In this document: piece after piece, positions 1-38,778 of the stretch
How the letters are laid out: the number at the start of each line of letters is the position of its first letter
Numbering within the stretch: position 1 is the first letter of the stretch
Assembly: GCF_001418475.1 (NCBI RefSeq)
Contig: NZ_LIQX01000264.1
Coordinates: forward strand, 1 to 38,778
Direction of reading: 5' to 3'
DNA from: Streptomyces ossamyceticus
GTDB taxonomy: Bacteria > Actinomycetota > Actinomycetes > Streptomycetales > Streptomycetaceae
Length of the DNA stretch: 38,778 nt
Notes under the pieces: generated by a model
Seen by the model: the letters and a program-made list of their open reading frames with translations, nothing else
What the model was told of the DNA's origin: nothing
Database searches by the model: none
Program-made: the position numbers and the translations under genes

Positions 1-59
1 AAGCACAGCCCCTCAAGCCCGTCCCCCGAACCACCGGAAGCACAGCCCCTCAAGCCCGT
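1..59. repeat. Two direct repeats of 22 nt, 37-nt period
   Basis: Positions 1-22 and 38-59 are identical. The stretch 60-100 holds further degenerate pieces of the same C-rich sequence (CCTCA followed by GCCC or ACCC). It lies just past the stop of asd, which is on the minus strand. The array may extend left beyond the window. I see no gene in 1-106. Confidence 0.7.
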
Positions 60-106
60 ATCCCCGAGGGGCCTCCCCTCACACCCGTACCTCAAGGCCC
101 CTCACC

Positions 107-1177
107 TCAGGTCCGCGCGCCCGCCACCAGTTCCGCGATCTGCACGGTGTTCAGGGCGGAGCCCTTGCGGAGGTTGTCGCCGCAGACGAAGAAGTCGAGG
201 GCGGTGGGGTCGTCGAGGGCACGGCGGACGCGGCCGACCCAGGTGGGATCCGTGCCCACGACGTCCGCGGGGGTGGGGAACTCGCCCGCCCCGGGGTCGT
301 CGAAGAGGACCACGCCGGGCGCGGTCGCGAGGATCTCCCGCGCCTTGGCGACGGTGACCTCGCTCTCGAAGCGGGCGTGGAGCGTCAGGGAGTGCGCGGT
401 GACGACGGGGACCCGTACGCAGGTCACGGCGACCGGCAGCGTCGGTCGCCCGAGGACCTTGCGGGTCTCGTCCCGCACCGTCATCTCCTCCGAGGACCAA
501 CCGTCCGCGCGCGCCGCCCCGGCCCACGGCACCACGTTCAGCGCCACCGGCTCCGGGAACGGCCCGGTGTCGTCGCCGACGGCCCGCCGTACGTCACCGG
601 GGCTGGTGCCCAGTTCCGTACCGGCGACGAGGGAGATCTGCCGGCGCAGGGTGTCGACGCCGGCCCGTCCGGCGCCGCTGACCGCCTGGTACGAGGAGGC
701 CACCAGTTCGCGCAGCCCGTACTCGGCGTGCAGCGCGCCCAAGGCCACGATCATGCACAGGGTGGTGCAGCTGGGGTTGGCGACGATGCCACGCGGCCGG
801 ACGCGCAGGGCGTGCGGGTTGACCTCGGGGACGACGAGGGGCACCTCCGGGTCCATCCGGAAGGCGCCCGAATTGTCCACCACCACCGCGCCCTTGGCCG
901 CCGCGATCGGCGCCCAGCGCTCCGCGATCTCGTCGGGGACGTCGAACAGCGCGACGTCGACCCCGTCGAAGACCTCCTCGGCGAGGGCCAGGACCTCGAC
1001 CTCCTCCCCGCGCACGGCCAGCTTGCGGCCGGCCGAGCGGGGGGAGGCGATCAGGCGGATCTCGCCCCAGATGTCCGCGCGGTGGGACAGGATCTGGAGC
1101 ATGACGGTGCCGACGGCCCCGGTCGCCCCCACGACCGCGAGCGTCGGCCTGCCGGCCCGCCCGGCGGCGACGGCCAT
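107..1177 (-). CDS. asd: Aspartate-semialdehyde dehydrogenase
   Basis: Reduces 4-phospho-L-aspartate to aspartate semialdehyde with NADPH, the second step toward lysine, threonine, methionine and diaminopimelate. The 356-residue product opens with a Rossmann GxxGxxG motif (VGATGAVG, about residues 16-23). It carries the active-site cysteine at C137 in NPSCTT, the SSYQAVSGAG substrate loop, and the family's C-terminal DNLRKGSALN motif. I chose the ATG at 1177 because the upstream in-frame extension runs into the end of ask and does not resemble the family. No strong ribosome binding site is visible, and the gene starts 43 nt after the ask stop, so coupled translation from the ask transcript is likely. 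The length is normal for the family. Confidence 0.95.
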   Translation of the reverse strand: MAVAAGRAGRPTLAVVGATGAVGTVMLQILSHRADIWGEIRLIASPRSAGRKLAVRGEEVEVLALAEEVFDGVDVALFDVPDEIAERWAPIAAAKGAVVVDNSGAFRMDPEVPLVVPEVNPHALRVRPRGIVANPSCTTLCMIVALGALHAEYGLRELVASSYQAVSGAGRAGVDTLRRQISLVAGTELGTSPGDVRRAVGDDTGPFPEPVALNVVPWAGAARADGWSSEEMTVRDETRKVLGRPTLPVAVTCVRVPVVTAHSLTLHARFESEVTVAKAREILATAPGVVLFDDPGAGEFPTPADVVGTDPTWVGRVRRALDDPTALDFFVCGDNLRKGSALNTVQIAELVAGART

Positions 1178-1220
1178 CAACGGCCGGTGCCGCCGCCGTA
1201 CGGACCGTACGAACGGACCG

Positions 1221-1742
1221 TCATCGACCGGTGCCTCCGTAGACGACGGCCTCGTCGCTGTCGGAGTCGAGTCCGAAGGCGGTGTGCACGGCGCGCACGG
1301 CCTCCGGGACGTCGTCGGCACGGGTCACGACGGAGATGCGGATCTCGGAGGTGGAGATCAGCTCGATGTTCACGCCCGCGTCGGACAGCGCCTCGAAGAA
1401 GGACGCCGTGACGCCGGGGTTGGTCTTCATACCGGCGCCGACCAGGGAGATCTTGCCGATCTGGTCGTCGTAGCGCAGGGAGTCGAAGCCGATGCCGGCC
1501 TTGTTCTTCTCCAGCGCGTCGATCGCCTTGCGGCCCTCGGTCTTGGGGAGGGTGAAGGAGATGTCCGTGAGACCGGTGGTCACGGCGGAGACGTTCTGCA
1601 CCACCATGTCGATGTTGATCTCGGCGTCGGCGATGGCGCGGAAGATCGCGGCGGCCTCGCCCGGCTTGTCCGGGACGCCGACGACCGTGACCTTGGCCTC
1701 GGAGGTGTCGTGCGCGACACCGGAGATGATGGCCTGCTCCAC
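1221..1742 (-). CDS. Internal in-frame start for aspartokinase beta subunit
   Basis: Codon 258 of ask is GTG (1742), preceded by AAGGGG with an 8-nt spacer. Initiation here would give a 173-residue protein made of the two ACT domains only. Corynebacterium and several other actinobacteria and bacilli make such an alpha2beta2 aspartokinase from overlapping frames, with a beta chain of about this size. The start codon and ribosome site are seen directly. Use of the site in this strain is inferred. Confidence 0.6.
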
Positions 1743-2513
1743 CTTCTGTTCCCCTTGCTGCTGCGTCTTTCCGACGACTGGCTCGTTGCTGACCCACGTG
1801 CCCTGGAGTCCGCTGAAGGACGAGCGGACGTGGATCGGGATGTTGTAGCGGCGGGCGTACTCGACACAGCGGTGGAGCAGCACCTTGGAGCCGGACGAGG
1901 CCAGCTCCAGCATGTCCTCGAAGGAGATCCAGTCGATCTTCCGGGCCTTCTTCACGACCCGGGGGTCGGCGGTGAAGACACCGTCGACGTCGGTGTAGAT
2001 CTCACAGACCTCGGCGTCGAGCGCGGCGGCCAGCGCGACGGCGGTCGTGTCCGACCCGCCGCGGCCCAGCGTCGTGATGTCCTTCTTGTCCTGGCTGACG
2101 CCCTGGAAGCCGGCGACGATGGCGATGTTGCCCTGGTCGACGGACTCCCGGATACGGCCCGGCGTGACATCGATGATCCGGGCTTTGTTGTGGACCGAGT
2201 CGGTGATGACGCCTGCCTGGCTACCGGTGAACGACTGGGCCTCGTGACCCAGGTTTTTGATCGCCATGGCCAGCAGGGCCATGGAGATACGCTCTCCGGC
2301 GGTCAGCAGCATGTCGAACTCACGTCCGGCAGGCATCGGAGACACCTGCTCGGCGAGATCGATCAGCTCGTCCGTCGTGTCGCCCATCGCGGAGACCACG
2401 ACAACCACCTGGTTGCCGTTCTTCTTGGCTTCCACGATCCGCTTGGCGACGCGCTTGATGCCCTCGGCATCGGCTACGGAGGAGCCTCCGTACTTCTGCA
2501 CGACAAGGCCCAC
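1221..2513 (-). CDS. ask: Aspartokinase (alpha subunit)
   Basis: Phosphorylates L-aspartate, the committed and feedback-controlled step of the aspartate family pathway. The 430-residue protein has the N-terminal kinase motif QKYGGSS, a kinase domain to about residue 245 ([24 protein letters not shown]), and two C-terminal ACT domains (about 265-340 and 345-420) that bind effector amino acids. The start is GTG at 2513, with GAGGAG five bases upstream. An ATG 14 codons further upstream would add residues not seen in the family and lacks a better ribosome site. It is followed by asd, the usual actinobacterial pair. An internal start for a beta subunit is annotated separately. Confidence 0.96.
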
Positions 2514-2884
2514 GTGCGCTCCTCGCTCGGTTTCGTCCCTTATCCGCACATACACAGGTACTGCGGTCGGCTCAGTCTATCGAGCGGCCGAATCCCGCCT
2601 CCGGGCTCCCGCATGGTGAGATGTCCCGCTCACCCTTCGATCACCTCGGATTCCTGCGGGCCGCCGCCGGATTTCACCCCGGCTTCTTCGCCGGGAGACC
2701 GTCGGTGGTCAGGCCGCTCCGGGGTGGTCCCTGCCCGCCCGGGGCACGCCGCAGTCATAAAGTGGGCGAGGTCACTCGGGGGGCGCAGTCCCGAAAGGGG
2801 GCCGCCACGAGGGCTCTCCCTGCGGTCCTGGGCCTTCGCACCTGATGCCCGACCGTCTTAAAGTTCAACGATTATGGTTCGCCT
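2514..2884. other. Divergent intergenic region between ask and the response regulator
   Basis: This is 371 bp without a convincing gene. It must hold the promoter of ask-asd on the minus strand and that of the two-component pair on the plus strand. A TAGACT hexamer facing ask lies near 2575-2580, but I could not pair it with a good -35. The right end holds the better promoter, annotated separately. I see no riboswitch or long hairpin. Confidence 0.5.
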
Positions 2885-2887
2885 GTG
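2873..2887 (+). promoter_or_regulatory. Candidate leaderless promoter of the response regulator gene
   Basis: The -10-like hexamer TATGGT (2873-2878) is followed by only six bases before the GTG start codon at 2885. There is no Shine-Dalgarno sequence. This spacing puts the transcription start on or next to the start codon, as in leaderless actinobacterial mRNAs. The -35 region is poor. Confidence 0.45.
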
Positions 2888-3766
2888 CGCGTACTTCTGG
2901 TGGAAGACGACGAGCCGGTGGCCGAGTCGCTCCGGCGTGGCTTGCAGCGATACGGCTTCGAGGTGGAGTGGGTGTCCACGGGCGGGGCGGCCCTGACGTA
3001 CGACGGCCCGTACGACGTGGTGCTCCTCGATCTGGGGCTGCCCGACACCGACGGGCTCGACGTCTGCAAGGCGCTGCGGGCCCGCAGCACGGTGCCGATC
3101 ATCGTGATCAGCGCCCGCAGCGACGAGACGGACCGGGTGGTGGGCCTCGAACTCGGCGCCGACGACTACGTCTCCAAGCCGTTCGGGGTGCGCGAGGTCA
3201 TCGCCCGGATAAGGGCGGTGATGCGCCGGGTGCAGCCGCGCCCCGCGGACGCGCCCCCGGCCGGGCCCGACCGGTACAGCTCCCGGCTCACCATCGACCG
3301 CAAGGCCGCGCGGGTGCACCTGGACGGCACGGAGGTGGGGCTGGCCCCCAAGGAGTACGACCTGCTGGCGTTCCTCACCGAGGAGCCGGGCGCGCTGATG
3401 TCGCGCGAGCAGATCATGGAGGCCGTCTGGGACGCGAACTGGTTCGGCCCGACGAAGACGCTCGACGTGCATGTGGCGGCTCTGCGACGCAAGCTCGCGG
3501 GCGCGATCACCATCGAGGCGGTGCGCGGAGTGGGATTCCGGCTCATCGTGAACGGCACCGACGAGAACACCGGAGCCTCCGGCGGCACGGGCGCGAGCCA
3601 CGGCACCCCCGGCGGCACGGGCAGAAACACCGGCACCCCCGGCGGCGCGGGCGGAAACACCGGCAGCACCCCCGGCGGCACGGGCGCGAGCATCGCCACG
3701 TCGGGGAGCGCGAGCGGACGCGACGGCGTCTCGGGGAGCGCGGGCGGGAGCAGCGGCGCGTCATGA
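2885..3766 (+). CDS. OmpR/PhoB-family response regulator with Gly/Ser/Thr-rich tail
   Basis: A DNA-binding regulator phosphorylated by the histidine kinase encoded next to it. The receiver domain (residues 1-115) has the acidic pair D8/D9, phosphoacceptor D49 (LLDLGLPDTDG), the conserved serine in IISARSDE and K98 in SKPFG. A winged-helix DNA-binding domain spans about 128-223 and ends in RGVGFRLIVNG. Residues 224-293 are an added low-complexity tail rich in Gly, Ser and Thr, encoded by short tandem repeats. The family normally stops near residue 225-235, so the tail is unusual. The GTG start at 2885 fits the domain start. The stop overlaps the kinase start (ATGA), so the pair is translationally coupled. 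Confidence 0.93.
   Translation: MRVLLVEDDEPVAESLRRGLQRYGFEVEWVSTGGAALTYDGPYDVVLLDLGLPDTDGLDVCKALRARSTVPIIVISARSDETDRVVGLELGADDYVSKPFGVREVIARIRAVMRRVQPRPADAPPAGPDRYSSRLTIDRKAARVHLDGTEVGLAPKEYDLLAFLTEEPGALMSREQIMEAVWDANWFGPTKTLDVHVAALRRKLAGAITIEAVRGVGFRLIVNGTDENTGASGGTGASHGTPGGTGRNTGTPGGAGGNTGSTPGGTGASIATSGSASGRDGVSGSAGGSSGAS
3568..3690 (+). repeat. In-frame tandem repeats encoding the regulator tail
   Basis: Three to four near-copies of a 30-33-nt unit with the core CCCCCGGCGGCACGGGC give the repeated peptide theme GTPGGTG. The units differ by point changes and by one 3-nt insertion, as expected for slippage expansion that keeps the frame. Confidence 0.7.
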
Positions 3767-5193
3767 TCCGCCAGCTCATCCGCAGCTATGTGCTCCTCGT
3801 GGCTGTGGCGATCGCCCTGTTCACGGTGCCGGTGGCGTTCACGCTCACCAACCAGTTGCGGGGCGACACCAGGGAGTCCATCACCCGCGAGGCCAGGACG
3901 ATGGCCCGCCTCCTCGGCGCCGGTGACGTCGCCTCCTGCGAGGCGCTGGCGAAGATGGCCGGGGCCTATCCGAAGAAGGAGAAGGTCGAGGTCTCGGCCA
4001 CGGACCGGTGCGTACGGGAGACATTGCGGCGGCCGACGCCGGACCCGGCGCTGACCCGGGCGCTGGAGCGGGGCGAGGAGACCGTCGACTGGGGCTCGGA
4101 CTTCATCTGGGGCAAGAACCTGGTGGTCACCGTCCCCTCCTTCGAACGCCCCGCGACCGGCGAGGAGTCGGCCGACGGCACGGCGGACGGGACGCGGGCG
4201 GCGGGGAAGAAGCGGACAGCCGACGTCGTCGGCGCCGTCCGGATCAAGTTCTCCACCGACCACCTCACCGACCGGCTCTGGCAGATCTGGGGCTTCCGGG
4301 CGGGCCTGGCCGTACTCGTCCTGCTGGCGGCCGCGGGCATCGGCGTGTTCGCCGCGCGGCGCCTGACCGCCCCCCTGCGCCAGCTCAACGAGATGGCCAG
4401 CAAGATGAGCGACGGCGACCTGAAGGCGCGTTCCGCGATCACCGGCCCACAGGAGACGCAGACCCTCGCGCGCACCCTCAACCAGGCGAGCGAACGCCTC
4501 GACACGCTCATCGCCTCGCAGCGCATCTTCGTGGCCGACGCCTCCCATCAACTCCGCACCCCCCTGACGGCGTTGCGCCTGTCGTTGGACAACATCGCGG
4601 ACGGCGTGGACGACGAATTCGTACGGGAGGACGTGGAGCAGGCGACCGCCGAGGTGGTCCGGATGAGCCGGCTCGTCAACGGGCTGCTGGTGCTGGCCCG
4701 GGCCGAGGCGAAGGTGACCGCGGCGGAACCGCTGTCCCTGCGGGACGTCATCCAGGAGCGCCTGGACGTGTGGAGACCGGCCGCCGACGAGCGCGGAGTC
4801 ACCATCACGCTCAGGGGGAGTGCCGACGGCCGGCCGCTCGTGCTGGCCAGTCCCGGTCATCTGGACCAGGTCCTGGACAACGTGCTGTCGAACGCTCTGG
4901 AGGTCTCACCCGACGGTGCGACCATCACCGTACGGGTGGAGAGCCGGGGCGACGAGGTGGTGCTGTCGGTGCTGGACGAGGGGCCCGGTATGTCGGACGC
5001 CGAGAAGTCCCGTGCCTTCGACCGCTTCTGGCGCGGTCAGGGCCTCACCGGCAGGTCCGGTTCGGGCCTCGGTCTCGCCGTCGTCAAGCAACTCGTCACC
5101 GACGACGGCGGAACCGTGATCCTCAAGGACGCGCCCGGCGGCGGCCTGTGCGTCGCGCTCACCCTGAGGGCGGCGCGACACGGGGGCGGCTGA
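3763..5193 (+). CDS. Membrane sensor histidine kinase
   Basis: Partner of the preceding regulator. The 476-residue protein has TM1 at about residues 8-30, an extracytoplasmic sensor of about 145 residues containing two cysteines (VASCEAL, TDRCVRE), TM2 at about 177-198, a HAMP linker to about 250, the phosphoacceptor H262 (DASHQLRTPL) in a HisKA domain, and a HATPase domain with an N box near 368-380 (DNVLSNALE), G1 DEGPGMS near 405 and G2 GSGLGL near 435. The cysteines could form a disulfide, which is an inference. The sensor has a flexible charged stretch near 128-148. The ATG at 3763 overlaps the upstream stop. The stimulus is not evident from sequence. Confidence 0.93.
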   Translation: MIRQLIRSYVLLVAVAIALFTVPVAFTLTNQLRGDTRESITREARTMARLLGAGDVASCEALAKMAGAYPKKEKVEVSATDRCVRETLRRPTPDPALTRALERGEETVDWGSDFIWGKNLVVTVPSFERPATGEESADGTADGTRAAGKKRTADVVGAVRIKFSTDHLTDRLWQIWGFRAGLAVLVLLAAAGIGVFAARRLTAPLRQLNEMASKMSDGDLKARSAITGPQETQTLARTLNQASERLDTLIASQRIFVADASHQLRTPLTALRLSLDNIADGVDDEFVREDVEQATAEVVRMSRLVNGLLVLARAEAKVTAAEPLSLRDVIQERLDVWRPAADERGVTITLRGSADGRPLVLASPGHLDQVLDNVLSNALEVSPDGATITVRVESRGDEVVLSVLDEGPGMSDAEKSRAFDRFWRGQGLTGRSGSGLGLAVVKQLVTDDGGTVILKDAPGGGLCVALTLRAARHGGG

Positions 5194-5215
5194 ACCGGAG
5201 GCGGCCGGGCCGGAG

Positions 5216-5248
5216 GGTGGCTGAGCCGGGGGGTGTGGCTCAGCCACC
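5216..5248. terminator. Bidirectional hairpin terminator
   Basis: A perfect 12-bp inverted repeat (GGTGGCTGAGCC at 5216-5227 and its complement at 5237-5248) with a 9-nt loop lies between the convergent kinase and SnoaL-fold genes. There is no U-tract, as is common in Streptomyces terminators. Confidence 0.75.
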
Positions 5249-5265
5249 GGTACGGGTGCCGGTGA

Positions 5266-5766
5266 TCAGCCCTCGGGCATCGCCGACGAGTGGTGGTTCA
5301 CGATCTTCCAGACGCCGTCGCGCTTCTCGTACTCGTACGTGTAGCGGGCCTTGACCACGCGCTTGTCGCCGGTCTTCGGGTCGGTGAGCGTGAACTGGTA
5401 GACACCCGCGTCGATCGCGGAGTTGCCGTCCAGGACGTTGATGATCGTCTGGACCTTCTTGCCCTTGGGCTTGTTCTCCAGGAAGTGGTGGAAGTAGTCG
5501 ACGATTCCGGCGCGGTCCGTGCGGACCTTGTTGGAGACGGTCGGCAGCAGAACCGCGTCCTTCGCGTAGCGGTCGGCCACCTTCTTCGGGTCCCCGGTCT
5601 GCAGCGACTTGTTCCAGCCGTCGAAGAGCGCCGCGATCTCCTTCTTGGAGGGCTTCTTCGGGGCGGACTCGCCACCGGCCAGGCTGACGCCGGCGGTCAC
5701 CGTGCCGGCGGTGACGAGAGCGGTGGCGGTGACGATGGCGGCGCGTATGCGGTTCTTGCGGGTCAT
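5266..5766 (-). CDS. Secreted SnoaL-fold protein (SgcJ/CaMKII-association-domain type)
   Basis: 166 residues. The N-terminus MTRKNRIRAA followed by a hydrophobic Ala/Val/Thr segment and SLAGG (about residues 8-31) looks like a Sec signal peptide. The rest (about 40-162) matches the small alpha+beta cone (NTF2/SnoaL) fold, with the typical opening EIAALFDGWNKSLQTGDPKKVADRYAKDAVLL and ending VWKIVNHHSS split by a short loop. Such domains bind small ligands or act as assembly modules, and no catalytic role can be assigned. The ATG at 5766 has AGGAG six bases upstream. Convergent with the kinase gene, it could be one of its targets, but nothing in the sequence proves that. Confidence 0.8.
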   Translation of the reverse strand: MTRKNRIRAAIVTATALVTAGTVTAGVSLAGGESAPKKPSKKEIAALFDGWNKSLQTGDPKKVADRYAKDAVLLPTVSNKVRTDRAGIVDYFHHFLENKPKGKKVQTIINVLDGNSAIDAGVYQFTLTDPKTGDKRVVKARYTYEYEKRDGVWKIVNHHSSAMPEG

Positions 5767-6415
5767 CGTTGACTCCTGTGCGAATGGGGGGGTTCTCCTG
5801 CCTCCGCCTCGTGTGCGGTGGAAGTGACTCCAGATTCGCGGGGGGCCGGTTAGGGCCCGTGCAACGCAGATACAGCAGTGGGCCAGGGATCGTACAAAGC
5901 ACGCACCGCGACACCTCGGTCACCCTCGGTACGGGACTCGAACGTCTGAAAGCCCTTGCGCCGCACTGGAGTTGCCGCTCGCCGCAGTGACGGCGACGTC
6001 CACCGGGGTTGCCAACTGCTCGCCGGGGCATGCGTACGAGAGTGAATGAACTCGATCGTGTGATGGTCGGCTTCCGGGCTTGGGGCGGTGTGGGCTGTTC
6101 GGGCTACGGTGAGCGGGCGGTCTGGGACACCGGGAACGGAGCCGGCGTGCGGAGCCCCTTTTCCTCTGGAGAGAAGGTCTGGGGCCTCTCCGTCGCCCTC
6201 TGTCCGTACCCACTTGGCCAGGCCGTGAGGGAACCGGCCTCCCGAGATCGGACCATGCACAGGATGCGTGTCGCCGCTCCGGGGTTGAGTACACCGGGGA
6301 CCTGGGGGTACCTCCCACGCCCTTGTGGAAGTGGGGGAGCGCCCAAGACCGTTCGGGGCGTGCGGCTGGGCGGGCTCACTCATGCTCAGTCCCCAGGAAC
6401 GGTAAGCAGACAGCC
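5767..6415. other. 649-bp intergenic region
   Basis: No convincing gene on either strand: the open frames here have no family features and no ribosome sites. The left end carries the leader of the SnoaL-fold gene. A weak pair TTTGTA and TGTATC, 18 bp apart on the minus strand near 5870-5900, could be its promoter. The right end has an imperfect hairpin repeat and the leader of the hydrolase gene. Confidence 0.5.
6302..6339. repeat. Imperfect intergenic inverted repeat of Streptomyces type
   Basis: The sequence CTGGGGGTACCTCCCAC, then a short spacer, then GTGGGGGAG resembles a dispersed hairpin element found in many Streptomyces intergenic regions. The arms CCTCCCAC (6311-6318) and GTGGGGGAG (6331-6339) pair with one bulge. 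It lies about 75 bp before the hydrolase start and could act as an attenuator or be inert. Confidence 0.55.
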
Positions 6416-7258
6416 ATGAGCGAAGTGCTGCTGACTGAGACTTTCCGGAGTACGTCGGGGGACGTGCGGTGGGGCAGGGTCGGGGAGGACGGGCAGGACC
6501 CGGTCGTGCTCTGCCACGGCACCCCCTTCTCCTCCTACGTCTGGCGCGGCATAGCCCAGGCGTTGGCGGGCACCGGCCGGTACCAGGTGTTCGTGTGGGA
6601 CATGCCCGGATACGGGGAGTCGGACATGCACACCGGTCAGGACGTCTCCCTGGCCGCCCAGGGCCGGGTCCTCGCCGAGCTGCTGACGCGGTGGGAGCTT
6701 CACGAACCCTCGGTGGTCGCCCATGACTTCGGCGGCGCGGTCTCGCTGCGGGCCCATCTGCTGCACGGGGCCCGCTACCGCGCGCTGGCCCTCGTCGACC
6801 CGGTGGCGCTCGCGCCGTGGGGTTCCCCCTCCTTCCGGCTGCTCGGCCGGCACGCCGACGTCTTCGAACAGCTGCCGTCCGCACTGCACAGGGCCCTCGT
6901 GCGGGAGTACGTGAGTTCCGTGGGCGGGCCCGGACTGCACCCTGCGGTCATCGACCGGCTGGTCGAACCATGGCTCGGCGAACACGGGCAGCCCGCCTTC
7001 TACCGGCAGATCGCCCAGGCGGACCAGGCCCACACCGACGAGATCCAGGACCTGTACGGGGAGATCGGCATCCCGGTGCTGGTGTGCTGGGGCGAGGACG
7101 ACGGCTGGATCCCCCTGGCGAAGGGGCGGGAACTGGCCGCCCGCATCCCCGGTGCGCGCTTCGAGCCGATCACGAGCGCGGGACACCTCGTCCAGGAGGA
7201 CAACCCCGCCGAACTCACCGCCGTACTGATGGACTTCCTACGGGAGCACACGGCCTGA
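6416..7258 (+). CDS. Alpha/beta hydrolase with Asp nucleophile (haloalkane dehalogenase/epoxide hydrolase type)
   Basis: 280 residues with the canonical order: oxyanion motif HGTPFSS (34-40), WDMPGYGES (61-69), nucleophile elbow AHDFGGA with D104 in place of serine, an acidic residue in WGEDDGW and the catalytic histidine in TSAGHLVQED near residue 262. An aspartate nucleophile is typical of haloalkane dehalogenases, epoxide hydrolases and related C-X hydrolases. The substrate is unknown. I placed the start at the ATG at 6416, where homology-like sequence begins. AGGAA lies rather far upstream, so the exact start is less sure. It stands alone between two minus-strand genes. Confidence 0.88.
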   Translation: MSEVLLTETFRSTSGDVRWGRVGEDGQDPVVLCHGTPFSSYVWRGIAQALAGTGRYQVFVWDMPGYGESDMHTGQDVSLAAQGRVLAELLTRWELHEPSVVAHDFGGAVSLRAHLLHGARYRALALVDPVALAPWGSPSFRLLGRHADVFEQLPSALHRALVREYVSSVGGPGLHPAVIDRLVEPWLGEHGQPAFYRQIAQADQAHTDEIQDLYGEIGIPVLVCWGEDDGWIPLAKGRELAARIPGARFEPITSAGHLVQEDNPAELTAVLMDFLREHTA

Positions 7259-7295
7259 GGGGCTTCGCGCGGGAGCACACGGCCGGAGGGGCTTC
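7241..7295 (+). repeat. 29-bp-period duplication of the hydrolase gene end
   Basis: Positions 7241-7266 and 7270-7295 match in 25 of 26 bases. The copy includes the last codons of the hydrolase gene. The only difference is that the TGA stop of the first copy reads GGA in the second. It looks like a small tandem duplication after which one copy became non-coding. Confidence 0.75.
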
Positions 7296-7383
7296 CTACG
7301 TCCGCCGTCGATCTCCCCGTCCGCCCCGCGAGGCGCCTGCCGAGTGCCATCTGCCGGGTGCCGACGGGAGGTCGGAGACACCC

Positions 7384-8319
7384 CTAGAGCGTCCCCAGTG
7401 CCGGTGCGAAGGCGATGAGGAGCGGGAGGAGGGCGAGGAGCGCGGCGGCGGTCGTGGTCGCGGCGCGGCGGGTCCGGTCCAGACGGGGCGGCGGCGACAG
7501 GAGCCGCTCGACACGGTCGCCGAGCAGCCGGCGGGTGCTGGCGCAGCTCAACACGCCCCGATGCTGGTTCAGTTCGATCAACGCGAGCGCGGTGGTGAGG
7601 TGGCCGCAACGACGGGACGCCGTGTCGTCGGCGGCGAGTTCGACGAGACGGTGGGTCTGGTCGGCGAAGTGCGCGAAGAGCGGGACGCGCGGGAAGCCGG
7701 TCGCGAGAGCCGTGGAGAGATGGAGCAGCCAGTCGTGGCGGGCGCGGGCGTGGCCGAGTTCATGGGCGAGCACAGCGTCCAGCTGACGGTCGGTGAGCTT
7801 GCCCAACGCGCCGGTGGTCACGACCAGTTGGGGACGGGTGCCGGGCATCAGCCAGGCGTCCGGGTACTCGTCCTCCAGCACCAGCAGGGGGCCCTGCGCG
7901 TCGGGCAGACCGGCCGGCAGGTCGGGGGCGCGCTCCCGCAGATGGGCGCGGCGCAGGAGGCGGCGGCGCCGGGCCTCGACGACCTCTCGGGCGAGCATGG
8001 CCCCGCTCCACGCGGCCCCGCAGGCCAGCAGCAGCGTCAGGACGGCCGTCCAGGGCGGCGCGGCCGTCAGGTCGTACGCGGCGGTCACGGCCGCCGGCGC
8101 GGGCGCGAAGGCATGCGTCCGGACCGTCTCGAACACGGCCGCCGCGCCCAGCACGAGCGCCGCGAGGCAGCTGAGCAGCGCCGCCGCGACGAGGCACTGC
8201 CACGCCCACAACGCGACCACGGGTTCCCGCTCCGGCCACCCGGCCCGGAGCAGCGCACGGGGGCCCAGCACGGCGGCGGCCAGGGCCACGGCGATGAGAA
8301 GGAGCAGGAGGACGGTCAC
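7384..8319 (-). CDS. M56-family (BlaR1/MecR1-like) membrane metallopeptidase
   Basis: 311-residue integral membrane zinc peptidase. Membrane segments lie at about residues 2-20, 37-62, 90-110 and at the C-terminal end (about 287-307). The zinc motif HELGH is at residues 186-190, preceded by DRQLDAVLA as usual for M56. The start GTG at 8319 has GGAG eight bases upstream; an upstream ATG would add a Pro/Arg-rich stretch before the first membrane helix. In Streptomyces these genes usually follow a BlaI-type repressor gene, which the peptidase is thought to cleave. Here the 214 bp upstream hold no such gene. There is no C-terminal penicillin-binding domain, so it is a short M56 protein, not a full BlaR1. 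Confidence 0.88.
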   Translation of the reverse strand: MTVLLLLLIAVALAAAVLGPRALLRAGWPEREPVVALWAWQCLVAAALLSCLAALVLGAAAVFETVRTHAFAPAPAAVTAAYDLTAAPPWTAVLTLLLACGAAWSGAMLAREVVEARRRRLLRRAHLRERAPDLPAGLPDAQGPLLVLEDEYPDAWLMPGTRPQLVVTTGALGKLTDRQLDAVLAHELGHARARHDWLLHLSTALATGFPRVPLFAHFADQTHRLVELAADDTASRRCGHLTTALALIELNQHRGVLSCASTRRLLGDRVERLLSPPPRLDRTRRAATTTAAALLALLPLLIAFAPALGTL

Positions 8320-8533
8320 GTCGGTGACTCCGGTTCCTTGGCGGGGAGGGCGAGGCATCGGTACGGCTTGCAAGGCCGGTGGACACGCTACCGGGAAGGG
8401 AACGGTCGCGATCCGCTGAAGCGAGCCGCAATCGAGAGCGTCCGCCTGCGACCCGGCATCCTCGACGGCCGTCAGCCCGCTGATGGTCCGCCCGCTCGGC
8501 CCTCGGGTTCTCAGCCCGACGGCCTGCCGGCTC

Positions 8534-10870
8534 TCAGTCCGTATGCAGGGGCAGGAGCGTCCTCAGCATCTGCGTCATCGCCTCGCGCAAGGACGCGGGT
8601 AACCGGGTGTCCCCGACCGCTTCCTCCCAGTCCGCGCGCAACGGAGCGAGTACCGCGCGGGCGCGATCGGTCTCCCCGTATGCCGCCAGCAATGACAGTT
8701 GCTCGGCTCGGGCGTACAGCGTCGACACATGCCGTTCGCCGTGCGTCCCGGCCAGCTCGTCGGCGAAGTCGACCGATGTGCCCACAGCCCGCTCGCGGTC
8801 ACCGGTGATGGTGTGGAGGCTCACGAGGTGTGACGTCAGCAGCAGTGCGGCGTCACTCGCGGTGTCCACCCGGGCGCGCAGCAGTTCCACCTGGGGAATG
8901 ACACGCGGGGCGTACCGGCGGGGGAAGATCTGGCCCAGTTGCATCGAGACATCGGCGAGCATGAGACCGATCCGCACGGTGATGTCGTGTTCGGGGCCCA
9001 GCGCCCGCTCGGCCTTGCGCAGCGCGCGGTCCAGAATGCCCAGCGCGGCGAAGGCGTTGCCCTTCCTCAGCATCGGTCCGGCCAGTCGAGCGTAAGCCAT
9101 GATCCGCGCCGGGTGTGCTCGCTCAAGGCACCAGTACGCCGTGAGCATGTTCTCCGTCAGAAGCAGTCGAGCCTGTACCCATTCGCCTGTCGCGAGGTAC
9201 TCCTCAGCCACGTTCTCCCTGGCCAGCATGGTCGTCGTATGGCCACGTCCGCAGACCCGTCGGGCGACGTCCAGCGCACGCCACAGCGCGTCGACACCTC
9301 CTTCCTCGTGGAAGACGCGACGCCACCGTACGACCGTGACGAACAGCAGCACGCTCTGTTCCGTATCGGGTTCGCCATGCCCCAGGAACGCCTCCGCATG
9401 GGAGTACCAGCGCGTCTGCATGGCCCGCGCGCTGTCCTCCGTCGGTCCCGTCCGTCCGTTCAGCAATGTCGCCGCCGATTCGCGCGCCGCGGCCACGGAC
9501 TCCGGCAGCCGGTGAGGGTCGCCCGGGTCAGTGGCGCGGGCGACCGCCTGGACGAGCCGGTGGACGGAGATCTCGTCCCCACGCAGCGTGATCATGCTGT
9601 GGGCGGCCAGCACGCGAAGCGCCTCCGTCACCTCGGGAGGGCTGCCGAGTTGCTCCAGGTACGACCGGTGAATGCCGTCCGGTGCCCACCATGCGATCAC
9701 CCGGAGGATCTCCCCGGCCAGCGGGGTGTCCACCAGCCGGTCCAGCGTCACGCGCCAGACGCGGGCGACGGCGCGCCCACCTTCGGGCGCCTGGGCCAGC
9801 AACTGTTCCGGATACTCGTCCAGGTGCCGCCGATACCGCGCGGGCGTGATCGCCGCCTCCCGGCAGTACGCCGCCGCCTGCCCCACTGCCAGCGGGAGAC
9901 ACCCGAGGTCACGGCAGAGTTCGCCGATGTCGTCGAGATCCGCGCCATCGTCGTCCATGCGGCCGACCGGTCGGCCGTGGACAGCGGCGAAGAGTTGCAC
10001 CGCCTTCGGCAGGGTCGGAACGTCCAGGGGCAGCGTCTCCGCGATTCCCCGCCAGCCTTCCGCGCGCCGGGTCGTGACCAGGAAACGTCCTCGCGTGGCC
10101 CTCCCCAGCAGCGGCCTCACATCGGCGGGATCGGTGACGTTGTCCAGGATCAGCAGCCAGCCGTCATGCGTACACAGCCACTGCACGGCGAGATCGCGGA
10201 GCGCTCTGCGGGGCAGTTGGTCGCCCAGGGCGGGCCGCAAGGCGACCGCGAGATCGGCGAGACCGGCGTCCAGATCAGCAGGGGTCTCCGAGCTGATCCA
10301 CCAGACCGGGTTGTAGGTGGCCGTGCGACCGGCGGCCCAGTGCGCGGCCAGCGTGGACTTGCCGATGCCGCCCAGGCCGTGCACGGCGATCACCCAGGTG
10401 CTCCGGGCCCCGGGGACGAACCAGGCGGGCAGGGTGCCCAGCTCGCCGGGCACCTCGACGTCGGTGTGATCGAGGCCGAGGGCGGTGCGCGGGTCGCCGA
10501 CGTGGGTGTTGGGGGTGAACCACACCTTGTCGCCCGGCTCAAGGGTGCCGTTGCTGACGCGTTCCAGGCGGCGCACGACCGTGTCGGGGGCGTGCGGCAC
10601 GCCGTTCACGACGGAGCCGACGACCGCGTGGGTGCCGACGCCGGCGCCGGTGAGGCCGTAGATGCCGGGGCGCTGGGAGGCGAAGGCCCTGGTCAGGGTG
10701 ATGCGGCCGGCCGCGGTGGAGTGGACGGTCAGCCGGGGCTCCGTGGGCAGGGGTCTGCCCGGCATGGTCTTCAGCGCGGCATCGCTGGCCAGTCGGCCGG
10801 CGGCGACACTGGCCGCCCCGGCCGCGAACGCGACTCCGACGGCCGCGGCTGCTGCTCTCACTGCACGCAC
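8534..10870 (-). CDS. Chimeric protein: hydrolase N-terminus fused to NB-ARC/TPR (STAND) ATPase
   Basis: 778 residues from the GTG at 10870. Residues 4-27 form a membrane anchor. Residues 28-163 resemble the N-terminal part of a membrane-anchored alpha/beta hydrolase (GYxLxGAGVGTHAVVG-like stretch, LEPGDKVWF, TWVIAVHGLG), but the sequence leaves that family before any nucleophile elbow, Asp or His. From HGLGGIGKST (164-173) it is an NB-ARC ATPase: P-loop 167-173, Walker B WLLILD (238-243), FLVTTR sensor (263-268), GCLPLAV motif, winged-helix region to about 450, then TPR-like helices to the end. The usual N-terminal part of such ATPases is missing. The ATPase half is less GC-rich by eye (one 60-bp line 60%, against 75% for a line in the hydrolase half). 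It could be a natural fusion, a rearrangement scar or an assembly join. An intact open frame argues against simple decay. Confidence 0.8.
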   Translation of the reverse strand: MRAVRAAAAAVGVAFAAGAASVAAGRLASDAALKTMPGRPLPTEPRLTVHSTAAGRITLTRAFASQRPGIYGLTGAGVGTHAVVGSVVNGVPHAPDTVVRRLERVSNGTLEPGDKVWFTPNTHVGDPRTALGLDHTDVEVPGELGTLPAWFVPGARSTWVIAVHGLGGIGKSTLAAHWAAGRTATYNPVWWISSETPADLDAGLADLAVALRPALGDQLPRRALRDLAVQWLCTHDGWLLILDNVTDPADVRPLLGRATRGRFLVTTRRAEGWRGIAETLPLDVPTLPKAVQLFAAVHGRPVGRMDDDGADLDDIGELCRDLGCLPLAVGQAAAYCREAAITPARYRRHLDEYPEQLLAQAPEGGRAVARVWRVTLDRLVDTPLAGEILRVIAWWAPDGIHRSYLEQLGSPPEVTEALRVLAAHSMITLRGDEISVHRLVQAVARATDPGDPHRLPESVAAARESAATLLNGRTGPTEDSARAMQTRWYSHAEAFLGHGEPDTEQSVLLFVTVVRWRRVFHEEGGVDALWRALDVARRVCGRGHTTTMLARENVAEEYLATGEWVQARLLLTENMLTAYWCLERAHPARIMAYARLAGPMLRKGNAFAALGILDRALRKAERALGPEHDITVRIGLMLADVSMQLGQIFPRRYAPRVIPQVELLRARVDTASDAALLLTSHLVSLHTITGDRERAVGTSVDFADELAGTHGERHVSTLYARAEQLSLLAAYGETDRARAVLAPLRADWEEAVGDTRLPASLREAMTQMLRTLLPLHTD
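10367..10381 (-). other. Junction of the chimeric gene (shared HGLGG codons)
   Basis: These 15 bases encode HGLGG. The motif serves as the oxyanion strand-loop of alpha/beta hydrolases (VHGLG) and as the start of the NB-ARC P-loop (HGLGGIGKS). Sequence to its right reads as hydrolase, to its left as ATPase. The breakpoint therefore falls within a microhomology of roughly 12-18 bp. This is inferred from motif knowledge, not alignment. Confidence 0.6.
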
Positions 10871-10967
10871 GCATCCAGTGTCCTGGCCGACTCCGTCCGC
10901 GGCCAGTGGGCGGGACCCCGGAGCCACCGGCCGGGTGGTGGCCGGCCGGACGGTCGACGACCGGCCG

Positions 10968-11699
10968 CTACGTCGGCTGGCCGTATCCCCGCAGCCGCTC
11001 CCCCGCCTCCGCCAGCTGGTCCGGGGTGAGCAGGTGCGGGGTCAGGCCGGGCACCGAGGAGGCCGTCAGCCAGACCCTGCACATCCATTCGAGCTGGGCG
11101 GTGCGGTCGAAGGCCTCGGAGAGGCTCCGGCCGTAGGCGATCGTGCCGTGGTTCTGGAGCAGGCAGGCCGTGCGTCCCGTCAGGGCGCGGAGCATGTTGT
11201 CGGCCAGCTCGGGGGTGCCGTAGGTCGCGTAGGGGGCGACGCGGACCGGGCCGCCGAGGGCGCCGGACATGTAGTGGATCAGGGGTAGCTCGCCGACGAG
11301 GGTCGAGACGGCGGTCGCGTGGACGGCGTGGGTGTGGACCACGGCGCGGGCGTCGGTCGTGGTGTGGATCGCGAGGTGCATGGGCAGTTCGCTCGTCGGC
11401 CGGAGGGTGCCCAGGGTCTGGAGGCCCGCGAGGTCGACGCCGGTCACGTCGTCGGGGGTGAGGCGGTCGTAGGGGACGCCCGTCGGGGTGACCAGGACGG
11501 TGTCGCCGACGCGTACGGAGACGTTGCCGGACGTGCCGACGACCAGACCGTCGGCCACTGCCCTGCGGGCCGTGGCGACCAGCTCGTCCCAGGCGCGCGC
11601 GATGTCGTCGGAAGCCCCGTCGGGCGGCCCGTCCTCCGCCCGCTGTGGGTCCCCACCCGCGTCCCGCGGGTCCCGCGCGTTCCACCTCTGCTCAGCCAT
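10968..11699 (-). CDS. Class II aldolase/adducin-family protein
   Basis: 243-residue zinc-dependent aldolase of the L-fuculose-phosphate aldolase type, cleaving a sugar or methylthioribulose phosphate; the exact substrate is unknown. Visible motifs are GTSGNVSVR (55-63), TPTGVPYDRL, SELPMH with the acidic residue E104, zinc ligands H122 and H124 in VHTHAVHA, and the third histidine H184 in LQNHGT. The ATG at 11699 has AGGA about eight bases upstream. Upstream in-frame sequence is Arg/Pro-rich and unlike the family. It is followed at 97 bp by the chimeric gene on the same strand, with a small CCGGCC/GGCCGG hairpin (10927-10945) between them. Confidence 0.92.
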   Translation of the reverse strand: MAEQRWNARDPRDAGGDPQRAEDGPPDGASDDIARAWDELVATARRAVADGLVVGTSGNVSVRVGDTVLVTPTGVPYDRLTPDDVTGVDLAGLQTLGTLRPTSELPMHLAIHTTTDARAVVHTHAVHATAVSTLVGELPLIHYMSGALGGPVRVAPYATYGTPELADNMLRALTGRTACLLQNHGTIAYGRSLSEAFDRTAQLEWMCRVWLTASSVPGLTPHLLTPDQLAEAGERLRGYGQPT

Positions 11700-12135
11700 G
11701 CCGCGATCCTGCCAGGAGGCCGGCCCGAGCGGACCTCCGCGAGAGCCGGCGGTCGGCGGCGAACCCTTCGCCCGCCGTCGGCGCTCGACTTCGCATACAA
11801 CCCGTACGACAAGTGGAGGGCGCCACGCGGCCGCGCCGGCCCGTGCGCGGCGGCCGGTCCCGCCGTGTGACCGGAATCCGTCCAACGGCCCCGCGGCCCG
11901 GCCGCGGGCGTTCACCCGGCGCTGACGCGGATCACACTCGGAGGCCAGTGCTCCGTTTCAGTTCGAGGGAATCGGGGAAGCCGAGCCGTCGGCCCGCCCG
12001 AGGACGCCTCCGTCGACACAAACGGAACCTCGACAACCCGATCGCTACACCCATCGGTACTCCCGAGTTCATCTTCCGTTCACCCAGGTTGCCTACGGTC
12101 CATGTGCCACTGACATCCAAAAGAAGCTCGGGTAA
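11700..12135. other. Divergent intergenic region between aldolase and phosphate transporter
   Basis: 436 bp without a gene. The right end holds a PHO box and promoter for pit. Facing the aldolase, near 11795-11815, lie TTGTCGTACGGG and TTGTATGCGAAG in direct order on the minus strand, which may be a regulator site, but I cannot name the regulator. Confidence 0.5.
12067..12099 (+). promoter_or_regulatory. PHO box (PhoP direct repeats) and -10 of the phosphate transporter gene
   Basis: Two adjacent 11-nt units fit the Streptomyces PhoP direct-repeat consensus G(G/T)TCAYYYR(G/C)G: GTTCATCTTCC (12067-12077, 9 of 11) and GTTCACCCAGG (12078-12088, 11 of 11). A TACGGT hexamer at 12094-12099 would serve as -10, so the PHO box covers the -35 position, as expected for PhoP-activated promoters. 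Confidence 0.75.
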
Positions 12136-13395
12136 ATGGAAAACTTCTCGCTGATCCTCGCGATCGTGGTCATCACCGCGCTCGCGTTCGATTTTACGAA
12201 CGGTTTCCACGACACCGCCAACGCGATGGCCACCACCATCTCGACCGGCGCTATGAAGCCCAAGGTCGCGGTGGCCATGTCCGCCGTGCTCAACCTTGTC
12301 GGCGCGTTCCTTTCCATCGAGGTCGCCAACACCATCTCCAAGGGACTCGTCGACGAGTCCGGGATCCAGCCAGAGGTCATCTTCGCGGCGCTCGTGGGCG
12401 CCATCCTCTGGAACCTGGTGACCTGGCTGGTGGGGCTCCCCTCCAGTTCCTCGCACGCCCTGATGGGCGGCCTGATCGGTGCCACGATCGCGTCGGTCGG
12501 CACGGGCGCCGTGCACGGGGACGTGCTCGTCACCAAGGTGCTGATCCCCGCCGTCGCGGCCCCGCTGGTCGCCGGCATCGCGGCGATGTTCGCGACGCGG
12601 TTGACGTACAAGCTCGGGCAGCACACGAGTGAGAAGGCCGCCGGCAAGGGCTACCGCGCCGGTCAGATCGCCTCCGCCGGTCTGGTCTCGCTGGCCCACG
12701 GCACGAACGACGCCCAGAAGACGATGGGCATCATCACCCTGGCCCTGGTCGCCGGCGGCGCCCTCGCGCCGGACTCCGACCCGCCGGTCTGGGTCATCGT
12801 CTCCGCCGGTATGGCCATCGCTCTCGGCACCTACCTGGGCGGTTGGCGCATCATCCGCACCATGGGCAAGGGCCTGACGGACCTCCAGCCGCAGCAGGGC
12901 TTCGCCGCCCAGACCAGCGCGGCGACGGTCATCCTGGCCTCCTCGCACCTGGGCTTCTCCCTCTCCACGACGCACTCGGTCTCCGGTGCGGTCATGGGCG
13001 CGGGCCTGGGCCGCAAGGGCGGTGTGGTGCGCTGGTCCACCGCCACCCGGATGTTCGTGGCGTGGGGCCTGACCCTGCCGGCCGCGGCGCTCGTCGCCGC
13101 GCTCGCCGAGTGGGTGACGTCCCACGGCACGTGGGGCACGGCCGTCGTCGCGGTCTTCCTCATCGCCTCCAGCGCCGCGATCTGGGTGATCTCGCGCCGC
13201 GAGGTGGTCGACCACACCAACGTGAACGACTCCGAGGAGCCGCCCGGCGTGGTGACCACGGCCATCGCCGCGGTGACCCCGCCGCCGACCGGCGCCGTGG
13301 CCGAGGAACTCGCGGCGACGATCCCGGCCCCCGCGGCCGCGACGGCCGGCGCCGAGACCCCGACCGGCCCTTCCACCCCCACACCGGCCGTCTGA
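12136..13395 (+). CDS. pit: Low-affinity inorganic phosphate transporter (PiT family)
   Basis: 419-residue membrane permease driven by cation gradient. Both PHO4-family signature regions are present: FDFTNGFHDTANAMATTI (about residues 19-36) and the second-half repeat HGTNDAQKTMG (near 189-199), plus the SSSHALMGG and STTHSVSGA loops. About ten hydrophobic segments are visible. After the last one the protein ends in an Ala/Pro/Thr-rich cytoplasmic or surface tail (about 365-419). The ATG at 12136 has only a weak AGAAG upstream. A PHO box in the promoter suggests phosphate control. It is followed 26 bp later by a small membrane-protein gene, an arrangement that matches the Streptomyces pitH2 locus as I remember it. 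Confidence 0.95.
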   Translation: MENFSLILAIVVITALAFDFTNGFHDTANAMATTISTGAMKPKVAVAMSAVLNLVGAFLSIEVANTISKGLVDESGIQPEVIFAALVGAILWNLVTWLVGLPSSSSHALMGGLIGATIASVGTGAVHGDVLVTKVLIPAVAAPLVAGIAAMFATRLTYKLGQHTSEKAAGKGYRAGQIASAGLVSLAHGTNDAQKTMGIITLALVAGGALAPDSDPPVWVIVSAGMAIALGTYLGGWRIIRTMGKGLTDLQPQQGFAAQTSAATVILASSHLGFSLSTTHSVSGAVMGAGLGRKGGVVRWSTATRMFVAWGLTLPAAALVAALAEWVTSHGTWGTAVVAVFLIASSAAIWVISRREVVDHTNVNDSEEPPGVVTTAIAAVTPPPTGAVAEELAATIPAPAAATAGAETPTGPSTPTPAV

Positions 13396-13421
13396 GCCGG
13401 CACCCCTAGGAAGACACCACC

Positions 13422-13643
13422 ATGCACATCGACTGGGCAGCACTCGGCTCCGTCTTCGGAGTCAGCCTCGTGGTCACCGTGGCCCTCGTCGGCCTGTTCA
13501 CCCTGGGGATCGTCGGCCTCTCCAAGCGGGAGACGGCGACCACCTCCGGCGGCTCGGCCGCCCTCGCCACGACAGCGGCGTACGCCTGCTTCGCGGCGTG
13601 CGCGGCGGCGGTGGGCTACGGGATCTACCTGATCATGGCCTGA
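13422..13643 (+). CDS. Small two-helix membrane protein, partner of the phosphate transporter
   Basis: 73 residues. Hydrophobic helices lie at about 8-32 and 47-71, joined by a loop containing SKRETATTSGG. The ATG at 13422 has AGGAAG about eight bases upstream. It begins 26 bp after pit and ends before a strong terminator, so the two genes form one transcript. The function is unknown; an accessory or assembly role for the transporter is only inferred from position. Confidence 0.85.
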   Translation: MHIDWAALGSVFGVSLVVTVALVGLFTLGIVGLSKRETATTSGGSAALATTAAYACFAACAAAVGYGIYLIMA

Positions 13644-13728
13644 GGCCACACCCACTCCACGGCCCTGGACCGCAGCCACCGAGGTCCGGCCCCGAAGGAC
13701 ACCCGCCCCGCCCACGGTGGGACACCGC

Positions 13729-13770
13729 GACGCACCCCCTGTGCCGGTCACCCGGCACAGGGGGTGCGTC
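13729..13770. terminator. Strong bidirectional terminator hairpin
   Basis: A perfect 19-bp stem (13729-13747 with 13752-13770) and a 4-nt loop (TCAC), starting GACGCACCCCCTG. It ends the pit transcript and, read the other way, the convergent small membrane-protein gene, whose stop lies eight bases to the right. Confidence 0.9.
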
Positions 13771-13778
13771 GTCTTCGT

Positions 13779-14036
13779 TCAAGGCGTCCGGTGACCGGGG
13801 TTCAGGCCCCACCAGAGGCCCGCTCCCGTGGCGACGAGGATCGTCACCGCCATCCAGACGACGGCCCGCGCCTCCGTCCCCGGCACCCACAGCGAGGCGA
13901 GGGCGCCGACGCCGACGGCGAGCACCCCCGCCACCGTGCTGAACAGCACCAGCGGGGCGACGGCCGTCACCAGCGTCCGCCGGTCCCACGACGCCCCCGT
14001 GCGCGCCTGCGCGGCCGTCTCGACACGGTCTTCCAT
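13779..14036 (-). CDS. Small membrane protein, function unknown
   Basis: 85 residues with a charged N-terminus (MEDRVETAAQARTGASWDRR) and two hydrophobic helices (about 21-47 and 55-77). The ATG at 14036 follows GGGAGGT with a 7-nt spacer, which decides the start over an upstream in-frame ATG. It is convergent with the phosphate operon and divergent from the cobalamin operon. I do not recognise a family beyond two-helix actinobacterial membrane proteins. Confidence 0.75.
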   Translation of the reverse strand: MEDRVETAAQARTGASWDRRTLVTAVAPLVLFSTVAGVLAVGVGALASLWVPGTEARAVVWMAVTILVATGAGLWWGLNPGHRTP

Positions 14037-14277
14037 CGCGTGCACCTCCCGCCCCCCGGACGGGTCCTCACGAACCGTCCGCTCCCGGGTCCCCAAGCCC
14101 CGCCAGAAAACCACAGCACGGCGTGTGACGGAAGAAGAACAGAGCGTTCTGATACCTGTTGGAGCACACACGGGGCCGGGGCGCCGGGATAGGGCACGGA
14201 AAGCGCCGATTCGGGCGACTGACGCCGTTTCAGTGATGTGGGGCTCAGCACACCGCTGCGCCGCAGGTCAACAGCAA

Positions 14278-14410
14278 GTTGACGGGTCTTCCGGGGCCGT
14301 GGTGGACTGCCGGGGCCATCCACGACGGCAGGAGAGGAAGCCGGTGCGAGTCCGGCGCGGTCCCGCCACTGTCACCGGGGAAGAACCTTCCCCGGGAGCC
14401 AGGAACTCTC
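14278..14410 (+). ncRNA. Cobalamin (AdoCbl) riboswitch
   Basis: The sequence carries the conserved core of the B12 aptamer: GAAGCCGGTGCGAGTCCGGC (near 14337-14356), CGGTCCCGCCACTGT (14358-14372), and the B12 box as GGGAGCCAGGAAC (14394-14406). A small hairpin (CAGGG/CCCTG, 14430-14447) follows, then the ribosome site of the first open frame. It controls the cobD operon and should reduce expression when adenosylcobalamin is plentiful. The absence of an obvious terminator between aptamer and gene points to control of translation. The 240 bp before it must hold the promoter, but I see no clear hexamers. Confidence 0.92.
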
Positions 14411-14464
14411 GTCGTCGGTCTCGTCGAACCAGGGCGTGGACACCCTGAGTGAGGACATATCGCC

Positions 14465-14524
14465 ATGCGCGGCTGCCATGTGAGACTCAGCATCCGGTCA
14501 CTGCCCGACCCCGCGATCGGCTGA
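14465..14524 (+). CDS. Candidate 19-codon leader ORF between riboswitch and cobD
   Basis: ATG at 14465, with GAGGA (14451-14455) nine bases upstream, opens a 19-residue frame (MRGCHVRLSIRSLPDPAIG) that stops at 14524, four bases before the GTG of cobD. cobD itself has no Shine-Dalgarno sequence. The riboswitch could therefore control entry at this leader, with cobD translated by coupling. The frame is short and could be chance. Confidence 0.4.
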   Translation: MRGCHVRLSIRSLPDPAIG

Positions 14525-14528
14525 ACGC

Positions 14529-15524
14529 GTGCGTGCCGATCGCGTCTTCGCGTACGGCGCCACCGCCGGACTCCTCGGTGACCTGCTGCTCGGCGATCCC
14601 CGCCGGGGGCATCCCGTCGCCGTGTTCGGACGGGCCGCGGGCGCCGTGGAACGGGTGTTGTGGCGGGACCACCGGGGGTGGGGCGCGCTGCACACCGTGG
14701 TGTGCGCCGGAGGCGCCGTGGCGTTGGGGGCGGTGGCCGCCGCCGCGGCTCGGCCGTCCCGTGCGGCGTCCGTCGCGTTGACCGGCGCGGCCACCTGGTC
14801 CGTCGTCGGGGGCACCTCCCTCGCACGGGAGGCGCGCGCCGTGGGGCGGGCGTTGGAGGCCGGGGACGTCGAGGCCGCGCGGGACCGGCTGCCGCATCTG
14901 TGCGGACGGGACCCGCAGGCGCTGGACGCGGACGGGATCGCCCGGGCCGTGGTCGAGTCCGTCGCCGAGAACACCTCGGACGCCGTGGTCGGGGCGCTGG
15001 TGTGGGGGGCGTTGGGCGGTGTGCCCGGTCTGCTCGGGTTCCGCGCCGTCAACACGCTGGACGCCATGGTCGGGCACAAGTCGCCGCGCCACCGGCGGTA
15101 CGGGTGGGCGTCCGCCCGCCTCGACGACGTGGCGGGCTGGCCGGGGGCCCGGCTCACCGCCCTGCTCGCCGCTGCGGCCGGCGGGGACGCCCGAGGGGCC
15201 GTACGGGCCTGGCGGGCGGACGCGCGGAAGCATCCGAGCCCCAACGCGGGGCCCGTGGAGGCGTCGTTCGCCGGGGCGCTCGGCGTCCGGCTGGGAGGCA
15301 CGTTGTCGTACGGGGGGCGGGTCGAGCACCGGCCCGTGCTGAACACGGAGGGGCGGGCCGTCACCGTGGGGGACATCGAGCGGGCCGTGCGGCTGTCGCG
15401 GCGCGTGAACTGGCTGGCGCTCGGCGTCAGCGCGGGCGCGTCGCTGCTGCGGGGCCGCGTCGCGCGGGGCCCGGCACGGGGGTTCACGCCAGGCCGCTCT
15501 CTGCGGTCGAGGGGGGCGTCATGA
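14529..15524 (+). CDS. cobD: Adenosylcobinamide-phosphate synthase (CobD/CbiB)
   Basis: Membrane enzyme that attaches (R)-1-amino-2-propanol or its phosphate to adenosylcobyric acid. The 331-residue protein has the family motifs GDLLLGDPRRGHPV (about 17-30), VVESVAENTSDAVVGAL (143-159) and FRAVNTLDAMVGHKS, with about four hydrophobic stretches. The GTG at 14529 fits the family N-terminus. It is first in the operon, behind the cobalamin riboswitch, and its stop overlaps the start of cobQ (ATGA). Confidence 0.94.
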   Translation: MRADRVFAYGATAGLLGDLLLGDPRRGHPVAVFGRAAGAVERVLWRDHRGWGALHTVVCAGGAVALGAVAAAAARPSRAASVALTGAATWSVVGGTSLAREARAVGRALEAGDVEAARDRLPHLCGRDPQALDADGIARAVVESVAENTSDAVVGALVWGALGGVPGLLGFRAVNTLDAMVGHKSPRHRRYGWASARLDDVAGWPGARLTALLAAAAGGDARGAVRAWRADARKHPSPNAGPVEASFAGALGVRLGGTLSYGGRVEHRPVLNTEGRAVTVGDIERAVRLSRRVNWLALGVSAGASLLRGRVARGPARGFTPGRSLRSRGAS

Positions 15525-17028
15525 CGGGCGGCGGACTGCTGGTCGCCGGCACCACCTCCGACGCCGGCAAGAGCGTCGTCACCGCCGGGATCTGCCGGTG
15601 GCTGGTCCGACAGGGCGTCAAGGTCGCGCCGTTCAAGGCGCAGAACATGTCCCTCAACTCGTTCGTGACGCGGGAGGGCGCCGAGATCGGGCGGGCCCAG
15701 GCCATGCAGGCGCAGGCCTGCCGGGTGGAGCCGACGGCGTTGATGAACCCGGTGCTGCTCAAGCCCGGTGGGGAGCAGAGCAGCCAGGTCGTGCTGCTCG
15801 GCAAGCCGGTCGGGGAGTTGAGCGCGCGGGGCTACCACGGGGGACGGCAGCAGCGGCTGCTGGGCACCGTACTCGACTGTCTTGCCGAGTTGCGGGGCAC
15901 GTATGACGCGGTGATCTGTGAAGGGGCCGGGAGTCCCGCCGAGATCAATCTCCGGCGGACCGACATCGTCAACATGGGGATCGCCCGCAACGCCGGGCTC
16001 CCCGTGCTCGTCGTCGGCGACATCGACCGCGGTGGCGTGTTCGCCTCGTTCTTCGGGACGGTGGCGCTGCTGTCGCCCGAGGACCAGGCGCACATCGCCG
16101 GGTTCCTCGTCAACAAGTTCCGTGGCGACGTCTCCCTGTTGGAGCCGGGGCTCGACATGCTGCACGGGCTGACAGGGCGCCGGACCTACGGGGTGCTGCC
16201 GTTCCGGCACGGGCTCGGCATCGACGAGGAGGACGGACTGAGGGTGTCCCTGAGAGGGACGGTCCGCGAGTCGAACGTGTCGCCGCCCGTCGGGGAGGAC
16301 GTGCTGCGGGTCGCCGTCTGCGCGATCCCGCTGATGTCGAACTTCACCGACGTGGACGCCCTCGCCGCCGAACCCGGCGTCGTCGTGCGGTTCGTGGACC
16401 GGCCCGAGGAGCTGGCCGACGCGGACCTCGTCGTCGTCCCCGGCACCCGCGGCACCGTGCGGGCGCTGGAGTGGCTGCGCGAGCGGGGCCTCGCGGACGC
16501 GCTGCGCGACAGGGCCGCCGCACACCGGCCCGTGCTCGGCATCTGCGGTGGCTTCCAGGTCCTCGGCGAGCACATCGAGGACGACGTCGAGAGCCGGCGG
16601 GGACACGTCGAGGGGCTCGGGATCCTGCCCGTACGGGTGCGGTTCGCGCGGGAGAAGACCCTCACGCGCCCGGAGGGCGAGGCCCTCGGGGAGCACGTCA
16701 CGGGGTACGAGATCCATCACGGGGTCGCCGAGATCAACGGGGGCGACCCCTTCTTGGACGGCTGCCGGGTCGGTCAGACCTGGGGCACGCACTGGCACGG
16801 GTCGCTGGAGTCGGACGGGTTCCGGCGGGCCTTCCTGCGCGAGGTGGCGGCCGCCGCGGGCCGTCGTTTCGTGCCGGCCGCCGACACGTCGTTCGCCGCG
16901 CTGCGCGAGGAGCAGCTGGACCGGCTCGGCGATCTGATCGAGGAACACGCGGACACGGACGCGCTGTGGCGGCTCATCGAGTCGGGCGCGCCGCAAGGAC
17001 TGCCTTTCATTCCACCGGGAGCGCCCGC

Positions 17029-17032
<4 letters not shown>
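15521..17032 (+). CDS. cobQ: Cobyric acid synthase
   Basis: Glutamine- and ATP-dependent enzyme that amidates the b, d, e and g carboxylates of adenosylcobyrinic acid a,c-diamide. The 503-residue protein has an N-terminal dethiobiotin-synthetase-like domain with the P-loop TTSDAGKSVV (about 9-18) and a C-terminal glutaminase domain with nucleophile C342 in GICGGFQVLG and a late histidine in GTHWHGSLESDGF. The ATG at 15521 overlaps the cobD stop, and the gene's own stop overlaps the cobN start. The length is standard. Confidence 0.96.
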
Positions 17033-20687
<3,655 letters not shown>

Positions 20688-20691
<4 letters not shown>

Positions 20692-22703
20692 GTGTTCCGT
20701 TTCCGTTCACGGCCGTCGTCGGTCAGGACGACCTGCGGCTCGCGCTGCTGCTGAACGCCGTGTCCCCTGCGGTCGGCGGGGTGCTGGTGCGTGGCGAGAA
20801 GGGCACCGCGAAGAGCACCGCCGTGCGGGCGCTGTCGGCGCTGCTGCCGGAGGTGGACGTCGTCGCCGGGTGCCGTTTCTCGTGCGACCCCGCGAAGCCG
20901 GACCCGGTGTGCCCGGACGGGCCGCACGAGCCGGGACCGGGCACCACCCGTCCCTCGCGGATGGTCGAGCTGCCCGTCGGCGCGTCCGAGGACCGGCTCG
21001 TGGGCGCCCTCGACATCGAGCGGGCGCTCGCGGAGGGCGTGAAGGCGTTCGAGCCGGGCCTCCTCGCCGACGCCCACCGCGGCATCCTCTACGTCGACGA
21101 GGTCAACCTCCTCCACGACCACCTCGTCGACCTGCTGCTGGACGCGGCGGCGATGGGTGCCTCGTACGTGGAGCGCGAGGGTGTCTCCGTACGGCACGCG
21201 GCGCGTTTCCTGCTCGTCGGCACCATGAACCCGGAGGAGGGCGAGCTGCGGCCGCAGCTCCTCGACCGCTTCGGGCTGACCGTCGAGGTGGCCGCCTCGC
21301 GGGAACCGGACCAGCGGGTCGAGGTCGTCCGGCGACGGCTCGCCTACGACGACGACCCGGCCGGGTTCGCCGCCCGCTGGGCGGACGAGGAGGCGGCGGT
21401 CCGGCAACGGATCGTCGCCGCGCGGGAGTTGCTGCCGTCGGTGCGGCTGGGTGACGGGGCGCTGCGGCAGATCGCGGCGACCTGCGCCGCCTTCGAGGTG
21501 GACGGCATGCGGGCCGACATCGTCATGGCCCGGACGGCGACCGCGCTGGCCGCGTGGGCCGGACGGACCGACGTGCTCGCGGAGGACGTGCGGCAGGCGG
21601 CGCTGCTGGCCCTGCCGCACCGGCGGCGCCGCAACCCGTTCGACGCGCCGGGCCTCGACGAGGACAAGCTCGACGAGACGCTGGAGGAGTTCGGCGGGTC
21701 GTCCGAGGACGAGGACCCGGACCCCGATCCCGGTCCGGACGGGCCCGGCGGTGGCGGGCAGCCGCCGTCGTCGGACCCGGAGGGGCCGCAGGGCGGGGAG
21801 ACCGGCGCGCGGCCCGAGGCCGGGGAGGGCGGGGAGCCGCAGCCCTCCGGCGCGGGTGCGGGCGAGCAGTCCGCCGTGCGGGCCGCCGAACCCTTCCGGA
21901 CGAAGGTGCTGAGCGTGCCGGGCCTCGGTGAGGGCGCCGCCGGGCGGCGTTCGCGGGCCAGGACCGAGCACGGGCGCACCACCGGGGCGCGCCGGCCGCG
22001 CGGCACGCTGACCAAGCTGCATCTGGCCGCCACCGTCCAGGCCGCCGCACCGCACCAGCGGGCGCGGGGACGGTCCGGGCCGGGGCTCGTCGTACGGCGG
22101 GACGATCTGCGGCAGGCGACGCGGGAGGGGCGTGAGGGGAACCTCGTGCTGTTCGTGGTCGACGCCTCCGGCTCGATGGCGGCGCGGCAGCGGATGAGCG
22201 CCGTGAAGGGCGCCGTGCTGTCGCTGCTGCTGGACGCGTACCAGCGGCGGGACAAGGTGGGTCTGGTGACGTTCCGGGGGTCGGCGGCGGAGGTGGCGCT
22301 GCCTCCGACGTCGTCGGTGGACGCCGCCGCGGCCCGGCTGGAGTCGCTGCCCACGGGCGGGCGGACGCCACTGGCCGCCGGGTTGCTGCGGGCCCACGAG
22401 GTGCTGCGCGTGGAGCGGCTCCGGGACCCGGCGCGGCGCGCGCTCGTCGTCGTGGTGACCGACGGCCGGGCCACGGGCGGGCCGGAGCCGGTGGTGCTGG
22501 CGGGGCGCGCGGCCCGGCTGTTCGCGGCCGGGGGTGTCGCCTCCGTGGTGGTGGACTGTGAGTCGGGGCCGGTGCGGCTGGGGCTCGCCGGGCAGCTCGC
22601 GGGCGAGCTGGGCGGTACGGCCGTCACGCTGGACGAGCTGCGGGCGGACTCCATCGCCGGGCTGGTCAGGGATGTGCAGGGGACTTCGAGGAGGGCCGCG
22701 TAA
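20688..22703 (+). CDS. Fused AAA+/vWA chelatase subunit (ChlI-ChlD type), putative cobaltochelatase motor
   Basis: 671 residues joining two functions that CobS and CobT provide separately in Pseudomonas denitrificans. The AAA+ domain (about 1-320) has Walker [10 protein letters not shown] (36-44), Walker [11 protein letters not shown] and [20 protein letters not shown] with sensor 1 and arginine finger. An acidic Pro/Gly/Glu-rich linker runs about 335-410. The C-terminal vWA domain has a complete MIDAS set: DASGSM (from D492), GGRTPLA and TDGRAT. The start is the GTG at 20688, overlapping the cobN stop. Its place directly after cobN makes it the likely partner in cobalt insertion, although related proteins serve magnesium chelatase elsewhere. 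Confidence 0.9.
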
Positions 22704-23302
22704 TGCCGCAGGGACAGCCGAGTGTGGTGCCGGACGACGGGCTGACGACACGGCAGCGGCGCAACCGGCCGCTCGTCGTCGTGCACACCGGCATCGGGAA
22801 GGGCAAGTCCACCGCCGCGTTCGGGCTGGCGCTGCGGGCCTGGAACCAGGGCTGGCCGATCGGGGTGTTCCAGTTCGTCAAGTCGGCGAAGTGGAAGGTC
22901 GGCGAGGAGAACGCGCTGCGGGTGCTGGGCGCCAGCGGTGAGGGCGGCTCCGTCGACTGGCACAAGATGGGCGAGGGCTGGTCCTGGGTCCAGCGCGACG
23001 CGCAGATGGACAACGAGGAGAAGGCCCGCGAGGGCTGGGAGCAGGTCAAGCGGGACCTGGCGGCGGAGACGTACAAGCTGTACGTGCTCGACGAGTTCGC
23101 GTACCCCATGCACTGGGGGTGGGTCGACACCGACGAGGTCATCGACGTGCTGCGCGACCGGCCGGGGACCCAGCACGTGGTCATCACCGGGCGGAACGCG
23201 CCGGAGAAACTCGTCGACTTCGCGGACCTCGTGACGGACATGTCGAAGGTGAAGCACCCCATGGACTCGGGCCAGAAGGGCCAGCGGGGCATCGAGTGGT
23301 GA
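22703..23302 (+). CDS. cobO: Corrinoid adenosyltransferase (CobO/BtuR/CobA type)
   Basis: Transfers the 5'-deoxyadenosyl group of ATP to cob(I)yrinic acid a,c-diamide. The 199-residue protein has the family P-loop HTGIGKGKSTAAFG (28-41), the NRPLVVV strand before it, the segment YVLDEFAYPMHWGW with the conserved acidic residue, and VVITGRNAP. The ATG at 22703 shares a base with the stop of the preceding gene (TAATG). The N-terminal 20 residues are typical of the actinobacterial form. Confidence 0.96.
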   Translation: MPQGQPSVVPDDGLTTRQRRNRPLVVVHTGIGKGKSTAAFGLALRAWNQGWPIGVFQFVKSAKWKVGEENALRVLGASGEGGSVDWHKMGEGWSWVQRDAQMDNEEKAREGWEQVKRDLAAETYKLYVLDEFAYPMHWGWVDTDEVIDVLRDRPGTQHVVITGRNAPEKLVDFADLVTDMSKVKHPMDSGQKGQRGIEW

Positions 23303-23309
23303 TGTCGTC

Positions 23310-24752
23310 GTGAACTCCTCGTCGTCCGTCCCCCGGCTGGTCGTCGCCGCGCCCTCCTCCGGCAGCGGCAAGACCACCGTCGCCACGGGGTTGATGGCCG
23401 CGCTCACCGCGCGGGGGCTCGCCGTGTCCCCGCACAAAGTGGGGCCGGACTACATCGACCCCGGGTACCACGCGCTCGCCGGCGGGCGGGTGGGGCGCAA
23501 CCTCGACGCGTACCTGTGCGGGCCGGAGCTGATCGCGCCGCTGTTCGCCCACGGGGCGCGGGGGTGCGACCTCGCCGTCGTCGAGGGTGTGATGGGGATG
23601 TACGACGGGGCCGCGGGCGAGGGCGAGCTGGCGTCCACCGCGCACGTGGCCAAGCTGCTGCGGGCGCCGGTGGTGCTGGTCGTCGACGCGTCGTCGCAGT
23701 CGCGGTCGGTGGCGGCGCTGGTGCACGGTTTCGCGTCCTGGGACCCCGAGGTGCGGGTCGGGGGCGTGATCCTCAACAAGGTCGCCTCCGACCGGCACGA
23801 GGAGCTGCTGCGGGAGGCCCTCGACTCGGCCGGGGTGCCGGTGCTCGGTGTGCTGCGGCGGGTTCCTCAGGTGGACACGCCGTCCCGCCATCTGGGGCTG
23901 GTGCCGGTCGCCGAGCGGCGGGCGGAGGCCGTGGAGGCGGTCGCGGCGATGGCCGCGCAGGTGGCCGCCGGATGCGACCTGGAGGCGTTGGTGGCGCTGG
24001 CGCGCAGCGCGGGGGCGCTGCCGGGCCCGGCGTGGGACCCAGCCGGGGCCCTCGGGCCGTCGCCGCAGGGCGCGGCGCAGGACGGCTGGGCGCCGGAAGG
24101 CGGGGCGCTCGCGGGTGAGGCGCAGGACGGCAGGGCGGCGGAAGGCAGCGCTCCCGTCGTCGCCGTCGCCGGCGGACCCGCGTTCACCTTCTCCTACGCC
24201 GAGCACGCCGAGTTGCTCACCGCCGCCGGGGCCGAGGTCGTGACCTTCGATCCGCTGCGGGACGAGCGGCTGCCCGAGGGGACCCGGGGGCTGGTCGTCG
24301 GAGGCGGGTTCCCCGAGGTGTACGGCGCCGAGCTGTCCGCCAACGAGGCGCTGCGCAAGGAGGTCGCCGAACTGGCGCTGGGCGGGGCGCCCGTGGCGGC
24401 CGAGTGCGCGGGGCTGCTGTATCTGTGCCGGGAGCTGGACGGGCGGCCCATGTGCGGGGTGCTCGACGCCACGGCCCGGATGGACGCGCGGCTGACGCTC
24501 GGGTACCGGGACGCCGTGGCCCTCGGTGACAGCGTGCTGGCGCCCGCGGGGACGCGGATGCGCGGGCACGAGTTCCACCGGACCGTCGTCGAACCTGGCG
24601 CCGGGACCGCTCCCGCATGGGGGATCCGCGGCGCTCAGCGGCGGGTCGAAGGTTTTGTACAGCGCGGTGTGCACGCGAGCTATCTGCACACGCACTGGGC
24701 GTCCGAGCCCGGTGTCGCCCGTCGGTTCGTGGAGAGGTGCCGGACGTCATGA
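23310..24752 (+). CDS. cobB: Cobyrinic/hydrogenobyrinic acid a,c-diamide synthase
   Basis: Amidates the a and c carboxylates with glutamine and ATP. The 480-residue protein has the P-loop APSSGSGKTT (14-23), KVGPDYIDPGYH, EGVMGMYDG, and a C-terminal glutaminase domain with nucleophile C366 (AAECAGLLYL) and a late histidine in HASYLHTHW. Between the halves (about 245-285) is an extra Ala/Gly linker built from a duplicated 45-nt unit. The GTG at 23310 lies seven bases after the cobO stop. The family start at PRLVVAAP supports it, but there is no clear ribosome site. The stop overlaps the cobI start. Confidence 0.95.
   Translation: MNSSSSVPRLVVAAPSSGSGKTTVATGLMAALTARGLAVSPHKVGPDYIDPGYHALAGGRVGRNLDAYLCGPELIAPLFAHGARGCDLAVVEGVMGMYDGAAGEGELASTAHVAKLLRAPVVLVVDASSQSRSVAALVHGFASWDPEVRVGGVILNKVASDRHEELLREALDSAGVPVLGVLRRVPQVDTPSRHLGLVPVAERRAEAVEAVAAMAAQVAAGCDLEALVALARSAGALPGPAWDPAGALGPSPQGAAQDGWAPEGGALAGEAQDGRAAEGSAPVVAVAGGPAFTFSYAEHAELLTAAGAEVVTFDPLRDERLPEGTRGLVVGGGFPEVYGAELSANEALRKEVAELALGGAPVAAECAGLLYLCRELDGRPMCGVLDATARMDARLTLGYRDAVALGDSVLAPAGTRMRGHEFHRTVVEPGAGTAPAWGIRGAQRRVEGFVQRGVHASYLHTHWASEPGVARRFVERCRTS
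24075..24164 (+). repeat. Duplicated 45-nt unit in the cobB linker
   Basis: Two in-frame copies begin GCGCAGGACGGC at 24075 and 24120. They encode AQDGWAPEGG... and AQDGRAAEGS..., in the flexible stretch between the ATPase and glutaminase domains. The copies diverge after about 33 nt. Confidence 0.6.
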
Positions 24753-25480
24753 GCAGCAGGCTGATCGGAGTGGGGGTCGGCCCCGGTGACCCGGAGCTGG
24801 TGACCGTCAAGGGCGTGGGCGCGCTGCGGGACGCCGATGTCGTCGTCGTACCCGTCATGGACACCGGGGAGCGGGGGCGCGCCGAGGCGACCGTGCTGCA
24901 CTACGTGGGCGCGGAGAAGATCGTCCGGGTCGTGTTCGCGCTCAACGAGCGGACCGACCGGGGGCGGCGCGAGGCCGCCTGGGACGCCGCCGGTGAGCGG
25001 GTCGCCGAGCTGCTGAAGGCGCACTCCGCCGTCGCGTTCGCCACCATCGGCGACCCCAACGTGTACTCGACGTTCACCTATCTCGCCCACACCATCGGCG
25101 AGCTGGCGCCGGGGACCGTCATCGAGACGGTGCCCGGGATCACCGCGATGCAGGATCTCGCCGCGCGCTCCGGCGCCGTGCTGACGGAGGGGACGGAGCC
25201 CCTCACGCTGGTGCCCGTGACGGCGGGGTCGGCCGTGCTGAAGGACGCCCTCGGCGGGCCGGGGACCGTGGTGGCCTACAAGTTCGGGCGGCAGGCGCAG
25301 GCCGTCGTCGAGGCGCTGCGGGAGACCGGGCGGCTCCAGGACGCCGTGTGGGGGTCCGCGCTGGGCCTTCCCGAGGAGTCCATCCAGGCCGCCGACGCGC
25401 TCGACGGCGGCCCCCTGCCGTATCTGTCCACGCTGATCGCGCCCGCCCCGCGCGACGGCGGGCGCGGCGGCAAGCTGTGA
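24749..25480 (+). CDS. cobI: Precorrin-2 C20-methyltransferase
   Basis: SAM-dependent methylation of precorrin-2 (or its cobalt form) at C20. The 243-residue protein shows the tetrapyrrole methylase signature GVGVGPGDPELVTVKG (7-22), FATIGDPNVYSTFTYL, the substrate-loop region VPGITAMQDLAARSG, and the CobI/CbiL-type acidic/basic pattern around NERTDRGRRE. The ATG at 24749 overlaps the cobB stop. It is the last gene of the first cobalamin block; the next gene, 23 bp on, is convergent. Confidence 0.95.
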   Translation: MSSRLIGVGVGPGDPELVTVKGVGALRDADVVVVPVMDTGERGRAEATVLHYVGAEKIVRVVFALNERTDRGRREAAWDAAGERVAELLKAHSAVAFATIGDPNVYSTFTYLAHTIGELAPGTVIETVPGITAMQDLAARSGAVLTEGTEPLTLVPVTAGSAVLKDALGGPGTVVAYKFGRQAQAVVEALRETGRLQDAVWGSALGLPEESIQAADALDGGPLPYLSTLIAPAPRDGGRGGKL

Positions 25481-25503
25481 GCGGATCCCTCGGGTCCGGT
25501 CGC

Positions 25504-26232
25504 TCACTCGGCCACGCCCACCACCAGCCAGATGAACGCCGCCCCGGCGATCGTGCACAGCAGTGTGGAGCGCGCCGGGTGCGCGTGATGGGCCTCGGGG
25601 AGGATCTCGGCGGCCGCCAGGTACAGCAGAGCGCCGCCGAAGAAGCCGAGGTAGCAGCCGAGCGGGCCCTCGGGGATCGTGAACAGCAGCGTGGAGGCGG
25701 CGCCCAGGACCGGCGCCACCGCGTCCGCGACGAGCATGGTGATCGCCCGGCGGCGGGCGTTGCCGTACACGCTCGTCAGGGTGTACGTGTTGAAGCCGTC
25801 CGCGAAGTCATGGGCGATCACCGCGAGCGCCACGGCCAGGCCCATGCCCTCGCCGACCTGGAAGGCGGCGCCGATGGCGACGCCGTCCATGGCGCTGTGA
25901 CCGACCATCGCGGCGGCCGCCGTGAGACCGACCTGCGGGGTGCGCCCGTCGTGCTCCTCCGCGCCGTGCGCCGCCTGACGGGCCGCCAGCAGGCGTTCCA
26001 CCAGGTGGGCCGCGAGGAACCCGGCGACGAACAGCAGCAGCGCCGCCGGTACGCCGAACACCTCGTCCCCGGCGGCACCCAGCGCCTCCGGCAGCAGGTC
26101 GAGGCCGACCACGCCCAGCATCAGTCCGCCGGCCAGGCCCAGCACCAGGTGACGGCGGTCGGTGACGCGCCCGGCCGTCCAGCCGCCGATGAGCGTCATG
26201 AGGAACGCGCCGAGCGCCACGAAGACCGCCAT
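25504..26232 (-). CDS. ZIP-family divalent metal transporter
   Basis: 242-residue permease with about eight hydrophobic segments. The metal path motifs of ZIP proteins are visible as HSAMDGVAIGAAF (helix 4) and HDFADGFNTYT (helix 5), and a His-containing loop AAHGAEEHDG lies between helices 3 and 4. It probably imports a divalent metal. Cobalt supply for the surrounding cobalamin genes is an attractive but unproved idea; zinc, iron or manganese are equally possible. The ATG at 26232 has AAGGA just upstream. It lies antisense inside the cobalamin cluster, and only 23 bp separate its stop from cobI. Confidence 0.88.
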   Translation of the reverse strand: MAVFVALGAFLMTLIGGWTAGRVTDRRHLVLGLAGGLMLGVVGLDLLPEALGAAGDEVFGVPAALLLFVAGFLAAHLVERLLAARQAAHGAEEHDGRTPQVGLTAAAAMVGHSAMDGVAIGAAFQVGEGMGLAVALAVIAHDFADGFNTYTLTSVYGNARRRAITMLVADAVAPVLGAASTLLFTIPEGPLGCYLGFFGGALLYLAAAEILPEAHHAHPARSTLLCTIAGAAFIWLVVGVAE

Positions 26233-26342
26233 GGGTCCTTGCTACCGGAAGAGCCGGGCGGCCACCTCGCGGCACCCCGTGACGGCGGCCGAGTTCCGGG
26301 ACGGACCGACCCCGGCCGGGTCGGTCGGGGCCCGAAGGGGCA

Positions 26343-26468
26343 CCGCCCCGCACAGCCGTCGCGCCGCCCGCAACGGCTGCGCCCCGCACACCGGATGCGC
26401 CCTGCACACGGGTTGCGGCCCGTAGAGCCTTCGCGCCACGCGCAGCCTTCGCGCGCCGTACAGCCCTT
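26343..26468 (+). repeat. Seven degenerate 18-bp tandem repeats upstream of cobM
   Basis: Units start at 26343, 26361, 26379, 26397, 26415, 26433 and 26451. Most start GCGCC, with a CCGC-C-AC core and an 18-nt period kept exactly. Examples are GCGCCCCGCACACCGGAT and GCGCCACGCGCAGCCTTC. The array stops 12 bp before the cobM start, just ahead of its ribosome site GAGAGGA. A period divisible by three keeps frames open on both strands, but no supported gene crosses it. Confidence 0.75.
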
Positions 26469-26480
26469 GAGAGAGGAACG

Positions 26481-27317
26481 ATGACTTCCATGGCCGATGC
26501 CCCCACCGGCAAGGTGACCTTCGTCGGTGCCGGACCCGGCGCCGCCGATCTGCTGACCTTCCGGGCCGCCCGGGCCATCGCGGAGGCGGACGTCGTGATC
26601 TGGGCGGCCAGCCTGGTGCAGGCCGAGGTGCTGGACCACGCCCGCGCGGAGGCGGAGATCCTCGACTCGGCCGCCATGTCCCTGGAGGACGTCGTCGCCG
26701 TGTACGAGCGGGCCCTCGCGGAGGGGTTGAAGGTCGCCCGGATCCACTCCGGTGACCCGGCGCTGTGGGGCGGCACCCAGGAACAGCTCGACCGGTGCCG
26801 TGCGTTGGGCATCGAGACCGAGATCGTGCCGGGTGTGTCGTCGTTCTCCGCGGTCGCCGCGCTCGCCCAGCGGGAGCTGACGATCCCGGAGGTCGCGCAG
26901 TCGGTGATCCTGACCCGGCTCGGCGGGGGCAAGACGCCCATGCCGCCGGGTGAGGAGGTACGGGAGTTCGCGCGGCACGGCACGACGATGGCGATCTTCC
27001 TGTCGGCCGCGCGCAGCGGCCAGTTGGTGCGGGAGCTGCTGGAGGGCGGCTATCCGACCGGTACCCCGGTGGTCATCGCCTACCAGGCGACCTGGCCGGA
27101 GGAGCTGGTCGTGCGGTGCACCGTCGAGACGCTGGAGGAGACGGTCAAGGAGCACAAGCTCTGGAAGCACACCCTGTTCCTGGTCGGCCCGGCCCTCGAC
27201 GCGGAGGGCACCCGCTCGCACCTGTACCACCCCGGCCACTTCCACGGGTACCGCAAGGCCGACCCCGAGGCGCGCAAGGCGCTGCGGGAGGCGCGCGGCC
27301 GGGGCGGCACGCCGTGA
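26481..27317 (+). CDS. cobM: Precorrin-4 C11-methyltransferase
   Basis: SAM-dependent methylation at C11 of the corrin precursor. The 278-residue protein has GKVTFVGAGPGAADLLTFR (about 10-28), the ADVVIWAASLVQ strand typical of CobM/CbiF, RIHSGDPALWGG, VPGVSSFSAVAAL and SVILTRLGGGKTPMP. The ATG at 26481 follows GAGAGGA with a short spacer; an alternative ATG lies three codons later. It starts the second cobalamin block after the antisense ZIP gene. No second riboswitch is visible before it. Its stop overlaps the cobL start. Confidence 0.95.
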   Translation: MTSMADAPTGKVTFVGAGPGAADLLTFRAARAIAEADVVIWAASLVQAEVLDHARAEAEILDSAAMSLEDVVAVYERALAEGLKVARIHSGDPALWGGTQEQLDRCRALGIETEIVPGVSSFSAVAALAQRELTIPEVAQSVILTRLGGGKTPMPPGEEVREFARHGTTMAIFLSAARSGQLVRELLEGGYPTGTPVVIAYQATWPEELVVRCTVETLEETVKEHKLWKHTLFLVGPALDAEGTRSHLYHPGHFHGYRKADPEARKALREARGRGGTP

Positions 27318-28555
27318 TCACCGTCATCGGTACGGGTACGGGGGCGCCCCTCCCCCCGGACGCCGAGGCCGTCCTGGCCGGGGCGGCCCTCGTCGTGGGC
27401 GGACGCCGGCATCTGGCGGCGGCCCCGCTCCCGGCGACGGCCGAGCAGGTCGTCCTCGGGCCGCTGGCGCCCGCCCTCCAGGCGATCGAGAAGTACCGGG
27501 ACCGGCGGGTCGTCGTCCTGGCCTCCGGTGACCCGGGGTTCTTCGGGATCGTGCGGGCGCTCGCCGAACGCTTCGGCGCCGGGGAGCTGGACGTCCGGCC
27601 GGGGGTGTCCTCGGTGGCCACCGCGTTCGCCCGGCTGGGGCTGCCCTGGGACGACGCGGTCGTGGTGAGCGCCCACGGGCGTGCGCTGCGGACCGCGCTG
27701 AACGTGTGCCGGGCCCGGCCGAAGACGGCGGTGCTGACGGGGCCCGGCAGCGGGCCCGCCGAACTGGGGGCGGGGCTGCTGGACAGCCGGCGGACCCTCG
27801 TGGTGGCGTCCGCGCTGGGCGACCCGGAGCGTGAGCGGGTGGAGCGGGTGACACCGGCCGAGGCCGCCGCGCGCGACTGGGGTGCCGAGGTCAGCGTCGT
27901 GTTGTGCCTGGACGAGGCGCACACCGTGTCCACCGTGCGGACCGTCGCCGGGGCCCCGGCCGCTCCGGAGGGGTGGGCGCTGGACGAGGACGCGTTCGCG
28001 CACCGCGACTCGATGATCACCAAGTTCGAGGTGCGGGCCCTCGCGCTGGCCCGGCTCGGGCCCCGGCTCGGCGACCTGGTCTGGGACGTCGGCGCGGGCT
28101 CCGGCTCGGTGGCCGTGGAGTGCGCGCGGCTCGGCGCGGCCGTCACCGCCGTCGAGCGGTCGGCGGACGGTGCCGAGCGGGTCCGCGCCAACGCCGCCGC
28201 GCACGGCGTCGACGTGCACGTGGTGCACGGGACCGCGCCGGACGCGCTGGCCGATCTGCCCGACGACCCCGACGCCGTGTTCATCGGCGGCGGGGGGCGC
28301 GAACTGGCCGCGATCGTCAGCGCGTGCGCGGAGCGGGCCCGGCGGACCGTGGTGGTCGCCATGGCCGCGCTCGACCGTGTCCCGGCGGCCCGCGAGGCGC
28401 TCGTCGCGGCCGGGCTGACCTGCGACGGGGTCCTGCTCCAGGCGTCCCGGCTCGCGCCGCTGCCAGGGGACGTGACCCGGCTCGCGGCGACCAATCCCGT
28501 TTTCCTGCTGTGGGGCGTGAGGCCCCCGGCGCACTGTGAAGGAGTTGACCGGTGA
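27314..28555 (+). CDS. cobL: Precorrin-6Y C5,15-methyltransferase (decarboxylating), CbiE-CbiT fusion
   Basis: 413 residues in two enzyme halves. Residues 1-200 are a tetrapyrrole methylase of the CbiE type (GTGTGAPLPPDAEA, ASGDPGFFGIVRAL, RPGVSSVATAFARLG). Residues about 220-413 are a class I methyltransferase of the CbiT type with the SAM motif WDVGAGSGSVAVECARLG. It methylates C5 and C15 and decarboxylates the C12 side chain. The GTG at 27314 overlaps the cobM stop, and the stop overlaps the next start. The fusion is the usual CobL form. Confidence 0.94.
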   Translation: MITVIGTGTGAPLPPDAEAVLAGAALVVGGRRHLAAAPLPATAEQVVLGPLAPALQAIEKYRDRRVVVLASGDPGFFGIVRALAERFGAGELDVRPGVSSVATAFARLGLPWDDAVVVSAHGRALRTALNVCRARPKTAVLTGPGSGPAELGAGLLDSRRTLVVASALGDPERERVERVTPAEAAARDWGAEVSVVLCLDEAHTVSTVRTVAGAPAAPEGWALDEDAFAHRDSMITKFEVRALALARLGPRLGDLVWDVGAGSGSVAVECARLGAAVTAVERSADGAERVRANAAAHGVDVHVVHGTAPDALADLPDDPDAVFIGGGGRELAAIVSACAERARRTVVVAMAALDRVPAAREALVAAGLTCDGVLLQASRLAPLPGDVTRLAATNPVFLLWGVRPPAHCEGVDR

Positions 28556-30480
28556 TCGGCCTGATCTCCGCGACCGCCGCGGGGGCCGTTGCCGCCCAGC
28601 GGCTCGCCTCGGCGTGGCCCGAGCGGACCCGTCTGTACGAGGGGCCCGTACGGGACGCCGTGGGGCGCGCGTTCGGCGAGTGCGAGCAGGTGGTGTGCTT
28701 CCTCGCCACGGGGGCCGTGGTGCGGCTGATCGCGCCGCTGCTCGCGGACAAGGGCACCGATCCGGGCGTCGTGTGCGTCGACGAGGGCGGGCGGTTCGCC
28801 GTGTCGCTGGTCGGCGGGCACGCGGGGGGCGCCAACGCGCTCGCCGTCGAGGTGGGCGAGGTGCTCGGCGCCGAGCCGGTCGTGACCACGGCCACCGACG
28901 CGGTCGGGGTGCCCGGCCTGGACACGCTCGGGATGCCGGTCGAGGGGGACGTGGCCGGGGTCTCCCGGGCCCTGCTCGACGGTGAGGACGTGGAGCTGGA
29001 CCTGGAGATCGCCTGGCCCCTGCCCGCGCTCCCTCCGAACGTACGGCGCCCGGCACCGGACGCGTCGGCCGAGCGCGGAGGGCCGGCGATCGTCGTGACC
29101 GACCGCGTGCCGGCCGGTGGACGGGTGAGCGGACCGGAGGAGACGCTCGGCACCGACCGGGCGGGGGTTAGAGAGGACACACTCGGCACCGACCTGGCAG
29201 CCGGGACGGAGGAGACGTTCGGCACCGACCGGGCGGGCGTCACGGAGGAGACGCCAACGGCAGGCAGCCCCGGAGACGCGGGCGAACCGCTCGGCGCCGT
29301 CCCTCACCGCGGCGCCGGTGACGCGCGGGTGGTGCTCCGTCCGTCGTCCCTCGTGGTGGGTGTCGGGGCGTCCAGGGGCGCCCCCGCCGACGAGGTGCTC
29401 GGGCTGATCGAGAGCGCCCTGCGCGACGCCGGCCTCTCCCCCCGGTCCCTCGCCGAGCTCGCCACCGTCGACGCCAAGGCCGACGAACCCGGTCTCGTCG
29501 AGGCCGCCGCGCGTCTCGGTGTCCCGCTGGTCACGTACTCCGCCGAGGAGTTGGCCGCGGTCGAGGTGCCGAACCCGTCGGACGCGCCGCTCGCCGCCGT
29601 GGGCACCCCCTCCGTCGCGGAGGCCGCCGCCCTCGTCGGCGGAGGTGAACTCATCGTCCCCAAGCGGAAGTCGGAACGGGCGGACGGCAGGCCCGCGATG
29701 GCGACCTGTGCCGTCGTACGGCGGCCGGCGCGGGGGCGGCTCGCGGTGGTGGGGCTCGGACCGGGCGCCCGGGACCTGCTGACGCCGCGCGCGAAGGCCG
29801 AACTGCGCCGGGCCTCCGTGCTCGTCGGGCTGGACCAGTACGTCGACCAGATCCGGGATCTGCTCCGGCCCGGCACCCGGATTCTGGAGTCCGGGCTGGG
29901 CGCGGAGGAGGAGCGGGCGCGGACCGCGGTCGCCGAGGCCCGTCGGGGACAGGCCGTGGCCCTGATCGGGAGCGGCGACGCCGGGGTGTACGCCATGGCC
30001 TCGCCCGCGCTCGCCGAGGCGTCCGACGACATCGACGTGATCGGTGTGCCCGGGGTGACCGCCGCCCTCGCGGCCGCCGCGATCCTCGGGGCGCCGCTCG
30101 GGCACGACCATGTGTCGATCAGCCTGTCCGACCTGCACACGCCGTGGGAGGTCATCGAGCGGCGGGTGCGGGCGGCGGCCGAGGCCGACATCGTGGTGAC
30201 GTTCTACAACCCGCGCAGCCGGGGCCGGGACTGGCAGCTGCCGAAGGCCCTCGCCATCCTCGCCGGGCACCGTGAGCCGACGACGCCCGTCGGCGTCGTA
30301 CGGAACGCCTCCCGGCCGGACGGGTCGCACCGGTTGACGACCCTGGCCGCGCTCGACCCGGCGACGGTCGACATGATGACCGTGGTGACCGTGGGCAACA
30401 CGGCGACCCGTGACATCGCGGGCCGCATGGTGACGCCGCGCGGCTACCGCTGGCAGGAGAACCCGGAGGGCGCCGAGTGA
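28552..30480 (+). CDS. cobJ: CbiG-CobJ fusion: cobalt-precorrin-5A hydrolase and precorrin-3B C17-methyltransferase
   Basis: 642 residues. CbiG N-terminal and middle domains (about 1-160) include CFLATGAVVRLIAPLL and VSLVGGHAGGANALA. CbiG C-terminal domain spans about 260-375 (VVGVGASRGAPADEV, ATVDAKADEPGL). The CobJ/CbiH methylase fills about 395-642 (VVGLGPGARDLLTPRA, IGSGDAGVYAMASP, TFYNPRSRGRDWQL). CbiG opens the lactone ring and releases the C20 fragment in the anaerobic route, and CobJ performs C17 methylation with ring contraction. The linker 190-235 contains a 12-residue tandem repeat. The GTG at 28552 overlaps the cobL stop. CbiG-CbiH fusions are known in actinobacteria. Confidence 0.93.
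   Translation: MIGLISATAAGAVAAQRLASAWPERTRLYEGPVRDAVGRAFGECEQVVCFLATGAVVRLIAPLLADKGTDPGVVCVDEGGRFAVSLVGGHAGGANALAVEVGEVLGAEPVVTTATDAVGVPGLDTLGMPVEGDVAGVSRALLDGEDVELDLEIAWPLPALPPNVRRPAPDASAERGGPAIVVTDRVPAGGRVSGPEETLGTDRAGVREDTLGTDLAAGTEETFGTDRAGVTEETPTAGSPGDAGEPLGAVPHRGAGDARVVLRPSSLVVGVGASRGAPADEVLGLIESALRDAGLSPRSLAELATVDAKADEPGLVEAAARLGVPLVTYSAEELAAVEVPNPSDAPLAAVGTPSVAEAAALVGGGELIVPKRKSERADGRPAMATCAVVRRPARGRLAVVGLGPGARDLLTPRAKAELRRASVLVGLDQYVDQIRDLLRPGTRILESGLGAEEERARTAVAEARRGQAVALIGSGDAGVYAMASPALAEASDDIDVIGVPGVTAALAAAAILGAPLGHDHVSISLSDLHTPWEVIERRVRAAAEADIVVTFYNPRSRGRDWQLPKALAILAGHREPTTPVGVVRNASRPDGSHRLTTLAALDPATVDMMTVVTVGNTATRDIAGRMVTPRGYRWQENPEGAE
29137..29253 (+). repeat. Three 36-bp in-frame tandem repeats in the CbiG linker
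   Basis: Units at 29137-29172, 29173-29208 and 29209-29244, plus a 9-nt partial copy, share GAGGA-AC--TCGGCACCGACC. They encode 12-residue repeats of the type EETLGTDRAGV-. They lie between the CbiG middle and C-terminal domains. Confidence 0.8.
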
Positions 30481-30635
30481 ACCATGTGGTCCACCCGACC
30501 GCGCCGTTTCGGCGACCGGCCGCCCACCGGTCCGCCTCGTACCCCGAGGCGACCGTGACGGGCGGGCCGGCGCCGGCCGCCGCGCCCGTCGCCCCGCAGC
30601 ACCACCCCGTTCGAGACTCCGAGGAGAAATCGTGA
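30477..30635 (+). CDS. Candidate small protein bridging cobJ and cbiX
   Basis: A 52-codon frame opens with GTG at 30477 inside the cobJ stop (GTGA) and closes with TGA at 30633-30635 inside the cbiX start (GTGA). GGAGGG (30465-30470) sits six bases before the start. I counted 46 of 52 codons ending in G or C, which fits the coding bias of the neighbours. The product is rich in Ala, Pro and His (VNHVVHPTAPFRR ... PVAPQHHPVRD) with no membrane helix and no family I recognise. It may be a small protein of the operon or a coupling leader that carries ribosomes to cbiX. Confidence 0.5.
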   Translation: MNHVVHPTAPFRRPAAHRSASYPEATVTGGPAPAAAPVAPQHHPVRDSEEKS

Positions 30636-31561
30636 CCACCCCGCCGCCCGCCCTGCTCATCGCCGGTCATGGCACCCGGGACGATGCCGGAGCCGAGGCG
30701 TTCCGCGACTTCGTCCGGGAACTGGGGCGCCGCCACCCCGAACTGCCCGTCGCGGGCGGCTTCATCGAGCTGTCCCCGCCGCCGCTGGGCGAGGCCGTGG
30801 CCGACCTGGTGGAGCGGGGTGTGCGGCGGTTCGCCGCCGTGCCGCTGATGCTGGTGTCCGCCGGGCATGCCAAGGGCGACATCCCGGCGGCGCTGGCCCG
30901 CGAGAAGGAGCGGCACCCGGGGATCACGTACACCTACGGCCGTCCGCTCGGCCCGCACCCGGCGCTGCTGAGCGTGCTGGAGCGGCGGCTGGACGAGGCG
31001 CTCGGCGGTGCGGGCCGCAGCCCCGAGGACCGTGCGGATGTGACCGTGCTGCTGGTGGGGCGCGGCTCGACCGACCCGGACGCCAACGCCGAGGTGTTCA
31101 AGGCGGCCCGGCTGCTGTGGGAGGGGCGCGGCTACGCGGGCGTGGAGACGGCGTTCGTGTCGCTGGCGGCGCCGGACGTGCCGAGCGGTCTCGACCGGTG
31201 CGTGCGGCTGGGCGCCAAGCGGATCGTGGTGCTGCCGTACTTCCTGTTCACCGGCATCCTGCCGGACCGGGTGCGGCAGCAGACCGAGGGCTGGGCTGCC
31301 GCGCACCCGGAGATCGAGGTACGGTCGGCCGATGTCATCGGTCCGGAACCGGAGTTGCTCGATCTGGTCATGGAGCGCTACCGGGAGGCCCTGGAGGGTG
31401 ATCTGCGGATGAACTGCGACTCCTGCGTCTACCGGATCGCGCTGCCCGGGTTCGAGGACAAGGTGGGGATGCCGCAGCAGCCGCACTTCCACCCGGACGA
31501 CGACGGGCACCACCACGGCCACCACCATCACGGGGGACACACGCACTCCCATGCACACTGA
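30632..31561 (+). CDS. cbiX: Sirohydrochlorin cobaltochelatase-like protein CbiX, long form
   Basis: 309 residues with two chelatase-like halves. The first carries the AGHGTRDD motif (active-site H13) and SAGHAKGDIP; the second carries LLVGRGSTDPDAN and FLFTGILPDRV. In the C-terminal part M260-x-C-x-x-C (MNCDSC) is followed by a histidine-rich tail with 13 His in the last 25 residues. The Bacillus megaterium CbiX has the same MXCXXC, which holds a 4Fe-4S cluster, together with a His-rich region. It probably inserts cobalt into sirohydrochlorin early in the pathway. The GTG at 30632 has GAGGAG upstream. It overlaps cobC by 11 bp. Confidence 0.92.
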   Translation: MTTPPPALLIAGHGTRDDAGAEAFRDFVRELGRRHPELPVAGGFIELSPPPLGEAVADLVERGVRRFAAVPLMLVSAGHAKGDIPAALAREKERHPGITYTYGRPLGPHPALLSVLERRLDEALGGAGRSPEDRADVTVLLVGRGSTDPDANAEVFKAARLLWEGRGYAGVETAFVSLAAPDVPSGLDRCVRLGAKRIVVLPYFLFTGILPDRVRQQTEGWAAAHPEIEVRSADVIGPEPELLDLVMERYREALEGDLRMNCDSCVYRIALPGFEDKVGMPQQPHFHPDDDGHHHGHHHHGGHTHSHAH

Positions 31562-32636
31562 ACACCGGAGCGGTTCCCGGCGTGCGGGGCACGACCTGCG
31601 GCATCACGGTGACGCCGAGGTGCGGGACGACGGGGCCGGGCTCACCGACCTCGCCGTGAACGTGCGGGCCGGCACGCCGCCCGCCTGGCTGCGGGAGCGG
31701 ATCGCCGGGTCGCTGACCGGGCTGGCCGCCTACCCCGACGGGCGGTCCGCCCGGGCGGCGGTGGCCGCCCGGCACGGGCTGCCACCCGAGCGGGTGCTGC
31801 TCACGGCGGGCGCCGCCGAGGCGTTCGTGCTGCTGGCGCGGGCCCTGACGGTCCGTCGGCCGGTGGTGGTGCATCCGCAGTTCACGGAGCCGGAGGCGGC
31901 GCTGCGGGACGCCGGGCACAACGTGGACCGGGTGCTGCTGAGGGCGTCGGACGGCTTCCGGCTGGACCCGGAGGCCGTGCCCGAGGACGCGGACCTGGTC
32001 GTCGTCGGCAACCCCACCAACCCGACGTCGGTGCTGCACCCGGCCGAGGCGATCACACGGCTGGCCCGTCCCGGGCGGACGCTGGTGGTGGACGAGGCGT
32101 TCATGGACGCGGTGCCGGGCGAGCGGGAGGCGCTGGCCGGGCGGACGGACGTGCCCGGTCTGGTGGTGCTGCGCAGCCTCACCAAGACGTGGGGCCTGGC
32201 CGGGCTGCGGATCGGCTATGTCCTCGCCGCGCCGGAGACGATCGAGGAACTGGAGCGGGCGCAGCCGCTGTGGCCGGTGTCGACGCCGGCGCTCGCGGCG
32301 GCCGAGGCGTGCGTGTCCGACCGGGCGCTGGCGGAGGCGGCCGACGCGGCGTATCGCGTCGCCGCCGACCGGGCCCATCTGGTGGCGGGGCTCAAGGAGT
32401 TCGCCCCGGACGGCCTGACCGTCGCCGAGCCCGCCGAGGGGCCGTTCGTCCTCGTCAGCGTGGATCGCGCGCCGGCCGTGCGCCGCCATCTGCGGACCCT
32501 GGGCTTCGCCGTGCGCCGGGGCGACACCTTCCCCGGCCTGGACGAGAACTGGCTGCGGCTGGCGGTCCGTGACCGTACGACGGTCAACAGCTTCCTCCAG
32601 GCGCTGGACCAGGCGATGACGCTGGCGGACCGTTGA
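31551..32636 (+). CDS. cobC: CobC-type PLP aminotransferase/L-threonine phosphate decarboxylase-like
   Basis: 361-residue fold-type I PLP enzyme. Motifs include VNVRAGTPPAWLRE near the start, AGAAEAF, GNPTNPTSV, VDEAFMD, the PLP lysine K212 in SLTKTWGLAGLRIGY, and a late arginine in ENWLRLAVRD. In the pathway such proteins supply the (R)-1-amino-2-propanol (phosphate) arm used by CobD. Some close relatives are annotated as histidinol-phosphate aminotransferase-like, so the exact reaction is inferred from position. The ATG at 31551 lies inside the end of cbiX. It is the last gene of the cobalamin cluster. Confidence 0.9.
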   Translation: MHTEHRSGSRRAGHDLRHHGDAEVRDDGAGLTDLAVNVRAGTPPAWLRERIAGSLTGLAAYPDGRSARAAVAARHGLPPERVLLTAGAAEAFVLLARALTVRRPVVVHPQFTEPEAALRDAGHNVDRVLLRASDGFRLDPEAVPEDADLVVVGNPTNPTSVLHPAEAITRLARPGRTLVVDEAFMDAVPGEREALAGRTDVPGLVVLRSLTKTWGLAGLRIGYVLAAPETIEELERAQPLWPVSTPALAAAEACVSDRALAEAADAAYRVAADRAHLVAGLKEFAPDGLTVAEPAEGPFVLVSVDRAPAVRRHLRTLGFAVRRGDTFPGLDENWLRLAVRDRTTVNSFLQALDQAMTLADR

Positions 32637-32771
32637 GCGGAGGAGCTCGACGGCCCGTCGGCCGACCCTGCGGGGCGGGGGCCACCGGGCCACTGCCCCT
32701 GAGGTCCTGTCCCACGTACGCCCGCACGACGCCGTCGTCGAGCGGGCCGGGGTTCTTGGGGGAAGTGTGTG

Positions 32772-33863
32772 TCAGGCGGTGATCGTGCCGTTCAGCACGA
32801 CCCGTAGGGGCGCCGCCAGGGCGCGGACGTCGTCGCGGGGGTCCTCGGCGTAGACGACCAGGTCCGCCGGGGCGCCCTCCTCCAGGCCGGGGCGGCCGAG
32901 CCAGGTCCGGGCGTCCCAGGTGGTCGCGGCGAGGGCCCTCAGCGGGGGGATGCCGGCCTTGACCAGTTCGGCCACCTCGTCGGCGACCAGACCGTGCGGG
33001 AGGCTGCCGCCGGCGTCGGTGCCGACGAAGACGGGGATCCCGGCGTCGTAGGCGTTGCGGACGGTGTCGTAGCGGCGCTCGTACAGGTTCCTCATGTGGG
33101 CGGACCAGACGGGGAACCGGGCCTCGCCGCCCTCGGCGAGCTTCGGGAACGTGGCGATGTTGACCAGGGTGGGCACGATCGCGACGCCGCGGGAGGCGAA
33201 CAGCGGGATCAGGTCGTCGGTGAGGCCCGTGGCGTGTTCGACGCAGTCGATGCCCGCCTCGACGAGGTCGCGCAGCGAGGACTCGGCGAAGCAGTGGGCC
33301 GTGACACGGGCGCCCAGGCGGTGGGCCTCGGCGATCGCCGCCTCGACCGCGCCGCGCGGCCAGCACGCCGCCAGGTCGCCCATCTCGCGGTCGATCCAGT
33401 CGCCGACCAGCTTCACCCAGCCGTCACCGCGCCGGGCCTCCCGGCCGACGTACGCGACGAGGTCGTCCGGCTCGATCTCGTGGGCGTAGCCGCGGATGTA
33501 GCGGCGGGTACGGGCGATGTGCCGGCCTGCGCGGATGATCTTCGGGAGGTCGTCGCGGTCGTCGACCCAGCGGGTGTCGGACGGGGAGCCCGCGTCACGG
33601 ATCAGGAGGGTGCCGGCGTCGCGGTCGGTCAGCGCCTGCTTCTCCGCGGTGCCGGCGTCGACCGGGCCGTGCGCGCCGAGGCCGACATGACAGTGGGCGT
33701 CGACCAGGCCGGGCAGCGCCCACCCCTCCACCGTCCGCACGTCCCGCGTGGCGGCGGGACGGTCGTAGGAGACCCGGCCGCCCACGACCCACAGCTCGTC
33801 CCGGACATCGTCGGGCCCGACGAGGACCCGCCCCTTCACACGCAGCACAGCACGCTCGTTCAT
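32772..33863 (-). CDS. Amidohydrolase-superfamily protein (imidazolonepropionase-like)
   Basis: 363 residues. A small beta domain opens the protein (about 1-50), followed by a metal-dependent TIM barrel with DAHCH (metal ligands H57, H59), K151 in WVKLVGDW as the likely carboxylated lysine, H190 in VTAHC, H210 in VEHATG and the catalytic aspartate in VGTDAGG. The protein ends with the usual return to the beta domain (GAPADLVVYAEDP). It hydrolyses an amide or cyclic amide; the substrate is unknown. The ATG at 33863 matches the family N-terminus. It faces the cobalamin cluster tail to tail. Confidence 0.9.
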   Translation of the reverse strand: MNERAVLRVKGRVLVGPDDVRDELWVVGGRVSYDRPAATRDVRTVEGWALPGLVDAHCHVGLGAHGPVDAGTAEKQALTDRDAGTLLIRDAGSPSDTRWVDDRDDLPKIIRAGRHIARTRRYIRGYAHEIEPDDLVAYVGREARRGDGWVKLVGDWIDREMGDLAACWPRGAVEAAIAEAHRLGARVTAHCFAESSLRDLVEAGIDCVEHATGLTDDLIPLFASRGVAIVPTLVNIATFPKLAEGGEARFPVWSAHMRNLYERRYDTVRNAYDAGIPVFVGTDAGGSLPHGLVADEVAELVKAGIPPLRALAATTWDARTWLGRPGLEEGAPADLVVYAEDPRDDVRALAAPLRVVLNGTITA

Positions 33864-33956
33864 ACCCCGCACCCTAGCCAGGGGCTGCTCGCCATCGGGG
33901 GGTGCGGGTGAGTGAGGGCTGGTCGCGCCCACTCGGCGGAGCCGCGCATGTCACCG

Positions 33957-34090
33957 CCCGCGCCCCTGAAAAGCGGCCAGGGGCCGCGCCCCGTGCTCTA
34001 CCTGAAGGGGCGGGCCGCAGGCCCGTTCCCCTCAGGGGCGCGGGGAACTGCGCGAGACACCACGAACCACCCGCACCCGCCGACGCACCC
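33957..34090. repeat. Dispersed Streptomyces intergenic hairpin repeat
   Basis: A perfect 13-bp inverted repeat (CCCGCGCCCCTGA at 33957-33969 and its complement at 34032-34044) encloses GC-rich smaller palindromes (GGGGCGGGCCGCAGGCCC region) and is followed by AACTGCGCGAGA and CCACGAACCACCCGC. This arrangement, in particular GCGCAGTTCCCCGCGCCCC read on the minus strand, recurs between genes across Streptomyces genomes. It sits between the PIG-L and amidohydrolase genes and can act as a terminator on either strand. Confidence 0.75.
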
Positions 34091-34112
34091 GGACCCCGGA
34101 CGCGCGTGGGCG

Positions 34113-34907
34113 TCACCGCTCCACCCACGGCGGCGGCCCCTCGAAGCCGAGGGCGTGGACGTCGAAGAGCACCGCCGCCTCGACCCCGAGGGCCTGGCCG
34201 CCCCGGTGGGCCGCCCAGGTCAGGAAGGGGCGGGGTTCGAAGCCCTGGGCGCCCAGCCCCTTGGTGTACTCGGCGTGGGCGGCCAGGGAGGCGATGCCCC
34301 GCTCCAGGGGTTCGCCGGTGACGTCCACCCCGTGGGTCGGGTGCTCGGCCCCGGCGACGGCCACGAAGCGGACCCCGCCCCAGGGTTCGAGGCCCTCCTC
34401 GGCCAGCTCCGGGAAGATCCACCGGTTGCCCGCGTCGCGTGCCGCGTCGAGCGCGGCGAGGCCCACGACCCGGTGGTCCGCCTGGTTCACCACTCCGGCG
34501 ACCATCCGCACCGTGTACGCCCCGGTCACCACGACCTCCGGCCGGTGCCGCCGGATCGCCCGCACGATGTCGCGGCGCAGGGCGGGCCCGTACTCGATCG
34601 TCCCGTCCCGGTGGTCGAGGAACTCGACCACGTCCACGCCCACTTCGCGGGCCCCGGCCCGTTCCTCGGCCTCGCGCAGCGGGCCCGCCTCGTCCGGGTG
34701 GAGTCCGTCGATGCCGGCCTCGCCGCGGGTGGCCAGCAGATAGGTGACCCGCTTGCCCGCCGCCGTCCAGCGGGCCACGGCGGACGCCGTCCCGTACTCG
34801 ATGTCGTCTGGGTGCGCCGCCACGGCCAGACAGCGGTCCCAGTTCTCCGGCAGCGGGGCCGGTCGCGGGCCGGCGCCGGGGCCGCCCGCGTCGTCGAGAG
34901 TCGTCAT
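34113..34907 (-). CDS. PIG-L family deacetylase
   Basis: 264 residues of the LmbE/PIG-L zinc deacetylase family, which removes acetyl groups from N-acetylglucosamine-type substrates (mycothiol, glycans, antibiotics). The defining AHPDD motif is at 31-35 (H32, D34, D35), followed by EYG, TRGEAG, EFLDHRDG, and a later NQADHRVVG with the third metal histidine. The ATG at 34907 is preceded by a poor ribosome site. It lies 55 bp downstream of the ABC transporter ATPase on the same strand, so it may be the fourth gene of that transcript. The substrate cannot be told from sequence. Confidence 0.9.
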   Translation of the reverse strand: MTTLDDAGGPGAGPRPAPLPENWDRCLAVAAHPDDIEYGTASAVARWTAAGKRVTYLLATRGEAGIDGLHPDEAGPLREAEERAGAREVGVDVVEFLDHRDGTIEYGPALRRDIVRAIRRHRPEVVVTGAYTVRMVAGVVNQADHRVVGLAALDAARDAGNRWIFPELAEEGLEPWGGVRFVAVAGAEHPTHGVDVTGEPLERGIASLAAHAEYTKGLGAQGFEPRPFLTWAAHRGGQALGVEAAVLFDVHALGFEGPPPWVER

Positions 34908-34962
34908 GCCCCGAATGATGACGGGTGGAGCGCTCTGGGCGACAGAAGCGCGTATGCCCTTT

Positions 34963-35772
34963 TCAGTCGCTTCCGCCCACCTGGTTGGACGTCTCCTCCT
35001 CCACCTCCGCCATCGCGGGGTCGAGGAGACGGGACAGGAAGTGGCGGGTGCGCTCGTGCCGGGGCGCGCCGATGACCCGGGCGGGGACGCCGTCCTCGAC
35101 GATCACGCCGCCGTCCATGAAGACGACACGGTCGGCGACCTCGCGGGCGAAGGTCATCTCGTGGGTGACGACCATCATCGTCATGCCCTCCTGCGCGAGC
35201 CTGCGCATGACCGCCAGGACGTCGCCCACCAGTTCCGGGTCCAGGGCCGACGTCGGCTCGTCGAAGAGCATGACCTCGGGGCCCATGGACAGGGAGCGGG
35301 CGATCGCCACGCGCTGCTGCTGGCCGCCGGAGAGGGAGGAGGGGTAGGCGTCCGCCTTCTCGGCGAGACCGACCCGCTCCAGGTTCTCGGCGGCCACCCG
35401 CGCCGCCTCCGCCTTGCCCCGCCTGAGGACCCGGCGCTGCGGGAGCGTGAGGTTCTCGGTGACCGTGAGGTGCGGAAAGAGGTTGAACTGCTGGAATACC
35501 ATGCCGATGCGGCGGCGTACGGCGTCGATGTCGACGTCGGGGTCGGTCAGTTCGGTGCCGCCGACGAAGACCTGGCCCTTCGTGGGTTCCTCCAGGAGGT
35601 TCACACAGCGCAGCAGGGTCGACTTGCCGGAGCCGGACGGGCCGATGACACAGACGACCTCGCCGCGGCCGATCTCCAGGTCGATGCCCTTGAGGACCTC
35701 GTTGTCGCCGAACGACTTGTGCAGGGCGCGGACCTGGATCTCGGGGTGTCCGCCCAGCGTCTTCGCGGTCAT
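34963..35772 (-). CDS. Polar amino acid ABC transporter ATP-binding protein
   Basis: 269-residue ABC ATPase of the GlnQ/GluA class. Walker A is GPSGSGKST (44-52), the Q-loop FQQFNLFPH, the signature [13 protein letters not shown], Walker [15 protein letters not shown] and the H-loop VVTHEM. The ATG at 35772 overlaps the stop of the permease gene (ATGA), so the two are translated together. The C-terminus has a short acidic extension (EVEEETSNQ). It forms one transporter with the next two genes. Confidence 0.95.
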
Positions 35773-36602
35773 TTCACGGCCTCCTGGGCCTTCGCCTCCA
35801 TACGGCGCACGACGAAGCCGAGCGGGATGGTCACCAGCAGGTAGCACAGGCCGGCGACCAGGATGGGCGTGGAGTTGGCGGTGGTGCTGGCCAGGTCCCG
35901 CCCGTACTTGGACAGTTCGCGCTCCTCCAGGGTGACCCCGAGGAACAGCACCAGCGAGGAGTCCTTGAAGAGGAGGACGAGTTCGTTGGTGAGCGGCGGG
36001 AGGATGATCCGGAACGCCTGCGGGATGATGATCGAGACCATCGCGCGGGCGGGCGAGAACCCGAGCGAACGGGCCGCCTCCATCTGCCCCTTGGGGACGG
36101 CCTGGATGCCCGCGCGGATCGTCTCCGCCATGTACGCCGCCGCGACCAGGCCCAGCGCCAGGGCGACCTTGCCGTAGGTGCCGCCGACGATCTCCGTGCC
36201 CGGGAAGGCCAGCGGGACGGCGACCCCGATGAAGATGAAGATCAACAGGGCGGGCAGACCGCGGAAGATCTCGATGTACACGCCGGCGAACCACCGGTAC
36301 GGGCCGACCGACGACAGCCGCATCAGGGCGATCACCATGCCGAGCACCAGGCCGACGGCGAAGCCGGACAGGGTGTAGAGCACGGTGTTCTTCAGCGCCA
36401 GCGTGATGACGTCCGGGAACATCTGCTCGGCGATGTCCGCCTGCGCGAACTGGTTCTTCAGCCGGCCCCAGTCCGCCGAGACCGCGAAAGCGATCACGGC
36501 GGCGACGAAGACGACGTACTGCGCGCCGCGCGACAGACTGCGCTTCTGCCGCCGGGTCAGCCCCTTCTTCCTGGGCTGGACCACCGCGTCCGTGTCGGTC
36601 AT
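35769..36602 (-). CDS. Polar amino acid ABC transporter permease
   Basis: 277 residues. A basic N-terminal stretch ([12 protein letters not shown]) is followed by about five to six membrane helices. The HisM-type motifs [15 protein letters not shown] and [12 protein letters not shown] are present, and the EAA loop reads [23 protein letters not shown]. Only one permease gene is present, so the channel is presumably a homodimer. The ATG at 36602 lies three bases after the stop of the substrate-binding protein gene. Confidence 0.94.
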
Positions 36603-36605
36603 GGG

Positions 36606-37463
36606 TCAGGAGGCGGACGCGGACGGGGAGGCGGACGCGGCGCTCTCGTCATACGGGCCGATCCACTTCTCGTACAGCTCGCGGTACGTCCCGTCGGATT
36701 TGGCCTCGGAGAGCGCCTTGTTGACGGCGGCGAGGAGCTTGGTGTTGCCCTTCCTGACCGTGAAGCCGTACTGCTCACCGGTGTTGACGTTGTCCGCGAC
36801 CTCGAAGGCGTCGGCGTTGGCCTTGTCCTTCAGCCAGCCCTGGACGACCGGGTAGTCGATGACGACGGCGTCGACCTGGCCGGAGCGCAGTCCGTTGAGG
36901 ACGGCGTCGGAGGACTCGAAGGAGACCGGGTCGAGGCCCTGGCTCTTGGCGTAGTCCTCGCCGGTGGTCTGCGCCTGGGCGCCGACCTTCTTGCCCTTGA
37001 GGTCCGCGAAGGAGCCGATCCCGGCGCCCTTGTCGGCGAGGACGGCCTGGGTGGCGTCGAAGTACGGGTCGGAGAAGTCGACGTTCTTCTTGCGCTCGTC
37101 GGTGATCGTCATACCGGCGGCGGCGAGGTCGCACTCACCGGAGTTCAGGAAGGCGCCCGTCTTGAAGTTCTCGAACGGGGTGTCGCGGATCACCTGCTTC
37201 ACACCCAGGTCCTTGGCGACGAGGTCGATCAGCGCGACGTCGAAGCCCTGCACCTTGCCGTCGATCTCCGACTGGAACGGCGGGTACGGGAGGTGGGTGC
37301 AGGTGGTCAGCTGACCCGCCTTGACCAGCTCGACCCCGCCGGCGGCCGTCTTGGTGCCGCTGCCGCCGTCGTCGGTCGAGGTGCAACCGGCCACGAGCAG
37401 CAGTCCGGCCGCGGCGGTGGTGGCGGCCAGGATGCGGGTCCGGCGTGCGAGGACCGAGTTCAC
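36606..37463 (-). CDS. Polar amino acid ABC transporter substrate-binding lipoprotein
   Basis: 285 residues from the GTG at 37463, which has AGGAGGT with a near-ideal spacer; an upstream ATG lacks one. The N-terminus [20 protein letters not shown] leads into the lipobox LVAGC, so the protein is a membrane-anchored lipoprotein outside the cell. The mature part is a periplasmic-binding-type family 3 domain ([51 protein letters not shown]). The aspartate in the last motif is typical of amino-acid ligand contacts. It ends in an Ala/Ser/Pro tail. It is the first gene of the transporter operon. Confidence 0.95.
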
Positions 37464-37496
37464 GGGGAGACCTCCTGTGGGGAACATAGGCATCCG

Positions 37497-37524
37497 ATTA
37501 TAAGGAGATGTTTGACTTACTCAA
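37497..37524 (-). promoter_or_regulatory. Consensus-like promoter of the amino acid transporter operon
   Basis: On the minus strand TTGAGT (37519-37524) and a perfect TATAAT (37497-37502) are 16 bp apart. The -10 ends 33 bp before the GTG start. It is the closest match to the housekeeping consensus that I noticed in the window. Confidence 0.8.
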
Positions 37525-37526
37525 AC
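37510..37526. promoter_or_regulatory. Inverted repeat over the -35 (possible operator)
   Basis: GTTTGA-CTTAC-TCAAAC, 6-bp arms with a 5-bp spacer, covers the -35 hexamer of the transporter promoter. A repressor bound here would block transcription. The regulator is unknown. Confidence 0.4.
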
Positions 37527-37643
37527 CAATCCGATGGTCATTGGGCCGTTCGGCCTCAGAAGTCATCGGTGCGGGGCGGCAGATGCGCTTGGATTCCGGG
37601 GGCGGGGATCGACGGACGGTACTGCCGGACGCGCCGATTACGC

Positions 37644-37657
37644 TCGACGTACGTCGA
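37644..37657. promoter_or_regulatory. Perfect 14-bp palindrome upstream of the aminotransferase
   Basis: TCGACGTACGTCGA reads the same on both strands and lies 54 bp before the aminotransferase start, in the 248-bp divergent region. It fits an operator for a dimeric repressor, but no regulator gene is in the window. Confidence 0.4.
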
Positions 37658-37711
37658 CCCATTCGGCCCACCCTGGACACCATCTACCCCAGTGAGCGAA
37701 GAGAGCACCCT

Positions 37712-38778
37712 GTGACGCACGCGTTTCTGGATCTGGCCCCGTTGACCGCGGCGCGCTTCGCGTCGATCGAGGACCGGGTGGCCCGGCTGCTCTCCACGGA
37801 GCAGGACGTGGTGATCACCCAGGGCGAGGCGCTGCTGCCGCTGGAGGGGGCGATCCGCGGGGCCGCCGGACCCGGGACGACCGCCCTGAACGTGATCACG
37901 GGCCCCTACGGGCAGACCTTCGGCGACTGGCTGCGGGACTGCGGGGCGACCGTCGTCGACCTGGCCGTGCCCTTCCACACGGCGGTCACCGCGGAGCAGA
38001 TCCGGGACGCCTTCGCCGCGCACCCGGCCATCGACTTCGTCTCCCTGGTGCACGCGGAGGCGGCGACCGGCAACACGAACCCCGTCGCCGCGATCGGTGA
38101 GGTCGTCCGTGAGCACGGCGCGCTCTTCTACCTGGACGCGGTGGCCTCCGTCGGCGCCGAGCCGGTACTGCCGGACGCGTGGGGTGTCGACCTGTGCGTC
38201 ATCGGGGCACAGAAGGCGATGGGCGGTCCGGCCGGTGTCTCCGCGATCTCGGTGAGCGAGCGGGCGTGGGCCCGGATGGCCGCGAACCCGCACGCCCCGC
38301 GCCGCTCCTACCTGTCGCTCCTCGACTGGAAGGAGCGCTGGATCGACGGCGGCCGCCGCGCGCTGCTGCACGCCCCGGCCCAGTTGGAGATGCTCGCGCT
38401 GGAGGCGTGCCTGGAGCGCATCGAGTCGGCGGGCCTGGACACGGTGATGGCCCGCCATGCCTCGGCCGCCGCGGCCACCCGGGCGGGGGCACTCGCGCTG
38501 GGCGGCGGTCTGGAGCCGTATGTGTGCGAGGCGCGCGACGCGGCCCCGGTCGCGACGACCCTGCGGGTGCCGGACGGTGTCGACGCGTCCGAGCTGGTCG
38601 CCAAGGCCCTCACCGCGGACCCCGCGCTGCCGCTGGCCGCGGGCGGCGGCGCCCTCGCCCGCGAGATGGTCCGCGTCAACCACTACGGCCCCGACGCGAC
38701 ATGGGGCGCCGTGCACTCCAGCCTCGCGGGCCTCGGTTCGGCGCTGGCGGAGTTCGGGGTACGGGTGGACCTGGATGC
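37712..38778 (+). CDS. Class V PLP-dependent aminotransferase (alanine-glyoxylate/serine-pyruvate type), partial
   Basis: At least 355 residues, open at the right edge of the window. Fold-type I motifs include GPYGQTFGDWL, SLVHAEAATGNTNPV, FYLDAVASVGAEP, the PLP lysine K168 in GAQKAMGGPAGVS, and YLSLLDWKERW. A late segment, NHYGPDATWGAVHSSLAGLG, matches the C-terminal domain, so only a few residues are missing. Such enzymes move the amino group of a small amino acid to an oxo acid such as glyoxylate or pyruvate. The start is GTG at 37712 with a weak GAAGAGAG upstream. A short frame VSEESTL ends in the same GTGA, which may mark an altered start (see findings). Confidence 0.88.
   Translation, partial: MTHAFLDLAPLTAARFASIEDRVARLLSTEQDVVITQGEALLPLEGAIRGAAGPGTTALNVITGPYGQTFGDWLRDCGATVVDLAVPFHTAVTAEQIRDAFAAHPAIDFVSLVHAEAATGNTNPVAAIGEVVREHGALFYLDAVASVGAEPVLPDAWGVDLCVIGAQKAMGGPAGVSAISVSERAWARMAANPHAPRRSYLSLLDWKERWIDGGRRALLHAPAQLEMLALEACLERIESAGLDTVMARHASAAAATRAGALALGGGLEPYVCEARDAAPVATTLRVPDGVDASELVAKALTADPALPLAAGGGALAREMVRVNHYGPDATWGAVHSSLAGLGSALAEFGVRVDLD

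Follow-up and report, generated by a model that had tools for sequence, protein, structure and literature searches.

A hydrolase–ATPase composite reading frame in Streptomyces ossamyceticus is very probably a contig misjoin at a shared 23-nt word

An open reading frame in a draft genome of Streptomyces ossamyceticus begins as an alpha/beta hydrolase and continues as an NB-ARC/TPR ATPase, and the question is whether the organism makes such a protein. The window, that is, the whole 38,778-nt stretch of contig NZ_LIQX01000264.1 (assembly GCF_001418475.1) that was analysed, holds this frame on its reverse strand. Sequence comparison indicates that the composite is very probably a misjoin of the draft assembly, in which the front of a hydrolase gene and the back of an ATPase gene were united at 23 shared nucleotides. 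The fusion is probably not biological and would represent no new protein design. The features of the locus are as follows.

8534..10870, minus strand: composite ORF of 778 aa with a GTG start; likely an artefact of assembly
10366..10870, minus strand: 5' part of an alpha/beta hydrolase gene, encoding residues 1–168, with identity to the complete 374-aa S. ossamyceticus hydrolase
8534..10388, minus strand: 3' part of an NB-ARC/TPR (STAND-type) ATPase gene, its own N-terminal part missing
10366..10388, minus strand: break point, a 23-nt word that the hydrolase and ATPase genes of Streptomyces sp. MA5143a have in common and read in the same frame

The frame is open over all 778 residues, with HGLGG starting at residue 164 and the P-loop GLGGIGKS at residue 165. 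The ORF and its motif positions bear out the original prediction that a hydrolase N-terminus is joined to an NB-ARC/TPR ATPase at the codons of the shared HGLGG. Two further readings of the sequence also held. The nucleophile elbow expected after VHGLG is missing, the GxSxG motif being absent anywhere in the 778 residues, and the ATPase is without its usual N-terminal part. A VGR-type motif (V/F-G/A-R) shortly before the P-loop is a mark of the STAND/NB-ARC ATPase family; it lies ahead of the P-loop in 103 of 119 retrieved ATPases, and none occurs in the 60 residues preceding the P-loop of the composite. In Pfam, the C-terminal part scores 22.8 bits for NB-ARC (cut-off 23.5) and 25.8 for TPR_12 (cut-off 30.1), and the FxSxx_TPR profile gives 191.6 (cut-off 300); the complete MA5143a ATPase likewise falls below the NB-ARC cut-off, at 22.7. 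No Pfam hydrolase match is listed for the composite or for its N half, whose sole match is an elongation-factor domain well below cut-off (E 0.034), and the complete MA5143a hydrolase has a Pfam hydrolase match of 42.1 bits (cut-off 27).

The two families part at HGLGG. With the whole composite as the tblastn query, the hydrolase match stops at residue 167 in all eight congener loci compared, and ATPase matches start at residues 143–160; full-length relatives of each half that diverge at this motif, as had been anticipated, were thus found in these loci and also in the sister genomes described below. The N half (166 aa) matches 37 of the 61 genomes searched, comprising the genome of the window itself, 34 of 36 congeners and two genomes from other families; among the congeners, G032 matches over residues 14–63 only, and G008 and G028 have no match. 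When the whole protein was searched against the same 61 genomes, the congener rows among the matches listed covered either the N half, to residues 168–179, or the ATPase part, whose listed rows start mostly at residues 140–165 and in a few cases at 80–126. Residues 1–778 were spanned, among these listed matches, by the window's own row alone. A search with residues 61–333 against 392 genomes of the genus (its own included) agreed, in that among the matches listed only the window's row crosses the junction from the query start. Some ATPase rows in this search start at query residues 46–67 with 43–56% identity, which we take as loose extension of the ATPases' own N termini. GxSxG follows HGLG in 154 of the 155 retrieved hydrolases, and 154 of 155 match residues 1–167; this query was cut at residue 167, so the match end is uninformative on the break. 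The position of the break stands on the tblastn match ends and on nucleotide alignments to the sister loci, which switch sharply.

In Streptomyces torulosus and in MA5143a, the ATPase and the hydrolase are separate genes, located on different contigs in each genome. Over residues 27–168, the hydrolase is 95% (S. torulosus) and 94% (MA5143a) identical to the composite, and the best ATPase segments are 88% identical from residue 143 and 86% identical from residue 134, respectively. At the nucleotide level, the window follows first one locus and then the other.

2849..10388, no strand assigned: block following the sister ATPase locus (S. torulosus, MA5143a), 92–96% nucleotide identity, in pieces with small indels
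10366..18856, no strand assigned: block following the sister hydrolase locus, 92–95% nucleotide identity

The second block extends to 18856 in MA5143a and to 12360, a contig end, in S. torulosus. The division is more than chance, because matches of about 92–96% run right up to the break from both sides, with no more than 23 nt in common. Gene neighbourhoods divide in the same way, with neighbour names given from our reading of the ORFs. Beside the hydrolase in 8 of 8 loci (taken from 34 congeners) are the aldolase-like and phosphate-permease-like genes that the window has on its right side, and in G001 the SnoaL-like and kinase genes of the window's left side lie near a complete ATPase. In four genomes (G004, G007, G009 and G013) where a single contig holds the hydrolase as well as the SnoaL-like marker, the two are 2.6 to 6.9 Mb apart, the SnoaL-like gene standing in for the ATPase locus.

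Complete proteins of both kinds are available for comparison. The alpha/beta hydrolases of this type have about 372–375 residues (Pfam Hydrolase_4 / Abhydrolase_1), and one of them, P0122 from S. ossamyceticus, matches residues 1–168 of the composite without a difference and carries on from there to form a complete hydrolase of 374 aa. It comes from a genome whose longest contig is 4.85 Mb, and we infer that its source is the same species as the window or a very near one. Compared with P0122, the composite is without everything past HGLGG, the nucleophile elbow GxSxG included. The 700-aa NB-ARC/TPR ATPases P0002 (S. torulosus) and P0003 (MA5143a) share its P-loop, NB-ARC and TPR parts, with 88 and 86% identity from the junction, whereas their first 80-odd residues, which carry the VGR motif, are replaced in the composite by the hydrolase half. 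Among the 120 proteins listed for the composite there is no S. ossamyceticus ATPase. Separately, contig 50 of S. neyagawaensis (L112) ends within the same hydrolase gene, at the point corresponding to window position 10460, 72 nt before the shared word.

Between the MA5143a hydrolase and ATPase genes, no exact match exceeds the 23-nt overlap, and we infer from this genome how long the match is in the window's own pair; the S. torulosus pair has no match longer than 13 nt. Since the word lies in frame in both MA5143a genes, a join at this point preserves the frame without selection. The junction 20-mer occurs once in the readable genome, a count that does not discriminate between readings with contigs below 3 kb masked.

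The other flanks of both loci are present in the same draft, and each is at a contig end. On contig C169 lies the gene found next after the hydrolase in relatives, with 87% identity to its G001 counterpart, and the last 3.2 kb of this contig are 95% identical to the sister hydrolase loci. This match breaks off at a point 24 nt (MA5143a alignment) or 72 nt (S. torulosus alignment) beyond the hydrolase stop codon, and the contig terminates in a very G+C-rich, self-complementary stretch of about 134 nt (L089 3081–3219), which could be a strong hairpin or a fold-back artefact. Contig C81 bears, in two pieces with 98 and 93% identity, the genes found ahead of the ATPase in MA5143a, and ends on a 26-nt exact repeat, 433 nt short of the far end of the shared word. 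By sister length, the missing pieces are about 640 nt of the hydrolase 3' part (643 nt in MA5143a, counted from the word to the stop codon) and about 430 nt of the ATPase 5' part, both below 0.7 kb. Neither piece was found in the readable contigs of the same genome, those of at least 3 kb, all 41 contigs below 3 kb being masked among the 120 fetched at length. In these contigs, the hydrolase C half found only one distant relative (37% identical), and the N-terminal part of the ATPase matched three places at 45–58% identity, which we take to be paralogs.

Several other differences were observed around these loci. At 2793–2848, the window has 56 nt with no other match among the sequences compared, in place of about 2.1 kb in both sister genomes that include another ATPase-like gene; this reflects either a real gene loss or another assembly fault. 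C81 (L058 2135–4751) carries a further NB-ARC/TPR ATPase gene at 2225–4087 that is missing from MA5143a at this place. Together, these two differences make the ATPase locus look like a place of STAND-gene gain and loss. A segment of 391 nt (6010–6400) is missing from both sister genomes and has 75–83% identical pieces on C169 (L219 8198–8411); it is perhaps a small repeated element.

We examined how this assembly breaks, using 81 readable contigs (0.96 Mb) with 147 true contig ends. At twelve of the 147 ends, the contig terminates on a perfect repeat whose length is exactly 21 nt, compared with 1 of 2,000 interior control words. At 129 ends, the repeated stretch is 18 nt or less, a count made with only about 1 of the 9.3 Mb compared, so that partners may be unseen, and several of the 21-nt end repeats are local hairpins or direct repeats. 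None of the 160 contigs looked up is shorter than 1,000 nt, the shortest having 1,009. The end repeats suggest that the graph word of the assembler was near 21 nt. The 23-nt match is longer than such a word, and the hydrolase and ATPase genes would therefore come together in a single node.

A misjoin could have arisen as follows. Both genes are expected to carry the 23-nt stretch in the same frame. The two missing pieces, about 640 nt at the hydrolase 3' end and about 430 nt at the ATPase 5' end, would have been cut off, one by the hairpin and the other by the repeat, and would have dropped out as fragments below 1 kb. One seemingly unambiguous path would then have been left through the shared word, and along it the assembler may have passed from the hydrolase gene into the unrelated ATPase gene. 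The organism would then have two ordinary genes, one for a complete alpha/beta hydrolase and one for a complete STAND-type ATPase.

Misjoining of contigs at a short repeat is a kind of artefact of draft assemblies. The composite resembles it in having its join at one short exact match, the partner flanks at other contig ends and no second listed example; unlike misjoins in general, it keeps the reading frame, the shared word being in frame in both MA5143a genes. The two sides of the composite follow different loci in close relatives and switch inside a short exact match, the remaining flanks of the two loci are at ends of other contigs in this assembly (C169 and C81), and the shared word, with 23 nt in MA5143a and presumably in the window's own pair, is no shorter than the 21-nt peak of end repeats. 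An assembly join is favoured because all four flanks are in the same draft, the end repeats are small, an intact hydrolase allele exists, and no second example is listed. It explains all the observations with one cause.

The alternative that survives best is that the two loci recently underwent a real exchange through the 23-bp match, such as a megabase-scale inversion, in an event confined to this strain and expected to leave a reciprocal product. We consider it improbable. The intact frame and a break within an exact 23-nt match agree with such an event, as do the opposite strands of the hydrolase and the SnoaL-like marker in G007, G009 and G013, an arrangement that an inversion needs; in G004, the two are on the same strand. 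However, an exchange gives no reason for the two outer flanks to be retained and to stop at contig ends near the break, and no second fusion appears among the matches listed. The reciprocal product, an ATPase N-terminus joined to the hydrolase C-terminus, was found neither in the readable contigs of the same genome (at least 3 kb), where a product of about 1.1 kb would fall among the masked contigs below 3 kb, nor, as a highly identical fused protein of about 290 aa, among the best 120 of the 1721 proteins that matched the hydrolase C half, where clustering at 90% could hide one. An exchange therefore needs two extras: a contig break close to the junction on either side, and a reciprocal product that has escaped notice. 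It is slightly less probable still that a strain-specific, megabase-scale rearrangement through a 23-bp coding match joined a membrane-anchored hydrolase N half to a STAND ATPase and so gave, in one step and without loss of frame, a newborn tethered NTPase minus its own N-terminal segment.

The suggestion that recombination made this gene is without support, as contig-end flanks, small end repeats and the intact allele point to an assembly join, and the proposed sensor-bearing NTPase tethered to the membrane is likewise unsupported. A long-established, stable family of proteins with this architecture can be dismissed almost entirely, as it has the open frame in its favour and nothing else, the 119 other proteins listed for the composite match the hydrolase half no better than E 2.3, and the orthologs of the same full-length architecture that were looked for are absent among the matches listed from both the 61 and the 392 genomes, where only the window's row crosses the junction from the hydrolase start. 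A simple deletion between the two loci is ruled out because the same genome retains both outer flanks, with the hydrolase's downstream gene on C169 and the ATPase's upstream genes on C81.

A search of a literature collection found no paper in it uniting three of the terms NB-ARC, alpha/beta hydrolase, Streptomyces and STAND NTPase. If the composite, which is very likely an assembly join, were kept as a gene, databases would record a domain architecture that is false and would wrongly connect two loci. The combination used here, sister loci, partner flanks at contig ends and the size of the end repeats, is a check that can be applied to other fusions seen in a single genome of a draft assembly before a function is proposed for them.
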